From Thauera propionica (lineage in GTDB: Bacteria; Pseudomonadota; Gammaproteobacteria; Burkholderiales; Rhodocyclaceae), in assembly GCF_002245655.1 (NCBI RefSeq), contig NZ_NOIH01000026.1, forward strand, positions 1 through 64,000: DNA of 64,000 nucleotides, read 5' to 3'. Under the pieces are notes generated by a model. That model was given only the letters and a program-made list of their open reading frames with translations, did no database searches and had not been told where the DNA came from. Position numbers and translations under genes: made by a program. This document shows positions 1 through 64,000 of the stretch, piece by piece; within the stretch, counting starts at the first letter, position 1, and each line of letters begins with the position of its first letter.

Positions 1-33
1 ATCAAGGCCGCCTTCCCCGGAAAGGCGCGATGA
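1..33 (+). CDS. C-terminal tail of a gene cut by the left edge
   Basis: The frame starting at base 1 reads ten codons (IKAAFPGKAR) and stops with TGA at 31-33. Eight of the ten codons end in G or C, like true genes here. Nothing more can be said about the product. A minus-strand terminator begins four bases downstream. The fragment is too short to exclude chance. Confidence 0.3.
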   Translation: MKAAFPGKAR

Positions 34-36
34 ACC

Positions 37-66
37 AAAAAAAACGCAGTCCGCGAGGACTGCGTT
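37..66 (-). terminator. intrinsic terminator, minus strand
   Basis: Perfect 10-bp inverted repeat AACGCAGTCC (43-52) and GGACTGCGTT (57-66) around the loop GCGA. On the minus strand it runs into eight T (A run at 37-44). On the plus strand no T tract follows, so it mainly terminates minus-strand transcription, here the candidate sRNA. Confidence 0.75.
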
Positions 67-145
67 AAATCCACACCAAAGGAGGAGGGTGGAGGAGACA
101 CCATTTGGATCGGCGCGTCGTTGTTGCCGCGTCAGCGATCCGACT
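37..145 (-). ncRNA. candidate small RNA with anti-Shine-Dalgarno loop
   Basis: Read on the minus strand, a promoter-like pair (153-181) is followed by about 109 nt ending in a strong intrinsic terminator (37-66). Three hairpins are visible: GGAUCG/CGAUCC closing a GC-rich arm (about 108-142); CCAAA/UUUGG (104-108 with 76-80) closing a 23-nt loop at 81-103 that contains UCUCCUCC and CCUCCUCC; and the terminator. The two pyrimidine repeats are complementary to Shine-Dalgarno sequences. Known trans-acting sRNAs with such loops include the Neisseria RcoF/NmsR siblings and Rhodobacter CcsR-type RNAs. No open frame explains the region. The start point is inferred from promoter spacing; no homology claim is made. 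Confidence 0.5.
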
Positions 146-152
146 GAGGCGA

Positions 153-181
153 ATTATCCTGACCACCCCACGGCCACGCAA
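153..181 (-). promoter_or_regulatory. sigma-70-type promoter of the candidate sRNA
   Basis: Minus strand TTGCGT (176-181), 17-bp spacer, GATAAT (153-158). The -10 matches 5 of 6 consensus bases and the -35 only TTG. The DNA upstream on the minus strand (about 182-275) is strikingly AT-rich for this genome, as expected of an UP element. Confidence 0.4.
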
Positions 182-438
182 GCACTATTTTGTGCAACGC
201 ACTATAAATGTTTTGATTTTCTGATAAATCCTCCTTATGTCTCGCCATAATATTGTTTTAAATCAAATTTTCGAACACTCACCTGTCCGATAGCCCATTG
301 CCACCCTCGAGGCAACCACCCGGATTCCATCGATATTGTGCACTGCATGAATACGCAGGCGTATTGAAACCGGGGCATCTGCCGATCGAGGTCAGCGCCT
401 CACGATGCGAGAGAGCGAGCAGGCCCGCGTCACTCCTG
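182..438. other. intergenic stretch, AT-rich in its left half
   Basis: No convincing gene is seen. Bases 184-275 are AT-rich, with the dyad TGCAACGCA near 192-200, which has the TGC-N3-GCA form of PhaR-type sites; this is noted only as a resemblance. The rest is ordinary GC-rich leader for the OsmC-like gene. Confidence 0.5.
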
Positions 439-444
439 TAGAAT
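439..444 (+). promoter_or_regulatory. -10-like TAGAAT upstream of the OsmC-like gene
   Basis: TAGAATCCGCGC starts at 439, 68 bases before the start codon. The same TAGAATC core stands upstream of proS, the CYTH/CHAD gene, ilvE and the phosphomannomutase gene. No good -35 at 17 bp is seen, so the assignment rests on recurrence. Confidence 0.35.
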
Positions 445-511
445 CCGCGCGCCAGAACACACACCGCGCGACACGCGCGGGACGCGACACCCCGACAGGA
501 GATCGAATCAC

Positions 512-931
512 ATGGAATGCACCATCAAGTGGGTTGACGGCATGAGCTTCATTGCCGAGACGGGTACCGGCCATCTCGTCGCCATGGATGGCGCGCCGGA
601 CGCTGGCGGAAGGAATCTTGCCCCGCGGCCGATGGAGCTGATGCTGGCGGGCGCGGGAGGCTGCACCGCCTTCGACGTCGTACTGATCCTCAAGCGCGGC
701 CGCCACGACGTGCGCGGCTGCAGCGTGCGCCTAGAAGCCGACCGAGCCGACACCGACCCGAAGGTCTTCACCCGGATCCGCTTCACCTACACCGTCACCG
801 GCCGCAACCTGAAGCGCGAAACCGTCGAACGCGCCATCCACCTCTCGGCGGAGAAATACTGCTCCGCCTCGATCATGCTTGGCAAGACGGCCGAGATCAC
901 GCACGAGTGCGAAATCGTCGAGGCCGACTGA
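512..931 (+). CDS. OsmC/YhfA-like family protein
   Basis: A 139-residue soluble protein of the OsmC superfamily, whose members reduce organic hydroperoxides with a pair of cysteines. The family signature GGCTAFDVV places Cys51 at the start of the central helix, and Cys117 lies in EKYCSAS; the 66-residue spacing equals that of the catalytic pair in E. coli OsmC. The motif PMELMLAGAGGCTAFDV is closest to the YhfA-like subgroup, whose physiological substrate is not settled. The start is backed by AGGAG about 10 bases upstream. Transcribed alone, convergent with coq7. Peroxide or thiol redox function is an inference from the cysteines. Confidence 0.85.
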   Translation: MECTIKWVDGMSFIAETGTGHLVAMDGAPDAGGRNLAPRPMELMLAGAGGCTAFDVVLILKRGRHDVRGCSVRLEADRADTDPKVFTRIRFTYTVTGRNLKRETVERAIHLSAEKYCSASIMLGKTAEITHECEIVEAD

Positions 932-974
932 GGGTCACGCGCGGGGCGAGCCCGCCTCGCCCCCCCCTGACCGG

Positions 975-1595
975 TCAGATGCGATACGTCAGCGTCGTCA
1001 TCACCTTCGACGCCAGCTTCATCGCCCCCTTGATCGGCGCCGGCAACTCGTGCGCGCCCAACCCGACCGCAGTATCCGCATGCTCGACCTCGTCGATCTT
1101 CATCTGCTCGACGATCGCGCGCGACTTGTGATCCTGGGCAGGAAGCGTCTCCAGATGGCCCTTGAGGTGGTTTTCAACCTGACGCTCGGTTTCCGCCAGA
1201 AACCCCAGGTTCCAGCGATCACCGAAACGGCCGGCCAAGAGGCCAATGGCGAGCGCCCCGCCGTACCACAGCGGATTGAGCAGGCTCTTGCGTCCGCCCA
1301 GTTCGCCGATCCGGCGCTCGGTCCACGCCAGATGCTCGGTTTCCTCATGCGAAGCCTGTTTCAACGCATCCCGGATCGAGGGGTCGCGCGACATCAAGGC
1401 CTGCCCCTGGTAGAGCGCCTGCGCGCAGATCTCGCCCACATGGTTGATGCGCATCAGCGCCGCCGCATGGCGACGCTCCGCATCGTCAAGCTCGGCCTCC
1501 GGGAGCGCCTCCCCCGGCACCGGACGCACGCTGCGTGCCGGCGCGAAGACCGTACGCAACGCCTTGTCAAACTCGATAACAGCCTGATCGATCAT
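975..1595 (-). CDS. coq7: Coq7 family demethoxyubiquinone hydroxylase
   Basis: Catalyses the penultimate hydroxylation of ubiquinone synthesis (3-demethylubiquinone C6 hydroxylation) with a ferritin-like di-iron centre. The 206 residues carry the metal ligands expected of the family: NHVGE near residue 52, HEETEH in the middle and KIDEVEH towards the C-terminus. The hydrophobic stretch [13 protein letters not shown] fits the membrane-facing helix that draws in the quinone. The start codon overlaps the stop codon of the upstream CNP1-family gene by one base (TGATG), so the two are translationally coupled. Coq7, rather than UbiF, is usual in Rhodocyclales. Confidence 0.93.
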
Positions 1596-2158
1596 CAGCG
1601 GACTCCGTAGGACTTGGACGGATCGCGCGGATTGCGCAGCAACTCGAGCGCATGCTCGCGATTGCGCGGCGCCGCCGGCCCGTCACAGAAATGCTCGTAG
1701 GCCAGCGCGGCACGCGGGCGATTGTAGGCGTTGTCGCTGATGGGCTGCCAGGCGCTGTTCTTCATCGGCGTCCAGGTGCCATCCTTGCGGCCGCTCGCGT
1801 AGATGCGCCGCTCGCCGGTTGCGCAGCGGATGCCCTCGAAGGTGACATTCTCCGCACCGCCCGTGGTGCGAACCACCAGCGTGTAGCGCACAACACGATC
1901 CTCGCCAAGGCTGACACTGCCCTCATCGACGAAGAACTGGTTGGCCGAAGCACTGCTGACGAAGAAGCTCCTCAGGCGAGACTCGTCGACGGCCGGCGGC
2001 ATGGCCGCCTCGCCCTCCTTCCAGTCCGGGTCTGCCTCGACCAACAGTCCGGCAGACGCGCTGCCAGAAGCGAACGCGAGGGCGACGAGCGCCCCGCCGA
2101 TGATGCGTTGTGCGCGGGAACTCACTCGCGGAGATCTCCATAGGGATTTTGGCTTCAC
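1595..2158 (-). CDS. CNP1-like family exported protein
   Basis: A 187-residue protein matching the CNP1-like family (named after a cryptic neisserial protein), found widely in Betaproteobacteria with unknown function. A hydrophobic segment near residues 20-37 ending in GSASA looks like a signal peptide, so it should be periplasmic. Recognisable features are the acidic start of the mature chain (DPDWKEGE), the FEGIRC segment and [13 protein letters not shown]. It overlaps coq7 by one base and lies ten bases after rppH, so rppH, this gene and coq7 probably form one operon. No catalytic residues can be named. Confidence 0.8.
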
Positions 2159-2168
2159 CGACCGCTGT

Positions 2169-2726
2169 TCAATGCTGCGAACCCCCGAGCACCACGGGCA
2201 CCGGCACCTCAGGCTCGGGCAGGCGGTAGCTGTCAGGCAACTCGAACGAACGCGAGCGAAACAGGATGCGTGCGAGTTCGATCAGCGCCAGCTGGTACAC
2301 CTGCCGCTTGAACTCGATCACCGCATCCAGCGGCACCCAATAATTGCTCCATCGCCAGGCATCGAATTCCGGATGCGAGCTCGCGCGCAGGCAGACGTCT
2401 GAGTCGCGCCCTACCAGCCGCAACAGAAACCAGATCTGCTTCTGTCCGCGGTAGGTATTGCGCCACTCACGCCGTATCCAGTGCTTTGGCACTTCATAGC
2501 GCAGCCAGCCCCGCGTGCGACCGAGGATCCTGACGTGTTCCGGACGCAGGCCGACTTCCTCGAACAACTCCCGATACATGGCCTGCTCCGGCGACTCGCC
2601 GTGCTTGATGCCACCTTGGGGAAACTGCCAGGAATGCTCGCGGATGCGCTTGCCCCAGAAAACCTCGTTGCGCGCGTTAACCAGAATGATGCCGACGTTC
2701 GGGCGAAAGCCTTCACGATCAAGCAT
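2169..2726 (-). CDS. rppH: RNA pyrophosphohydrolase
   Basis: RppH removes pyrophosphate from 5'-triphosphorylated RNA and so triggers RNase E-dependent decay. The 185 residues (E. coli 176) start with the typical [14 protein letters not shown] and carry a complete Nudix box from Gly38 ([18 protein letters not shown], then FEEVGL). The aromatic stretch [10 protein letters not shown] is also usual for the family. AAGG lies just before the ATG. The gene is divergent from proS across 169 bp, an arrangement seen in many betaproteobacteria, and heads a likely operon with the CNP1 gene and coq7. Confidence 0.95.
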
Positions 2727-2853
2727 GACTAACCTTCAAATTCGGTTGATTGACGCCGATTTTTTCACACTTGGGGTCCGTTTGAAAGCGCACCACCGCT
2801 GTGCATCGACTAGCCTGAACCTGATCCAGTCCTTCCGAGGCGGTGCCTTGCGC

Positions 2854-2859
2854 TAGAAT
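2854..2859 (+). promoter_or_regulatory. -10-like TAGAAT upstream of proS
   Basis: TTGCGCTAGAATC at 2848-2860 is nearly identical to the sequence before ilvE (26698-26710). It stands 36 bases before the proS start codon. The -35 region is weak. Confidence 0.4.
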
Positions 2860-2895
2860 CGCGCGCTCGACAATGCCTTCTACGCAAAGACCCTC

Positions 2896-4644
2896 ATGCG
2901 CGCCAGCCAGTTCCATCTCTTCACCCTCAAGGAAGCCCCGTCCGACGCCGAAGTGATCAGCCAGAAGCTGATGCTGCGCGCCGGCATGATCCGCAAGGCC
3001 GCCGCCGGCATCTACAGCTACATGCCGATGGGGCTGCGCGCGATCCGCAAGGTCGAGACCATCGTCCGCGAAGAAATGGACCGCGCCGGGGCAATGGAGC
3101 TGACCATGCCGCTGGTCCAGCCCGCCGAGCTGTGGCAGGAAACCGGGCGCTGGGACAAGATGGGCCCCGAGATGCTGCGCCTGAAGGACCGCCACGAGCG
3201 CGACTTCGCGCTGCAGCCCACGTCCGAGGAAGTCGTCACCGACATCGCGCGCCAGGAGCTCAAGAGCTACCGCCAGCTGCCAAAGAACTTCTACCAGATC
3301 CAGACGAAGTTTCGCGACGAGCGCCGTCCGCGCTTCGGCGTCATGCGCGGGCGCGAGTTCACGATGAAGGACGCCTACTCCTTCGACCGCAGCGAGGAAG
3401 CCGCCGGCCGCAGCTACGACATCATGTTCGCAGCCTACAAGCGCATCTTCGACCGCCTGGGCCTGGAGTACCGCGCCGTGGCGGCCGACACCGGCGCCAT
3501 CGGCGGCGATCGCTCGCATGAATTCCAGGTTATCGCCGACACCGGCGAGGACGCCATCGTCTATTGCCCCGACTCCGACTACGCCGCCAACATCGAGCTG
3601 GCCGAGGCGGTGTCTCTGCTCGCGCGCCGCGCAGAGCCCGGCACGGCGCTGCAGAAAACGCCCACGCCGGGCAAGGCCACCTGCGAAGACGTCGCCGAGC
3701 TGCTGGGCGTGCCACTGGCGACCACGGTGAAGTCGCTGGTGCTCGCCACCGACGACGTGGACGACAAGGGCAACCCCGCCGGCGTCACCGTGTGGCTGCT
3801 GCTGGTGCGCGGCGACCATGCGCTGAACGAGGTCAAGGCCGGCAAGCTTGAAGGCCTGAAGGCTGGCTTCCGCTTCGCCACCGAGGCGGAGATCCTCGAG
3901 CACTTCGGCTGCAAGCCGGGCTACCTCGGCCCGATCGGGCTGAAGAAGCCGGTAAAGGTCATCGCCGACCGCACGGTCGCCCACATGGCCGACTTCATCT
4001 GCGGCGCCAATGACGCCGACTTCCACTTCACCGGTGTCAACTGGGGCCGCGACCTGCCCGAGCCCGACCTCGTGGCGGACATCCGCAACGTGGTCGAAGG
4101 CGACCCGAGCCCCGACGGCAAGGGCGTGCTCGCCATCCAGCGCGGCATCGAGGTCGGCCACGTGTTCTACCTCGGCACCAAATACTCGAAGGCGATGAAC
4201 GCCACCTTCCTCGACGAGGACGGCAAACCCAAGCACTTCGAGATGGGCTGCTACGGCATCGGCGTCACCCGCATCCTGGGCGCCGCGATCGAGCAGAACC
4301 ACGATGCCCGGGGCATCATCTGGCCGACGGCCATCGCGCCCTTCGAAGTGGTGATCTGCCCGGTGGGCTGGGGCAAGTCGCAGGCGGTGCGCGACGAGGC
4401 ACAGAAGCTCTACGACACGCTTATTGCAGCCGGCGTGGACGCCATCCTCGACGACCGCGACGAACGCCCCGGCGTGATGTTCGCCGACTGGGAACTCATC
4501 GGCGTACCGCACCGCGTCACCATCGGCGACCGTGGGCTGAAGGAAGGCCTGGTCGAGTACCAGGGCCGTCGCGACCCGGAGGCAACCAAGCTGGGGGCCG
4601 GCGACATTGCCGCCCACGTGCTGGGTGCCCTCGGCAAGGCCTGA
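2896..4644 (+). CDS. proS: prolyl-tRNA synthetase, bacterial type
   Basis: Charges tRNA-Pro with proline; class II aminoacyl-tRNA synthetase of 582 residues (E. coli 572). Class II motif 1 is around [12 protein letters not shown], motif 2 around [17 protein letters not shown] with the helix that reads ATP, and motif 3 is [10 protein letters not shown]. The roughly 170-residue insertion between motifs 2 and 3 (about residues 225-400) is the INS editing domain, which deacylates Ala-tRNA-Pro and marks the bacterial type. The C-terminal anticodon-binding domain follows ([11 protein letters not shown] onward). The next gene starts seven bases after the stop, suggesting co-transcription. tRNA-Pro(CGG) is encoded 32 kb away. 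Confidence 0.97.
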
Positions 4645-4650
4645 CCCCGC

Positions 4651-5304
4651 ATGCGCCCCCCAAGCTCACTGCCCCGTTTCGCCGCCGCGCTGCTGTTCGC
4701 GTTCATTAGCGGCACGGCAGTCGCGGGGGCGCAGCAGTATGAACCGCTGGCGGCCAGCGTACGTGCAGCTTTGCACAAAGCGGTGAGTGACGCGGCCGCG
4801 CCGGCGCTACCGATTCCGGACGCGGGTGAACGCGCGCAGTGGCTGGCGGAAATGTCGCGCCGCCTGCAGAAGCGCATCCCGGACGCCAGCTACCGCACCG
4901 AACTGCTCACCAGCATCCACTACGAGGCGACACGCGCTGGCCTGGATCCGCAGTTGGTGCTCGGCCTGATCCAAGTCGAGAGCAACTTCCGAAAATACGC
5001 GATCTCGTCCGCCGGTGCGCGCGGCTACATGCAGGTCATGCCGTTCTGGCTCAAGGTCATGGAACGGCCCGACGACAACCTTTTCCACCTGCGCACCAAC
5101 CTGCGCTACGGCTGCACGATCCTGCGCCATTACCTCGACATCGAGAAGGGCAACCTTTTCCGCGCACTCGGGCGCTACAACGGCAGCCTGGGCAAGGCCG
5201 AATACCCGAACCTGGTGCGCGCTGCGTGGGAGAAGCACTGGAGCTGGCAGCCCGAGCAGCTTGCGGCCGGCGCTGTCGCCAGCGCGACCACGCCCGCCAA
5301 CTGA
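4651..5304 (+). CDS. lytic transglycosylase, SLT domain
   Basis: A 217-residue exported muramidase that would cleave peptidoglycan between MurNAc and GlcNAc with 1,6-anhydro ring formation. Residues 1-26 form a signal peptide ending AVAGA. The SLT catalytic domain spans about residues 88-200: catalytic Glu110 in GLIQVESNF, the SAGARGYMQVMPFW motif, and ALGRYNGSLG. It follows proS by six bases and is likely in the same transcript, a pairing seen elsewhere in Betaproteobacteria. No LysM or lipobox is visible, so it is predicted soluble in the periplasm. Convergent with the bactofilin gene. Confidence 0.9.
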   Translation: MRPPSSLPRFAAALLFAFISGTAVAGAQQYEPLAASVRAALHKAVSDAAAPALPIPDAGERAQWLAEMSRRLQKRIPDASYRTELLTSIHYEATRAGLDPQLVLGLIQVESNFRKYAISSAGARGYMQVMPFWLKVMERPDDNLFHLRTNLRYGCTILRHYLDIEKGNLFRALGRYNGSLGKAEYPNLVRAAWEKHWSWQPEQLAAGAVASATTPAN

Positions 5305-5349
5305 CACCGGCCGGCCCGCGCCAGGCGGCGCGACCGGCACTCAGCATCC

Positions 5350-5961
5350 TCAGCCAGCGACCGCCGCAAGCGGCTTGCTGTCAGCGCTGCGGCTCTCCAC
5401 CGCACGCAGGGCCTCCTTGGCTCCGGCCTTGGCCAGCGATTGAACGTCACCCGAGATCTCGCCGCCCTCCTCGATCAGGATCTTGCCGTAGCGGATCTTG
5501 CCGCTGACGCGGCCGGTGGCATGGATGATCAACTGCTGGCGTGCGGTCAGCTCGCCTTCGAAGCGCCCATGGATCTCGGCGACATCGATGCCGACCGTGC
5601 CCGCATAGGCGCCGTTCTCGGCAATACGGATGACGCGGCTGTCCATCGTCGCCTCGACGCGCCCTTCCACCACCAGCGTGTCGCAGTCGAGGATTTCGGC
5701 GCCCTTCAGCTTGACGTCGGGCCCGACGATCAGTCGGCTGCCGCCGCCGGCCACCGCATCGAGTGCCTCCGGCACCTTCGTTTCCTCGACGGGCGTCGAG
5801 ACGGCCGCAGCCGGCGCGGAGTCGCGCTGCGAAGCCGACTCAACGGACACGCCTGCACCGGACGAGGCATTGCTGCTGACGCCCATGCCCGACCGAACGG
5901 ACGGGCCACGCGGGCTGAGGGGTTCTGCGGTCTTCGGGAACAGATTCGACTTGTTGAACAT
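5350..5961 (-). CDS. bactofilin family cytoskeletal protein
   Basis: A 203-residue polymer-forming protein. The central bactofilin beta-helix runs from about residue 72 to 180 (start SRLIVGPDVKLKGAEILDCD) with the short repeating valine/isoleucine-glycine pattern of the family, e.g. IHATGRVSGKIRYGKI. The long polar N-terminal tail (MFNKSNLFPKT onward) is usual and often carries a membrane-binding motif. Bactofilins polymerise without nucleotide and scaffold cell-wall enzymes; the neighbouring transglycosylase gene is convergent, so any link is only suggestive. AAGGAGAAGTC precedes the ATG, a strong ribosome binding site. Confidence 0.9.
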   Translation of the reverse strand: MFNKSNLFPKTAEPLSPRGPSVRSGMGVSSNASSGAGVSVESASQRDSAPAAAVSTPVEETKVPEALDAVAGGGSRLIVGPDVKLKGAEILDCDTLVVEGRVEATMDSRVIRIAENGAYAGTVGIDVAEIHGRFEGELTARQQLIIHATGRVSGKIRYGKILIEEGGEISGDVQSLAKAGAKEALRAVESRSADSKPLAAVAG

Positions 5962-6233
5962 GACTTCTCCTTGAACTGGGGCTCGGACCGTCCGGTGCGG
6001 TCGTCTGCCGATTTAGCAGGACCCGTGCCTGAGCGCAGTTCTCGATCATCATCAGACACTTGCGGCCGATCCCTCAGGATCATGAGCCCACCGAGCGTTG
6101 CGGACACCCGCTTTGCTGTCGCCGTAGCCCGACACGAATGACGGCTAAAGACAACAAGCCCATGTTTCGAAAGACATTCCCTGCGTCGCCTTCCGGCGAC
6201 AGGCAGACCCGTCCGTAACCTGAGCTTGCATTT

Positions 6234-6251
6234 GCGTGATCTACGTCACGC
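6234..6251. promoter_or_regulatory. FNR/CRP-like dyad in the bactofilin-glrK intergenic region
   Basis: GCGTGA-TCTACG-TCACGC is a perfect 6-bp dyad with a 6-base spacer, the geometry of CRP/FNR family operators (compare TGTGA-N6-TCACA and GTGAT-N4-GTCAC). It lies 54 bases before the glrK start. A weak TACACT (6262-6267) could be the -10. The remaining part of this 343-bp gap (5962-6304) shows no gene or other clear structure. Confidence 0.35.
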
Positions 6252-6304
6252 TGCGCTGCCCTACACTCTGGTGCCTGCATTCGACCTGTCGCCGAGTGGC
6301 TTCA

Positions 6305-7732
6305 ATGTTGCGTCCGTCATTCAGCCTGACCCTTCTGGCAAGCTTTCTCGTCATCGCCGGCGTACTGGGCGCAGCGGCCGTCAGCGGCTGGATGGCGCTC
6401 GAGCAGTTCGCCCGCGACGGCCGCGAACGCAGCGCAACGGCAATCGCCCTCAACACGAGCGTGCAGCAACTGGCCGAGCGCTCCGTCGATCTCGAACGCA
6501 GCGCCCGGCAGTATCTCGTACTCGAGGACGAAGCCATCCGCGAGCGCTTCTTCGCCGCGCGGGACGACGCCCTGAAGGCGCTCGCGCATATCGAGGAGCT
6601 CGACCCCACGCTCGGCTCCCTGGCCGATGCCTGGCGCCAGCACACCGACAACGCCGTGCTTGCGGTCGGGCACGAACTTGCCGGCCCGCCGCAGTCCACG
6701 GCGACAGGTGTCGCCGGCAGCACCGAGGCCTTGATGGCACTCACCAGGGTCAACGAACAGCTTGCGGCAGAGGCCCGCGCGCATGTGGCAAGAGACGAAC
6801 GTGCGCTGCTCGACACCCTCGACACGCGCCGCAATCGCCTGACGGCTCAGCTCCTCGGCGCAGTCGCCATCGCCATGGCGCTCGCAGCGCTCACCGGCTG
6901 GTGGCTGCTCCGTCCGCTGCGACGTATCGAGAAGGCGATCGCTGCGCTCGGGGACAACCAGCTCACGCAGCTCATCGAAGTGGACGGACCGGCCGACCTG
7001 CGCCGGGTCGGCCAGCAGCTCGACTGGTTGCGACTTCGACTTGCCGAGCTCGAGGCACACCGCAACCGGGTGCTGCGCCACGTTTCGCATGAACTGAAAA
7101 CGCCACTCGCTTCACTGCGCGAAGGCGTCTCGCTGCTTGCGGACGGTGTGCTCGGCCGGCTGACAGCCGAGCAGCGCGAGGTGAGCGCAATTCTCGAACA
7201 CAACACCCGCGCACTGCAGGAACGCATCGAGCAGCTCCTGCACTACAACGCGACGCAGTTCGATGCGCGACGGCTCGAACTGCGCGCCACCGCGTTGCTA
7301 CCGCTCGTGCGTGAAACCGTCGCCGAGCTGCAGCTCCAGACCCAGGCGCGAAACATCCGCATCGACATCGACGGCGAGGCACCACTGGTCCAGGCCGATG
7401 CAGGCAAGCTGCGCATCGCGCTGTCCAACCTGCTGGCCAATGCGATTGGATTCAGCCCCGCGGGCGACCGCATCCGCATCGAACTCGCCCGCGACGGCGA
7501 AACGGTGCTCATCGACTGCATCGACAGCGGCCCCGGCATCGCGACGGATGAACTGGAACGCATTTTCGAGCCCTTCTTCCAGGGCAGCCAGCCCGACCAG
7601 CGCAGCGCCAAAGGCAGCGGACTCGGGCTGGCCATCGTGCGCGAGTTCATCACGGCGCATGGCGGCAAGGTGTTCGCGCTGCCCGCCGAGCGCGGCGCCC
7701 ATTTCCGGATCGAACTGCCCCATGCGACCTAG
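6305..7732 (+). CDS. glrK: sensor histidine kinase, GlrK/QseE type
   Basis: Membrane sensor that phosphorylates the sigma-54 activator GlrR. The 475 residues have two membrane segments (about 8-29 and 182-202), a periplasmic or helical sensor region between them, a HAMP-like linker starting at RPLRRIEKAI, the HisKA box with phosphoacceptor His262 in RHVSHELKTPLASL, and a C-terminal ATPase with ANAIGFSP (N box), DSGPGIA (G1) and KGSGLGLAI (G2). An in-frame ATG exists 69 bases upstream, but this start gives a proper membrane anchor at the N-terminus. Gene order glrK-qseG-glrR matches enterobacteria. Overlaps the next gene by 11 bases. Confidence 0.88.
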   Translation: MLRPSFSLTLLASFLVIAGVLGAAAVSGWMALEQFARDGRERSATAIALNTSVQQLAERSVDLERSARQYLVLEDEAIRERFFAARDDALKALAHIEELDPTLGSLADAWRQHTDNAVLAVGHELAGPPQSTATGVAGSTEALMALTRVNEQLAAEARAHVARDERALLDTLDTRRNRLTAQLLGAVAIAMALAALTGWWLLRPLRRIEKAIAALGDNQLTQLIEVDGPADLRRVGQQLDWLRLRLAELEAHRNRVLRHVSHELKTPLASLREGVSLLADGVLGRLTAEQREVSAILEHNTRALQERIEQLLHYNATQFDARRLELRATALLPLVRETVAELQLQTQARNIRIDIDGEAPLVQADAGKLRIALSNLLANAIGFSPAGDRIRIELARDGETVLIDCIDSGPGIATDELERIFEPFFQGSQPDQRSAKGSGLGLAIVREFITAHGGKVFALPAERGAHFRIELPHAT

Positions 7733-8186
7733 ACACATGCTGCCGCCTGCCTGGCACCTCCTGCCGGCACTTGGCTTCATCGGCCTCGCGGCCTGCACCT
7801 CGGTCCCGCCGCCCGTTCAACCGATCGAACCTCCTCACCCTGTTGCCCAGGTCAACCTGGCCGAACAGACGCTGGAGCGCGCGATCCGCGCCACCGGGCA
7901 ACGCCCGCCCAATCTTGCACGCGCCCGCAGCCTGCTCGAGGGCTTGCTCGCAGCCGATGATCCTGACGCCCGCGCGTTGCATCCCTACGCGCGGGCCCTG
8001 CTGGAGCAGCTCGGCGAACGGCAGCGACTCACGACACTCAACGAGCGCCTCACCGAGCAACTGGAACGCAGCACGGCAGCGCTGGAAGAAAGCGAACAGC
8101 GTAGTGCCACGCTGCAGCGCAAGCTCGACGCCCTGGCCGAGATCGAGCGCAGCCTCGCCCCGCGCGGCCCGGCGCCGCAGCGATGA
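7722..8186 (+). CDS. QseG-like outer-membrane lipoprotein
   Basis: A 154-residue predicted lipoprotein encoded between kinase and regulator. The signal peptide ends in a lipobox (LAAC, Cys25), preceded by a basic n-region (MRPRH); a second ATG at 7737 would lose that basic part, so the upstream start is preferred. The mature chain is helical with a coiled-coil C-terminal half (RLTTLNERLTEQLERSTAAL). In enterobacteria QseG in the outer membrane contacts the kinase QseE/GlrK and tunes its activity; position and architecture suggest the same here, although sequence similarity could not be measured. Confidence 0.72.
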   Translation: MRPRHMLPPAWHLLPALGFIGLAACTSVPPPVQPIEPPHPVAQVNLAEQTLERAIRATGQRPPNLARARSLLEGLLAADDPDARALHPYARALLEQLGERQRLTTLNERLTEQLERSTAALEESEQRSATLQRKLDALAEIERSLAPRGPAPQR

Positions 8187-8193
8187 GGCGCCC

Positions 8194-9597
8194 ATGACAA
8201 GCTTGCGCCAGCCGGCAGCGGCGCCCGCCCAGAGCCGCCCGCAGCTGCTGCTGATCGACGATGACCCGGACCTGCTGCGGCTGCTGTCGATGCGTCTGAA
8301 GGCGAACGGCTATCGCGTCAGCACGGCCGCGAGCGTCGAAGCCGCCCGCGGCCTGCTGGGCATCGAACGCTTCGACCTGGTCCTCAGCGACGTGCGTCTG
8401 CCCGACGGTGACGGCCTCGCGCTGTTCGAGGAGATCCGCCAGCAACACCCAGCGCTGCCCGTCATCCTGCTGACCGCCCACGGCACCATTCCCGACGCCG
8501 TCGAGGCCACCTCGCGCGGCGTCGCGGGCTACCTGACGAAGCCGTTCGACAGCCAGGCGCTGCTCTCCACCCTTTCCCAGACGCTGCAGCGGACGGCGCC
8601 GACACCCGGCACCGGCCCAAAGGCGGACGAGGAGTGGCGCGCCGAACTCATCAGTCACAGCACACGCATGCACGCCCTGCTCGACGAGGCGCGCCTGATC
8701 GCGGCATCCGATGCCAGCGTGCTCATCCGCGGCGACAGCGGCACGGGCAAGGAACTGCTCGCACGCGCCATCCACCGCGCCAGTCCGCGCGCCGCGGCGC
8801 CCTTCGTCGCGATCAACTGTGGCGCCATACCTGAGCCCCTGCTCGAATCCGAACTGTTTGGGCATGTGCGCGGCGCCTTCACCGGCGCCACCCACCATCA
8901 CGCCGGTCTGCTGCAGGCCGCCCACGGTGGCACGCTCTTTCTCGACGAAATTGGTGACATGCCGCTCGCGCTGCAGGTCAAGCTGCTGCGCGTGCTGCAG
9001 GAACGTGCGGTACGCCCCGTCGGCGCCACGCGTGCCGAGCCGGTCGACCTGCGCATCATCTCGGCAACCCACCGCGACCTTGATGCGGCACTGACCGAGG
9101 GGCAGTTCCGCGAGGACCTCTACTACCGAATCAACGTCGTCAGCCTAGAGCTGCCGACACTCGCCGAACGGCGTGAGGACATCCCCTTGCTGGCCGAGCA
9201 TTTCCTGCGCAGGCTGGCCGTCAAATACGCCAAGGGCCTGAGCGGCTTCGCCCCCGACGCGCTGGAGGCCCTGGCCACCGCCCAGTGGCCGGGCAATGTC
9301 CGCCAGCTGCAGAACGTGGTCGAGCAGGTCTGCGCGCTGGCGACGACCCAACTGATCCCGCGCACCCTCGTCGAGCGCGCCCTGCGCGTAAAGTCGATCG
9401 AGGCGCTCGGCTACGCCGAGGCGAAGCGACGCTTCGAACGAAACTATCTGATACAGCTCCTGAAACTGACAGCCGGTAATGTCTCGGATGCCGCAAGGCT
9501 GGCAGAACGCAATCGCACCGAATTCTACCGCCTGCTGCAGCGCCACGGCCTGACCCCGGACCTGTTCCGCGGAGAAGGTCCTGCGGACGATCGCTGA
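8194..9597 (+). CDS. glrR: sigma-54-dependent response regulator GlrR
   Basis: A 467-residue NtrC-type activator. Receiver domain about residues 17-130 with phosphoacceptor Asp66 ([13 protein letters not shown]). The AAA+ domain has the Walker A GDSGTGKE (180-187) and the loop GAFTGA (227-232) that touches sigma-54, so it should be a true sigma-54 activator rather than a degenerate one. The C-terminal region ends in a Fis-like helix-turn-helix ([20 protein letters not shown]). In E. coli GlrR drives the sRNA glmY and rpoE; the target here is unknown. Starts eight bases after the qseG-like gene. One visible sigma-54 site in the window lies 49 kb away, before the PEP-CTERM gene, but that class usually answers to PrsR. 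Confidence 0.88.
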
Positions 9598-9627
9598 ATA
9601 ATGAAGAACGCCCCCACGGAGCCAGAC

Positions 9628-9813
9628 ATGATCAAACGCCAGACCATCGCTGCCCTCATCACGACCACGGCCCTCGCCTACTCCATCTGCACGCCGGCCC
9701 AGGCCGCCAGCCTCCTGTCGGCCGCACAGATCAACCTGCCGAGCAACTGCTCAGGCGAAAAGCACGAAACCGGCGATCTGAAGGACAAGATCAAGAAACC
9801 GGTCCAGAGCTGA
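9628..9813 (+). CDS. small secreted protein of unknown function
   Basis: Sixty-one residues: a clear signal peptide (MIKRQTIAALITTTALAYS, cleavage after TPAQA, about residue 25) and a mature part of only about 36 residues with one cysteine (PSNCSGEK) and a lysine-rich tail. GGAG eight bases before the ATG at 9628 favours this start over one 27 bases upstream. It lies 30 bases after glrR in the same direction and may be part of that operon or a target of it. I do not recognise a family. The single Cys could allow dimerisation. Confidence 0.6.
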   Translation: MIKRQTIAALITTTALAYSICTPAQAASLLSAAQINLPSNCSGEKHETGDLKDKIKKPVQS

Positions 9814-9863
9814 GGCAGGCGGGGGCGGAGCGGATCGAAAACCGGGTTTCGCCCGCCTGCCTC
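9812..9863 (+). terminator. long GC-rich hairpin after the small secreted protein gene
   Basis: GAGGCAGGCGGG (9812-9823) pairs with CCCGCCTGCCTC (9852-9863), with CGAAA/TTTCG pairing inside. No T tract follows, so it may slow or attenuate rather than terminate cleanly. Confidence 0.4.
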
Positions 9864-9880
9864 GTACTTGACGACGGGAA

Positions 9881-9908
9881 TCATGAGGCGGACACTTCCG
9901 CCTCATGA
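9881..9908 (+). promoter_or_regulatory. perfect hairpin covering the start of the radical SAM gene
   Basis: TCATGAGGCGGA (9881-9892) and TCCGCCTCATGA (9897-9908) form a 12-bp stem with the loop CACT. The start codon at 9905-9907 lies in the right arm and the only purine-rich Shine-Dalgarno candidate (GAGGCGG) in the left arm, so folding would hide both. It could also act as a terminator for the upstream gene. Confidence 0.5.
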
Positions 9909-11026
9909 CTGTATATAAAACCAGTTCTTCAGCGATATCGCTGGCAACACCGGCTGCGGCATCAGAGTCGCCGCTGCGCGGGCGCGGCAGTGCCATCCGC
10001 CCGGACGGACGCTTCCTCGTCCATCGCCGCGACGCCTTCGACGACGGCTGGCAGCACGAGGACGACGCGCCGGCACCGCTGCGCACCGAACTCTTCGTCG
10101 ACAACGCGCGCCGGGTCATCAACTACAACAGCTCGCCCGATATTCCCTTCGATCGCTCGATCAACCCCTATCGCGGCTGCGAGCACGGTTGCGTCTATTG
10201 CTTCGCCCGCCCCAGCCATGCCTACCTCGACCTTTCGCCCGGACTGGATTTCGAGACCAAGCTGTTCTGGAAGCCCGATGCCCCAAGCTTGCTGCGCAAG
10301 GAGCTGGCGGCACCCGGCTACCGCTGCGCGCCGATCGCGCTCGGCATGAACACCGACGCATGGCAGCCGGTGGAACGCCACACCGGCCTCACGCGGCAAC
10401 TGCTCGAGGTGCTGCTCGAAGCCCGCCACCCGGTCAGTCTGATCACCAAGTCGGCGCTCATCGAGCGCGACCTCGACCTGCTGGCCGAGCTGGCAAGACA
10501 TGACCTCGTCGAGGTAATGATCTCGGTGACGACGCTCGATGATGGTCTTGCACGCCGTCTTGAACCACGCGCCGCCCGCCCCGCGCGGCGACTCGAAACG
10601 ATCCGCCGCCTGCATCAAGCCGGCATACCGGTCGGTGCACTGTTCGCCCCGCTGATTCCGGCGCTGAACGATCACGAAATGGAGGCAGTGGTCGAGGCCG
10701 CCCATGCGGTCGGAGCTCGCACCGCGGGCTACGTCGTGCTGCGCCTGCCGCTGGAGCTGAAGGACGTGTTCGAGGACTGGCTGCACACCCATGTACCCGA
10801 CCGCGCACGACACGTCATGAGCCGCATCGCCGACCTGCGCGGCGGACGCGCCAACGATCCACGCTTCGGCAGCCGCATGCGCGGCGAAGGCGTGGTGGCC
10901 GAGCTCTACCGCCAGCGCATGAACCGGCTGCATGCCCGACTGAGGCTGGGACGTTCGCGCCGCAAGCTGAACACCACGGCCTTCACACCACCGCAGCAAA
11001 AAGGGCCACAGCTGGCCCTATTCTGA
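9905..11026 (+). CDS. PA0069-family radical SAM protein (SplB-like)
   Basis: A 373-residue radical S-adenosylmethionine enzyme of the Rv2578c/PA0069 group in the COG of spore photoproduct lyase. The cluster motif CEHGCVYC with FARPSHAY follows binds the 4Fe-4S cluster. The typical N-terminal block GRGSAIRPDGRF and RRDAFDDGW precede it, and the C-terminal FGSRMRGEG and LYRQRMNRL segments are family features. The substrate is unknown; nucleic-acid repair is often assumed from the COG. The first 20 codons are unusually AT-rich and overlap a hairpin and a LexA-like site, so the start is uncertain. Convergent with tldD. Confidence 0.85.
   Translation: MTVYKTSSSAISLATPAAASESPLRGRGSAIRPDGRFLVHRRDAFDDGWQHEDDAPAPLRTELFVDNARRVINYNSSPDIPFDRSINPYRGCEHGCVYCFARPSHAYLDLSPGLDFETKLFWKPDAPSLLRKELAAPGYRCAPIALGMNTDAWQPVERHTGLTRQLLEVLLEARHPVSLITKSALIERDLDLLAELARHDLVEVMISVTTLDDGLARRLEPRAARPARRLETIRRLHQAGIPVGALFAPLIPALNDHEMEAVVEAAHAVGARTAGYVVLRLPLELKDVFEDWLHTHVPDRARHVMSRIADLRGGRANDPRFGSRMRGEGVVAELYRQRMNRLHARLRLGRSRRKLNTTAFTPPQQKGPQLALF
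9909..9924. promoter_or_regulatory. LexA-box-like sequence
   Basis: CTGTATATAAAACCAG resembles the SOS operator CTGT-N8-ACAG with an AT-rich core; the right half-site is CCAG instead of ACAG. It begins four bases after the first base of the annotated ATG, which would be odd for an operator unless the true start is downstream or the mRNA is nearly leaderless. Confidence 0.28.
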
Positions 11027-11077
11027 ACGCACGTTGCGCCGCCGCGGCCTGTGGCCACGGCATCGCGGGGGGCTTGA

Positions 11078-12523
11078 TCAGGCTGTCCCGCCCACCGTCA
11101 GCCCGTCGATGCGCAGGGTCGGCTGGCCGACGCCGACCGGCACGCTCTGGCCATCCTTGCCGCAAGTGCCGACGCCCGGGTCGAGCATCATGTCGTTGCC
11201 GATCATCTTGACCTTGGTCAGCGCATCCGGACCATTGCCGATCAGCGTCGCGCCCTTGACCGGGCGCGTCACCTTGCCGTCCTCGATCAGGTAGGCCTCG
11301 GCGGTCGAGAACACGAACTTGCCCGAGGTGATGTCCACCTGGCCGCCACCGAAGTTCGCGGCATACAGCCCCTTCTTGACCGACTTGATGATCTCCTCCG
11401 GATCACGGTCGCCGTTCAGCATGTAGGTATTGGTCATGCGCGGCAGAGGCAGGTGGGCGAAGGACTCGCGCCGGCCGTTGCCGGTCAGCGGCATTCCCAT
11501 CAGGCGCGCGTTCATCATGTCCTGCATGTAGCCGGTCAGGATGCCGTCCTCGATCAGCACGGTACGTTCGGTCGGGTTGCCCTCGTCGTCGATCGACAGC
11601 GAGCCACGACGGTCCTGCAGCGTGCCGTCATCCACCACGGTGACCCCCTTGGCGGCGACCTGCTGGCCGATGCGTCCGGAAAAAGCCGAACTGCCCTTGC
11701 GGTTGAAGTCGCCCTCGAGCCCATGACCGATCGCCTCGTGCAGCAGGATGCCCGGCCAGCCCGGCCCCAGCACAACCGGCATGGTGCCCGCCGGGGCCGG
11801 GTCGGCCGCGAGGTTGACGCTGGCCTGATGCACCGCGGCGCGCGCGTAGTCGTGCAGGCGGTCATCGCAGAAGTAGCCGTAGTCGTAGCGGCCGCCACCG
11901 CCGGCACTGCCCTGCTCGCGGCGGCCGTTCTCTTCCATGATCACGGTGATCGACACCCGCACCAGCGGACGCACGTCGGCCGCCAGATGGCCGTCGCTGC
12001 GCGCCACCATCACCACTTCCCATGAGCCTGCGATATGCGCCATGACCTGGGTGACGCGCGGGTCTTCGGCGCGCGCGAAGCTCTCGAGGCGCTCCAGCAG
12101 CTTGACCTTGGCCGTGTCGTCGAGCGAATCGAGCGGATCGTCGGCCCGGTACAGGCGGGTCTTGAGCTTGTGCGGCACGATGCCGACGCGGCGACGCTCG
12201 CCGGCGGCCGCGATCGCGCGTGTCGCGGTGGCGGCGCCGACCAGGGCATCGAGCGAGATGTCGTCCGAGTAGGCAAAGGCGGTCTTCTCGCCGCTGATCG
12301 CACGCACGCCCACGCCCTGTTCGATGTCGAAGCTGCCCGACTTGACGATGCCCTCCTCCAGGCTCCAGGCCTCGGAGCGCTGGTACTGGAAGTACAGGTC
12401 GGCAAAGTCGATGTCGTGGCGCATCAGCTTGCGAAAGGTCTTTTCCAGTTCGGCCTCACCCAGTCCGTGAGGGGACAGCAGGTAGCGATCGGCGATCTTC
12501 AGCGGGTTCTGGCTCTTGCTCAT
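11078..12523 (-). CDS. tldD: metalloprotease TldD
   Basis: TldD forms a heterodimer with TldE (PmbA); the pair degrades unfolded peptides and matures microcin B17, and takes part in CcdA turnover. Length is 481 residues, equal to E. coli TldD. The zinc motif is [11 protein letters not shown] with His262 and His266. The C-terminal glycine-rich segment ([18 protein letters not shown]) is conserved in the family. TldE is not in this window. It lies 76 bases after the nitrilase-family gene and downstream of yhdP, the same grouping (yhdP with tldD) as in E. coli. Confidence 0.95.
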
Positions 12524-12599
12524 GCGTAATCCTTGGATTCGTTGCCGGGTTGGACCGGCGGGGCGCGAAAACGATCGCGCCGTGTTCGGTTCTTAAGCG

Positions 12600-13448
12600 T
12601 CAGCCCAGGCAGCGATGGCGCAGCGCGGGCAGGCTCTCACGCACGCTGGCGATGCGCGCCGGATCGAGGTCGGCCAGCACCACGCCTGGCCCTTCGTCCT
12701 GGCAGGCCAGCACCTCCCCCCAGGGATCGATGATCATCGTATGACCCCAGGTGACGCGTCCACTCGGATGGCGCCCGCCCTGTGCCGGCGCCATGACGTA
12801 GCACTGGTTCTCGATCGCACGCGCGCGCAGCAACACCTCCCAGTGCGCACGGCCCGTGGTGTAAGTGAAAGCGGCCGGTAGGATGATCAGATCGACTTCA
12901 CGCATCGCACGGAAGAGCTCGGGGAAGCGCAGGTCGTAGCACACCGACAGGCCGACGCGGCCGACCGGCGAGTCGAACACGCAGACCTCGCCACCGGCCT
13001 CGATCGTGGCCGACTCGTCGTAGCGCTCCTCGCCGCGCTGGAAGCCGAAGAGATGGATCTTGTCGTAACGGGCGACGCGCCGGCCCTGGTCGTCGAACAC
13101 CAGCGTGCTGTTGCGGACCTTGTCGTCAGCCTCGGCCACCAGCGGAATCGTTCCCGCGACCAGCCAGACGCCATGCCGCTGCGCCAGATCGGCGAGGAAG
13201 GTCTGCAGGAGACCGTTGCCCTCTTGCTCGCGAATGCGGACCTTGGCCTGCTCGTCGGCGGTAATCAGCGGAAAGTATTCCGGCAGCGCCACCAGTCGCG
13301 CACCCGCGTCGGCGGCCCCGGCCACCAGGCCGGCAACCACCTCGACGTTCTGCGTCACATCGGGGCCGGACACCGTCTGTATGGCAGCGATACGGAAGGC
13401 CCCGGCTGCGGGCGTTGCGGGCAAAGGCGCGGAGTGTGCTGGACTCAT
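12600..13448 (-). CDS. carbon-nitrogen hydrolase (nitrilase superfamily)
   Basis: A 282-residue amidase of the Nit1/YbeM-like group. The catalytic triad is visible: Glu in ALPEYFPL, Lys in YDKIHLFGF and Cys in LSVCYDLRFPELFR. Members of this group hydrolyse deaminated glutathione or other omega-amides, a metabolite-repair role; the substrate here is inferred only from family. An open frame continues 153 bases upstream, but codon choice there is poor, and the ATG at 13448 starts just before the first core strand FRIAAIQTVSG. Between yhdP and tldD on the same strand, forming a probable three-gene operon. Confidence 0.9.
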   Translation of the reverse strand: MSPAHSAPLPATPAAGAFRIAAIQTVSGPDVTQNVEVVAGLVAGAADAGARLVALPEYFPLITADEQAKVRIREQEGNGLLQTFLADLAQRHGVWLVAGTIPLVAEADDKVRNSTLVFDDQGRRVARYDKIHLFGFQRGEERYDESATIEAGGEVCVFDSPVGRVGLSVCYDLRFPELFRAMREVDLIILPAAFTYTTGRAHWEVLLRARAIENQCYVMAPAQGGRHPSGRVTWGHTMIIDPWGEVLACQDEGPGVVLADLDPARIASVRESLPALRHRCLG

Positions 13449-13494
13449 GCAGAGATTCGGTCGTGGTTGCGTTTCGTGGCGGACGGACTCGGCA

Positions 13495-16400
13495 TCACTG
13501 CGCGGGCGCCGGCTGCGTCGCGCTGATGCGTTGGACCTGGGGGTCGTCCCAGGAGCCAGTGATCGCGTACTCGTACGCGAAGAGTTTCTCGATCGGATCA
13601 CTCAGCGCCTTCTGCGCAAGGTAGGTCACCACCCCGGCCACCGGATTCAGCAGGCCCGCCGCAGCGCCGATGGCGACCGACTCGGACAGCGTCGGCTGAA
13701 CCGCCACACGCAGGTCCTGGGTCTCCGCCTGCAAATCGGCGGTGCCTCGCATGCGCACGCGCGCAGCCGGTCCGCGGATCTCGAGGTCCTCGGTGCGCAT
13801 CACGCCTCGGGCCGTGTCGATGCTACCGGAAATGCCATCGAAGGCGAATCCTTCGGAAAAGACGTCGCGAAAATCAAGCGTGATTCGGCGCGGCAAGGAC
13901 TGCAGGCTGAGGATGCCGAGCAGCCGTCCAACGCCGGGCTCCAGCTTGTTGAACTGCCCGGCTTCGGCCAGCAGTTTCATGCTGCCGCCCAAGGTCGGGT
14001 AGTCGATGCGCGTGGGGGCGCCCTGCCAGGCGAGCTGGCCGCTCAGCGTCGCCTTGCCGCCGCGCACCACGTCTTCGTATCCGAGGCGTTTCGCGAAACG
14101 CCCGATATCGGCCGTTTCCAGGGTGAAATCGAGCGCCGTGGCCTGACGGCCCGCGGTACGCCACTCGCCGCTACCCTGCAACCGGCCGTCAGCATTGGCC
14201 AGGTCGAGGCGCTCGAGCTGCCACAGCCCCGCCCGATTGCGGGCGAACAGCTGCAGGCGCCCCAACTCCTTGCCGCGCAGCGCGAAGCGCTCCGCGACCA
14301 CGTCGAGCGCCGGCAGCTGTCGCGGCGGCGTCTGATCCTCTTCGCTGGCCGCCCCGGCCGGCGTCGCCGCCTCCTCGTCACTGCCTCCGTGCTCCTCGCC
14401 GACACGCAGATGCTCCAGTCGAGCGCGCAGCGCGCCTGCGCCCTCGTCGCGCCAGTCAAGCTCGCCCACCGCGCGGTCGCTTGCGAGCCTGGCCTTCCAG
14501 CCACCTTCATCAGCCACCGCGCGCAGACTGAAGTCCTTCAACTGCTGGCCGAAGGCCTGCAACTGGCCAGCCTGCACCGATACGCCCGCCAGCGGCAGTG
14601 CGCCGGCCTCTCCGGTGCCGGGCGTGGGTGCGTCAACTCCCGTGTCGAGCACCCTGCGCCACGCATCCGCGTCCAGCGACTCGAAAGTCGCCGCCACCAT
14701 CAGTCCGCGGTCGGCCATTCGCAGGGGCTCCTGCGCGGCACCATTGAGGGCGAATCCACCCCGCGCCGGGCCGCCGTTCCCCGGCCATTCGAGCTCGGCC
14801 CTCAGCCAGTCGGCGAGGCTCAGCGAAAGCGTGCGCGGTGTCCGTGCCGCCGGCGCCGCGGCGTCCGAAGGCGCCTCAAACCGCACGCGCAGCGGCCAGC
14901 GCTCGCCAGCCCGCTTGTTCAGCGGCGCGGGGAGGCTGGAGCTGAGTTCGGCCAGTTCCGAATCGACTTCCAGCCGTGTCGCGCCCTTGTCGATCTGCAC
15001 CACGGCGCGCCACGGCGCACTGCCCGACAGATGGTCCGCGACCGGCGTATCCCACACAGCCGCAAGCGCTGATGCACTCAACGCGCCGCCAGCCTCGAAG
15101 CGCACCGTTCCATCCGGCTGCGTCCTTGCGGTAATGCGGGCGGGCGCGCCGAGGAACTGCGCCCGCGCCTCCGGCATCGACAGCGTATCCGCGGTGAAGC
15201 GCAGGCGCCCCCCCGCATCCTCCAGCACGGGCAGGCCCTCGACCAGCCACAGCCGGTTGGCGCCGAAGCGGTACTCGCCATCGACTGTGGACTCGGCGAT
15301 CTCCTTCAGCGGCAGCACCAGCCTCAGATCGAGCGTGCCGCGGCCCTCCGCCCGCATGCCATCGGTGAAGCCGCCGATGCGTGCCGACACAGGGCTTTCG
15401 GAAACGAAGCGCAGAAACTCCGCCGTCGGCCCCGCGGCCTTGCCCACGATGCTCATCACCGGCGAAGGCATGGCATCGAGATCCGGCACGTCGGCCACTA
15501 CCTCCGACAGCGCCACGCCCAGGATGCGGCCGCGGGCGGCCTCGATGCGCAGACCAGGCCCCTCGAAGCGCACCTCGCCGAAGATGCCATCAATCGAGGG
15601 CCAGCCGGGCGCATAGTCGAGCAGGGCATCGACAACCCGGATCGTCACGCGGAACTCGCCTCCTCCCTCGCGGAAAGGAAAATCGTCGAGCTCGCCGCGC
15701 AAGCGCAAGTTGGCCTCGGGGACCTCGGCGCGACGAATCGCGGTGCGGACCCATTCATGCGTGTCCTGGTTGACCACGCGCGGCAGGTAACGCCACACGG
15801 AGGTGCCCTCGGCACGCGAGAGACGCGCCTGCAGGTCGATCTCGCCCGCGCCACCACGCTGGGGGCGATAGACGCCCGACGCGGACCCCGCGGCATCGAC
15901 GTTCTCGAAGCGCGCGCTGTCGAGCGTGATCTCGAGCCGCCCGTCGCGCCGCTGCCAGCCACCTTCTGCCCGCAACAGCGCGAACGCAAGCCGGCCCGAC
16001 TCGAACACCTCGGGCAGGTCGATGTGGGCGTCGCGGCTGTCGAGCGTATAGCGCCCGCCGCGCTCGTCGCCGTCGAGGCTGCCGCTCAGTCCGCCGAGCC
16101 CCGGCAGGCTGTCGCGCGCAGCAAGCCCCAGTCCGGCAAAGTGGGCGGAGACCCCCCAGCCATCCGGCGCTGCGGGATCGCCCTGCCAGCGCAGGCGCAG
16201 GGCGCTCAGCACACCCTGCGGGGCAAAGCCCGAGAGCTGCTCGCGGACCGCATCGCTCAAGGGCAGGTGTGCGGCCAGCCGCGCCAGTACGTGGAAATCG
16301 AGCTGGTTGGCGGTGAGGCCGCCGCCCTCTTCGCCGTCGCGAAGCTCAAGGTCGAGGTCTGTCGGTGCCAGGCTCACTCCGTCACGGGTGCGCAAAGCCA

Positions 16401-17454
16401 GTCCGCGCGTGGCGACCTTGTAGCCGTCAGCCCCGATGTCGACGCTCAGGTGTCCGTCGAGCCGCTCCAGCTCGAGTTCGGGCAAGGTCTCGCCGAACTT
16501 TGTGCGCACGCCATCGAGCGCCAGATCGGCGGCCACGGACCAGCCACGTGCCGGTGCCCCGGCGAAGCCCAGCCCGCGCGCAAAATCGAAGCGCGACTCG
16601 GCATGCGACTCGAGCCACGCACGAACGCCGCCTACACCTTGCAGCGCCAACGGATAATCGACCCACGGGCGCCATCCACCCAGATCGGCGCGATCCAGCG
16701 ACACATAGAGGCGCCCCGTCGATGCCAGCGGACGGGCTGGATCGAAGCGCCGCAATTCGCCGCGCACATCCAGCGTCGACGCCAGCGCCTGCGGCGGCTG
16801 CGCCCGCAGCGCAAAGCGCCGCGGGCCGAAACGCTGGTCAAGGCGGAACTCGACCTGCTCGAGCAGAAGCTCAGGGGCACCTCTCAGGCGATCGTCCCAG
16901 CGCAGACGGGCGTCGTGGATCACGATCTGGCGCTGCGCCAGCAGCCAGTCGAGTGCGCCGCTGTTGCCATCGCCGTCGGCCGAAACCGCCAGCCCTCCGA
17001 CCCGCAGGCGGCCGTCAGGCTCGCGCCGCAACGCAATCTCGGGCGAGGCAATCTCGAGGCGATGGAAGTGAGGTTGCAGCCGCAGCAACGAGGACCACGC
17101 CAGCGTGGCATCCACCCGCGGCAACTGCAGCGCCGCCTGCCCGGCCTCGTCGGTGAAGGTTACGCGCTGCAGCACCAGGCGCGGACGCCAGCCGTCCCAA
17201 CGCCCTTCGATCGCCTCGACCGCCACCGGCAGGCCAAGCGCCTGGCTGGCCGCGGCCACGATCTCGGCGCGGAACTCGCCGACCGAGGGCAGCGCCACGT
17301 GGCGCACCAGCAGCAGCGTGGCGGCGAAGGCGATCCACAGCAGCACGAACGCGCGCAACACGCCGCCGCACACCGCACGCACACGCCCCCAACGCCGGCG
17401 GGAAAGCGCGGGCGACGCAGGCGATGCAGGGGCGGACTCGGGCAGCGGATTCAT
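13495..17454 (-). CDS. yhdP: YhdP family AsmA-like envelope protein
   Basis: A 1319-residue protein (E. coli YhdP 1266). One N-terminal membrane segment (VLRAFVLLWIAFAATLLLV, about residues 30-48) anchors it in the inner membrane; the rest is a very long periplasmic chain of short beta strands with a DUF3971 region and a C-terminal AsmA-like domain (GVVTYLAQKALSDPIEKLF close to the end). YhdP, TamB and YdbH form bridges that move phospholipids to the outer membrane. The ATG at 17454 is preferred to one 99 bases upstream because it places the membrane segment near the N-terminus. First gene of the yhdP, nitrilase-family, tldD operon, divergent from glnE. Confidence 0.92.
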   Translation of the reverse strand: MNPLPESAPASPASPALSRRRWGRVRAVCGGVLRAFVLLWIAFAATLLLVRHVALPSVGEFRAEIVAAASQALGLPVAVEAIEGRWDGWRPRLVLQRVTFTDEAGQAALQLPRVDATLAWSSLLRLQPHFHRLEIASPEIALRREPDGRLRVGGLAVSADGDGNSGALDWLLAQRQIVIHDARLRWDDRLRGAPELLLEQVEFRLDQRFGPRRFALRAQPPQALASTLDVRGELRRFDPARPLASTGRLYVSLDRADLGGWRPWVDYPLALQGVGGVRAWLESHAESRFDFARGLGFAGAPARGWSVAADLALDGVRTKFGETLPELELERLDGHLSVDIGADGYKVATRGLALRTRDGVSLAPTDLDLELRDGEEGGGLTANQLDFHVLARLAAHLPLSDAVREQLSGFAPQGVLSALRLRWQGDPAAPDGWGVSAHFAGLGLAARDSLPGLGGLSGSLDGDERGGRYTLDSRDAHIDLPEVFESGRLAFALLRAEGGWQRRDGRLEITLDSARFENVDAAGSASGVYRPQRGGAGEIDLQARLSRAEGTSVWRYLPRVVNQDTHEWVRTAIRRAEVPEANLRLRGELDDFPFREGGGEFRVTIRVVDALLDYAPGWPSIDGIFGEVRFEGPGLRIEAARGRILGVALSEVVADVPDLDAMPSPVMSIVGKAAGPTAEFLRFVSESPVSARIGGFTDGMRAEGRGTLDLRLVLPLKEIAESTVDGEYRFGANRLWLVEGLPVLEDAGGRLRFTADTLSMPEARAQFLGAPARITARTQPDGTVRFEAGGALSASALAAVWDTPVADHLSGSAPWRAVVQIDKGATRLEVDSELAELSSSLPAPLNKRAGERWPLRVRFEAPSDAAAPAARTPRTLSLSLADWLRAELEWPGNGGPARGGFALNGAAQEPLRMADRGLMVAATFESLDADAWRRVLDTGVDAPTPGTGEAGALPLAGVSVQAGQLQAFGQQLKDFSLRAVADEGGWKARLASDRAVGELDWRDEGAGALRARLEHLRVGEEHGGSDEEAATPAGAASEEDQTPPRQLPALDVVAERFALRGKELGRLQLFARNRAGLWQLERLDLANADGRLQGSGEWRTAGRQATALDFTLETADIGRFAKRLGYEDVVRGGKATLSGQLAWQGAPTRIDYPTLGGSMKLLAEAGQFNKLEPGVGRLLGILSLQSLPRRITLDFRDVFSEGFAFDGISGSIDTARGVMRTEDLEIRGPAARVRMRGTADLQAETQDLRVAVQPTLSESVAIGAAAGLLNPVAGVVTYLAQKALSDPIEKLFAYEYAITGSWDDPQVQRISATQPAPAQ

Positions 17455-17665
17455 CAGGGGTCGCACCGGCTTGCCAGGCCGGAACTCGGGAAGGACGGAC
17501 GACCGCGCCGCGCAGGATTGCGCATGGCCCCGTTCCCGGGCACCCGCAGGCACACACCAGGACCATCGGGCGCGGATAAACTAGCTTGTCTGCGCCCGCC
17601 AGCCCCAACCGCTGCGAGGGGCCACATTCTACCAACGATCACGCCCAAGGCACCGGAGCCGCACC

Positions 17666-20371
17666 ATGTCCGCCACCCAGAACGCATCGCAGTCGCTGCC
17701 CCAGCCCGTGCAGGATGCCCGCCGCCACTCGCGCTATCTGTCACGCATGCTCGACTGCCATCCGTGGCTGGGCGGGGCGCTGACGGGGAGCATCGGTGGC
17801 GCGATCGATGCGGCAGCGATGGAGCGCTTCATCGCCGCGCGCGAATCGGCCTTCGGCGCCACCGACGCCGCGCTGCGCCCGGCCCTGCGCCAGTTGCGCA
17901 TCTGGGTGCTGTGCCACCTGATCGTGCGCGACCTCAACTGCGATGCGCCGCTGGCCGAGGTCACCGAGACGATGACGGTGCTGGCCGAGGTCGCCATCCG
18001 CCATGCCCACGGCGTGCTGCGCGCCGCATTGGTCGAGCGCTACGGCCTGCCCTTGTCGCCAACCGGTTGGGAGCAGGAACTGCTGGTGATCGGCATGGGC
18101 AAGCTCGGCGGGCGCGAGCTCAACGTCTCCTCCGACATCGACCTCATCTTCATCTACCCCGAGGACGGCGACACCGGAGGCAAGAAGGTCATCAGCAACT
18201 TCGAGTTCTTCGAACGGCTGGGCAAGCAACTGATCCAGGCGCTGGCCGAGGTCACCGAGCACGGCCAGGTGTTCCGCGTCGACATGCGCCTGCGCCCCAA
18301 CGGCGACTCCGGCCCCCTGGTGTGCTGCTTCGACATGCTGGAAAACTACTTCGTCACCCAGGGGCGCGAGTGGGAGCGCTACGCCTGGATCAAGGCACGC
18401 GTGCTGCTGGGCGAACGCTGGTCCGAACTACGCAACATCGCCCGCCCCTTCGTGTTCCGCAAGTACCTGGACTTCGGCGCCATCAACGCCATGCGTGACC
18501 TCCACGCGCAGATCCGGCGCGAGGTGGCCCGCCGCGACCGCGCCAACAACGTCAAGCTCGGCCCCGGCGGCATCCGCGAGATCGAGTTCATCGCCCAGGT
18601 GTTCCAGCTCATCCGCGGCGGTCGCGACACGGCGCTGCAGGTGCGCCCGACGCTGAAGGCGCTCGCCCTGCTGCCCGAGCGCGGCATCCTGTCGGCCGAA
18701 GCCGTACAGGAAGTCTCGGCAGCCTACGATTTCCTGCGTCGGCTCGAGCATCGCCTGCAATACCTCGACGACGCGCAGACGCACGACCTGCCGGGCAATG
18801 AGGCCGACCAGACACTGATCGCACAAGCCATGGGCTTTGCCGACTACCCGGCCCTGATCGAAACGCTGGACGCGCACCGTGCCGTCGTCAGCCGGCATTT
18901 CGAGGCGGTCTTCGGCGACCCGTCCGAGGAAGACCACAGCCTCGACGCGACCTGGGCCGGCGCCGAGGACATCGACAGCGTGATCCCCGCGCTGGGCGAG
19001 CTGGGCTACCGCCACCCCCGCGCCGGCGCCGAGCGCCTGGCCTCCATCCATGCCAGCCCGCGCTACCGGCAGTTGCCGAACAATATCAAGGGCCGATTCG
19101 ACGCACTGATGCCACGCGTGATCGAGGCCGCCGCGGCCACCCCGGGGCCGGACGACACGCTCGCCCGCTGCCTCGACCTGATGGAGGGCATCGGCCGGCG
19201 CGGTGCCTACCTCGCGCTGCTGCAGCAGTATCCGCAGGCCCTGCGCCGTGTCGCCGACCTGATGAGTGCGTCGCGCTGGGGCGCGCAGTTCCTGACTCGC
19301 CACCCGATCCTGCTCGACGAGATGCTGGATGCGCGCAACCTCGAGACCGCACCGGACTGGAAGGCCTTCCGTGCCAGCCTTGCCGCCGAACTCGACGCGC
19401 TCGAACCCGACATGGAACGGCAGATGGACGTAATGCGCGAACAGCACCACGCCCAGGTATTCCGCCTGCTGACGCAGGACATTGCCGGGCTGCTGACGGT
19501 CGAGAAGCTCGCCGACCATCTGTCGGAACTGGCCGACATCATGCTCGACCTGACCTTGCCGCGCTGCTGGAGCCGGATCAAGATCCGCCATCGCGACGAG
19601 CCGCGCTTCGCCGTCATCAGCTACGGCAAGCTCGGCGGCAAGGAACTGGGCTATGCCTCGGACCTGGACATCGTGTTCCTGTACGACGACGAGGCGCCGG
19701 AATCGGCCGAGGTCTATACGCGGCTCGCGCAGCGCGCCAACACCTGGCTGTCCAGCCAGACGGCGGCCGGGCAGCTGTTCGAGACCGATCTGCGCCTGCG
19801 TCCCAACGGCGACTCCGGCCTGATCGCGACCTCGCTCGAGGCCTTCCGCAAGTACCAGCTCGAATCGGCCTGGGTATGGGAACACCAGGCACTCACGCGT
19901 GCCCGCTTCTCGGCGGGCGATCGCGCCATCGGCGAAGCCTTCGAACGCATCCGCTGCGAGGTGCTGCGCATGAAGCGCGACCTCGACACGCTGCGCGCGG
20001 AAGTGCTCGCCATGCGCCACAAGATGCGCGACGCCCATGGCAGCAAGGGGGGCGAGCTGTTCGATCTCAAGCACGACACCGGCGGCCTGATCGACGTCGA
20101 GTTCCTGATCCAGTACCTGGTGCTGGGCCATGCGCATGAACATCCCCAGCTCACCGGCAACCTCGGCAACATCGCGCTGCTGCGAATGGGTGGCGAGCTC
20201 GGTCTCATTCCGGCCGAGCTGGCGGCGGCGTGCGCCGACAGCTATCGCGAACTGCGCCGCCTGCAGCACCGACAACGCCTGAACGACCTGCCGTCGCGCA
20301 TTCCCGGGGACGAAGCAGATGCGGCGCGCCGACCCGTCATCGCGTTGTGGGCGCGGGTGTTCGGCGAGTAA
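17666..20371 (+). CDS. glnE: glutamine synthetase adenylyltransferase/deadenylylase
   Basis: Bifunctional enzyme that attaches AMP to, and removes it from, glutamine synthetase, under control of PII and glutamine. At 901 residues it is slightly shorter than E. coli GlnE (946). Both nucleotidyltransferase domains keep their signature: GMGKLGGRELNVSSDIDLIF in the N-terminal deadenylylase half and YGKLGGKELGYASDLDIVF in the C-terminal adenylylase half, each with the two Asp that bind metal. CGGAG lies before the ATG. Monocistronic as far as can be seen and divergent from yhdP. Confidence 0.96.
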   Translation: MSATQNASQSLPQPVQDARRHSRYLSRMLDCHPWLGGALTGSIGGAIDAAAMERFIAARESAFGATDAALRPALRQLRIWVLCHLIVRDLNCDAPLAEVTETMTVLAEVAIRHAHGVLRAALVERYGLPLSPTGWEQELLVIGMGKLGGRELNVSSDIDLIFIYPEDGDTGGKKVISNFEFFERLGKQLIQALAEVTEHGQVFRVDMRLRPNGDSGPLVCCFDMLENYFVTQGREWERYAWIKARVLLGERWSELRNIARPFVFRKYLDFGAINAMRDLHAQIRREVARRDRANNVKLGPGGIREIEFIAQVFQLIRGGRDTALQVRPTLKALALLPERGILSAEAVQEVSAAYDFLRRLEHRLQYLDDAQTHDLPGNEADQTLIAQAMGFADYPALIETLDAHRAVVSRHFEAVFGDPSEEDHSLDATWAGAEDIDSVIPALGELGYRHPRAGAERLASIHASPRYRQLPNNIKGRFDALMPRVIEAAAATPGPDDTLARCLDLMEGIGRRGAYLALLQQYPQALRRVADLMSASRWGAQFLTRHPILLDEMLDARNLETAPDWKAFRASLAAELDALEPDMERQMDVMREQHHAQVFRLLTQDIAGLLTVEKLADHLSELADIMLDLTLPRCWSRIKIRHRDEPRFAVISYGKLGGKELGYASDLDIVFLYDDEAPESAEVYTRLAQRANTWLSSQTAAGQLFETDLRLRPNGDSGLIATSLEAFRKYQLESAWVWEHQALTRARFSAGDRAIGEAFERIRCEVLRMKRDLDTLRAEVLAMRHKMRDAHGSKGGELFDLKHDTGGLIDVEFLIQYLVLGHAHEHPQLTGNLGNIALLRMGGELGLIPAELAAACADSYRELRRLQHRQRLNDLPSRIPGDEADAARRPVIALWARVFGE

Positions 20372-20428
20372 GGAAGACAGGCCTCCGACTGTCATGAATC
20401 CATGCATGACGCACAGGGACCGGACGAC

Positions 20429-20434
20429 TAGAAT
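20429..20434 (+). promoter_or_regulatory. -10-like TAGAAT upstream of the CYTH/CHAD gene
   Basis: TAGAATCGAGCC starts 48 bases before the start codon in a 105-bp gap after glnE. Same core as five other sites in the window. Confidence 0.35.
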
Positions 20435-20476
20435 CGAGCCGCCCTCCATCCAGCGCCCCGCCAGGGGCAAAGCGTC

Positions 20477-22006
20477 ATGAGCCACGAAATCGAGCTTAAG
20501 CTCGCCCTGCCGAAATCCGCGCTGCCCGCGTTGCGCCGCCATCCCCTCGTGGCCGGCGCCGAGAAGCTCGGCAACGCCGTCACCCTCGACAACACGTATT
20601 ACGACACACCCGAGCTTCAGCTCAAGGCACGCAGGGTTGCGGTGCGCACCCGACGCCAGGGGCGCATCTGGCTGCAGACGGTGAAATGCGCTGCGGTATC
20701 GAGCGGAGGCCTGTCGCAGCGGCCGGAATGGGAACAGCCCTACTCGGGCAGCTTCGATTTCTCGCAGGTAGAAGTACCCGACGCCGCCAAACTGCTCGCG
20801 CGTCACGCCGAAGCACTGGTGCCGGTGTTCACCACCCGCTTTCGCCGTGAGACGCGTCGCTTCAACCCGCGCGACGGCGTCAGCATCCTGCTGATGATCG
20901 ACCAGGGCGAGGTGTGCGTGACCACGCCCGACGGCACCGAACGCCAGGCGCCGATCTGCGAGCTGGAGCTCGAGCTGGAACACGGGCAGCCTGGCGACCT
21001 TTTCGCCCTCGCCTGCGAGCTCGCACAGACCCTGCCGCTGATGCCGGCCGACATCTCCAAGGCGGAACGCGGCTACCGGCTGTTCCTCGGCACGCCGCTC
21101 GCCGCGGCACGCGCCGAGGCATCGACGCTCGAGGCCGGACAGAACGTGGTCGAAGCCTTTCGCAGCCTCGCCTTCGCTTGCGTTCGCCAGTGGCAGGCCA
21201 ACGCCGCAGCGGCACTGTCGATCGAGGACGCGGACGCGATTCCTCCGGACTTCATCCATCAACTGCGCGTTGCGCTGCGCCGTCTGCGCGCCCTGATCAA
21301 GCTCTTCGCCCCCGCGTTGCCCGCAGAGTTCGCCGGCCAATGGAACGCGCGACTGCGCGACAACGCCAACCGGTTCGGCGACGCCCGCGACCTCGATGTG
21401 TTCTACACCGAGTTGCTCGAACCCGTCGCCACGGAGGGTCTCGCGGACCCGGCGTCACATGCTGCCCTGCTTCAGGCCGTGGCGCGTGCGCGCGAGCTGG
21501 CACGCCACGACGCAGGCAAGGCGCTCGACATGGCCACGCAGGGTCGGATGCTGCTCGAGTTCAGCACCGAACTGCTGCGACTGCCCAGCGGCAGCCTCGT
21601 TGCCGCAGCCGACCTGCGCACCTTCGCCCGGCTGCGCATGGCACGACTGCGCAAACGCGCGCGCCGGCAGTTCGACGCTGCCGCCACGCTCGAGCCGACC
21701 CGGCTGCACGCCCTGCGCATCGGCTTCAAGCAGTTGCGCTACGGCATCGAGTTCTTTGCCCCACTGTTCCCGCCCAAGGCCGTTGCGCGCTATCAGGAAG
21801 GGCTGGTGCGGGCGCAGGGCACGCTGGGCTTCCTGCAGGACGTCGACATCGCTCGCGGGCGGCTGCTCGCCTGGAGCGCGACGGACCCGGCACTGCAGGT
21901 CGCGGCCGCCTTCGTACTGGGCTGGCATGCGCCGCGCTACGCCCGTCTGCGGCGGCGGGTCCTGCACGACTGCGAGCCACTTCTGTGGGGCAAGGCACCA
22001 TGGTGA
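20477..22006 (+). CDS. CYTH and CHAD domain protein
   Basis: A 509-residue fusion. The CYTH domain (residues 1 to about 200) starts with the hallmark EIELKLALP and contains TLDNTYYDTPELQLK and the charged strands of the triphosphate tunnel (VAVRTRRQGRIWLQT). The CHAD domain (about 215-500) is a helical bundle rich in His, Arg and Lys, with HQLRVALRRLRALIKLF, RDLDVFY and LHALRIGFKQLRYGIEFF. CHAD domains bind inorganic polyphosphate and target proteins to granules; CYTH domains act on triphosphates such as tripolyphosphate or thiamine triphosphate. The next gene is sixA 86 bases on, suggesting joint expression. Confidence 0.92.
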   Translation: MSHEIELKLALPKSALPALRRHPLVAGAEKLGNAVTLDNTYYDTPELQLKARRVAVRTRRQGRIWLQTVKCAAVSSGGLSQRPEWEQPYSGSFDFSQVEVPDAAKLLARHAEALVPVFTTRFRRETRRFNPRDGVSILLMIDQGEVCVTTPDGTERQAPICELELELEHGQPGDLFALACELAQTLPLMPADISKAERGYRLFLGTPLAAARAEASTLEAGQNVVEAFRSLAFACVRQWQANAAAALSIEDADAIPPDFIHQLRVALRRLRALIKLFAPALPAEFAGQWNARLRDNANRFGDARDLDVFYTELLEPVATEGLADPASHAALLQAVARARELARHDAGKALDMATQGRMLLEFSTELLRLPSGSLVAAADLRTFARLRMARLRKRARRQFDAAATLEPTRLHALRIGFKQLRYGIEFFAPLFPPKAVARYQEGLVRAQGTLGFLQDVDIARGRLLAWSATDPALQVAAAFVLGWHAPRYARLRRRVLHDCEPLLWGKAPW

Positions 22007-22092
22007 GCCCGGCGGACCTGGTAGGCGGCGACGTCATGTCCCTGCAACAGGCAGGGCGCATGATGCGGGCCCCTGATTCAACGGAGAAGCGA

Positions 22093-22545
22093 ATGGATCT
22101 CCTGCTCTGGCGCCACGCCGAAGCGGTCGACGGCAGCCCTGACCACGCCCGGGAGCTCACGCAGCGCGGCCACAAGCAGGCCAGGCGCATGGCAGCCTGG
22201 CTGGCAGAGAACAAGCCCAAGCACCTGCGCGTGCTGGTGAGCCCGACGCTGCGCACCCGGCAGACGGCGAGCGCCTTCGCCGATGATTTCGAAATCGTCA
22301 GCAGCCTCGGCCCCGACGGCGGCGTCGCCGACATCCTGGCGGCCACAGGATGGCCCGATGCCAGTGGCGCCGCGCTGGTCGTCGGCCACCAGCCCGCACT
22401 CGGCCGTCTCGCCGCCCTGCTGCTGTCGGGCCAGGAAGCGGACTGGACGATCAAGAAGGGCGCGCTGTGGTGGTTCACCAACCGGGTCAGGGACGACGAA
22501 ACCCAGACCGTGCTGCGGGCTGTCATTCCCGCCGAGCTGCTCTGA
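22093..22545 (+). CDS. sixA: phosphohistidine phosphatase SixA
   Basis: A 150-residue histidine phosphatase that in E. coli dephosphorylates the HPt domain of ArcB and the nitrogen phosphotransferase protein NPr. The catalytic RHG-type motif is LLLWRHAEA with His8, the same position as in E. coli, and the second His is in LVVGHQPALG. GGAGAAGCGA sits right before the ATG, which fixes this start although the frame is open further upstream. It follows the CYTH/CHAD gene, a pairing common in Proteobacteria. Confidence 0.9.
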   Translation: MDLLLWRHAEAVDGSPDHARELTQRGHKQARRMAAWLAENKPKHLRVLVSPTLRTRQTASAFADDFEIVSSLGPDGGVADILAATGWPDASGAALVVGHQPALGRLAALLLSGQEADWTIKKGALWWFTNRVRDDETQTVLRAVIPAELL

Positions 22546-22723
22546 GCCGCGACCGCGGAACGATTGTTGGCCGGACTGTGAATTCCTCACGGCGAGTGTG
22601 GTCAAACTCGTTGAAAATCATTCGTCCGCAAGGCGGAACCCGACGGTGCAACCTCCCCGCAACAGGGGTGCTTGTTCTTTCCTCCGCATTGCGTAAGATG
22701 CCGCATTCGCCCCGGACCGGACC

Positions 22724-23296
22724 ATGCTCGGACGCTTCCTGCCTTCGCACGACACCATCAAGCAGAGCCGCCTGTTGCGCTGGCTCGGGCCGCGCATTCA
22801 CGACCCGCTGCTGTGGCATATCAACCGCCGCGCGGTGGCGCGCGGGGTCGCCGTCGGTGCATTCTTCGGGTTGATGATCCCGGTGGCACAGATTCCCGCG
22901 GCAGCGATCGCGTCGCTGGTATTGCGAGGCAACCTGTGGATCGCCGCGGTCTCAACGCTGGTCAGCAACCCCTTCACCTACGGCCCCCTGTACTACTTCG
23001 CCTATCGGCTGGGCGCGCACATCATCGGCGCGCCGGTGCCGGCAGCAGTCGAGGCCCAGACGGCCGAAGCCCCCTTTGCGGTACTGGACTCGCTCAGCCA
23101 GGCCTGGACCTGGATCACCGGCATCGGACAACCCTTGCTGCTGGGCATGGCGATCATGGCCGTTTCCGGCGCCATCGTCGGCTACCTCGGCGCACAGGCC
23201 TTCTGGCGATTCAAGGTGATCGCCAAGCGTCGTCGCACGCTCGAATCCCGCCGTCTTTCGGCCCGCGCCGGCAATCGCCCCGTCAGCAGCACCTGA
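22724..23296 (+). CDS. DUF2062 domain membrane protein
   Basis: A 190-residue inner-membrane protein. The DUF2062 signature runs through RAVARGVAVGAFFGLMIPVA and the second half VSNPFTYGPLYYFAYRLG. Three or four hydrophobic segments are visible (about 50-72, 76-100, 142-165) and the C-terminus is strongly basic (KRRRTLESRRLSAR), as expected on the cytoplasmic side. No function is established for the family. It lies 178 bases after sixA. Confidence 0.85.
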   Translation: MLGRFLPSHDTIKQSRLLRWLGPRIHDPLLWHINRRAVARGVAVGAFFGLMIPVAQIPAAAIASLVLRGNLWIAAVSTLVSNPFTYGPLYYFAYRLGAHIIGAPVPAAVEAQTAEAPFAVLDSLSQAWTWITGIGQPLLLGMAIMAVSGAIVGYLGAQAFWRFKVIAKRRRTLESRRLSARAGNRPVSST

Positions 23297-23334
23297 CTGC
23301 TGCAGCCACCACACTGGATACGGCTCCGGACGCA

Positions 23335-24291
23335 ATGAAAGTCGAGACGGACATGAACCCGCCCATCGCCGAGGGGACGGTGGCCGTCATCGACGGCGTG
23401 CGTCGCGTGTATTACGACGGATACTGGATCAAGGTCTATGACCCACCAGCGGATTCGCTGAAGGCGAAGAAGCAGCTGATCCAGGCGCTGACGCGCCGCC
23501 TCTTCAACCACGTCGAGCACGGCATCAACATTCCCGGCAAACGTCTGGAAGACACGCGGCGCGCTTACGAGGCCGAACAGGACCCGGCGCGCAAACGGGT
23601 CAAGGGCGCCATGCTGGCCGGCGCGCTGTTCAACCGCGCCACCGACATCTTCACCAAACTGGTCGAGCTGCAGGAACTGGGCATCGAGATCGACACCGAC
23701 AATGCGCTGATGCGCGAGTGTGGCTTCTGCCTGCAGGAGGCGCTCAACCTCGGGCGCCTGGTCCTGCACCGCAGCGGTGAGGAAGGCATCGACGAATTGT
23801 GGGGCGAGCCCTTCCGCGCCTTTTCCATTCCGGTCGAGGCCTTCTACGACAGCCGCTACATCAAGATCGCCCAGACACTGCGCGACATCGACCGACTGGG
23901 CGCCGTCATGTCCTCGACCCTCGGGGCCATTCCGATGTACGACGGCATCCAGCGCCTGATCGCCCATTTCACGACAGCTGCCAAGGTCAAGTGCGAGACC
24001 CTTCGCACCGATCCGGACATCTTCGACGTGTGGTCGGACTTCGTCGTCGCGTCCGAGGAGCTCGCGGCCTTTGCACCGCAGCTGTCGCACAGCGTGAATG
24101 CCGCGGACCAGCAGCTCGCCACCGACGGCCAGCGCCTGCTGCTGCAGGGGCGCGACCTCGTCACCTTCATCACGCGCGCTCGCGTGCCTATGCCCAAGAG
24201 CACGCGCGAGTTCATCGAGCGCATGGAAACCTTCGCCGCCCGCGCCCGCATGCAGGGCCAGCCCCCGCTGGCCGGCCCGCTGCCCTACTAA
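23335..24291 (+). CDS. conserved-looking protein of unknown function
   Basis: A 318-residue soluble, mostly helical protein that I cannot assign to a named family. It opens with IAEGTVAVIDGVRRVYYDGYWIKVYDP, continues with alternating charged and hydrophobic helices, and has no signal peptide or membrane segment. Cysteines occur at ECGFC, but no metal site is evident. A second ATG lies 18 bases in (MNPPIAEG) and could be the true start. It lies 38 bases after the DUF2062 gene on the same strand and is convergent with mnmA. Codon use matches the neighbours, so it is a real gene. Confidence 0.7.
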   Translation: MKVETDMNPPIAEGTVAVIDGVRRVYYDGYWIKVYDPPADSLKAKKQLIQALTRRLFNHVEHGINIPGKRLEDTRRAYEAEQDPARKRVKGAMLAGALFNRATDIFTKLVELQELGIEIDTDNALMRECGFCLQEALNLGRLVLHRSGEEGIDELWGEPFRAFSIPVEAFYDSRYIKIAQTLRDIDRLGAVMSSTLGAIPMYDGIQRLIAHFTTAAKVKCETLRTDPDIFDVWSDFVVASEELAAFAPQLSHSVNAADQQLATDGQRLLLQGRDLVTFITRARVPMPKSTREFIERMETFAARARMQGQPPLAGPLPY

Positions 24292-24316
24292 CAGATGACC
24301 GGCTTGCCGGCGGGGC

Positions 24317-25414
24317 TCAGACGATGACGCCTCCGCCCAGGCAGACCTTGGACTCGTAGACCACGACGCTCTGCCCCGGCGTGAGCGCCCATTGCGGCTG
24401 GGCGAAGGCGATCTCGGCCCTGCCGTCCGCGATGCGGTCGATCTCGCACGGCTGGTCGGGCGTGCGATAGCGCGGCTTGGCCGTATATACCCAGTTGGTG
24501 TGCGGGTCGCGGCCCGCGATCCAGTTGAGGTCGGTCGCCACCAGACGGTCGCGCAACAGGGCCGGGTGGTCGTGGCCCTGGACCACGTACAGCACATTGG
24601 CCTTGATGTCCTTCTTCGCCACGTACCAGGCGTCGTGTTCACCCGCCTCGTCCTGGTTGCCCTTGAGGCCGCCGATGTGCAGGCCCTTGCGCTGGCCGAT
24701 GGTGTGATACATCAGGCCCTGATGCTCGCCCAGCACGCGCTCGTCGTCGAGGGAGCGGATCTCGCCCGGCTTCGTCGGCAGGTAGCGCATCAGGAACTCG
24801 CGGAACGGACGCTCGCCGATGAAGCAGATCCCCGTCGAGTCCTTCTTGGCCGCTACGTGCAGGCCGGCCTGCTCGGCGATCCGGCGAACCTCTCGCTTGT
24901 ACAGCGCGCCGAGCGGGAACATCGTCTTCGCCAGTTGTGCCTGGTTGAGGCGATAGAGGAAGTAGCTCTGGTCCTTGGTGCCGTCCTCGGCCTTCAGCAA
25001 CTGGTATTCGGTACGACCGTCATTGGTCCATTCCCGCACCTGGGCGTAATGACCGGTGGCGATGCGCTCGGCGCCGAGCTGCATGGCATGGTCGAGAAAA
25101 CAGCGGAACTTGATCTCGGAGTTGCACAGGATGTCCGGATTCGGCGTGCGGCCGGCCTCGTACTCGCGCAGGAAATCGGCGAACACGCGATCCTTGTACT
25201 CGGCGCTGAAATTCACCACTTCGAGGTCGATGCCGACGACGTCGCACACCGAGGCGACATCAACCAGATCCTGACGCGTCGAACAGTAGTCCGAATCGTC
25301 GTCGTCCTCCCAGTTCTTCATGAACAGGCCGGTAACCTCATAGCCCTGCTGCTTGAGCAACAGCGCCGTCACCGAGGAGTCCACGCCGCCGGACATGCCG
25401 ACCACGACCTTCAT
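24317..25414 (-). CDS. mnmA: tRNA 2-thiouridine(34) synthase
   Basis: MnmA adenylates and thiolates U34 of tRNA Glu, Gln and Lys with sulfur relayed by TusE. The 365-residue chain has the PP-loop [11 protein letters not shown] at its N-terminus, the catalytic nucleophile Cys in [15 protein letters not shown] and the second Cys in [23 protein letters not shown] precedes the ATG at 25414; the frame stays open for 165 bases upstream but has no matching core there. The upstream gene ends 25 bases before the start, so the two are likely co-transcribed. Confidence 0.95.
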
Positions 25415-25439
25415 GCCGTTTCCTTCCTGAATCCCGTAC

Positions 25440-26126
25440 TTACTGGACATTCGGTCCACCTCCATTGAGCCATTCCGCAAGCGGCAGCACGACCGCCGGC
25501 TCGCCATTGTCGACAAACCAGCTGTCGACCGCATACCGTTCGCCGGGCCGGGCAACGTCCGCGCCGTCCGGCCCTTCAATCACCAGTCCGTCCTCGGTGC
25601 AGTTGCACCCGGCCAGCGCCTCGCCCGGCGGCAGACGCTCGAGGCGTTCGGCCAGCGACAGTTCCTCGATCACCGCGCTGAAGTGCTGGAAGATCACGCT
25701 TGTGCGCCGCGCGGTTTCCACCACGCGGTGGAAACGCAACCCCCCGCGCGCTTCGAGCAACTGCAGCAGGCGTGTGGTCGAGGTCGAGTGGTCGATGCAG
25801 TCCATTCGCCCATCTGCGCCCGCATCGAGAAAGTTGCCGCTGCGATCCGCACCGACGGGGGTCTGCGTGGCGGCCACCCGGTACAGCCGCCCCAGCGCCT
25901 CGGCGATCAGCGCGCGCTCCTCGGCGGCACTGCGCGCGGCCGCAAGGCGGCGCCCGAGCCGGTCCAGCGTGCTGGCCGGGTATCTCACATCTTCCTGCTG
26001 CTTGCAGCCGTAGTTGTAGCAGATGCTGACCCGGCCCTCGTCCGTATTGGCCGCATCGTCACGCAGCGTCATCGCCTGCGCAAGCAGCGGCGTACCGAGC
26101 AGCACGGCCAGTAACAGACGAATCAT
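25440..26126 (-). CDS. exported protein with possible Cys-His site, unknown function
   Basis: A 228-residue protein with a signal peptide ([18 protein letters not shown]). The mature chain has [11 protein letters not shown] near its start and the block [20 protein letters not shown] followed about 20 residues later by FHRVVE and then [10 protein letters not shown]. The arrangement of a Cys-containing helix start followed by His recalls papain-like or transglutaminase-like folds, but this is only a pattern resemblance. The C-terminus has an aromatic strand ([16 protein letters not shown]). Located between the Nudix gene and mnmA on the same strand with gaps of 12 and 25 bases, so probably one operon. 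Confidence 0.68.
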
Positions 26127-26138
26127 CGCTCCACGGGA

Positions 26139-26591
26139 TCAGTAGTGGCGCACCAGCGACAAGGGGTGACGCTGCCCGGCAAGCCAGTCCTCGATGCATT
26201 GCAGGATCAGCGGGCTGCGATGGCGACCGGCCGTCGCACGCACCTCGTCGATCGTCATCCACACCGCACGGACGATGCCGTCGTCGAGCTTGCGGCCCGG
26301 CTCATCCCCCTCGATGCGGCCACCGTAGGCGAAACGCAGGTAGGTGATGTCGCCCTGCGGCCGCGTCCACTGGTAGATGCCGACCAGGTATTCAGGCACG
26401 AAACGCTGCGCGGTCTCCTCGAGCGCCTCGCGCGCCGCCGCTTCGAGCAGGGATTCCCCGGGCTCGAGATGGCCGGCCGGCTGATTGAAGCGCAAGCCTT
26501 CGGGCGTGTGTTCCTCGACCAGCAGAAAGCGGCCATCCCGCTCGATGACGGCAGCGACGGTGACGTTGGGCTTCCACTCGCGATCGCTCAC
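26139..26591 (-). CDS. nudJ: Nudix hydrolase, NudJ-like
   Basis: A 150-residue Nudix enzyme. E. coli NudJ acts on thiamine pyrimidine pyrophosphate and nucleoside di- and triphosphates, and its gene is adjacent to mnmA, as nearly here. Start WKPNVTVAAVIERDGRFLLVEE and Nudix box GHLEPGESLLEAAAREALEE match the group; the box has Ala in place of the usual Gly after EET. First gene of the probable operon nudJ, exported protein gene, mnmA. Confidence 0.85.
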   Translation of the reverse strand: MSDREWKPNVTVAAVIERDGRFLLVEEHTPEGLRFNQPAGHLEPGESLLEAAAREALEETAQRFVPEYLVGIYQWTRPQGDITYLRFAYGGRIEGDEPGRKLDDGIVRAVWMTIDEVRATAGRHRSPLILQCIEDWLAGQRHPLSLVRHY

Positions 26592-26618
26592 TTCGCACTC
26601 CTTTGATTTCAGCCCGGC

Positions 26619-26624
26619 ATTCTA
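26619..26624 (-). promoter_or_regulatory. -10-like TAGAAT upstream of nudJ
   Basis: On the minus strand GCGCTAGAATG ends 28 bases before the nudJ start codon. It mirrors the ilvE promoter-like sequence 80 bases away on the other strand. Confidence 0.35.
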
Positions 26625-26703
26625 GCGCGCCACGGTACCTTTCCCCACCGCAGCAAGGCTTACGCGGCGGCAAAGCAGCGCTCGCAGACCCCCGCCTTTG
26701 CGC

Positions 26704-26709
26704 TAGAAT
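26704..26709 (+). promoter_or_regulatory. -10-like TAGAAT upstream of ilvE
   Basis: TTTGCGCTAGAATCCGC shares TTGCGCTAGAATC with the proS upstream region. It lies 64 bases before the start codon. No leader peptide or T-box-like structure is seen in the leader. Confidence 0.4.
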
Positions 26710-26772
26710 CCGCAGGTTACGCCCGCCGGACGCGGGCTGCCGAATCAACTTCCTGAGGTGGAGAACCCAATC

Positions 26773-27693
26773 ATGTCCATGGCTGATCGCGACGGTTTCA
26801 TCTGGCAAGACGGCAAGCTCGTTCCGTGGCGCGAAGCGACCACGCACGTGCTGACCCATTCGCTGCACTACGGTCTGGCCGTCTTCGAAGGTGTCCGCGC
26901 GTACAACACCGCCAAGGGCACGGCGATCTTCCGCCTCGCCGAGCACACCCAGCGCCTGATCAACTCCGGCAAGATCTACATGATGGACATCCCCTACTCC
27001 AAGGATGAACTCATGGAAGCGCAGAAGGAGGTCGTGCGCGCCAACAAGCTCGAGTCCTGCTACCTGCGTCCGCTGGCCTTCTACGGCTCGGAAAAGATGG
27101 GCATCTCCACCCGCGGTTCCACGGTGCATGTCGCCATCGCCGCCTGGCCGTGGGGCGCCTACCTGGGCGAGGAAGGCCTGGAGAAGGGCATCCGCGTCAA
27201 GACCTCGTCCTACACGCGCCACCACGTCAACTCGACGATGCCGCGTGCCAAACTGGCCGCAACCTACCCGAACTCCATCCTCGCCAACCTCGAAGTCACC
27301 AAGATGGGCTATGACGAGGCGCTGCTGCTCGACAACCAGGGCTTCGTCGCCGAAGGTGCGGGCGAGAACCTGTTCATCATCAAGGACGGCAAGATCTACG
27401 AACCCGAGATCGCCTCGGCGCTGACCGGCATCACGCGCGACTCGATCATCACCATCGCGCGCGAATTCGGCCTGGAGGTGCAATCCAAGCGCCTCACCCG
27501 CGACGACATCTACCTGGCAGACGAAGCCTTCTTCACCGGCACCGCAGCCGAAGTCACCCCGATCCGCGAACTCGACGACCGCACCATCGGCGAAGGCAAG
27601 CGCGGTCCGGTCACGACCAAGCTCCAGGCCCGCTTCTTCGACGTGGTCAATGGCCGCGCCCCGGAATACGAGCACTGGCTCGCCTACGTCTGA
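26773..27693 (+). CDS. ilvE: branched-chain amino acid aminotransferase
   Basis: PLP-dependent class IV transaminase that makes valine, leucine and isoleucine from their 2-oxo acids. The 306 residues start with DRDGFIWQDGKLVPWREA, contain HSLHYGLAVFEGVRAY, the PLP lysine in PRAKLAATYPNS, and GYDEALLLDNQGFVAEG with the Glu and loop typical of the class. GAGGTGGAG before the ATG at 26773 supports this start over one 15 bases upstream. The zinc-finger gene that follows after 24 bases is its usual companion in Betaproteobacteria. Confidence 0.95.
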   Translation: MSMADRDGFIWQDGKLVPWREATTHVLTHSLHYGLAVFEGVRAYNTAKGTAIFRLAEHTQRLINSGKIYMMDIPYSKDELMEAQKEVVRANKLESCYLRPLAFYGSEKMGISTRGSTVHVAIAAWPWGAYLGEEGLEKGIRVKTSSYTRHHVNSTMPRAKLAATYPNSILANLEVTKMGYDEALLLDNQGFVAEGAGENLFIIKDGKIYEPEIASALTGITRDSIITIAREFGLEVQSKRLTRDDIYLADEAFFTGTAAEVTPIRELDDRTIGEGKRGPVTTKLQARFFDVVNGRAPEYEHWLAYV

Positions 27694-27717
27694 TTTCCCG
27701 TCCAGAGGATTTGCGTC

Positions 27718-27918
27718 ATGGTTGAGAACACCGACAAGACCCAGGCCGTCGCCATCAGCGCCAAGGACCTGCCGCTGCACTGCCCGCCGCCGGGCGCGCC
27801 GCTGTGGGCACGCCACCCGCGCGTGTTCCTCGACGTGCTGAAGACGGGCGAAGCCGTATGCCCGTATTGCAGCGCGCACTACGTCTTCACCGGCGAGCGC
27901 CCGAAGGGACACCACTGA
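27718..27918 (+). CDS. zf-CHCC zinc-finger protein
   Basis: Sixty-six residues with a CHCC zinc site: Cys in PLHCPPPG, His in ARHPRVFL, and CPYC near the C-terminus. This domain is the bacterial relative of the complex I subunit NDUFS6 fold. In Betaproteobacteria the gene commonly follows ilvE; the role is not known. AGAGGA stands about ten bases before the ATG. Confidence 0.88.
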   Translation: MVENTDKTQAVAISAKDLPLHCPPPGAPLWARHPRVFLDVLKTGEAVCPYCSAHYVFTGERPKGHH

Positions 27919-27960
27919 GCGGCGGGGCGAAACCTACCGATCTCTTACAAGCGACCAACA

Positions 27961-27991
27961 CGGGGGCCAATACCGCGGTATTCGGCCCCCG
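27961..27991 (+). terminator. hairpin after the ilvE operon
   Basis: CGGGGGCCAATACC pairs with GGTATTCGGCCCCCG (one bulged C) around GC. It is followed by TCCTTTCC rather than a pure T run. It ends 18 bases before the next start codon, so it may attenuate read-through. Confidence 0.55.
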
Positions 27992-28009
27992 GTCCTTTCC
28001 AGCCCGGCC

Positions 28010-28444
28010 ATGAGCATCAAGAAACCGATCTACACCTCCGCAGCCGATGCCGAAGCGGCGTTCTACGACGCGCTCGCGCGTGCCGACCTCGACGCGATGA
28101 TGTCGGTGTGGTCCGAGGATGACGAAGTCGCCTGCATCCACCCGGGCGGTCCCCGCATCGTCGGCCTGCAGGCGGTGCGCGAGACCTGGCGCCAGATGCT
28201 GGCCGGCGGCGCGCGGCTTCAGGTCGACATCAGCGAGGCCGTGATCAGCGGCAATCCGATGGTGGCCATCCACAGCGTGTTCGAGCACATTCGCGTTGCG
28301 GGCGCCACGGCACGCTCGCCGCTGATCGCCGCGACCAATGTCTACGTCCGTGGCGCGCTGGGCTGGCGGATGGTCATGCACCATGCCTCTCCAGTGCCCG
28401 ATGCGGCCGACTTCGGCGACCTGTCACCGCGCGTGGTGCACTGA
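28010..28444 (+). CDS. NTF2-like (SnoaL/DUF4440) family protein
   Basis: A 144-residue protein of the NTF2-like fold. Typical strings are AEAAFYDALARADLDAMMSV, WSEDDEVACIHPGGPRIVG and LGWRMVMHHAS near the C-terminus. The family includes stress-related proteins of unknown activity and some cyclases; no catalytic residue can be assigned here. It starts shortly after a strong hairpin and is followed four bases later by the YheT-type hydrolase gene, so these two are co-transcribed. Confidence 0.82.
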   Translation: MSIKKPIYTSAADAEAAFYDALARADLDAMMSVWSEDDEVACIHPGGPRIVGLQAVRETWRQMLAGGARLQVDISEAVISGNPMVAIHSVFEHIRVAGATARSPLIAATNVYVRGALGWRMVMHHASPVPDAADFGDLSPRVVH

Positions 28445-28447
28445 CGG

Positions 28448-29413
28448 ATGACTCGCGTCGCCGCGTATCGCGCTCCGTGGTGGCTACCCGGCGGCCATGT
28501 GCAGACCATCTGGCCGGTCGCACGCAAGGGCCCGCTGCCACACTACCGACGCGAGCGCTGGGACACGCCGGACGGCGACTTCATCGAACTCGACTGGCTT
28601 CGGGCGGGCGAGCCGCGGGCGCCACTCGTCGTCCTGTTCCATGGTCTCGAAGGCTCGAGCCGTTCGCACTACGCGCGTACGCTGATGAACGCCGTGACGG
28701 CGCGTGGCTGGAACGGCGTGGTGGTGCATTTCCGCGGCTGCGCGGGCAGCCCGAACCGCTTTGCACGCGCCTATCACTCGGGCGATAGCGACGAAATCGA
28801 CTGGATCCTGCGCCGACTCCTTGTCACCGCGAATGGCGCCGCACTGTTCGTCACGGGCGTATCGCTCGGCGGCAACGCCTTGTTGAAATGGTTGGGCGAG
28901 CGCGAACATGAGGCAGCATCCCTCGTCACCGCTGCAGCCAGCGTCTGCGCGCCCCTCGACCTGAGCATCTCCGGCGCGGCACTCGGGCGCGGCTTCAACC
29001 TCGTCTATGCCCGGCACTTCCTGGCGACGCTCAAGCACAAGGCCCTGGCGAAGTGCGGAGACCACCCCGGCCGTTTCGACGCCCCCCGCATCGCCCAGGC
29101 CCGCACGCTCGAGACCTTCGACGACGCCTACACCGCGCCTGCGCACGGTTTTGCAGGTGTCGGCGACTACTGGCGCCGGGCCTCGGCGCGGCCGTGGCTG
29201 AGCGCCATCCGCTGCCCGACCTTGGTTCTGAACGCAGCCAACGACCCCTTCGTCCCCGCCGACGCCCTGCCCGACCCGCACGCCCTGCCCGCAACGGTCA
29301 CGTTCGAATACCCAAGGGGCGGCGGTCACGTCGGCTTCCTCGGCGGCAACTGGCCAGGAGTGCAGGACTGGCTGGGCCAGCGCCTGCTCGCCCACTTCGA
29401 CACCTTGCGCTGA
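28448..29413 (+). CDS. YheT-type alpha/beta hydrolase
   Basis: A 321-residue hydrolase of the YheT/YMC0 (ABHD1/3-like) family, which includes acyl-group esterases. It opens with PWWLPGGHVQTIWP, has the oxyanion region FHGLEGSSRSHYAR, the nucleophile elbow GVSLGGNALLKWLGE, the acid in NAANDPFVP and the catalytic His in GGGHVGFLGG. All three catalytic residues are thus present. No signal peptide. Starts four bases after the NTF2-like gene. The substrate is unknown; acyl esters are likely from the family. Confidence 0.9.
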   Translation: MTRVAAYRAPWWLPGGHVQTIWPVARKGPLPHYRRERWDTPDGDFIELDWLRAGEPRAPLVVLFHGLEGSSRSHYARTLMNAVTARGWNGVVVHFRGCAGSPNRFARAYHSGDSDEIDWILRRLLVTANGAALFVTGVSLGGNALLKWLGEREHEAASLVTAAASVCAPLDLSISGAALGRGFNLVYARHFLATLKHKALAKCGDHPGRFDAPRIAQARTLETFDDAYTAPAHGFAGVGDYWRRASARPWLSAIRCPTLVLNAANDPFVPADALPDPHALPATVTFEYPRGGGHVGFLGGNWPGVQDWLGQRLLAHFDTLR

Positions 29414-29491
29414 ACATCGGGCGACCTGCTTCCTCGGCACGAAAAGTGTCGCGTGAAACATGGCACGCGAACGGATGACCGCCGCCCGGCA

Positions 29492-29497
29492 TAGAAT
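29492..29497 (+). promoter_or_regulatory. -10-like TAGAAT upstream of the phosphomannomutase gene
   Basis: CATAGAATCGCGC lies 33 bases before the start codon, close to the core TAGAATCGCGC seen before proS. Confidence 0.4.
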
Positions 29498-29529
29498 CGC
29501 GCTTTTGGTTTCCGCCAAGCAGCCACCCG

Positions 29530-30921
29530 ATGAGCACACCACGCCACGCCTCGCCCGCCCCCGAGATCTTCAAGGCCTACGACATCCGCGGCATCGTCGA
29601 TACCGTCCTGACGCCCGATGCCGTCCGCGCAATCGGCCATGCACTGGGTTCCGAGGCCCGGGCGCGAAAGCAGGCCGCAATCGCCGTGGGGCGTGACGGA
29701 CGCCTGTCGGGCCCTGCACTTGCCACCGCACTGGCGGACGGCATCCGTGCCGCGGGCGTTGACGTCATCGACATCGGCTGCGTGCCGACGCCGCTCACGT
29801 ATTTCGCCGCGCACGAACTCGGCTGCGACTCCTGCGTGTCCGTCACCGGCAGCCACAACCCGCCCGACTACAACGGCCTCAAGATGGTACTGGGCGGCCA
29901 GACCCTGTTCGGCGACATGATCCGGGACCTGCGCCGCCGCATCGCGGAGGACGACCTCGCGAATGGCGCGGGCGAGCTGCGCACCGCAGACGTACGCGCC
30001 GCCTACATCGACCGCATTGCCAGCGACGTGAAGCTCGCGCGCCCGATGAAGATCGTCGTCGACTGCGGCAACGGCGTCGCCGGCGGCATCGCTCCCGAAC
30101 TCTTCCGCCGCCTCGGCTGCGAAGTCGTGGAGCTGTTCTGCGACGTCGACGGCAGCTTTCCCAACCACCACCCCGACCCGTCCAAACCCGAGAACCTGCA
30201 GGACGTGATCCGCGCACTGCGCGACACCGACGCCGAGCTGGGACTGGCCTTCGATGGCGACGGCGACCGTCTCGGTGTGGTGACGAAGGACGGCGAGATC
30301 ATCTACCCCGACCGCCAGCTGATGCTGTTCGCCGAAGACGTGCTGGCGCGCGTGCCGGGCGGCGAGATCATCTTCGACGTCAAATGCACGCGCAATCTGG
30401 CGCCGTGGATCCGTGCGCGCGGCGGCAAGCCGACCATGTGGAACACCGGTCACGCGCTGGTGAAGGCCAAGCTCAAGGAGACCGGCGCCCCGCTCGCCGG
30501 CGAGATGAGCGGCCACATGTTCTTCAAGGAGCGCTGGTTCGGTTTCGACGACGGCCTGTACTCGGGCGCCCGCCTGCTCGAGATCCTGTCCGTCCGCCCG
30601 GACGCCAACGCCGCACTGAAGGCGCTGCCCAACGCCGTCAGCACGCCGGAGCTGAACCTCAAGATGAACGAAGGCGAGCCCTTCGAGCTGGTGAAGCGCC
30701 TGAAGGCATCCGCCAAGTTCGACGGTGCTCAGGACGTGATCACCCTCGATGGCGTGCGCGTCGAGTACGCCGACGGCTTCGGCCTGGCCCGTCCGTCCAA
30801 CACCACGCCCGTTGTCGTGCTGCGCTTCGAGGCGGACGACGCCGCCGCATTGGCGCGAATCCAGTCCGCCTTCCGCACTGCGATCGACGGCTTATGGCCC
30901 GGGCTGGATCTGCCTTTCTGA
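29530..30921 (+). CDS. algC: phosphomannomutase/phosphoglucomutase
   Basis: Converts mannose 6-phosphate and glucose 6-phosphate to the 1-phosphates, feeding GDP-mannose and UDP-glucose sugars for lipopolysaccharide and exopolysaccharide. The 463 residues match P. aeruginosa AlgC in size. The phosphoserine loop is TGSHNPPDYNG with Ser108, the metal loop DGDGDRLG, the sugar loop GEMSGHMFF and the phosphate loop RPSNTTPVVVLRFE. It is the AlgC-type enzyme with dual specificity, judged from these loops. Exopolysaccharide supply would fit a floc- or biofilm-forming lifestyle. Confidence 0.93.
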   Translation: MSTPRHASPAPEIFKAYDIRGIVDTVLTPDAVRAIGHALGSEARARKQAAIAVGRDGRLSGPALATALADGIRAAGVDVIDIGCVPTPLTYFAAHELGCDSCVSVTGSHNPPDYNGLKMVLGGQTLFGDMIRDLRRRIAEDDLANGAGELRTADVRAAYIDRIASDVKLARPMKIVVDCGNGVAGGIAPELFRRLGCEVVELFCDVDGSFPNHHPDPSKPENLQDVIRALRDTDAELGLAFDGDGDRLGVVTKDGEIIYPDRQLMLFAEDVLARVPGGEIIFDVKCTRNLAPWIRARGGKPTMWNTGHALVKAKLKETGAPLAGEMSGHMFFKERWFGFDDGLYSGARLLEILSVRPDANAALKALPNAVSTPELNLKMNEGEPFELVKRLKASAKFDGAQDVITLDGVRVEYADGFGLARPSNTTPVVVLRFEADDAAALARIQSAFRTAIDGLWPGLDLPF

Positions 30922-31068
30922 ATGCCCACAGCGGCGCATGATTGCTCGTTATCGCGGACGACGCCCGCCACCGAGGAATATTTCCGCAGTGCACCGTGAC
31001 AAGGCTTGTCGGCCACCCCGCGGGGCTTCATCATGAGCGCTCTGTGTGGCGAGGGAAAAACAAGAAAA

Positions 31069-31944
31069 ATGTCGTACAAGAAGAACGGCCTCGATCTCGG
31101 GGCGCTCGAACACGCACTCAAGGGCGTGAATATTCCAGCCTGCCCGGCGGTGCTCGTCCAGATCATGGACGAGCTGAACAGCCCGGATGCGAGCGACCGC
31201 CGCATCGCGGCCCTCATCGGCGAGGACGTGGGCATTGCCTCACTGGTCGTGCGTTCCGCCAACTCCCCCCTGTTCAGCCGCGGCAAGCGGATAGCCTCGG
31301 TGGCCGATGCGGCCCGCCTGCTTGGCTTCGGCACCGTAACGAACCTCGTACAGGAAGCTTTGCTGCGCAGCGCAATTGCCGTCGAGGACGTGTCGCTCGA
31401 ACGCTTCTGGGACAATTCGCGCATCACCGCCGCAGCCAATGCGCGGCTGGCCCGCAGCACGGGCACGGCGCGTCCGGAAACGGCCTACACCTTCGGCCTG
31501 TTCCACGACTGCGGCATCCCGCTGCTGATCCAGCGCTTCGACGGCTACAAGGCCGTGCTGGCTCGCGCAAACACCTGCACCGAAGGCTGGTTCACCGCCG
31601 TCGAGGACGAGGCCTTCGGTACCAACCACGCCATCATCGGCTACTTCCTGGCCCGCACATGGGGCCTGAACGACGCGGTCAGTCTCGGCATTCTGTGCCA
31701 CCACGACTACTCGATCTTCGACGGCCACAACGACCTGGGCGACGCCACCCGTACGCTGGTAGCGATCAATGCGATCGGCGAACACGTGGCCAGTACGCAT
31801 CTGCGCACGCGCAACGACACCGACTGGAGCAAGGCGCGGGCGCCGGTGGCGCATTACCTCAGTCTGACGCTTGCCGAACTGGACGACCTGGCGGACGACC
31901 TGATCTACGAGTTCGACCGCGAATTGGATGCCGAATCGGTTTGA
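31069..31944 (+). CDS. HDOD domain protein
   Basis: A signal-output domain related to HD hydrolases that usually lacks their metal ligands. The HDOD region covers most of the protein (ACPAVLVQIMDELNSP, VVRSANSPLFSRGKRIASV, ARLLGFGTVTNLV, FGLFHDCGIPLL, HHDYSIF). It contains HDCG, so some HD-like ligands remain. Three in-frame starts are possible (31006, 31033, 31069); the last is chosen because GAGGG precedes it and the protein then begins at the domain, but 31033 is also reasonable. With the last start the product has 291 residues. HDOD proteins often act in c-di-GMP or stress signalling. A perfect terminator follows. Confidence 0.82.
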   Translation: MSYKKNGLDLGALEHALKGVNIPACPAVLVQIMDELNSPDASDRRIAALIGEDVGIASLVVRSANSPLFSRGKRIASVADAARLLGFGTVTNLVQEALLRSAIAVEDVSLERFWDNSRITAAANARLARSTGTARPETAYTFGLFHDCGIPLLIQRFDGYKAVLARANTCTEGWFTAVEDEAFGTNHAIIGYFLARTWGLNDAVSLGILCHHDYSIFDGHNDLGDATRTLVAINAIGEHVASTHLRTRNDTDWSKARAPVAHYLSLTLAELDDLADDLIYEFDRELDAESV

Positions 31945-31960
31945 GCTGACCAGACCTTTG

Positions 31961-31998
31961 AAACAAAAAAGCCGCGGGTGACCGCGGCTTTTTTGTTT
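31961..31998. terminator. bidirectional intrinsic terminator, HDOD gene/alaS
   Basis: Perfect 17-bp inverted repeat AAACAAAAAAGCCGCGG (31961-31977) and CCGCGGCTTTTTTGTTT (31982-31998) with the loop GTGA. Six T follow the stem on either strand, so it serves both convergent genes. Confidence 0.92.
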
Positions 31999-32015
31999 GA
32001 AGCGGGATCTCCCGA

Positions 32016-34637
<2,622 letters not shown>

Positions 34638-34746
34638 GGAAGTTTGCGTGTTTTCTGGACGATAGGCCCGCGCTGCAGGCGAATGCGCAAGTTTATCATG
34701 AGCTTAAGCACGCCATTTGCCGCCCCGCGCCATCACGGGCTTCGCC

Positions 34747-34767
34747 TATAATTGACGTTCACGTCAA
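34747..34767 (+). promoter_or_regulatory. -10 with overlapping ACGT palindrome, adenosyltransferase promoter
   Basis: A consensus TATAAT (34747-34752) overlaps the perfect palindrome TTGACGT-TC-ACGTCAA (34752-34767). The placement on the -10 and start site is that of an operator. The inward-facing ACGT half-sites resemble those of MerR-family regulators of branched-chain amino acid and fatty acid catabolism (LiuR type); the link is an inference. Confidence 0.55.
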
Positions 34768-34792
34768 CCAACGAACGGGACATGAGCACACC

Positions 34793-35344
34793 ATGGGTAA
34801 TCGCCTCTCGAAGATCTACACCCGCACCGGCGACGCCGGCACCACCGGACTGGGTGACGGCAAGCGCGTCTCCAAGAACAGCCTGCGCATCCACGCGCTG
34901 GGCGAGGTCGACGAGACCAACGCCATCATCGGCCTGCTGCTGTGCGAAGAACTGCCGGAGGACGTGCGCACGCTGCTCACGAACGTACAGCACGACCTGT
35001 TCGACCTCGGCGGCGAAGTCTGCATCCCGGGCATGAGCATGATCACCGACAAGCAGGTGACCCATCTCGAGAACGAACTCGACCGCTTCAACGAAGACCT
35101 CGAGCCGCTGAAGGACTTCATCCTGCCCGGCGGCACCCGCGCCGCCGCCTATGCCCATCACGCCCGCACCGTCTGCCGCCGCGCCGAACGCGCGCTGGTG
35201 GCGCTTGCGCTGGAAGAAGCGGTCAATGACGCCCCGCGCCAGTACCTTAATCGCCTGTCCGACCTGCTGTTCGTGCTCGGCCGCGTGCTCAACCGGGCCG
35301 GCGGCCGCGGCGACGTGCTGTGGCAGAAGCGCAAGAACGCCTGA
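34793..35344 (+). CDS. cob(I)alamin adenosyltransferase, PduO type
   Basis: Adds the 5'-deoxyadenosyl group to cob(I)alamin to give adenosylcobalamin, the cofactor of methylmalonyl-CoA mutase. The 183 residues show the family signature at the N-terminus (TRTGDAGTTGLGDGKRVSK, HALGEVDETNAIIG), the central FILPGGTRAAAYAHHARTVC and the C-terminal RLSDLLFVLGRVLN. The related human enzyme MMAB acts in propionate metabolism. An operator-like palindrome covers its promoter. Divergent from alaS and convergent with dinB. Confidence 0.93.
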   Translation: MGNRLSKIYTRTGDAGTTGLGDGKRVSKNSLRIHALGEVDETNAIIGLLLCEELPEDVRTLLTNVQHDLFDLGGEVCIPGMSMITDKQVTHLENELDRFNEDLEPLKDFILPGGTRAAAYAHHARTVCRRAERALVALALEEAVNDAPRQYLNRLSDLLFVLGRVLNRAGGRGDVLWQKRKNA

Positions 35345-35374
35345 CGATGGCCTGAGCCGACCGGGGCCGCGCGG

Positions 35375-36469
<1,095 letters not shown>

Positions 36470-36511
36470 CGCCGCCAGAATACGCGTCCGCGGAGAGCCG
36501 GGCACGGAAAA

Positions 36512-36540
36512 CAAAAAACCGCCACGAAGGCGGTTTTTTG
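36512..36540 (-). terminator. intrinsic terminator of tRNA-Pro
   Basis: CAAAAAACCGCC (36512-36523) pairs with GGCGGTTTTTTG (36529-36540) around ACGAA. It starts 11 bases after the tRNA 3' end on the minus strand, with six T in the descending arm. Confidence 0.88.
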
Positions 36541-36551
36541 ACGGGAATTGG

Positions 36552-36628
36552 TGGTCGGGGAAAGAGGATTCGAACCTCCGGCCCCTGCGTCCCGAACGCA
36601 GTGCTCTACCAGGCTGAGCTATTCCCCG
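36552..36628 (-). tRNA. tRNA-Pro, anticodon CGG
   Basis: A 77-nt cloverleaf: acceptor CGGGGAA paired with TTCCCCG, discriminator A and encoded CCA (36552-36554), D arm GCTC...GAGC, anticodon loop TTCGGGA with CGG at 36592-36594, T arm with GGTTCGAATCC. It reads the CCG codon, frequent in this GC-rich genome. It is flanked by its own promoter and terminator. Confidence 0.97.
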
Positions 36629-36657
36629 ACGCTTTTTACTTCTTTGCGAAGCCCACT

Positions 36658-36686
36658 AATATATCAGTGATTTCGCGCAACTGCAA
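36658..36686 (-). promoter_or_regulatory. promoter of tRNA-Pro
   Basis: On the minus strand TTGCAG (36681-36686), 17-bp spacer, TATATT (36658-36663). The -35 lies inside the last codons of ispB. The imperfect palindrome CACTAATATATCAGTG overlaps the -10. Confidence 0.6.
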
Positions 36687-37641
36687 AGTCCGATAATTGT
36701 AGCAGCGCATCTTTGAAAATGGAAGGGGGAAGAGTCGAAATCGCGTCGATCGCGAGTTTCGCTTCCGCCTGGGCGTGGCGGCGCGTCTCGTCCAGCGCCC
36801 CCGTCGCCTGGATGGCCGCCAGCACTGCGGCGAAATCGTCACGACCACCGTTCTCGATGGCGCCACGCACCAGCGCAGCCTGCTCCGGCGTGCCGTGCTG
36901 CATGACGTGGATCAGCGGCAGCGTGGGCTTGCCCTCGGCGAGATCGTCGCCCAGGTGCTTGCCGGTGTCGGCTTCCTCGGCAGAATAGTCGAGCACGTCG
37001 TCGATGAGCTGGAACGCCGTGCCGAGGTGCATGCCGAACGCCGCAAGGCGGTTCTCGAGTTCTTCGTCCGCCCCACCGAGGATGCCGCCCAAGCGCGATG
37101 CCGCCTCGAACAGCTTGGCCGTCTTGTAGCGGATCACGCGCAGGTAGTCGTCGATGACCACGTCGGCGTTGTGGCAGTTGAGCAACTGCAGCACTTCGCC
37201 TTCGGCGATGACATTGGTCGCATCGGCCAGCACACGCATCACGCGCATGTTGTCCACGCCGACCATCATCTGGAACGCACGGGAATAAAGGAAGTCGCCG
37301 ACCAGCACCGAAGCGGCGTTGCCGAACATGGCGTTGGCGGTCTTGTTGCCGCGACGCAGGTCGGATTCGTCGACGACGTCGTCGTGCAGCAGCGTCGCCG
37401 TGTGAATGAACTCCACCACGGCTGCCAGTTCGTGATGCTGCGTGCCCTTGTAACCCATTGCACCCGCAGTGAACAGCACGAGCGCGGGGCGCAGGCGTTT
37501 GCCGCCGCTGTGAATGATGTATTCCGCCACCTGACGGATCAGCACCACGTCGGAGTAGAGGCGGTTGCGAATGACCGCATCCACCGCCTGCATGTCGGCG
37601 GCGATCGGCGCGAAAAGCTGCTTGACGGACAAGGCGGACAC
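36664..37641 (-). CDS. ispB: octaprenyl/polyprenyl diphosphate synthase
   Basis: All-trans polyprenyl diphosphate synthase that makes the ubiquinone side chain from farnesyl diphosphate and isopentenyl diphosphate. The 325 residues carry the first aspartate-rich motif in LLHDDVVDESDLRRG (about residue 88), GGKRLRPALVL before it, and the second motif FQLIDDVLDYS. Chain length cannot be deduced with certainty; C8 is usual in this group. It supplies the same pathway as coq7 at 975-1595. The tRNA-Pro gene follows on the same strand with its own promoter. Confidence 0.94.
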   Translation of the reverse strand: MSALSVKQLFAPIAADMQAVDAVIRNRLYSDVVLIRQVAEYIIHSGGKRLRPALVLFTAGAMGYKGTQHHELAAVVEFIHTATLLHDDVVDESDLRRGNKTANAMFGNAASVLVGDFLYSRAFQMMVGVDNMRVMRVLADATNVIAEGEVLQLLNCHNADVVIDDYLRVIRYKTAKLFEAASRLGGILGGADEELENRLAAFGMHLGTAFQLIDDVLDYSAEEADTGKHLGDDLAEGKPTLPLIHVMQHGTPEQAALVRGAIENGGRDDFAAVLAAIQATGALDETRRHAQAEAKLAIDAISTLPPSIFKDALLQLSDFAVARNH

Positions 37642-37714
37642 GCTGGCGGAAAAAGAGCGGATGGTAGGCGCCGGCGTCGACCGCCGTCAAGCCGCGCCCA
37701 CCTGCCGCGGTGGG

Positions 37715-38977
37715 TCAGTTGCCGACCGACGCGCGCGCCACCGCGTTGTCCAGCGCTTCCTTGGCGGCCTTGCTGTCGGCCCACACGCCCGCGAGCTCCT
37801 CGTCGAGAATGCGACGCACGCGTTCGCGCTCGACCACGGGCTGGGCGCCCGAATCGGCCGTCGCCGGCTTGTTCGTGAGCTGTTCGACCGCGACGCGGAC
37901 ATTGTCGAGGTCGTCGCCGAGCAGTTCGCTGCGCGAAGCCAGGATGCCGGCACGGTTCAAGGGCAGATAACCCGTTTCCCGTTGCCAGGCCACCTGGTTC
38001 TCGGGTTGCAGCCAGAAGGCGATGAAGCGCGCGACCGCCTTGTACTCGTCGGGCTTCTTGCCGGCGGCCGCCCACAGCGCCGGGCCGTCAGCCACGGTGT
38101 TCTGCGGCGCGCCCGGGAAATCCTCGTGATACGGCAGGCGCGACACGGCGACGTCGACCTTGCCCGAGCGGCGGAAATCGACCCAGCTTTCGGAGGGGGC
38201 GGCAATGACCGCGCAATCACCCGCAGCAAAGCGCTGCTCGGCCTCGCTGCGGTGATCGAACACGTGCAGGTAACGCGCCCGTGCCCAGCTTGCCATCATC
38301 GCCACGTGCTTGACCTGGAACATGCCGTTGAACGAAGGCGCGACCGTTTTGCCACGCGCCGCCGCGACCGGCTCGTTGTGCCATGCACTGAGATTCTCGA
38401 CCATGACGCGCCCCGGCTCGGCCACGGTGTAGGGACAGCTGTGGCCGGCGTCGGCGAGCCGGCCGAGCGTTTCCTGGAGCTCGAACCAGGTCGCGACCGG
38501 CGCGGTATCGGGATTGACGCCGGCCTTGCGCAGCGCATCGCGGTTCAGAAACAGCACCGGGGTGGACAGTCCTACCGGCAGCGCGAGCAGCTGCCCTTTC
38601 GCATCGACGGGGGTGCGCGTCATCATCGCAGGCGGACGCAGGGTCTGCAGCGGCACCTTGGCATCCTTCATCAGCGCATGCAGCGGCTTGTAGCGCGGCT
38701 TGCCGGCAACGAAGCTTTCCTCGTCGTCGCCCTCGAGGATCAGCATGTGGGGGGAACCTTCGCGCCAGCCCGCCTCGGACAGAACGACCTTGACCCCCTT
38801 CGCCTGCGCATTGAAGCGTTCGACGAGATCCTTCACCGCCATCGCCTTGGTTTCGGGCAAACGATGGTACAACTGGATCTGCTGTTCGGCGCTTGCCTGC
38901 GCAAGGGGGGTCAGAACGCCTACGGCGGCAAGGCCGGCAAGGGATGCGAAGACCGTCTTGAAACGCTTGATATTCAT
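37715..38977 (-). CDS. extracellular solute-binding protein (family 1), UgpB-like
   Basis: A 420-residue periplasmic binding protein. Signal peptide MNIKRFKTVFASLAGLAAVG with cleavage after LAQASA. The mature chain has the family 1 features QIQLYHRLPETKAMAVKDL at the start, LPVGLSTPVLFLNRDALRKAG and the C-terminal WQRETGYLPLNRAG, as in UgpB and sugar-binding proteins. An alternative start 99 bases upstream would spoil the signal peptide. No ABC permease or ATPase gene is in the window, so the partner transporter must be elsewhere. It is preceded by a good promoter. Confidence 0.85.
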   Translation of the reverse strand: MNIKRFKTVFASLAGLAAVGVLTPLAQASAEQQIQLYHRLPETKAMAVKDLVERFNAQAKGVKVVLSEAGWREGSPHMLILEGDDEESFVAGKPRYKPLHALMKDAKVPLQTLRPPAMMTRTPVDAKGQLLALPVGLSTPVLFLNRDALRKAGVNPDTAPVATWFELQETLGRLADAGHSCPYTVAEPGRVMVENLSAWHNEPVAAARGKTVAPSFNGMFQVKHVAMMASWARARYLHVFDHRSEAEQRFAAGDCAVIAAPSESWVDFRRSGKVDVAVSRLPYHEDFPGAPQNTVADGPALWAAAGKKPDEYKAVARFIAFWLQPENQVAWQRETGYLPLNRAGILASRSELLGDDLDNVRVAVEQLTNKPATADSGAQPVVERERVRRILDEELAGVWADSKAAKEALDNAVARASVGN

Positions 38978-39031
38978 GGAGTTGGCGCTTGATGAGGGAG
39001 GTCGGGCGAACGCCCATTCTTGATCGCGCGA

Positions 39032-39060
39032 ATTATAGAGCGCACGGCTTGTCTTGACAG
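39032..39060 (-). promoter_or_regulatory. promoter of the solute-binding protein gene
   Basis: Minus strand CTGTCA (39055-39060), 17-bp spacer, TATAAT (39032-39037). The perfect -10 lies 55 bases before the start codon. A plus-strand TTGACA at 39054-39059 overlaps it but has no -10 at proper spacing. Confidence 0.65.
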
Positions 39061-39176
39061 GCCGCAGTTGTAACATCCGTCATGAGTACGGCGTTACTGC
39101 GCCTCCTGCCGACGCAGTCTTCAAGATCCCCGTGTCGCTGCCGTTAAACCACACAAGCTCCATCCGGTCCGACCCC

Positions 39177-39557
39177 ATGCGCTCCACGCCCTTCCTGCCG
39201 TCGCTGCACACGATCGTCCTCGTTGCCCTGCTGCCCGTGCTGGGCGGCTGCGACATGCTCGCCGACCTGCTCGAACTGCCTAACCCCGCTCGACAGGCCG
39301 CGGCGAAGGAGGCCGAGGGGCGCGCCATCGGCGGCGCGTGCCGCCACGCAGGACGCTCGCTGGAGGACTGCTATACCCTCAACGGCTCCGCAGACAAGGC
39401 CGCGGTCTTCGCCGGATGGCGCGACATGAACGACTACATGATGGAACACAAGCTTGACATCGTGCCGTCGAAGCTCGTCCCCGGCGAGGGCAAGCCGGCG
39501 CCCACGCAGGCCGACGGCGCGGCAATCAACGAAACGCCCAAGCCCGCGACACGCTGA
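39177..39557 (+). CDS. small lipoprotein of unknown function
   Basis: A 126-residue predicted lipoprotein: a hydrophobic leader (HTIVLVALLPVLGGC) with lipobox LGGC, so Cys23 would be lipid-modified. The mature part has GGACRHAGRSLEDCYTLN, with two cysteines that could form a disulfide, then KAAVFAGWRDMNDYMMEHK and a Pro/Lys-rich tail. The lipoprotein signal fixes the start; an open frame 123 bases further upstream lacks this. No family recognised. It is divergent from the solute-binding protein gene. Confidence 0.72.
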   Translation: MRSTPFLPSLHTIVLVALLPVLGGCDMLADLLELPNPARQAAAKEAEGRAIGGACRHAGRSLEDCYTLNGSADKAAVFAGWRDMNDYMMEHKLDIVPSKLVPGEGKPAPTQADGAAINETPKPATR

Positions 39558-39662
39558 CGAACACATCCGCGCTCGCCTGCGCGGTCGCGGCGGCTTATCA
39601 TCGGCAGCCTCGCCCGTCGAACCGGGCCCTGCCATCCTATCGCGCCCACGCGCCCCACCCCG

Positions 39663-40757
39663 ATGAATCAACACACCCCCGCCGCCGGCCTGCTTAGCTC
39701 GGGCCTGATCGGCTATTGCCGCGCCGGCTTCGAGAAAGAACTGGCCGGAGAGCTCGACGACCTCGCAGCCGAAGCCGGCCTGATCGGCTACGTGCGCGCC
39801 CAACCCGATACCGGCTACGTCGTCTTCGAAACTTTCGAACCCACGCCGCTCGGTAGCTTCGGCAACGCCACGGACTGGCGCCGCCCCTGCTTCGCCCGCC
39901 AGTTGCTGCCCTGGTTCGCGCGCATCGAGGAGTTGCCCGAACGCGACCGCGCGACCCCCATCGTCGAGGCAGTGAAGGCCTCGGGACAGCGCTTCTGCAG
40001 CGTTGTGCTCGAGACCCCGGACACGGACGAAGCCAAGCAGCGCTCCGGCTTCTGCAAGCGCTTCACCGAACCGCTGACCAAGGCACTGGAAAAGGCGGGC
40101 TGCCTGCGCAGCAGCCGCACCGGCCTGCCCGTGCTGCACGTGCTGTTCACCGACGCCACCACGGCCTGGCTGGCTGCTGGCCAGACCGAGCAGTGCGCGC
40201 CCTGGCCGATGGGCATCCCGCGCCTGCGCATGCCCTCGAATGCACCCAGCCGCTCGACGATGAAGCTGGCCGAAGCCTTCATGACCCTGCTCGAGGACAA
40301 CGAGCGCGACAGCATCCTGCGCGCAGGCCAGCGCGCGGTCGACCTGGGCGCAGCCCCCGGCGGCTGGACGTGGCAGCTCGTGCATCGCGGCCTGCGCGTC
40401 ACGGCCATCGACAACGGCCCGCTGCGCGACACCGTGATGGCGACCGAGATGGTCGAACACCTGAAGGCAGACGGCTTCACCTGGCGCCCGCAGCGCGCGG
40501 TGGACTGGATGGTGTGTGACATGGTGGAGCAGCCCTCGCGCATCGCCTCGCTGATGGCCGAATGGATCGCCACCGGACGTTGCCGCTACACCATCTTCAA
40601 CCTCAAGCTGCCGATGAAGCGGCGGCTCGAGGCGGTGGAACAATGCCGCGAGCTCATCCGCAAGCGGCTCAACAGCGTCGGCCCCTTCGACCTGCGCATC
40701 AAGCATCTGTACCACGACCGCGAAGAGGTCACGGCCTTCCTGACACTGAAGCGCTGA
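39663..40757 (+). CDS. rlmM: 23S rRNA C2498 2'-O-methyltransferase
   Basis: Methylates the ribose of C2498 in 23S rRNA in the peptidyl-transferase centre. 364 residues (E. coli 366). An N-terminal THUMP-like part (YCRAGFEKELAGELDDLA) is followed by the Rossmann methyltransferase with VDLGAAPGGWTWQLV (motif I), the acidic DNGPL, DWMVCDMVEQPSR (motif IV) and the KLPMKRR region holding the K-D-K-E catalytic tetrad lysine. The protein is cytoplasmic. Convergently placed relative to no neighbour; rhlE follows after 126 bases on the same strand with its own -10. Confidence 0.94.
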   Translation: MNQHTPAAGLLSSGLIGYCRAGFEKELAGELDDLAAEAGLIGYVRAQPDTGYVVFETFEPTPLGSFGNATDWRRPCFARQLLPWFARIEELPERDRATPIVEAVKASGQRFCSVVLETPDTDEAKQRSGFCKRFTEPLTKALEKAGCLRSSRTGLPVLHVLFTDATTAWLAAGQTEQCAPWPMGIPRLRMPSNAPSRSTMKLAEAFMTLLEDNERDSILRAGQRAVDLGAAPGGWTWQLVHRGLRVTAIDNGPLRDTVMATEMVEHLKADGFTWRPQRAVDWMVCDMVEQPSRIASLMAEWIATGRCRYTIFNLKLPMKRRLEAVEQCRELIRKRLNSVGPFDLRIKHLYHDREEVTAFLTLKR

Positions 40758-40821
40758 ACGGCGATCGCGGGGGCAGCCGCGCATGCGAAGCCCCTGTCCC
40801 GTAACGGTTTTGCGTGCTGTG

Positions 40822-40827
40822 TATAAT
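40822..40827 (+). promoter_or_regulatory. -10 TATAAT upstream of rhlE
   Basis: GTGTATAATCCGG carries a consensus -10, 56 bases before the rhlE start. No strong -35 is visible. Confidence 0.45.
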
Positions 40828-40883
40828 CCGGTTTTCCGCAATCCGGCGGTCGGCTGTCGACCGCGCCCACCCCAAAGGCACCC

Positions 40884-42341
40884 ATGAGTTTCGCCGATCT
40901 CGGCCTCATTCCCGAACTGCTTAAAGCCGTCGCCGACGCCGGCTATACCGAGCCGACGCCGATCCAGCGCCAGGCCATCCCCACCGTCATTGCTGGTCAC
41001 GACGTCATGGGCGGCGCCCAGACGGGCACCGGCAAGACGGCCGGCTTCACGCTGCCGCTGCTGCACCGCATCGCCCGCCACGCCAACACCAGCACCTCGC
41101 CGGCACGCCATGCCACGCGCGCACTGATCCTCGCACCCACGCGTGAGCTGGCGATGCAGGTCTACGAGTCGGTCAAGACCTACAGCAAGCACCTGCCCCT
41201 GCGCTCGATCTGCGTCTATGGCGGGGTCGACATCAAGCCGCAACAGGCCGAACTGCGCCGCGGCATCGAGGTGGTCATCGCTACGCCGGGCCGCCTGCTC
41301 GATCACGTCGAACAGAAGTCGATCAATCTGTCCCAGGTCGAAGTGCTGGTACTGGACGAAGCCGACCGCATGCTCGACATGGGCTTCATCCCCGACATCA
41401 AGCGCATCCTCGCCTTGCTGCCTGACAACCGCCAGAGCCTGCTGTTCTCGGCCACCTTCTCCGACGAGATCAAGAAGCTCGCCGACCAGATGCTGAAGAA
41501 CCCGCAGCTGATCGAGGTGGCACGTCGCAACATGGTGTCGGAAACGATCACCCACGTCGTGCATCCGGTGTCCTCAGGCATGAAGCGCAACCTGCTCGCC
41601 CATCTGCTGCGCCACAAGCCCGACACCCAGGCACTGGTGTTCGTCGACACCAAGCTCGCCTGCGGCCGCCTCGCGCACTTCCTCGAGCGCCACGGCATCT
41701 CCGCCGATGCCATCCACGGCGACAAGGGGCAACAGCAGCGCACCGAGACGCTCGAAGCCTTCAAGAGCGGCAAGCTGCGCGTACTGGTGGCCACCGACGT
41801 CGCGGCGCGCGGCATCGACATCGACGAACTGCCGTACGTGATCAACTTCGAACTGCCGCACACGGCCGAAGACTACGTGCACCGCATCGGCCGCACCGGC
41901 CGCGCCGGCCACCAGGGCAACGCGATTTCGCTCGTGTGCGCGGAGGAAAAGCATCGGCTCGCCGAGATCCAGAAGCTGATCAAGCTCGAGATTCCCCAGG
42001 AACTCGTCCCCGGCTTTGATCCGGAAACGGAGTTCTTCGAGGCGGGCAGCCGCTCGCGCGCGCGGCGACCAGCCTCTGCCCCGGTCGAGGAGGCACCGCG
42101 TGCGCCGCGCAGCAGTGCCGGGCGCAGCCAAGGGCCGGCCGGCACGCGCTCCCCGCGGCAGAAGTCGTCCGTCGCGGCGGACGGCTTCGACTTCAGCAAG
42201 CCTTACGAACCCACTGCGGTATCGAGCGCGGCACCATCTGCCGAACTGCAACCGACGCTGGTCGCACAGGGCAAACCCGATCCGCTGCGCCGCCCGCAAC
42301 GCCCCATCGCCGTGTTGCTGGGTGGTCTGGGCCGGAAATAG
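40884..42341 (+). CDS. rhlE: DEAD-box RNA helicase RhlE
   Basis: ATP-dependent RNA helicase of 485 residues acting in ribosome assembly and RNA turnover. The Q motif (FADLGL...YTEPTPIQRQAIP), Walker A AQTGTGKTAGF, DEAD box VLDEADRMLDMGF, motif III SATF, and the C-terminal helicase motifs VATDVAARGIDID and HRIGRTGRAG are all intact. The C-terminal 100 residues are low-complexity, rich in Arg, Ser, Pro and Ala (RSRARRPASAPVEEAPRAPR), typical of RhlE tails that bind RNA. Confidence 0.94.
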   Translation: MSFADLGLIPELLKAVADAGYTEPTPIQRQAIPTVIAGHDVMGGAQTGTGKTAGFTLPLLHRIARHANTSTSPARHATRALILAPTRELAMQVYESVKTYSKHLPLRSICVYGGVDIKPQQAELRRGIEVVIATPGRLLDHVEQKSINLSQVEVLVLDEADRMLDMGFIPDIKRILALLPDNRQSLLFSATFSDEIKKLADQMLKNPQLIEVARRNMVSETITHVVHPVSSGMKRNLLAHLLRHKPDTQALVFVDTKLACGRLAHFLERHGISADAIHGDKGQQQRTETLEAFKSGKLRVLVATDVAARGIDIDELPYVINFELPHTAEDYVHRIGRTGRAGHQGNAISLVCAEEKHRLAEIQKLIKLEIPQELVPGFDPETEFFEAGSRSRARRPASAPVEEAPRAPRSSAGRSQGPAGTRSPRQKSSVAADGFDFSKPYEPTAVSSAAPSAELQPTLVAQGKPDPLRRPQRPIAVLLGGLGRK

Positions 42342-42442
42342 GGTACTCGGGGCGGCTTTTTCCATCCTCTACGGCAGCGCGGCATAAAGTATTCTCACGC
42401 CGATGCCGTAGTTGGTGAAACCCGTTCGAGAACCTGCCGCCC

Positions 42443-43750
42443 GTGAATATTCCAGGACGCCCACCCGGGGCGCCTCCCCCTGCAGAACCCTTCGTGCCCG
42501 ACCTTTCCGAAGGGGCGGAGGCTGGCGTCTATCTCGCGCTGCTCGAACTCATCGACGAAGGCCTGATCATCACCGGCGACGAGTTCATTCTCGACGCCAA
42601 CAGCGCAGCCTGCCGTCTGCTCGGGCGCGACTACCGGCAGATCGCCGGTCGCTCTCTGAGCGCCCTGTTCCCGACCGAGGAAGCCTTCCTCGACGTGCGT
42701 GCCCGACTGCTGATCCAGGGCGAGCGCCGCAGCCTGATCACCGTCGCCTTGCCCGAAGGCAGCACGCGCGAACTCCAGGTACTGTGCGCACCGCGTCTGC
42801 GGCCAGGACTGCACGCCCTCATCCTGAGCCCGGCCGGTACGCACCCACAGCGGCTCGGGCAGCGGTCGGTGGACACCACCGCCCAGCACTTCGCGTCGCA
42901 TATCGAGGCCGACCAGTTGCGCAGCCTCATGCCGGGCGTGCGAATGATCGAGGGCACGGCCTGGCAATCCGGGCTGGATGCCTTCGAAACCGGCCTGCGC
43001 TCGGCGCTGGACAACGGCAACCTGGCCCTGCACTTCCAGCCGCTCGTCGAGGCCCGCTCGGGGCGGCTGTGTGCTGGCGAGGCTCTGCTGCGCTGGCAGC
43101 ACCCCGAACTGGGACTGCTGCCCTTTGGCCGCTTCAAGGGTGCGCTCCGCGACCCGCAGCTGATCGCGCGCCTTGGCGACTGGGTCCTCAACACGGCATG
43201 CCGCTATGCCCGCTTGTGGCCCACCGGGCCTGCCGGCCAGCAGCCTGTCAGACTCACCGTGAACGTCGCCACCGAACAACTGCTGCACGGCGACTTCGCG
43301 GAGTGCGTTCGCCTCGTGCTCGAGGACAGCAATCTCGCCCCCGAGCGGCTGGAACTCGATCTCGACGAGAAGATCCTCGAGACCGACAGCCCCTCCCTGC
43401 TGCAAACCATGAAGATGCTTTCGGCGATGGGCGTCCGCCTCGCCATCGATGACTTCGGGCGCGGCATGTCGTCCATCCGGCGCCTGAAGCGCTATCCGCT
43501 CAAGACGATCAAGCTCGACCCGGACCTGGTACGCGGCGTCGGCCATGACGAGGAGTGCGAAGCCGTGGTGGAAGCGATCGCCGGCATGGCGGCAACACTG
43601 GGCCTCGAAGTCTTTGCGCGCGGAGTCGAAACCCGCGCCCAGCAGGATTTCCTGTGCGCACTCGACTGCCACCTGCAGCAAGGGCCGCTGTTCGGGCCGC
43701 CGCTGAGCGCACAGGCCTTCGCCCGCGGCCTGCGCGCCGCCACTCAGTAG
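42443..43750 (+). CDS. PAS-EAL protein with partly altered active-site motifs
   Basis: A 435-residue protein with an N-terminal PAS-like sensor (ELIDEGLIITGDEFILDANS) and a C-terminal EAL domain, the fold of c-di-GMP phosphodiesterases. Seen in the EAL domain: GEALLRWQHPELG, the Asn in LTVNVAT, DDFGRG with both Asp, KTIKLD with the Lys, ARGVET and LQQGPLFG with the Gln. Two deviations: LELDLDEK where LEITES is usual (Asp for the metal-binding Glu), and ARGVET instead of AEGVET. Activity may be reduced or lost. The start is a GTG with no clear ribosome binding site. Its end overlaps the next, convergent gene by seven bases. Confidence 0.86.
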   Translation: MNIPGRPPGAPPPAEPFVPDLSEGAEAGVYLALLELIDEGLIITGDEFILDANSAACRLLGRDYRQIAGRSLSALFPTEEAFLDVRARLLIQGERRSLITVALPEGSTRELQVLCAPRLRPGLHALILSPAGTHPQRLGQRSVDTTAQHFASHIEADQLRSLMPGVRMIEGTAWQSGLDAFETGLRSALDNGNLALHFQPLVEARSGRLCAGEALLRWQHPELGLLPFGRFKGALRDPQLIARLGDWVLNTACRYARLWPTGPAGQQPVRLTVNVATEQLLHGDFAECVRLVLEDSNLAPERLELDLDEKILETDSPSLLQTMKMLSAMGVRLAIDDFGRGMSSIRRLKRYPLKTIKLDPDLVRGVGHDEECEAVVEAIAGMAATLGLEVFARGVETRAQQDFLCALDCHLQQGPLFGPPLSAQAFARGLRAATQ

Positions 43751-44073
43751 TCCATCAGGCTCGCACAGGTTTCCTCGCGCCCGGTCATGCGCCCGAAGCG
43801 CGCAAGCCGGTCGCGCACGAAGTCGTCACTGACGCGGCGGTCCGCGCAGTAGTCGCGCAACTGCATTGCATACGCCAGGTTCTGCATGTCCGCGACCGTC
43901 TTGGCAATCGCCGGGAAGCGGTAGTTGTCCGTTCGTCGCCATTCGGGAACATCGGGCGCCTTGGCCGGCTGCGCCTCGCCGGCACCGGGCGCAGCCGCCG
44001 GCCCGCCCTGCTGGGCCTGGGCGGCAGACACGCCCGACAGGGCGATGAAGATGAGAACGCGCAGAAATGGCAT
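43744..44073 (-). CDS. small exported protein of unknown function
   Basis: A 109-residue protein with a signal peptide (MPFLRVLIFIALSGVSAAQA). The mature part begins with a low-complexity Gly/Pro/Ala linker and then has a helical domain with two cysteines (LRDYCADRRVSDD and REETCASLMDY), which may form a disulfide. I do not recognise a family. It lies downstream of pntB on the same strand (94-base gap) and convergent with the EAL gene. Confidence 0.68.
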   Translation of the reverse strand: MPFLRVLIFIALSGVSAAQAQQGGPAAAPGAGEAQPAKAPDVPEWRRTDNYRFPAIAKTVADMQNLAYAMQLRDYCADRRVSDDFVRDRLARFGRMTGREETCASLMDY

Positions 44074-44167
44074 CGGGCCGCTACCGGAGGAAAGATGCCT
44101 CCGATTACGGCCCGATCGTACCCAAGCTTGAGCCTTTACCGCCAGCCTTCGGGCCGGCGGTACCGGA

Positions 44168-45547
44168 TCAGGCCTCCAGCGCCTTGACGTGCTGGATCAC
44201 CTCGCCAATGGCCTGCTGCGCGCTGCCGTACAACATGCGGCAGTTGTCCTTGTAGAACAGCGCGTTCTCGATGCCCGAGTAGCCCGCGCCCTTGCCGCGC
44301 TTCACGACGATCACGTTCTGCGCCATGTCGACGTTGAGGATCGGCATGCCGTAGATCGGGCTGGTCTTGTCGGTGCGTGCGACCGGGTTCACCACGTCGT
44401 TCGCACCGATCACCAGTGCCACGTCCGCTTGCGGGAAGTCGGCGTTGATCTCCTCGAGATCGAAGATCTTGTCGTAGGGCACGCCCGCCTCGGCCAGCAG
44501 CACGTTCATGTGGCCCGGCATGCGGCCCGCCACCGGGTGGATGGCGAACACCACCTCGACGCCACCCTCTTCCAGCAGTTGCGCCATCTCCCACACCTTG
44601 TGCTGCGCCCCGGCCACCGCCATGCCGTAGCCCGGCACGATGATGACCTTGCTCGCGTAGCGCATCACCGAGGCGGCATCCAGCGCCGAGAACTCCTTCA
44701 TCGTGCCTTCGATCGCCTCGCCCTCACCGCCGGCAGCCGCGCCGCTCAGCGGGGTGAAGATGACGTTGGAGATCGGGCGGTTCATCGCCTTGGCCATCAA
44801 CTGCGTGAGCAGCGTACCCGAGGCGCCCACCACGATGCCGGCCACGATCAGCGCCGGATTGCCGAGCACGTAGCCCTCGAAACCCACGGCGAGACCGGTG
44901 AAGGCATTCAGCAGCGAGATCACCACCGGCATGTCGGCGCCGCCGATCGGGCTGGTGAGGATTGCGCCCAGCGCCAGCGCCAGCACGAAGAACAGCACGA
45001 TGAGCGCCGACGACGGCGCATCCGACACGATGATCGCCAGGCCCAGCAGTGCGGTGACGGCGGCCAGGCCGATGTTCACCATGTTCTGCTGCGGCAGCCG
45101 GAAGGCGTTCTTCATGATGCCCTGCAGCTTGGCGTAGGCAATGCACGAGCCGGAGAAGGCCACCGAGCCGATCAGCGCACCGAGCACCGCCAGCGTGGCC
45201 ACCACCGGGCCATGCACCTCGCCGCGAGCGAACTCGAGCGCGGCAATCGCCGCCGCCGCGCCGCCGCCCATGCCGTTGTAGATGGCGACCATCTGCGGCA
45301 TGTCGGTCATCTTGACCGTCTTGCCGCTCCACCACGCCACCGCCCCGCCCGACACGATGGCGAGCACCATCAGACCGACGTTGCCGAGATTCGGCGTGAA
45401 GAAGGTCACCACGGTCGCCGCGACCATGGCGTAGCCCGCCCACACGATGCCCTTGCGGGCCGTCACCGGAGAACTCATCGCCTTCAGGCCGAGAATGAAC
45501 ACCACGGCCACGGCGAAATAGGACGCCTGAATGAACACGTTCGCCAT
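44168..45547 (-). CDS. pntB: NAD(P) transhydrogenase subunit beta
   Basis: Proton-translocating transhydrogenase subunit of 459 residues. The first 270 residues contain about nine membrane segments (domain II); the C-terminal 190 residues form the NADP(H)-binding domain III, with VIIVPGYGMAVAGAQHKV, HPVAGRMPGHMNVLLAEA, VALVIGANDVVNPVA and VVKRGKGAGYSGIENALF. The enzyme uses the proton gradient to make NADPH from NADH. The start lies right at the end of pntAB (one base apart). Confidence 0.96.
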   Translation of the reverse strand: MANVFIQASYFAVAVVFILGLKAMSSPVTARKGIVWAGYAMVAATVVTFFTPNLGNVGLMVLAIVSGGAVAWWSGKTVKMTDMPQMVAIYNGMGGGAAAAIAALEFARGEVHGPVVATLAVLGALIGSVAFSGSCIAYAKLQGIMKNAFRLPQQNMVNIGLAAVTALLGLAIIVSDAPSSALIVLFFVLALALGAILTSPIGGADMPVVISLLNAFTGLAVGFEGYVLGNPALIVAGIVVGASGTLLTQLMAKAMNRPISNVIFTPLSGAAAGGEGEAIEGTMKEFSALDAASVMRYASKVIIVPGYGMAVAGAQHKVWEMAQLLEEGGVEVVFAIHPVAGRMPGHMNVLLAEAGVPYDKIFDLEEINADFPQADVALVIGANDVVNPVARTDKTSPIYGMPILNVDMAQNVIVVKRGKGAGYSGIENALFYKDNCRMLYGSAQQAIGEVIQHVKALEA

Positions 45548-45850
45548 TTATGCGCCCCCTTCCTTCTTGTTGCCACCCTTGAACATCGCCAGCATGCGCT
45601 CGGTGACGACATAGCCGCCCGCGGCATTGGCCGCACCGAGGAACACCGCGACGAAACCGATGATGAGCTGCACCGGATCATCCGGATCGGCATGACCGAG
45701 CACCACCATCGCGCCCACCAGCACGACACCGTGCACGAAGTTCGAGCCCGACATCAGCGGCGTGTGCAGGATCACCGGCACTCGCGAAATCACCTCGTAA
45801 CCGGTGAATGCGGCCAGCATGAAGATATACAGCGCTGCAATTCCTTCCAT
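45548..45850 (-). CDS. pntAB: NAD(P) transhydrogenase subunit alpha, part 2
   Basis: A 100-residue membrane piece that in E. coli is fused to the C-terminus of PntA. Three transmembrane helices are visible (about 2-20, 32-52, 60-82): LYIFMLAAFTGYEVISRVP, NFVHGVVLVGAMVVLGHA and LIIGFVAVFLGAANAAGGY. A separate gene is the three-subunit form described from Rhodospirillum rubrum. It stops directly before pntB, 12 bases after pntAA. Confidence 0.94.
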   Translation of the reverse strand: MEGIAALYIFMLAAFTGYEVISRVPVILHTPLMSGSNFVHGVVLVGAMVVLGHADPDDPVQLIIGFVAVFLGAANAAGGYVVTERMLAMFKGGNKKEGGA

Positions 45851-45862
45851 GATCGCTCTCCC

Positions 45863-46987
45863 TTACAGCCCGAGAACCTGCTTGACGCCGGCGTGGCGAA
45901 CCTCGCCCGCGTGCGTGAGGCAGGCACCGGCCATCACCTCGTCTTCCCAGTCGAGCGCAAGCGCGCCGTCCTGGATGAAGGGCGAGATGAAGTTGAACAG
46001 GTTCTTGGCGTACATCTCCGACGCATGCACCGGCATGCGGCTGGGGATGTTGACCGGCCCGATCACCAGTACGTCGTTGATCCAGACCTTCTCGCCCGCC
46101 ACCGTGCCTTCGACGTTGCCACCGGTCTCGGCCGCCATGTCGACGACGACCGCGCCCGGCTTCATGCGCGCGATCATGTCGGCGGTGATGATGCGCGGCG
46201 CGGGCTTGCCCGGAATCGCGGCGGTGGTGATGAGCGCATCGCACTGGGCGACGGCCTTGGCCAGGCGCTCGGCCTGCTGCGCCTTCTCCTCGTCGGTCAG
46301 CTCGCGCGCGTAGCCACCGCTGCCCGCGGCGGACACGCCGGTGTCGACGAACTTGGCGCCGAGCGACTCGACCTGCTCGCGCGTCTCGGGACGCACGTCA
46401 TAGGCCTCGACCATGGCGCCGATACGGCGCGCGGTCGCGATGGTCTGCAGGCCTGCCACGCCACAGCCGATCACCAGCACCTTGGCCGGGCGGATCGTGC
46501 CGGCGGCGTAGGTCAGCATCGGGAAGAACTTCGGGCTATGGTCGGCAGCGATCAGCGCGCACTCGTAGCCCGCCACCGCGCCCTGCGAGGACAGCGCATC
46601 CATGCTCTGCGCGCGCGAGATGCGCGGCAGCAGCTCCAGCGCAAACGCGCTGATCCGGCCTTCGGCCAGCTGGCGCGCACGCTCGGCGCTCGCCCAAGGC
46701 TGCAGCATGCCCAGCAGCACGCTGCCCGGCCGGATCTTCGAAATGAGGTCCGCCTCGGGCGGTTGCACGCAGAACACGACATCCGCCTGCGCACAGACCT
46801 CGGCGGCGGTATCGACGACGCTGACCCCGCTGAAGTCCGCATCGCGGAAGTGCGCCGGCACCCCCGCTCCCTTTTGCATCACCACCTGGACGCCAAGGCC
46901 CAGGTATTTCTTCACGACATCCGGCACGACCGACAGGCGTCGTTCGCCGGAAGCTGTCTCCGCTAGCACTCCGAGGGTCAGAGGCAT
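45863..46987 (-). CDS. pntAA: NAD(P) transhydrogenase subunit alpha, part 1
   Basis: The NAD(H)-binding domain I, 374 residues, related to alanine dehydrogenase. It opens PLTLGVLAETASGERRLSVV with the typical VPDVVKKYLGLGVQVVMQKGAG, and has the nucleotide fold ARVLVIGCGVAGLQTIATAR (here AKVLVIGCGVAGLQTIATAR) and GAMVEAYDVRPETREQVESLGA. The RQD loop-like segment DALITTAAIPGKPAPRIIT follows. First gene of the pntAA-pntAB-pntB operon. Upstream 241 bases hold an AT-rich patch near 47130 but no clear promoter. Confidence 0.95.
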   Translation of the reverse strand: MPLTLGVLAETASGERRLSVVPDVVKKYLGLGVQVVMQKGAGVPAHFRDADFSGVSVVDTAAEVCAQADVVFCVQPPEADLISKIRPGSVLLGMLQPWASAERARQLAEGRISAFALELLPRISRAQSMDALSSQGAVAGYECALIAADHSPKFFPMLTYAAGTIRPAKVLVIGCGVAGLQTIATARRIGAMVEAYDVRPETREQVESLGAKFVDTGVSAAGSGGYARELTDEEKAQQAERLAKAVAQCDALITTAAIPGKPAPRIITADMIARMKPGAVVVDMAAETGGNVEGTVAGEKVWINDVLVIGPVNIPSRMPVHASEMYAKNLFNFISPFIQDGALALDWEDEVMAGACLTHAGEVRHAGVKQVLGL

Positions 46988-47228
46988 GGGCTGTTCCTCC
47001 CTGTTTGATCAATGGCTCGAAAGCCGTTTTCACCTGTGTTTCGCGCCGGATGCCACTTATCGTTTTTTCTCCCTGCCCATCGTGCGATGGCTGGCGCGAA
47101 GGCCATATTACCGGCATTCGATCAGCAGGCAATAATATTGGGCAGCGAAACGGGAAACACTCGGCGGACGGGCGAGCACAGACGGGCTCAGGCCCCTGAA
47201 AGCCGTGCCCTGAGAGGACCCACTGCGC

Positions 47229-47990
47229 TCAGTGCGCAGCGCTGACGGGAGGAACGAGCTTGACGATGACCAGGGAGATGTTGTCGCCGGCACCGCCCGC
47301 GCGCTCACGCGCCAGGGCAATCAGGCGTTCGGCCGCCTCGCGCGGCGGCAGGGACTGGATGGTCGATGCCAGTTCGGAATCGGTGAAATAGGCCCACAGG
47401 CCGTCGGAGCACAACAGGAAAGCATCGCCGGCATCGGGCGATTCGAGCACGCCGTAGTCGATCCGCGGCTCGCGCTCGCCACCAAGACAGGACAACAGCA
47501 CGTTTCGCTGCGGGTGCCGCAGCGACCCCTGCTCATCGAGACGCCCCTTGCGCATCAGCTCGCCAACGAGAGAATGATCTCCGCTGCGCGACACCGTCTC
47601 GGCGCCACGGAAATGATAGATGCGCGAATCGCCGCAATGCGCCCAGTACGCCTTGCCCTGCTGCATCAGGAAAGTCACGGCCGTGCTGTGCGGATCCTTC
47701 TCGCTGGTGAAGCGTGTGAGCTTGATGACGACATGCGCCTCGTCGATGACGCTGGACAGCAGCTCCTGAGGCGTCTCGTGTCCGGGTGCGTACACCTCGA
47801 GATTCTGCTTGGCGCGCATGATGACCTGCTCGGCAGCCATCGCTCCGCCGCTATGCCCGCCCATGCCGTCGGCAAGGACAGCCAGCATGACGCCAGGGCG
47901 CTTGGGGTGGGCGAACAGTCCGACGCGATCCTGCTGCTCGGCACGGTCCCCGATGTGCGTGGCAACGCAGGTTTCAGCAGAGAATGCCAT
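47229..47990 (-). CDS. PP2C-family Ser/Thr protein phosphatase
   Basis: A 253-residue metal-dependent phosphatase. The metal-binding Asp residues are in VLADGMGGHSGG, LLCSDGLWAY and GAGDNISLVIVK, and the family start ATHIGDRAEQQDRV and HCGDSRIYHF are present. It probably counteracts a Hanks-type kinase, which is not in the window. Related stand-alone phosphatases also serve type VI secretion or envelope stress, but nothing nearby supports this. Divergent from the SulP gene. Confidence 0.9.
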   Translation of the reverse strand: MAFSAETCVATHIGDRAEQQDRVGLFAHPKRPGVMLAVLADGMGGHSGGAMAAEQVIMRAKQNLEVYAPGHETPQELLSSVIDEAHVVIKLTRFTSEKDPHSTAVTFLMQQGKAYWAHCGDSRIYHFRGAETVSRSGDHSLVGELMRKGRLDEQGSLRHPQRNVLLSCLGGEREPRIDYGVLESPDAGDAFLLCSDGLWAYFTDSELASTIQSLPPREAAERLIALARERAGGAGDNISLVIVKLVPPVSAAH

Positions 47991-48191
47991 TGGGAAGAGA
48001 GTGATGACGGTGCCTGAATCATATCAACCGGCGGTGACCGCGGGCAGGCCCCGATGATCCCGCACGCAGCCCGCCTGCAGCCCGGTGTGACGCAGTTCAC
48101 ACTACCACCCAATCTGGGGCGTCAGCGGCCGCTCGAAGGGCATTTGCTACCATGGCGTCCCTGCATCCGCCGCTGCGCCATTCTGCCCCCC

Positions 48192-49898
48192 ATGACCAAG
48201 CGCACCCACCCAGAGCGCGTTTTCCCCGCCCTTGCCTGGCCGCGGCAATGGGCAAACGGCGGGCTGCGTGGCGATCTGCTGGCCGGTCTCACCGTGGCCC
48301 TGGTGCTGATTCCCCAGGCGCTGGCTTATGCCAAGCTTGCCGGGCTGCCGCCCCAGGTCGGCCTCTACGCCGCCCTGCTGCCCGCAGTGGTCGCAGCCCT
48401 GTTCGGCTCCTGCGGCCAGCTGTCGACCGGCCCGGTCGCACTCACCAGTCTGCTTGTCGGTGCCAGCATCCTGCCGCTCGCGGGAGGCAGCCCCGAGCAG
48501 CTGATCCCGCTCGCCCTCCTGCTGGCCCTGATGTCGGGGCTCATCCAGCTCGCCCTCGGCGTACTGCGCCTAGGCTGGCTGCTGAACCTGCTGTCGATGC
48601 CCGTGCTGATGGGCTTCGTGAACGCGGCCGCGCTGATCATCTGCCTGACGCAGATACCGTCGCTGTTCGGCATCACTCTGGCACAAGGCGAGCACCTGGT
48701 GCTGGGCGTGGCGCGCATGCTGACCGACAACCGCAGCCTGCACGCCGCCTCGATGGCCTTCGGCCTCGGCGCACTGGGCGCGCTGCTGCTGCTGAAGCGT
48801 CTCGCGCCGCGCCTGCCGGGCGTACCGATCGTGGTCGCGGCCAGCATCGCGCTGTCGGCGCTCGTCGGGTTCGAAGCCGGCGGCGGCGGGGTGGTCGGCC
48901 AAATTCCTCCGTCGCTGCCAGCACTCAGCCTGCCACCGCTGCGGCCTGACCTGGCGATGACCCTGCTGCCGGCAGCCTTTGTGGTTGCGATGGTCAGCTT
49001 CATGGAAGCGGCATCGAGCGCCAAGCTCATCTCGGGGCGAACGCGCCAGGCCTGGAACCAGGACCAGGAACTGATCGGCCAGGGGCTCAGCAAGGTCGCT
49101 GCCGCCTTCACCAGCGGCATGCCGGTGAGCGCCTCGTTCTCGCGCTCGGCCCTCAACTATGCCAGCGAGGCGAGGACAGGCCTGTCCTCGCTGGTGGCCG
49201 CCGCCGTCGTACTCGTCGCGCTGCTCTACCTCACCCCGCTGCTCTGGCATCTGCCCAAGCCGGTGCTGGCGGCAGTCATCCTGCAGGCCGTCGGCGGGCT
49301 GATCGACCTCAAGGTGTTGCGCCGCGCCTGGCGCGCCCACCGCGACGACGGCTTGGGCGCAATAGTCACCTTCCTCGCCACACTGGCCTTCGCGCCCAAC
49401 ATTCAGAACGGCATCTTCACCGGCCTCTTCCTGACGCTCGCGCTCATGGTCTATCGCAGCATGCGACCGCGCGTTGCGCTGCTCGGCCTGCATCCGGACG
49501 GCACCTACCGCGACCTGCACCGTTTCGGGCTGTCCCACCCGCATCCGCAACTCGTCATCGTGCGCTTTGACAGCCCGCTCACCTTCGTCACCGCCGCCCC
49601 CTTCGAGGACGGCCTTTTGCGCGCCGCACGTGCGCAACAGGACGTACGGGTAGTACTGGTGTCCGCGGCGGGCATCAACGAGATGGACGCCACCGGCCTG
49701 TACACGTTGGCCGGACTGATCGAACGCTTCCACGCACAGGGCCAGTCGATCGCCTTCTGCGGCCTGAAAAAACAGGTCGTCGACGCCATGGAGCGCGACG
49801 GCCTGTGGCCGCGCATCGCCGACGTCGCCGCCTACCGCACCGAACAGCAGGCACTCGATGCGCTGCTGCCGGGGCTGCCTGCCGCGACGCTCGCCTGA
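48192..49898 (+). CDS. SulP family anion transporter with STAS domain
   Basis: A 568-residue SLC26/SulP protein that would carry sulfate, bicarbonate or another small anion. The N-terminal part starts RGDLLAGLTVALVLIPQALAYAKLAGLPPQVGLYA, the SulP signature, and has 12-14 hydrophobic segments to about residue 425. The cytoplasmic STAS domain follows (about 450-560) with VVLVSAAGINEMDATGLYTL where anti-sigma-factor antagonists have the phosphorylatable serine; here Ala-Gly-Ile replaces it. The ATG at 48192 is preferred because 138 upstream bases add no family sequence. Substrate not deducible. Confidence 0.9.
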   Translation: MTKRTHPERVFPALAWPRQWANGGLRGDLLAGLTVALVLIPQALAYAKLAGLPPQVGLYAALLPAVVAALFGSCGQLSTGPVALTSLLVGASILPLAGGSPEQLIPLALLLALMSGLIQLALGVLRLGWLLNLLSMPVLMGFVNAAALIICLTQIPSLFGITLAQGEHLVLGVARMLTDNRSLHAASMAFGLGALGALLLLKRLAPRLPGVPIVVAASIALSALVGFEAGGGGVVGQIPPSLPALSLPPLRPDLAMTLLPAAFVVAMVSFMEAASSAKLISGRTRQAWNQDQELIGQGLSKVAAAFTSGMPVSASFSRSALNYASEARTGLSSLVAAAVVLVALLYLTPLLWHLPKPVLAAVILQAVGGLIDLKVLRRAWRAHRDDGLGAIVTFLATLAFAPNIQNGIFTGLFLTLALMVYRSMRPRVALLGLHPDGTYRDLHRFGLSHPHPQLVIVRFDSPLTFVTAAPFEDGLLRAARAQQDVRVVLVSAAGINEMDATGLYTLAGLIERFHAQGQSIAFCGLKKQVVDAMERDGLWPRIADVAAYRTEQQALDALLPGLPAATLA

Positions 49899-49965
49899 GC
49901 GCTTGCGGAGCGGCTCGAAACCGCTCTTGCCATGGCGGCGAAGAAGCGTATGCTGCTGATTGCCA

Positions 49966-49994
49966 TTGACTTTCGAAGCTTCGCCAGTTAGAGT
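49966..49994 (+). promoter_or_regulatory. promoter of rplU
   Basis: TTGACT (49966-49971), 17-bp spacer, TAGAGT (49989-49994). This is the best sigma-70 match in the window. The spacer contains the 10-bp palindrome CGAAGCTTCG (49974-49983). Confidence 0.75.
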
Positions 49995-50032
49995 GCGCGA
50001 TTCTTTGCAAACCCATCAACTGGAGCAACACC

Positions 50033-50344
50033 ATGTACGCGGTGATAAAAACCGGTGGCAAGCAGTATCGCGTTGCCGCTGGCGAAAAGATCAAGGTAGA
50101 ACAGATACCGGCCGACGTGGGTTCCGAAATCACCATCGACCAGGTTTTCATGGTCGGTGAAGGCGAGTCCGTGAAGATCGGCACGCCGGTGGTCGCCGGA
50201 GCTTCCGTCAAGGCGACCGTGGTTTCGCACGGCCGTCACGACAAGATCAAGATTTTCAAGATGCGCCGCCGCAAGCACTATCAGAAGCATCAGGGGCATC
50301 GTCAGAACTACACCGAGCTTCGCATCGAAGCGATCTCGGCCTAA
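50033..50344 (+). CDS. rplU: 50S ribosomal protein L21
   Basis: 103 residues, equal to E. coli L21. Start [20 protein letters not shown] and C-terminal [21 protein letters not shown] are diagnostic; the basic tail binds 23S rRNA. TGGAGC precedes the ATG. First gene of the rplU-rpmA block; in many bacteria a leader element controls rplU, but none could be recognised in the 38-base leader. Confidence 0.98.
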
Positions 50345-50364
50345 GGCGCAGGGGGTAATCCGAC

Positions 50365-50628
50365 ATGGCACACAAAAAAGCTGGCGGTAGTTCGCGTAAC
50401 GGCCGCGACTCGGAATCGAAACGCCTCGGCGTGAAGCGCTACGGTGGCCAGTTCGTGCTCGCCGGCAACATCATCGTTCGCCAGCGCGGTACCGAATACC
50501 ACCCGGGCGACAACGTCGGCATCGGCAAGGACCACACCCTGTTCGCGCTGAAGGATGGCGTCGTGCAGTTCGCGGTCAAGGGCCCGTCGAAGCGCCGCAC
50601 CGTGATCATCGTGCCCGAAGCGGCCTGA
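50365..50628 (+). CDS. rpmA: 50S ribosomal protein L27
   Basis: 87 residues with the N-terminal [21 protein letters not shown] that reaches the peptidyl-transferase centre, and no protease-cleaved extension (such as Firmicutes have). It starts 20 bases after rplU with AGGGGG as ribosome binding site. An intrinsic terminator follows. Confidence 0.98.
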
Positions 50629-50656
50629 TCGCTGGCGCAACGCGCTTTTGCAGTAC

Positions 50657-50686
50657 AAAAGCCCTATCCTTGCGGTAGGGCTTTTT
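50657..50686 (+). terminator. intrinsic terminator after rpmA
   Basis: AAAAGCCCTA (50657-50666) pairs with TAGGGCTTTT (50676-50685), with inner CC/GG pairing, and runs into TTTTT. It lies 27 bases before obgE, so obgE expression needs read-through or its own start. A second palindrome GATCAA-GG-TTGATC (50695-50708) covers the region just before the obgE start. Confidence 0.85.
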
Positions 50687-50706
50687 CATTTTTGGATCAA
50701 GGTTGA

Positions 50707-51900
<1,194 letters not shown>

Positions 51901-51979
51901 CCCGGCGCTCGCCCCCTCGACTGCCGGGGCGTCGCCACACACCGCATTGATCCCTGTTGACCGAAGGTTTGCAGCTCCG

Positions 51980-53095
51980 ATGAGAACCAAGATCCGCAAC
52001 GCCCGCCGCCTCGTCGTCAAGGTCGGCAGCGCACTCGTCACCAACAACGGCGCCGGCCTCGACAAGGACGCGCTCGACGACTGGGCGAGGCAGATCGCCG
52101 CACTGCGGGCGGATGGACGCGAGGTGACGCTGGTGTCGTCCGGCGCCATCGCCGCAGGCATACAGCGCCTGGGATGGAGCAAGCGCCCGCACGAGATGAG
52201 CAAGCTCCAGGCCGCTGCCGCCGTCGGGCAGATGGGGCTGGTCGAGGCGTATGAGAAGGCCTTCTCGCGCCACGGCCTGCACACCGCGCAGATCCTGCTG
52301 ACACACGAGGATCTCGCCGACCGCACCCGCTACCTCAACGCCCGCAGCACGCTTACCACCTTGCTCGAACTGGGCGTCGTGCCGATCATCAACGAGAACG
52401 ATACCGTCGTCACCGACGAGATCAAGTTCGGTGACAACGACACCCTGGGCGCGCTGGTCGCCAACCTGATCGAGGCCGACGCGCTGATCATCCTGACCGA
52501 CCAGCAAGGCCTGTACACCGCCGACCCGCGCAGGGATCCGGCCGCGACACTGATTTCCGAAGGCCGCGCCGAGGACCGCCAGTACGAATCCATGGCAGGC
52601 GGCGCCGGCACGGGCATCAGCAAGGGCGGCATGATCACGAAGATCCGAGCCGCCCAGCGCGCGGCCCGCAGCGGCGCACACACCTGCATCGCCAGCGGGC
52701 GCGAGCAGGATCCGCTGCTGCGCCTCGCTGCCGGCGAGACCATCGGCACGCTGCTCTACGCGACCAGCAGCCCGCTGCAGGCGCGCAAGCAGTGGCTCGC
52801 CGACCATCTCCAGCTCGCGGGCGATCTCGTCATCGACGACGGCGCGGTCGCTGCCCTTAAGAGCGGCCGCAGCCTCCTGCCGGTCGGCGTCGTCGCGGTG
52901 CGCGGCGATTTCGAGCGCGGCGCGGCCGTCGCCTGCCGCACGGCAGACGGCGAGGAAGTGGCGCGCGGCCTGGTCAACTACAGCGCGACCGAATGCCGCC
53001 GCATCGCGCGCAAACCGACCGGGGAAATCGAAACCCTGCTGGGCTACGTCGACGAACCCGAAGTCGTACACCGCGACAACATGGTCGTGCGCTGA
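51980..53095 (+). CDS. proB: glutamate 5-kinase
   Basis: First enzyme of proline synthesis, 371 residues including the C-terminal PUA domain (about 280-371). The kinase domain has [47 protein letters not shown] and the glycine-rich [13 protein letters not shown]. The GATGAG context and the family start fix the ATG at 51980 although the frame is open upstream. obgE-proB adjacency is standard in Betaproteobacteria. proA is not in the window. Confidence 0.96.
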
Positions 53096-53112
53096 ACACG
53101 CGGCTCTGCCGC

Positions 53113-53176
53113 CACCGCACGCTGCGGTGACCAACCGACGTCTGAGGCTCCGCCGCAGCCCGGCCCGCAGCCTCAG
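53113..53176. terminator. hairpins between convergent proB and MMPL genes
   Basis: CACCGCA (53113-53119) pairs with TGCGGTG (53123-53129) and CTGAGGCT (53142-53149) with AGCCTCAG (53169-53176). Neither has a T tract. Their place between convergent genes suggests a role in 3'-end formation. Confidence 0.35.
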
Positions 53177-55479
53177 GCCGACAGGAAGCGGTGCCGCGTT
53201 CTGATCCGCCCCCACAGCACGAGCAGCGCAGGCAGCATCAGCAGTTCCATCAATTGACCCGCCAAGAGGCCGGTCGCGGTCAACAGTCCGAAGTTGGAAG
53301 TCGGGACGAAGCTGGACGTGCCGAGCAGCAGGAACTGCGACACCAGCAGCAGGGAAATCGCCACCACCGCGCGCCCCGAGGCCTCGAAGCTGCGCGCCAC
53401 CGAGAACACGACGCTGCGCCCGCGCTCGCGACGCGCCAGGTAGTTGTGGAAGAGGTGGATGGTGTCATCCACCGTGATGCCCAGCACCACCCCCGCGATC
53501 AGCACGGTTGCCATGTCCAGCGGGATACCGGCGCCCCCCATCAGCGTGAACACGAAGAACAGCGGCGCCAGGTTCGGAATCATGCCGATCACCGCCGCCG
53601 GCAGCGAGCGCCACAGCAGGAACATGATCAGGAAGATCTGGCCGAAGGCGCCCACGAAACTGTGCAACTGGCCGACGACGAGCAGATCCTCCTGGTCGGC
53701 GAACAGGCGGCCGTATCCGGCAAGCTCCCACTGCAGATTCGGATCGTCGACGGTCGCGAGGAGCGCCTCGATCCGGTCGATGACCCCCTGGATCTCGTTC
53801 GCACCATGCACGTTGACGTTGAGCAGGATGCGCATGCGCTGGTATTCGTTGTTCACCAGCTCCTGCAGGTCGCGGCCGTCGTAGATCAGCAGAAGCTGGC
53901 TCAACAGGCGATCGTCGTCGGGCAGGCGGCGAAAGGTCTCATCCTCCTCGTTGAATGCCCAGTGCATCTCCTCGACGATATCCATCATCGACAGGCTGCG
54001 ATCGACCTCGGGAAGGGCCTCGACCTTGGTCTGCAGGGCCTTGATCGCCTGCAGCCGTTTTGCATCCTTGAAGGCGTCGCGCCCCGGCCCATCGATGACG
54101 ATTTCAAGCGCCGTGACGCCCACCAGCGTCCGCTCCACCCTGTCGGTTGACTGGGTCAGCGGATGCGACGCGGTGAAGAACTTCAGCAGATCGGACTCCG
54201 CCTGCACTTTCAACACCAGCGGGATCGCCGCGACCGCCAGCACGACCGCGCCGCCGACCACCCAGCCCGCACGGCGCATGCCGAAGCTCGCCAGCGCATA
54301 GGAAATGCGCTTCGTCCACGCAAAGCCGCCCCCGCTCTTGGGCCAGCGACCGCGGTCGTACTTCACCAGCAGTGGCGGCACGAGGTAGAACACCACGAAG
54401 TAGATGACGACGACGCCGACTGCGCTGATCGCACCGAAAACCTGGATCGGCGGAATCGGCACCAGCACCAGGCTGATCATGCCGGCGGCCGTGGTCAGCA
54501 CGTTGAACATCGCCGGCGAATGCACGCTCTGCAGCGCGAACACCACGCGCTTGGGCCGCCGGAAGCCGGCATCCCGCATGCGCTTGAGTGCCGCGTAGAA
54601 GTGCAGCAGATTGCCGACCGTGTAGGCGGACAGCAGGGTCGGAATCATCGCGGTCACCAGCGTGTACGGCAGCCCGAGGGCCGCGATCAAGCCGACGCAG
54701 GCGATGACCACGGTGCTCATTGCCACCGCCCCGATCACGATCGGCACGATGCGCCCGACCACCCAGTACAGCAGGGCCAGCCCCAGCCCCATCACCAGCG
54801 GCGTGAAGACCAGCGTATCGCGCACCATCGAGCGCAACTCCGCCGCATCGAGCGCCACCGTGCCGGCTACCGCGGTCAGCCGGTCGTCGACCGCCTCCTC
54901 GCCCACCGCATCGTGGAGCGCCCGCTCCACCGACTGGCGCTGGCGGCTCTCCTGCAGCTTGTGCGTGCGCACCACCAAGGCGAGCGCCTTGCCGTCGCGC
55001 GACGCAAGCCAGCCGGGCATGAAGCGGTCGGCCAGCACACGCTGCAAGCGCTCGTCAGGCGTGCCTTCGTCCAGCCGTTCCGGATCGATCAGGGGCTCGA
55101 CGACGAAGCCGTCCGCGCTGCCTGCAATGTGATCGACCCGAGTGACGGAGAACACCCGATCGACATCGGGGTGCGCCTCCATGCGCCCGGCGACGCGGTC
55201 TAGCGCGCCAAGCACCTCTGACGAATAGAGATCGTCGCCCTCGAAAAGGGCAATGAGGATCTCGTCGTTCGGAAACTCCGCCCGCAGTTCGCGTTCCAGC
55301 ACCGTCGCCGGCGCATCCGACGGAAAGTAGAGCTCGGGGGCGTTGTTTAGCTCGAGACGGAGCAGCAGGGCACCGCAGACCAGATGGATGATCAGGATGA
55401 CCGCCATCGCCGGCCGCCGGCGAAGCAGCTGGGGCTGTGTGACGCGCAGCAGGATGCGTTGCAGCCAGGACCTCAGCAT
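53173..55479 (-). CDS. MMPL/RND family transporter
   Basis: A 768-residue inner-membrane permease of the MMPL/HpnN type. One membrane segment near 26-42 is followed by a periplasmic domain (about 43-215), a first bundle of about five segments (216-400), a second periplasmic domain (about 425-620) and a last bundle (620-760) containing DMATVLIAGVVLGITVDDTIHLFHNYL, with the RND-type Asp pair. Relatives export hopanoids, siderophores or lipids. No membrane-fusion protein or TolC is next to it; instead it follows genes for an outer-membrane barrel and a LolA-like protein, which is the usual company of this subclass. Confidence 0.88.
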   Translation of the reverse strand: MLRSWLQRILLRVTQPQLLRRRPAMAVILIIHLVCGALLLRLELNNAPELYFPSDAPATVLERELRAEFPNDEILIALFEGDDLYSSEVLGALDRVAGRMEAHPDVDRVFSVTRVDHIAGSADGFVVEPLIDPERLDEGTPDERLQRVLADRFMPGWLASRDGKALALVVRTHKLQESRQRQSVERALHDAVGEEAVDDRLTAVAGTVALDAAELRSMVRDTLVFTPLVMGLGLALLYWVVGRIVPIVIGAVAMSTVVIACVGLIAALGLPYTLVTAMIPTLLSAYTVGNLLHFYAALKRMRDAGFRRPKRVVFALQSVHSPAMFNVLTTAAGMISLVLVPIPPIQVFGAISAVGVVVIYFVVFYLVPPLLVKYDRGRWPKSGGGFAWTKRISYALASFGMRRAGWVVGGAVVLAVAAIPLVLKVQAESDLLKFFTASHPLTQSTDRVERTLVGVTALEIVIDGPGRDAFKDAKRLQAIKALQTKVEALPEVDRSLSMMDIVEEMHWAFNEEDETFRRLPDDDRLLSQLLLIYDGRDLQELVNNEYQRMRILLNVNVHGANEIQGVIDRIEALLATVDDPNLQWELAGYGRLFADQEDLLVVGQLHSFVGAFGQIFLIMFLLWRSLPAAVIGMIPNLAPLFFVFTLMGGAGIPLDMATVLIAGVVLGITVDDTIHLFHNYLARRERGRSVVFSVARSFEASGRAVVAISLLLVSQFLLLGTSSFVPTSNFGLLTATGLLAGQLMELLMLPALLVLWGRIRTRHRFLSA

Positions 55480-55519
55480 GGACGCGAACCGGTTTCCCTC
55501 ACTCGCTCACCCGGCCGCC

Positions 55520-56782
55520 TCAGAACGACGCCTGCCAGCCCACCGACACGCTGTCGTTGCGCTCGTAGAAGCCGCCCAGGGTCCGCTCGGCGCCACTGAA
55601 CAGGTGAGCCGCGATGAAGATCTCGTGCTGGTCGATGCCGGTATAGGTCAGGCGCGGATTCAGGTAGAAGTCGCGCTTGCCCAACCCCGCCACGAAGCGC
55701 AGGTCGGCCCGCCAGCGACCGAGCGCGAAGGGATGCTCGATCTCGCCCGTGAGGGCGTAAACCTCGGTCCGGTCGAGCACCGCCGCATCGGTCATCACGC
55801 GGTGTGCAGCGAGCTGGAGCGTCAGGCGTGTCTCGCCGTCACCCGGGAACAGCTCCGCGCCGATCACCACGTCGTAGCCGGGCGCCGTGCGGTAGCCGAA
55901 GCTCCGCGTCGTGAGCGGCACGTCACTCGTCCACGCGGCCTCCATGCGCCAGGTGGCGCCGCCGCGCTCGGCCTCCAACTCGGCCCCCACCGTGGTGCTG
56001 TAGGGATGAATCGCCTGCAGCGTGCCGCCCATCAGCTTGTAGTAGGGCTGCGACTGGCGCACGCGCTGGATGCTCAGGCCGTAGTCCAGGCCATCCGCTT
56101 CGCGGGTGAAGCGCAGCCCACCGCCACCGCTGCTGTCGTTGTCGGCCTCGCGAACCCGCACTCCGACAAGGGCCGGGAAGGTCCCGATGCCGAAGATCCG
56201 GCCGCGGCGCACGTCGACCGGGTGCCAAACGCTGTCGCGATGCGGCATCACGGCGTCGTCGAAGGTCGGCAAAAGCACCGCGTCGAGCTTGTAGTCCTCG
56301 CCGAAGTATTCCGCACGCAGCGCCGGCACCGCACGCCGGCGGTCGGGCAGCTTGTCGAGTACGGCACGCGTCAGGTCGGCGCGGCTCATGCGATCGATCG
56401 GCGAGATCTCGTCCACCCGACCCCACATGATGTTCTGCGTGCCGACGGTCAGCCGCAGGTCGTCGCCGCGCCAGCGCAGGTAGTTCTCGGTGTAGTCGCC
56501 CCGCGCACGGGTGAAATCCCGCCCGCCGAACTGCGTCGGCACATCAAGACGCATGCCCAGCGCGTACTCCAGGTCCCCGCTGCCGCCCTTGGCGCTGACC
56601 GCCCCGCGCAGCAGGCCGGCCCCGGATGAGCCCGGATCATCGGAGAATCCCCCCACTTCCAGTCGCAGCGACTCGGCACGCACGCTCAGCCCCTCGGCAT
56701 GCGACTGCGACATCGACGTCAGGCCCAGCGCCAGCACACAGGTCGCAACGGCACGATGCCGCCGTTGAAGCATAAAACGCAT
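55520..56782 (-). CDS. outer-membrane beta-barrel protein, DUF1302-like
   Basis: A 420-residue exported protein. Signal peptide from MRFMLQRRHRAVATCVLALG to SQSHA. The mature chain has alternating short strands with aromatic ends and the segment NIMWGRVDEISPIDRMSR followed by LRAEYFGEDYKLDAV, the pattern of DUF1302/DUF1302-like barrels; it ends in Phe (SVGWQASF), as barrel proteins often do. GGGAG six bases before the ATG at 56782 fixes this start over one 36 bases upstream. It sits between the lipoprotein-sorting gene and the MMPL gene on one strand. Transport substrate unknown. Confidence 0.8.
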   Translation of the reverse strand: MRFMLQRRHRAVATCVLALGLTSMSQSHAEGLSVRAESLRLEVGGFSDDPGSSGAGLLRGAVSAKGGSGDLEYALGMRLDVPTQFGGRDFTRARGDYTENYLRWRGDDLRLTVGTQNIMWGRVDEISPIDRMSRADLTRAVLDKLPDRRRAVPALRAEYFGEDYKLDAVLLPTFDDAVMPHRDSVWHPVDVRRGRIFGIGTFPALVGVRVREADNDSSGGGGLRFTREADGLDYGLSIQRVRQSQPYYKLMGGTLQAIHPYSTTVGAELEAERGGATWRMEAAWTSDVPLTTRSFGYRTAPGYDVVIGAELFPGDGETRLTLQLAAHRVMTDAAVLDRTEVYALTGEIEHPFALGRWRADLRFVAGLGKRDFYLNPRLTYTGIDQHEIFIAAHLFSGAERTLGGFYERNDSVSVGWQASF

Positions 56783-56836
56783 CTCACACTCCCACATTGT
56801 TGTTCTTTGTACCGTCACACCCGAATACCGGCGCCA

Positions 56837-57667
56837 TCAAGGGCGAAACTCACGCTCCATGCGCTCGTCCTCCAGCGCCTTCGAGCTGAACAGACGTTCC
56901 GGCAGGCCCCGGTCGTAGGCGATGCTGCGTACCGTCAGGCGCGTCTGATGCCCGCTCCCCAGGTCGGTAAGCGTACTGTCCATCACGGTCCAGAAACCCT
57001 GAACCTGCTCCTGCCGCTCGACCAGCAGCCGCTTGCTGGGCACCTGCGGATCCTTCTCGAAGAAATCCACCCGCAGTGGAAGATGGGACGCGGGATCGAT
57101 CCAGCTCACGCGCCGCTTGTAGACCGAATTGCCCGCCTCGACCGGCATGCTCTCGAGCACATCGCACTCCACGCCCCCCACTGTTTCGCGGCCAAGCAGA
57201 CGGTGTTCGTCCATGCTCGGTTTGCGGTCGCGCAAGTCCTCGTAGTAGTAGTCGGAGTTCACGAAGCGGCCGCCCTTGCGGTTCGAGTCCACCCGGCGGA
57301 CCCGCTGCATCGCGGGCAGATAGATCCATTGGTTCGACGCCCCATCGGGGGCGTCGATGGTCAGCAGTCCGGTGCCCTCGATATCGGCCGGCTCGGTGAA
57401 GCGGATCAGGGTGGACACCTCGCCACTCGGGGCGCTGCGCCGGTAAAGCAGCATCGATCGCAGCCGTGGGTTCCGCCCCTCCTCCACGAGCGCCATCGTG
57501 ACCGCAGACGTCGCGTCATCGCCGTCGGGGCGGTCATAGACACGCTGGGCCAGCACCATACCGGCCTCGTCGGCCATCGCGGGACCGGCCAGGAGGAATC
57601 CCGACACGACGCACACCAGGACCCGGGCCAGGTGGCGGCCAGACAGCCGGGCTGCTCCAGTCAACAT
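56837..57667 (-). CDS. outer-membrane lipoprotein-sorting protein (LolA-like)
   Basis: A 276-residue periplasmic protein of the family annotated as outer membrane lipoprotein-sorting protein (LolA/LolB-like half-barrel). Signal peptide ends AMADE. Family strings include LRSMLLYRRSAPSGEVSTL, YLPAMQRVRRV, GRFVNSDYYYEDLRD and SWIDPASHLPLRVDFFEKD. GGAGG before the ATG at 57667 supports the start. LolA folds carry acyl chains, so the protein may ferry a lipid or lipoprotein between the MMPL pump and the outer-membrane barrel. First gene of the three-gene cassette (gaps of 54 and 40 bases). Confidence 0.86.
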   Translation of the reverse strand: MLTGAARLSGRHLARVLVCVVSGFLLAGPAMADEAGMVLAQRVYDRPDGDDATSAVTMALVEEGRNPRLRSMLLYRRSAPSGEVSTLIRFTEPADIEGTGLLTIDAPDGASNQWIYLPAMQRVRRVDSNRKGGRFVNSDYYYEDLRDRKPSMDEHRLLGRETVGGVECDVLESMPVEAGNSVYKRRVSWIDPASHLPLRVDFFEKDPQVPSKRLLVERQEQVQGFWTVMDSTLTDLGSGHQTRLTVRSIAYDRGLPERLFSSKALEDERMEREFRP

Positions 57668-57758
57668 GACATCCTCCAGATCAAGCAGCCAGGCCACGCA
57701 CCGGCATGCGAGACGGATTCTAACCCACGCATCCCATGCAGGCTGCCGGATCACCCAT

Positions 57759-58664
57759 TCAGCCGGCCGGGCTCAACTTCTCGAGGCGTTTTTTCGCCAC
57801 GAAGCTCTTTATCCGCTGCAGCGGGTTGCGGTTGCCCAACCACAGACGACGGTGGCGGAAGCGCCCAAGGCGCGCATCGAGATAGGTGTACCACGGCACG
57901 CAGCGCAACTCCTCGGGGTGCAGCAACGCAACCAGGGCCTGGGTCGCAATGAAGCCGGTGCACAGCTTGCATCCCGCCACCGAACTCGGCCCCTTGCGCA
58001 CCTTCAGGTTGATGAACTTCGGGTCCAGGTACTTCAGGTGGTACATCTCGGGCGCGAAGCCGAGCATGAACTGCACGATCTTCTCGTCATCGCTCATATC
58101 CGGCGTGATCGCGAAATAGTCCGCATACGGCATGCCCCCGGGACCAAAGGCCAGCACCCCCGCCCCCAGGCCCAAAGGCACCGCTGCTACCGTCGCCAGC
58201 CCACGCCCGCTTGCAGCATTGATCAATAACGGATGCATATCCACGGCGAATGCATCCACCGCATCGATCGCCAGATCCACACCGGACAGGAACGCGTCGA
58301 TGTTTCCGTCGGAAATACCGTCAGGAAAGGTCTTGATGCGCAGCGCCGGATTGATCTGAAGCGCATACTCAACCATGACATCGAGCTTGCGTCGCCCGAT
58401 CGTATCCATGTTTGCACCATACTGCCGGTTGAAGTTGGCCAGCTCGAATTCGTCGAACTCCGCCAGGTGAAAACCACCGACCCCCGCCCGCACCAGGCTG
58501 ATCAGATAGTCACCTCCAACCCCCCCCATGCCGGCGATCGCAACCGTGGCATTGCGCAGGCGCTGGTGTTCGTCGGGGCTGACGACGCCGAGGTTGCGGC
58601 TGAAGGCTGCGTCATAGTCAAAGGCAAGCAAGATGTCCTCCACCAAGTCATGGCATTGCGCCAT
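57759..58664 (-). CDS. ThiF/E1-like adenylyltransferase
   Basis: A 301-residue enzyme of the ThiF/MoeB/E1 superfamily, which adenylates a C-terminal carboxylate of a partner protein or peptide. The nucleotide-binding loop GMGGVGGDYL (45-54), the DEFELANFNRQ segment with Arg80 (71-81) and DLAIDAVDAFAVD are present. There is one CxxC (AGCKLCTG) rather than the two pairs that bind zinc in ThiF and MoeB, so a complete zinc site is not evident. No ThiS/MoaD-like partner is in view. It ends 92 bases before the lipoprotein-sorting gene and starts 239 bases from the divergent PEP-CTERM gene. Substrate unknown. Confidence 0.86.
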   Translation of the reverse strand: MAQCHDLVEDILLAFDYDAAFSRNLGVVSPDEHQRLRNATVAIAGMGGVGGDYLISLVRAGVGGFHLAEFDEFELANFNRQYGANMDTIGRRKLDVMVEYALQINPALRIKTFPDGISDGNIDAFLSGVDLAIDAVDAFAVDMHPLLINAASGRGLATVAAVPLGLGAGVLAFGPGGMPYADYFAITPDMSDDEKIVQFMLGFAPEMYHLKYLDPKFINLKVRKGPSSVAGCKLCTGFIATQALVALLHPEELRCVPWYTYLDARLGRFRHRRLWLGNRNPLQRIKSFVAKKRLEKLSPAG

Positions 58665-58828
58665 CTTTCAGCAGCGAACCGCCGTTGGCAAGCGCCCCAC
58701 GTCGAGGCTACCTCTCCTGGGCATGACTCGGCCTGCATGCCAGATGAGGTGTCGACATTCTTTACACATGGATTCCTGCCCCATCGGACCAAACCCCCAT
58801 CTGACTGTTTCATAAGACTTTATAAAAC

Positions 58829-58844
58829 TGGCACGCCACATGCT
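58829..58844 (+). promoter_or_regulatory. sigma-54 promoter of the PEP-CTERM gene
   Basis: TGGCACG-CCAC-ATGCT matches the sigma-54 consensus TGGCACG-N4-TTGCT in all but one base, with GG and GC in exact spacing. It lies 60 bases before the start codon. PEP-CTERM genes are known to be controlled by RpoN with the PrsK/PrsR two-component pair. Confidence 0.75.
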
Positions 58845-58903
58845 TTATGTTTATCGAGCAAGACCTTCTCCAACAGAAGACAGATCCAAACCGGAGCATC
58901 ATC

Positions 58904-59674
58904 ATGAAACTCAAATCCACTGCTGCGTCGCTCGCTGTCGCCACCGCCCTGTCGCTCTCGGCAGGCGCAGCGAACGCCCTGACGGTTGCAGGCGTCACTT
59001 GGGATCCTGACTCCCCGTTTGATTTGACCGCCCAATCATCGATTTTCCAAACCGTGGCTATCGCCGCTGGCCAATCGATCTCAGGTTATGGCAGGTTCAA
59101 CGAACTCAATTTCGAAGATCGGGACATTTTCTGCCCCGACTGCGAGCTGACGTACCATTTCTACGATTACGTCCTCATGGAGGATTACCTCCCGACGGTC
59201 GGCTCGACCTTCCGTTTCAGCGGGGGCAAGGTGGATGTCTACGTATCAGGGCGTAACTTCAGCGCCACAGATCCGGCGTCGGCGATCGACGGCACCCTGT
59301 GGCTCAGCCTGATCGGCATGGACATCGACGGTGACGGCTCGACCCTCCAGGGTTCAATCACCGCGGTCAGTTCTCTGGGCCTCGGCCTTAGCGGCGTTGG
59401 CGAAGGCTACCTCGAAGTCGTGGGCGGCGTTGCGGCGCAGTATTTCGACACCAACGGTCAACCGGATCGCGTGAATGGCCCGACCGACCTTCTCTATACG
59501 TCGAGCTTCCAGCCTTCGCGTACTCCGATTGTCGGTCCCGATGGCGTGACCTACACGCACTTCGGCACGGCCGAGATTTCGGGGAACACCGTTCCGGAAC
59601 CGGGCGCACTCGCACTGCTCGGACTTGGTCTTGCGGGGCTGGGCGTGATGCGTCGCGCCAAGAAGGCAGCTTGA
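58904..59674 (+). CDS. PEP-CTERM sorting domain protein
   Basis: A 256-residue exported protein. Signal peptide MKLKSTAASLAVATALSLSA with cleavage near GAANA, and a C-terminal sorting signal: VPEPGALALLGLGLAGLG then MRRAKKAA, i.e. the PEP motif, a membrane segment and a basic tail. Exosortase would cut at this motif and release or attach the protein to the surface. The central part is rich in Asp, Gly and Ser, with CPDCELTYHFYDYVL, and resembles no family I know. GGAGC lies before the ATG at 58904. Codons such as TTT, TTG, CAA and TCA are commoner than in the neighbours. Exosortase itself is not in the window. Confidence 0.92.
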   Translation: MKLKSTAASLAVATALSLSAGAANALTVAGVTWDPDSPFDLTAQSSIFQTVAIAAGQSISGYGRFNELNFEDRDIFCPDCELTYHFYDYVLMEDYLPTVGSTFRFSGGKVDVYVSGRNFSATDPASAIDGTLWLSLIGMDIDGDGSTLQGSITAVSSLGLGLSGVGEGYLEVVGGVAAQYFDTNGQPDRVNGPTDLLYTSSFQPSRTPIVGPDGVTYTHFGTAEISGNTVPEPGALALLGLGLAGLGVMRRAKKAA

Positions 59675-59714
59675 TGATCTGAGCCGTCCGCATCGAAAGC
59701 GGGCAGTTCAGAAT

Positions 59715-59748
59715 ATGGGGGAGGCAGATGCAAATCTGCCTCCCCCAT
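59715..59748 (+). terminator. intrinsic terminator of the PEP-CTERM gene
   Basis: Perfect 15-bp inverted repeat ATGGGGGAGGCAGAT (59715-59729) and ATCTGCCTCCCCCAT (59734-59748) with the GCAA tetraloop. A weak T-rich tail (TGCTATTT) follows. It lies between convergent genes. Confidence 0.75.
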
Positions 59749-59817
59749 TGCTATTTCCGCCGCTCATTCCGGGCCTGCCAATGCAGTCAGTCTTCTAGGT
59801 AAAGGCGAGCCCGGAAA

Positions 59818-60612
59818 TCACACCGGCGCCCCCGAGCCCAGATAGGGCAGCGTCGTCGGTCGTCGGCAGCCGGTCGGCCAATCGCGGAGCGCCACCTCCC
59901 CATCTACGCCGTCGCCCGTCGTCATGAAGTCATAGAGGCTCGAGTTTCGCCCCGCAAGCACGGCACGCGCCGCATGCAAGCCGATCAGATATGGATATCT
60001 GGGTGACTGCGCATCTGCTCTCGGGACCCCAGCAGGAATGAAGGGAAAACCAATACGCGTCAGGAGACGGGCCAGCGCAGGCTCCATGGCGGCAAAACAA
60101 TGGGAAATCCCATAGAGGCTCATCAACCGGAACAGCTCCCGGTAGAGCCCCAGCGCCACGAGCGAGCCATCACGCTTGGAAGGTTCAGGTAGCGTGACGC
60201 CCCCGGCTGCCTCTACATACCCCTCGCCACCGACAATCGACACACTACTCCGCGATCGGCGTAGCACCGGCGACAGGGTCAGTCGCCCGATCTCTCCGAC
60301 ATTAGCCAACGGCACTCCACACAGGACATTCGGGTTCAGTGCATAACGCGCACTGACATTGAGCCCCTTTGGACTAGGCAGGATAAGGCGCGAACACGCA
60401 AGCAGCGTCTTCGTATCACGTGCACGACAGAGGATATGCAAGCTATGGACATCAAACTCGTCCGTTTCGATTGCAAGCCCATCGGCCTGCTCACCACTCG
60501 GAGTCACCCGCTTCAACTCTTCGCAAAACACGGCATGCCGTAGCGCCAAGTAGGCCTGGTAATCCCTAGAGCCGGGACTCACGACCAGGTACTCGAAGTG
60601 GTGCAAAGCCAT
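59818..60612 (-). CDS. PEP-CTERM/exosortase-associated acyltransferase, copy 2
   Basis: A 264-residue member of the GNAT-fold family tied to exosortase systems; characterised relatives from soil DNA are long-chain N-acyl amino acid synthases that use acyl-ACP. Conserved strings shared with the next gene are FCEELKRV, ETDEFDVHSLH, LILPSPKGLNV, GEIGRLTLSP, ALGLYRELFRL and GFPFIPAGV. The ATG at 60612 follows GAGAGGAGG and leaves the same 33-residue lead to FCEEL as in its paralogue. It ends 69 bases before the PEP-CTERM terminator. The acyl acceptor cannot be predicted. Confidence 0.88.
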   Translation of the reverse strand: MALHHFEYLVVSPGSRDYQAYLALRHAVFCEELKRVTPSGEQADGLAIETDEFDVHSLHILCRARDTKTLLACSRLILPSPKGLNVSARYALNPNVLCGVPLANVGEIGRLTLSPVLRRSRSSVSIVGGEGYVEAAGGVTLPEPSKRDGSLVALGLYRELFRLMSLYGISHCFAAMEPALARLLTRIGFPFIPAGVPRADAQSPRYPYLIGLHAARAVLAGRNSSLYDFMTTGDGVDGEVALRDWPTGCRRPTTLPYLGSGAPV

Positions 60613-60763
60613 CCTCCTCTCTCCGCAGCAACTCCAGGACTGCATCCCGCAAAGAACATCCGCCAGTGAATGCTGCGGAAGATACCCGATGCCGAGAATC
60701 GATGCTTTTCTGGAAATGTAAGAGTATTCGCGGCGAATAAATCGTGTCTCTCGATGCGAAGAA

Positions 60764-61483
60764 TCAGGACGCAGTCTGAAGACCTTCGCTTGCTTGCATG
60801 AAGCTCAGCAGCTTTGCTTCGCGCTCTCCCAGACTACGCTCCATCTCGCGGGCGCTGATCAGGAAGACCCTGCGCGGTGGGCGCACGCCTTCGTTGACTG
60901 GCCCCACAGGGACAAACGGGAAGCCAAGCGCCACCAGCAGGCGGCTGAAATGGCTGTCCATGGCGGCGACGCAGTAATCGATCCCAAGGCTCCTGCAAAG
61001 CTGATACACCTCACGGTACATCCCAAGCACCAGTTCGGGCTGATGGCGACGCGCCCCCTCCTGCTTCCCGGACATCTCCTCTTCGGGGCTGCCCTGAATC
61101 TTGCCCTGATCAGCATGGCGACGGCGGAAATGGGGGGCGATGGCCATGCGGGAGATTTCGCCGATGTTGCTCTCGGATGCGTCCGGATATGGGAGCGGCC
61201 GATCGATGACGTAGCGCGGCGTTACGTTCAACCCCAACGAGCTGGGCAGGATGACCCGGACGAAACCTGCGACAGTCTGCGTCGGCTTGTGCATCGCCAG
61301 GAAATGGCGGCTGTAAGGATCGTACTGATCGGTTTCGATCGGCTTGCCCTTGCTCGATATCGCGTTCGGCGGCTCGACCCGCCCGAGTTCCTCGCAGAAG
61401 ATCTCATAGCGCGCCTCGAGATAGCGCTCGTAGTCGGCCGTGCCCGGCAAGACTTCCTCGAAGCTGAAATAACTCGTCTCCAT
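60764..61483 (-). CDS. PEP-CTERM/exosortase-associated acyltransferase, copy 1
   Basis: A 239-residue paralogue of the next gene downstream, sharing FCEELGRV, ETDQYDPYSRHFL, VILPSSLGLNVTPRY, GEISRMAIAP, LGMYREVYQL and GFPFVPVGPV. An ATG 39 bases upstream (61522) overlaps the methyltransferase gene, but ATG 61483 has AGGA seven bases before it and gives exactly the N-terminal length of the paralogue, so it is preferred. The pair differs enough to suggest different acceptors or acyl chains. The 151-bp gap between the two contains no gene. Confidence 0.87.
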   Translation of the reverse strand: METSYFSFEEVLPGTADYERYLEARYEIFCEELGRVEPPNAISSKGKPIETDQYDPYSRHFLAMHKPTQTVAGFVRVILPSSLGLNVTPRYVIDRPLPYPDASESNIGEISRMAIAPHFRRRHADQGKIQGSPEEEMSGKQEGARRHQPELVLGMYREVYQLCRSLGIDYCVAAMDSHFSRLLVALGFPFVPVGPVNEGVRPPRRVFLISAREMERSLGEREAKLLSFMQASEGLQTAS

Positions 61484-61514
61484 GTTCAGTTCCTGTTCTT
61501 GATCCGCTTCGATG

Positions 61515-62315
61515 TCATACATTTTTTTGTCCGGACACTATGAAGACGCCGGCCGCCACCAGACGGCGCCCGGCCGCGACATCTGCCGCCAGATCCTCAT
61601 AGAGCTTGGTCGCATCGACGCTCTCGCCGAGCAGCGACGCCTTGTAGCCCAGCAGGATATTGAAGAGAACGGCAAACGGCAGTTCCGTGCTGGTCAGCGA
61701 CATCACATGGGCCTTCACCGCCGAGAAGCCGGCTCGCTGCATCATCTCGGGTAGTTTCCGGCCAATGAAGCGATCGCCGCCCTGCCCCTGCTGCACGCTT
61801 TGCGCCGACTGCATCACCTGAGTCACACGGGGCTCCTCAGGGTGGAAAATGACCAGACCGTCATCCGAATCCACTGCGCAAAACACGCCACCCGGTCGCA
61901 GCACACGAAAGACCTCGTCGACGACGGCCTGTGGGCCGGGCACGTGTTGCAACACGAAGCGCGCATAACCGAAGTCGATCGAGGCATCGCCCAGTGGCAG
62001 CGCGTTGCCGAAGGCTTGATGCGGGAAAAGCCCCCGTGCCGGCGGCTTCCTGACGTTCGCCGGCAACTGCTTCAACAGGGCCGCATTCGGCTCCACCGCA
62101 TGAAGACTGCCGTCGGGAGCGAGTTCACTCAGCAGGTCGGAGACGTAGCCCGGCCCACTGCCGATCTCGAGCACGTCGTGCCCTGCCTGGATACCGGCGG
62201 AGCGCAGGATCGAGGCCTCGATGCCCCGCACCGCCATGGCCTGCTGGCGCAAGCGTTCGGTCTGAAACGCAGCGTCGTTCAACGCATCAAAGTCGTAAGA
62301 GCCGGTACTAGTCAT
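61515..62315 (-). CDS. SAM-dependent methyltransferase, class I
   Basis: A 266-residue methyltransferase. Motif I VLEIGSGPGYVSDLL binds S-adenosylmethionine; the acidic motif is HAVEPNAALLKQL, motif post-II FGYARFVLQHVPGPQAVVDE and motif III LRPGGVFCAVDSDD. Overall it is closest to the UbiE/COQ5-like methyltransferases, but substrate is open. GGA eight bases before the ATG at 62315 supports this start. Lying directly before the acyltransferase gene (31 bases), it may methylate the acylated product or its precursor. Confidence 0.85.
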   Translation of the reverse strand: MTSTGSYDFDALNDAAFQTERLRQQAMAVRGIEASILRSAGIQAGHDVLEIGSGPGYVSDLLSELAPDGSLHAVEPNAALLKQLPANVRKPPARGLFPHQAFGNALPLGDASIDFGYARFVLQHVPGPQAVVDEVFRVLRPGGVFCAVDSDDGLVIFHPEEPRVTQVMQSAQSVQQGQGGDRFIGRKLPEMMQRAGFSAVKAHVMSLTSTELPFAVLFNILLGYKASLLGESVDATKLYEDLAADVAAGRRLVAAGVFIVSGQKNV

Positions 62316-62522
62316 GATCATTGTCCAATCGCATGGGCCGGCACCCGGGAGCCGCATGATGCCTTGCTTGCGAAGGCGGGGCCCGCTGAATGACGCGTCG
62401 GATATTTTGCTGTAGTTAAGGAACGATTGCACGCTTCGGGCGAGGAATTTTGACGATTGTCATCCCTCGACCAACGGGGCTGCATAAGCCGGCACGAGGG
62501 CGTCCACGACCCACTGCGTTGG

Positions 62523-63125
62523 TCAGGCTGGCTGACGACCGACGCCCCCTCGCAACCAGTCGCGGACAAACGCCTGCGCCTCCGGCAGCCAGCCCCCGAA
62601 GTCGCTGGCGAAGCCCGCTTCGTCGGCGATGAACTCCCGCTCGCCCGCCTCGAGTGGATTGGGCTGACGCGCCCGCCGCGACATCCGCGCCAGGACGTCG
62701 GCAATGCCTTCGATCCTCGTGTAGCTCTGGAGCCAGCCTTCGCGCGCCATCATCGACAACGCCGGTCGCGCCGAAGGCGGCAGGTCGTGCAGGCGGCCGC
62801 CGATGTGGTCGTACACGTGCGCGCAGTAGCCTTCCAGCGACGCGCCATGATGATCGGTCCAGTCCCGTGCGAGCAGGTGGTCGTAGAAGATGTCGACGAG
62901 GACGCCCGCATAGCGTCGCCGCGAGGCAGAGACCCTCGTGCGGCTGCGACAGAAGGCAGGGTGCGTCTCGGCGAACACGTCGATCGCGCGATGCAGCGCG
63001 ACGCCGCGTGCAAGATCGGCGGGCAAGGCGCCGGGCAGCGTTCCCTTGATCCAGTCGCCGACCACGCCCCCTACGATCAGGGCGGGGTCGTCACCGGCAA
63101 GCAGGGCATGGGCGAGGAAGTTCAT
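62523..63125 (-). CDS. acpH: acyl carrier protein phosphodiesterase (AcpH)
   Basis: A 200-residue member of the DUF479/AcpH family, which hydrolyses 4'-phosphopantetheine from holo-ACP. The start MNFLAHALLAGDDPALIVGG, VVGDWIKGTLP and GVALHRAIDVFAETHP with the HxxxD-type metal ligands, and VDIFYDHLLARDW, all fit the HD-like fold of AcpH. It stands 43 bases after a gene for an acyl carrier protein, so that protein may be its target. 207 bases separate it from the methyltransferase gene. Confidence 0.9.
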   Translation of the reverse strand: MNFLAHALLAGDDPALIVGGVVGDWIKGTLPGALPADLARGVALHRAIDVFAETHPAFCRSRTRVSASRRRYAGVLVDIFYDHLLARDWTDHHGASLEGYCAHVYDHIGGRLHDLPPSARPALSMMAREGWLQSYTRIEGIADVLARMSRRARQPNPLEAGEREFIADEAGFASDFGGWLPEAQAFVRDWLRGGVGRQPA

Positions 63126-63168
63126 GGGTGCATCGAGCAGGTAAGCCTCATCTCATCCCGAAGACGGG

Positions 63169-63417
63169 TCAACACGTCATCCTGCCCTGCAGATAGGCCA
63201 CCAGGTCGGCCAGCGTCACCAGACGCCGATAGTCGGCTTCGGGGATGCTCACCTTGAGCCGCTCGGACAGGCCGATCAGAAAGTTCAGCCAGTCCATCGA
63301 GTCCAGATCCACCTGCTGTCGCAAGGGGCGGTCCTGGCGCAATTCGCTGCCCTCGACTTCAGGGGCGATGGACTGCAGCGTCTCGATGAGGACGGCAAGC
63401 AGTTCGGTATCGTTCAT
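63169..63417 (-). CDS. acyl carrier protein
   Basis: Eighty-two residues with the phosphopantetheine attachment serine Ser40 in DLDSMDWLNF, a variant of the common DSLD/E motif, and the helices typical of type II carrier proteins (LLAVLIETLQSIAPEVEG before it). It differs from the housekeeping AcpP (which has DSLDTVE), so it is a specialised carrier. It lies 24 bases after the E2-like gene and upstream of the AcpH gene. It may load acyl groups for the nearby acyltransferases. Confidence 0.9.
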   Translation of the reverse strand: MNDTELLAVLIETLQSIAPEVEGSELRQDRPLRQQVDLDSMDWLNFLIGLSERLKVSIPEADYRRLVTLADLVAYLQGRMTC

Positions 63418-63441
63418 GGCGACGCTCTCGCGCAGTCGGTT

Positions 63442-64000
63442 TCAGAAATCCTCGGGATGCTGCAGCAACTCACGCAGCGCGCCAAGAAACAGAGCGCCGC
63501 GGTGGCCGTCCGAGACGCGATGATCCGCCGCAAGGCTGGCGGTAACAGCTGGCAGCACCCGCAGTTCGCCACTGACCTCGTCCACGACCGGTCGGGACGC
63601 GACTCGTCCGAAGCCCACGAGCGCCACCTGCGGCGGGTAGATCACGCCCATCACCGCTTCGACCCCCTGCTCGCCCAGATTGGTGACGGTGATCGTCGGA
63701 TCGCTCATCTCCGAACTGCGCAGCGAGCCGGCGCGGGTACGCCGGACCAGATCGGACAGTTCGTGCATCAGCACCGGCAGGGTCTTGCTGTCGACATCGT
63801 GCAGGGCCGGCGCGACCAGCCCGCCGCCGCGCAACGAGATCGCGACGCCGGCGTGCACCGCGTCCGCGGGCTCGAAACGCTCGTTGCGGTAGAAGCCGTT
63901 GAGCGCCGGAAAACCCTTCAGCGTGATGGCGACCGCCTTCAGCAATAACGCGGCCATCAGGATGCGCTCGGTGATCGGGCGGTCGGCATTCACGCCCGCC
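63442..64000 (-). CDS. 2-oxoacid dehydrogenase E2-type acyltransferase, N-terminus cut
   Basis: The last 186 residues of a gene entering from the right edge. They match the catalytic domain of E2 acyltransferases: PALNGFYRNERFEPADAVHAG, ISLRGGGLVAPALHDVDSKTL, TVTNLGEQGVEAVMGVIYPP and the active-site motif LAADHRVSDGHRGALFL with catalytic His and Asp. In pyruvate dehydrogenase the domain moves acyl groups from lipoamide to CoA. The part seen does not show a lipoyl domain, which would lie further upstream if present. Followed by a carrier-protein gene, so transfer to or from phosphopantetheine is plausible but unproven. Confidence 0.86.
   Translation of the reverse strand, partial: AGVNADRPITERILMAALLLKAVAITLKGFPALNGFYRNERFEPADAVHAGVAISLRGGGLVAPALHDVDSKTLPVLMHELSDLVRRTRAGSLRSSEMSDPTITVTNLGEQGVEAVMGVIYPPQVALVGFGRVASRPVVDEVSGELRVLPAVTASLAADHRVSDGHRGALFLGALRELLQHPEDF

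Follow-up and report, generated by a model that had tools for sequence, protein, structure and literature searches.

Small RNAs of the Rfam family RF02278 (Betaproteobacteria_toxic_sRNA) have been described in Burkholderia and Bordetella. In Burkholderia cenocepacia they include ncS03, ncS05, ncS27 and ncS62, called double-hairpin RNAs (bdhR1). Overexpression of ncS27 slows growth and its silencing speeds growth, the predicted targets of the family lie in the uptake and metabolism of amino acids, carbohydrates and aromatic compounds, and in glucose medium the levels of three of the four homologues increase 4.3- to 8.0-fold; three of the four also have in common an upstream motif, left unidentified in the main text, and the paper calls the regulation of sRNA accumulation unknown (PMC5688073). 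Bordetella pertussis S17, reported to be processed by RNase E and to depend on Hfq (PMC10987360, PMC11722255), shares the conserved region that contains sites 1 and 2 and has a long form with a leader. It is said to reach a higher level in the Bvg+ mode, represses a sigma-54 regulator in an interaction where compensatory changes restore repression, and affects other genes that include transporters and paa genes, while its form S17S was not toxic in exponential Escherichia coli BL21 and later caused only modest slowing (PMC11722255). The words PhaR, PHB, polyhydroxy and phasin are absent from the main texts of both PMC5688073 and PMC11722255. In another class, Sinorhizobium meliloti MmgR (alpha-r8) is an Hfq-dependent sRNA that carries an anti-Shine–Dalgarno (anti-SD) motif. 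AniA (PhaR) represses it through a dyad in its promoter, NtrC also induces it, and it is linked to PHB and to the C:N ratio (PMC7143759, PMC8401924). PhbF, the PhaR of Herbaspirillum, is reported to bind TG[N]TGC[N]3GCAA and to repress a phasin and itself (PMC3206438).

We analysed a 64,000-nucleotide stretch of Thauera propionica (hereafter the window) whose first few hundred bases hold a locus resembling these systems (Table 1). A cmscan of positions 1–2000 matched RF02278 on the minus strand with 65.9 bits against a gathering cut-off of 50 (E 1.5e-12), end to end over model positions 1–64 of 64, and the structural features of the family are there: two hairpins, of which the second is the terminator, and CU-rich unpaired stretches. 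The first-pass annotation had proposed a minus-strand anti-SD sRNA at this place, which the Rfam match, fold, conservation and covariation support well; its statement that no named RNA was known here in Rhodocyclales falls, because the RNA is RF02278 and a homologue from Aromatoleum aromaticum has already been aligned with S17 (PMC11722255). The sRNA is real, well conserved and already named; judged by its sequence, it is a member of the described family of ncS27/bdhR and S17, not a new RNA. It shares with the Burkholderia RNAs its sequence, double hairpin, CU-rich sites and terminator, and differs from them in having a leader hairpin and a linkage to osmC.

Table 1. Features of the sRNA locus, in window coordinates.
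Feature	Position	Strand	Basis
3' end of ISL3-family insertion sequence (1–36) with probable copy of its 8-bp target duplication (37–44)	1–44	+	
RF02278 sRNA core, predicted processed or short form (anti-SD region and terminator)	36–100	-	cmscan
Predicted full transcript, about 110 nt	37–146	-	start placed from the -10 element; promoter spacing, fold z -3.27
Intrinsic terminator	37–66	-	terminator scan; helix 2 of alignment A2
Core hairpin, loop UCCUCCUUU at 78–86, anti-SD site 2 CCUCCUCC at 81–88	70–93	-	cmscan, fold
Anti-SD site 1 UGUCUCCUCC, single-stranded 5' part of core and stem foot	91–100	-	cmscan, fold
5' leader hairpin	107–141	-	helix 1 of alignment A1
-10 element GATAAT	153–158	-	sequence; loose promoter pair conserved
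-35 element TTGCGT	176–181	-	sequence; loose promoter pair conserved
PhaR-like palindrome TTATAGTGCGTTGCACAAAAT	187–207	-	0 mismatches to published S. meliloti PhaR motif
FNR/ANR-like box TTGTTTTAAATCAA	253–266		1 mismatch to TTGAT-N4-ATCAA; centre 63 bp from first dyad centre
Second PhaR-like dyad	333–353		1 mismatch to published motif; centre 146 bp from first
osmC-family gene, divergent syntenic neighbour	512–931	+	Pfam OsmC 7.9e-19

RF02278 matches occur in the T. propionica genome and in 24 of 24 genomes of the same genus (35 of 41 genomes in all), and a 200-genome sample of the order gave matches in 128 at E≤1e-3, 75 of them over the cut-off, against none of 14 controls. The sRNA core lies divergently upstream of osmC, always on the opposite strand, in 70 of 80 named osmC loci from genera that include Thauera, Azoarcus, Aromatoleum, Zoogloea, Ralstonia, Tepidiphilus and Denitromonas; one of the ten loci without it (L059) has only 275 bases upstream. 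The T. propionica genome holds a second copy (L005, G000:C56:63066-63131), with a PhaR-like palindrome over its -35 element and, upstream, a gene that weakly resembles a porin (25.4 bits against a cut-off of 27). The second copy of another genome (G015) adjoins a phasin gene, and one genome of the order (G031) has nine family matches, three of them within about 4 kb (L163, G031:C1:1642300-1646900).

The promoter pair with its 17-bp spacer and the AT-rich tract upstream of it, both noted at first pass, are present on the minus strand. A simple promoter scan did not include the pair among its calls, and the promoter is supported because it is conserved across osmC-linked loci: a loose pair, TTGY..-N16-18-NANNNT, precedes the core in 67 of 71 such loci and the stricter CTTGY..NATNNT in 57 of 71, both being patterns without a computed background. 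The sequence CAGTC, which also bears on the predicted full transcript, lies 20–66 nt upstream of the core in 43 of the 71.

The predicted 110-nt transcript has a folding energy of -40.1 kcal/mol, whereas 200 dinucleotide shuffles average -29.24 and one of them is as low (z -3.27). Its two repeats, UCUCCUCC at 91–98 and CCUCCUCC, are both complementary to Shine–Dalgarno sequences, as had been proposed; the accompanying view that both sit in a hairpin loop is right for the second and wrong for the first, which occupies the unpaired 5' portion of the core together with the stem foot. In a core alignment (A2) of 49 of 55 distinct sequences (L081, L087, L097, L099, L105 and L107 were left out by hand), site 1 is invariant and the anti-SD core as a whole nearly so. 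A terminator scan found the hairpin (43–66) and its eight T (37–44, some of them common to stem and tail) that had been read from the sequence, among four terminator-like sites in positions 1–600 against 0.5 on average in shuffles. Covariation, suggested at the outset as a check on all three stems, is clear for the terminator helix, where eight of ten pairs show two-sided changes and 99.6% of cells are paired. The core hairpin is paired in 98.2% of cells with no two-sided change, and since it hardly varies, covariation says nothing about it. The leader helix is paired in 95.6% of cells, with two-sided changes in two of six pairs, in an alignment (A1) of 30 rows chosen by their first ten bases, at least one of them visibly off by a base; this choice partly fixes the 5' side, so the leader covariation is modest support. 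No shuffle out of 500 reached the covariation score of either alignment; for A1, 78 of 500 reached the number of pair types and 12 of 500 the number of two-sided pairs.

The same alignments bear on the idea that the locus is a short peptide gene, the core following TG and often reading as a start codon and then TCT-CCT-CCA-CCC. ATG, GTG or TTG does precede TCTCC in most of the loci compared, but third codon positions hardly vary over the core, unlike those of coding sequence, and the terminator covaries as RNA; we reject this reading as scarcely credible and treat the locus as an sRNA gene. Anti-SD repeats in or near loops, as in this RNA, also characterize Neisseria NmsRb/RcoF1 and alpha-r14, and the comparison with Neisseria and Rhodobacter drawn at first pass is apt as to design. 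It does not extend to family membership: the NmsRb model (Neisseria NmsR/RcoF) scored 29.3 against a cut-off of 52, and alpha-r14 (ar14) 21.2 against 58.8. There was no alpha-r8 match among the Rfam scan results, a negative that counts only if Rfam includes that family.

The start of the window is the end of a 1312-bp ISL3-family element that abuts the T-run of the terminator; the eight T probably double as one copy of the element's 8-bp target duplication, its other end lying outside the contig. About eight T are likewise present in relatives that lack the element, and the terminator therefore looks intact. Among nine copies from three genomes (the window at 1–44, ends on contigs C23, C30 and C55 of the same genome, G000, and copies in G017 and G006; L036-L044, L160-L162), eight are flanked on this side by an A-rich run, and for seven of the nine the flank forms a terminator-like hairpin, ending at the run, whose fold beats at least 99% of 200 shuffles. 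Of the other two flanks, one gives a weak signal (p 0.08) and one does not resemble a terminator; those of G000 C30 and G006 C54 seem to be a single site, and the three complete copies have 8-bp duplications. The element apparently targets terminators.

The palindrome upstream of the -35 element, of the form GTGC-N3-GCACAAAA, is centred 51 bp upstream of the predicted start and resembles Thauera phasin promoters. It scores 23.8 on a matrix trained on Thauera phasin loci only (25 of the 31 loci supplied, six having no qualifying dyad; the phasin loci L140 and L142 of the T. propionica genome, and many further phasins, lay outside the training set). At a threshold of ≥12.4, which corresponds to 99% of 2480 Markov windows and is reached by six of 2917 real 160-nt windows, sites are found in 52 of 71 osmC-linked loci, 21 of 22 second-copy loci and 20 of 31 order loci (31 of 32 were scored in this run, the remaining one later in the phaR comparison below); the Ralstonia osmC-linked loci have no good PhaR-like site by either the matrix or the published motif, which was derived in another class (PMC12542648). 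In all 22 second copies a TTGC -35 element lies within the dyad and is followed by a -10 element, a spacing from which the RNA would start directly at the core. The window dyad is centred 16 bp upstream of the -35 element, a position that makes repression less evident than for the second copy.

The T. propionica genome has a PhaR gene (PF07879, G000:C4:84516-84695, 8.9e-31), and a scan of it with the palindrome pattern gave 14 matches against three for the reversed pattern: two of the four phasin genes and both sRNA copies have a site upstream, one match is the second window site (333–347), and nine have no evident common role. Across seven Thauera genomes, the symmetric pattern yields 9 to 23 sites per genome against 0 to 4 when reversed. 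The palindrome might nonetheless be bound by another regulator, or be a conserved A-rich, UP-like feature, the RF02278 sRNA acting in the same way and PHB having no part in it. We consider this unlikely: similar palindromes occur at phasin loci and in 12 of the 29 phaR promoters scored (30 loci were available; 17 of the 29 fall below threshold), and there is a match to a motif published for PhaR in a different class. In its favour, the right half, GCACAAAA, is by eye the best conserved piece and could serve RNA polymerase, and the phaR promoter of the T. propionica genome itself has no strong site, scoring only 5.0 on the phasin matrix.

If PhaR binds the palindrome, the palindrome should be absent where phaR is absent though the RNA stays. 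PF07879 and RF02278 were each searched in the 200-genome sample, and at the level of genes they co-occur weakly (94 genomes with both, 34 with the sRNA only, 42 with phaR only and 30 with neither; Fisher p 0.04); we do not use this as support, and it implies that the RNA can exist without PhaR. Two sRNA matches about 1 kb from phaR (L317 and L318, in G097 and G141) have no palindrome; neither reaches the Rfam cut-off, and both have unusual-looking cores. We scored the upstream regions of 92 of the 128 sRNA-positive genomes, 65 with phaR and 27 without; each genome was represented by a single locus, picked ahead of scoring, and most of these loci stood high in the score list. The core of the S. 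meliloti motif, which by itself occurs in 430 of 2917 background windows, was present in 55 of 65 phaR-positive and one of 27 phaR-negative genomes, and by family in 20 of 22 against one of 11, family being the only level at which kinship was handled and three families falling in both sets. The full motif at ≤1 mismatch was found in 41 of 65 against one of 27, with nine such matches, and none without mismatch, in the 2917 background windows. The phasin matrix concurs: 37 of 65 against two of 27 loci pass the threshold, family medians are 13.6 (22 phaR-positive families) and -2.6 (11 phaR-negative families; p 6e-5), and 42 of 65 against two of 27 reach p≤0.01 relative to 200 shuffles of each locus.

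That the core is missing from 26 of 27 phaR-negative genomes in which the RNA persists argues against a different regulator or an UP-like role; that ten of the 65 phaR-positive loci, those of G097 and G141 among them, are without it argues the other way. In G151, the one phaR-negative genome that has a site, phaR may only seem to be absent, since this genome is 85% complete and the two other sampled sRNA-bearing genomes of its genus have the gene. By the motif and phyletic tests, the prediction that PhaR controls the sRNA is a strong one.

A PhaR site between two divergent genes could also mainly serve osmC, or another divergent promoter, with the sRNA a mere neighbour, and the second dyad, which is nearer to osmC and has a fixed spacing, speaks for this. 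Among the 56 of the 71 osmC-linked loci that have a first dyad, a second dyad core occurs at exactly 146 bp in 23 and at 144–148 bp in 31, against 0.08% in shuffles, and the 110 bp between the dyads are 41–52% identical to the window in nine loci compared; the osmC-linked loci are related, so these spacing counts are not independent. FNR recognizes the consensus TTGAT-N4-ATCAA; a box within one mismatch of it is present in 25 of the 56 loci, against 0.7% in shuffles, and 23 of the 56 have their best FNR-like match centred at +63 bp. This arrangement was not seen in the other sRNA loci compared. The 146-bp spacing suggests helical phasing, and perhaps a DNA loop between the two dyads. Against a site that serves osmC stand the Thauera second copies, which carry the core and an overlapping -35 element in 22 of 22 loci, and the sample of the order, where the core is upstream of the sRNAs themselves in 55 of 65 phaR-positive loci; we regard this possibility as still more improbable than binding by another regulator, and take the sRNA promoter to be the probable object of PhaR control.

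Candidate targets were sought in the T. propionica genome with the pattern GAGGAGACA-N2-9-ATG, which gave 18 matches in 17 genes, the reversed-pattern control giving none. The genes encode four TRAP DctP proteins, one DctM permease and two other solute-binding proteins; a phenol hydroxylase, a catechol-2,3-dioxygenase-like protein, a PQQ dehydrogenase and a thiamine-diphosphate enzyme that we take for aceE; and a Phenol_MetA_deg protein with five others. By our own grouping of Pfam names, 12 of the 17 belong to transport or catabolism. A control pattern, GAGGAGMAM (four related nine-letter words together), gave 22 matches against three when reversed, of which we take about 11 to 13 for real starts; seven of its proteins, by Pfam, comprise four catabolic ones, one porin, NnrS and an ABC-2 permease. 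The GAGGAGACA genes, TRAP transporters prominent among them, fit loosely with carbon uptake and catabolism, the control genes being partly alike, and we claim no significant target enrichment. Within the window, GGAGGAGAC at ≤1 mismatch has 12 matches against 16.6 expected by chance, which gives no extra target sites there.

Taken together, we think it likely that the locus encodes a trans-acting RF02278 sRNA that blocks uptake and catabolic mRNAs by anti-SD pairing and is transcribed from a predicted PhaR/PHB-controlled promoter. The RNA would start near 146 and end at 37, and its leader hairpin, to judge from S17, would probably be removed by processing just before UGUCUCCUCC. Its two CU-rich sites would act as mimics of the 16S rRNA 3' end and mask the Shine–Dalgarno sequences of many mRNAs, and the translation of uptake and catabolic genes would fall, as is shown or predicted for relatives. 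As PHB granules form, PhaR would leave the DNA, phasins and the sRNA would be made, and with the sRNA the cell would cut further carbon import. The anti-SD design and predicted input of this RNA parallel those of MmgR. A limited literature search found no link between PhaR and the RF02278 family, and what looks new here is the likely presence of PhaR sites at promoters of this known family.

More tentatively, and with the odds somewhat against it, RF02278 sRNAs could be a main RNA output of PhaR in Betaproteobacteria, a storage gauge that shuts carbon-uptake translation in parallel to MmgR in Alphaproteobacteria, and in the osmC-linked locus a PhaR loop over 146 bp (about 14 helical turns) with the FNR-like box inside it could join PHB state and oxygen. 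RF02278, a widespread family, owes its name to toxicity. The PhaR link, if true, would give it a physiological input, carbon storage, that fits the output reported for Burkholderia, namely lower growth when overexpressed and a higher level in glucose medium (PMC5688073); it would be directly testable in ordinary PHB-forming strains, and an anti-SD sRNA would then be under PhaR control in two classes. It suggests that full carbon stores may switch on a brake on carbon uptake.
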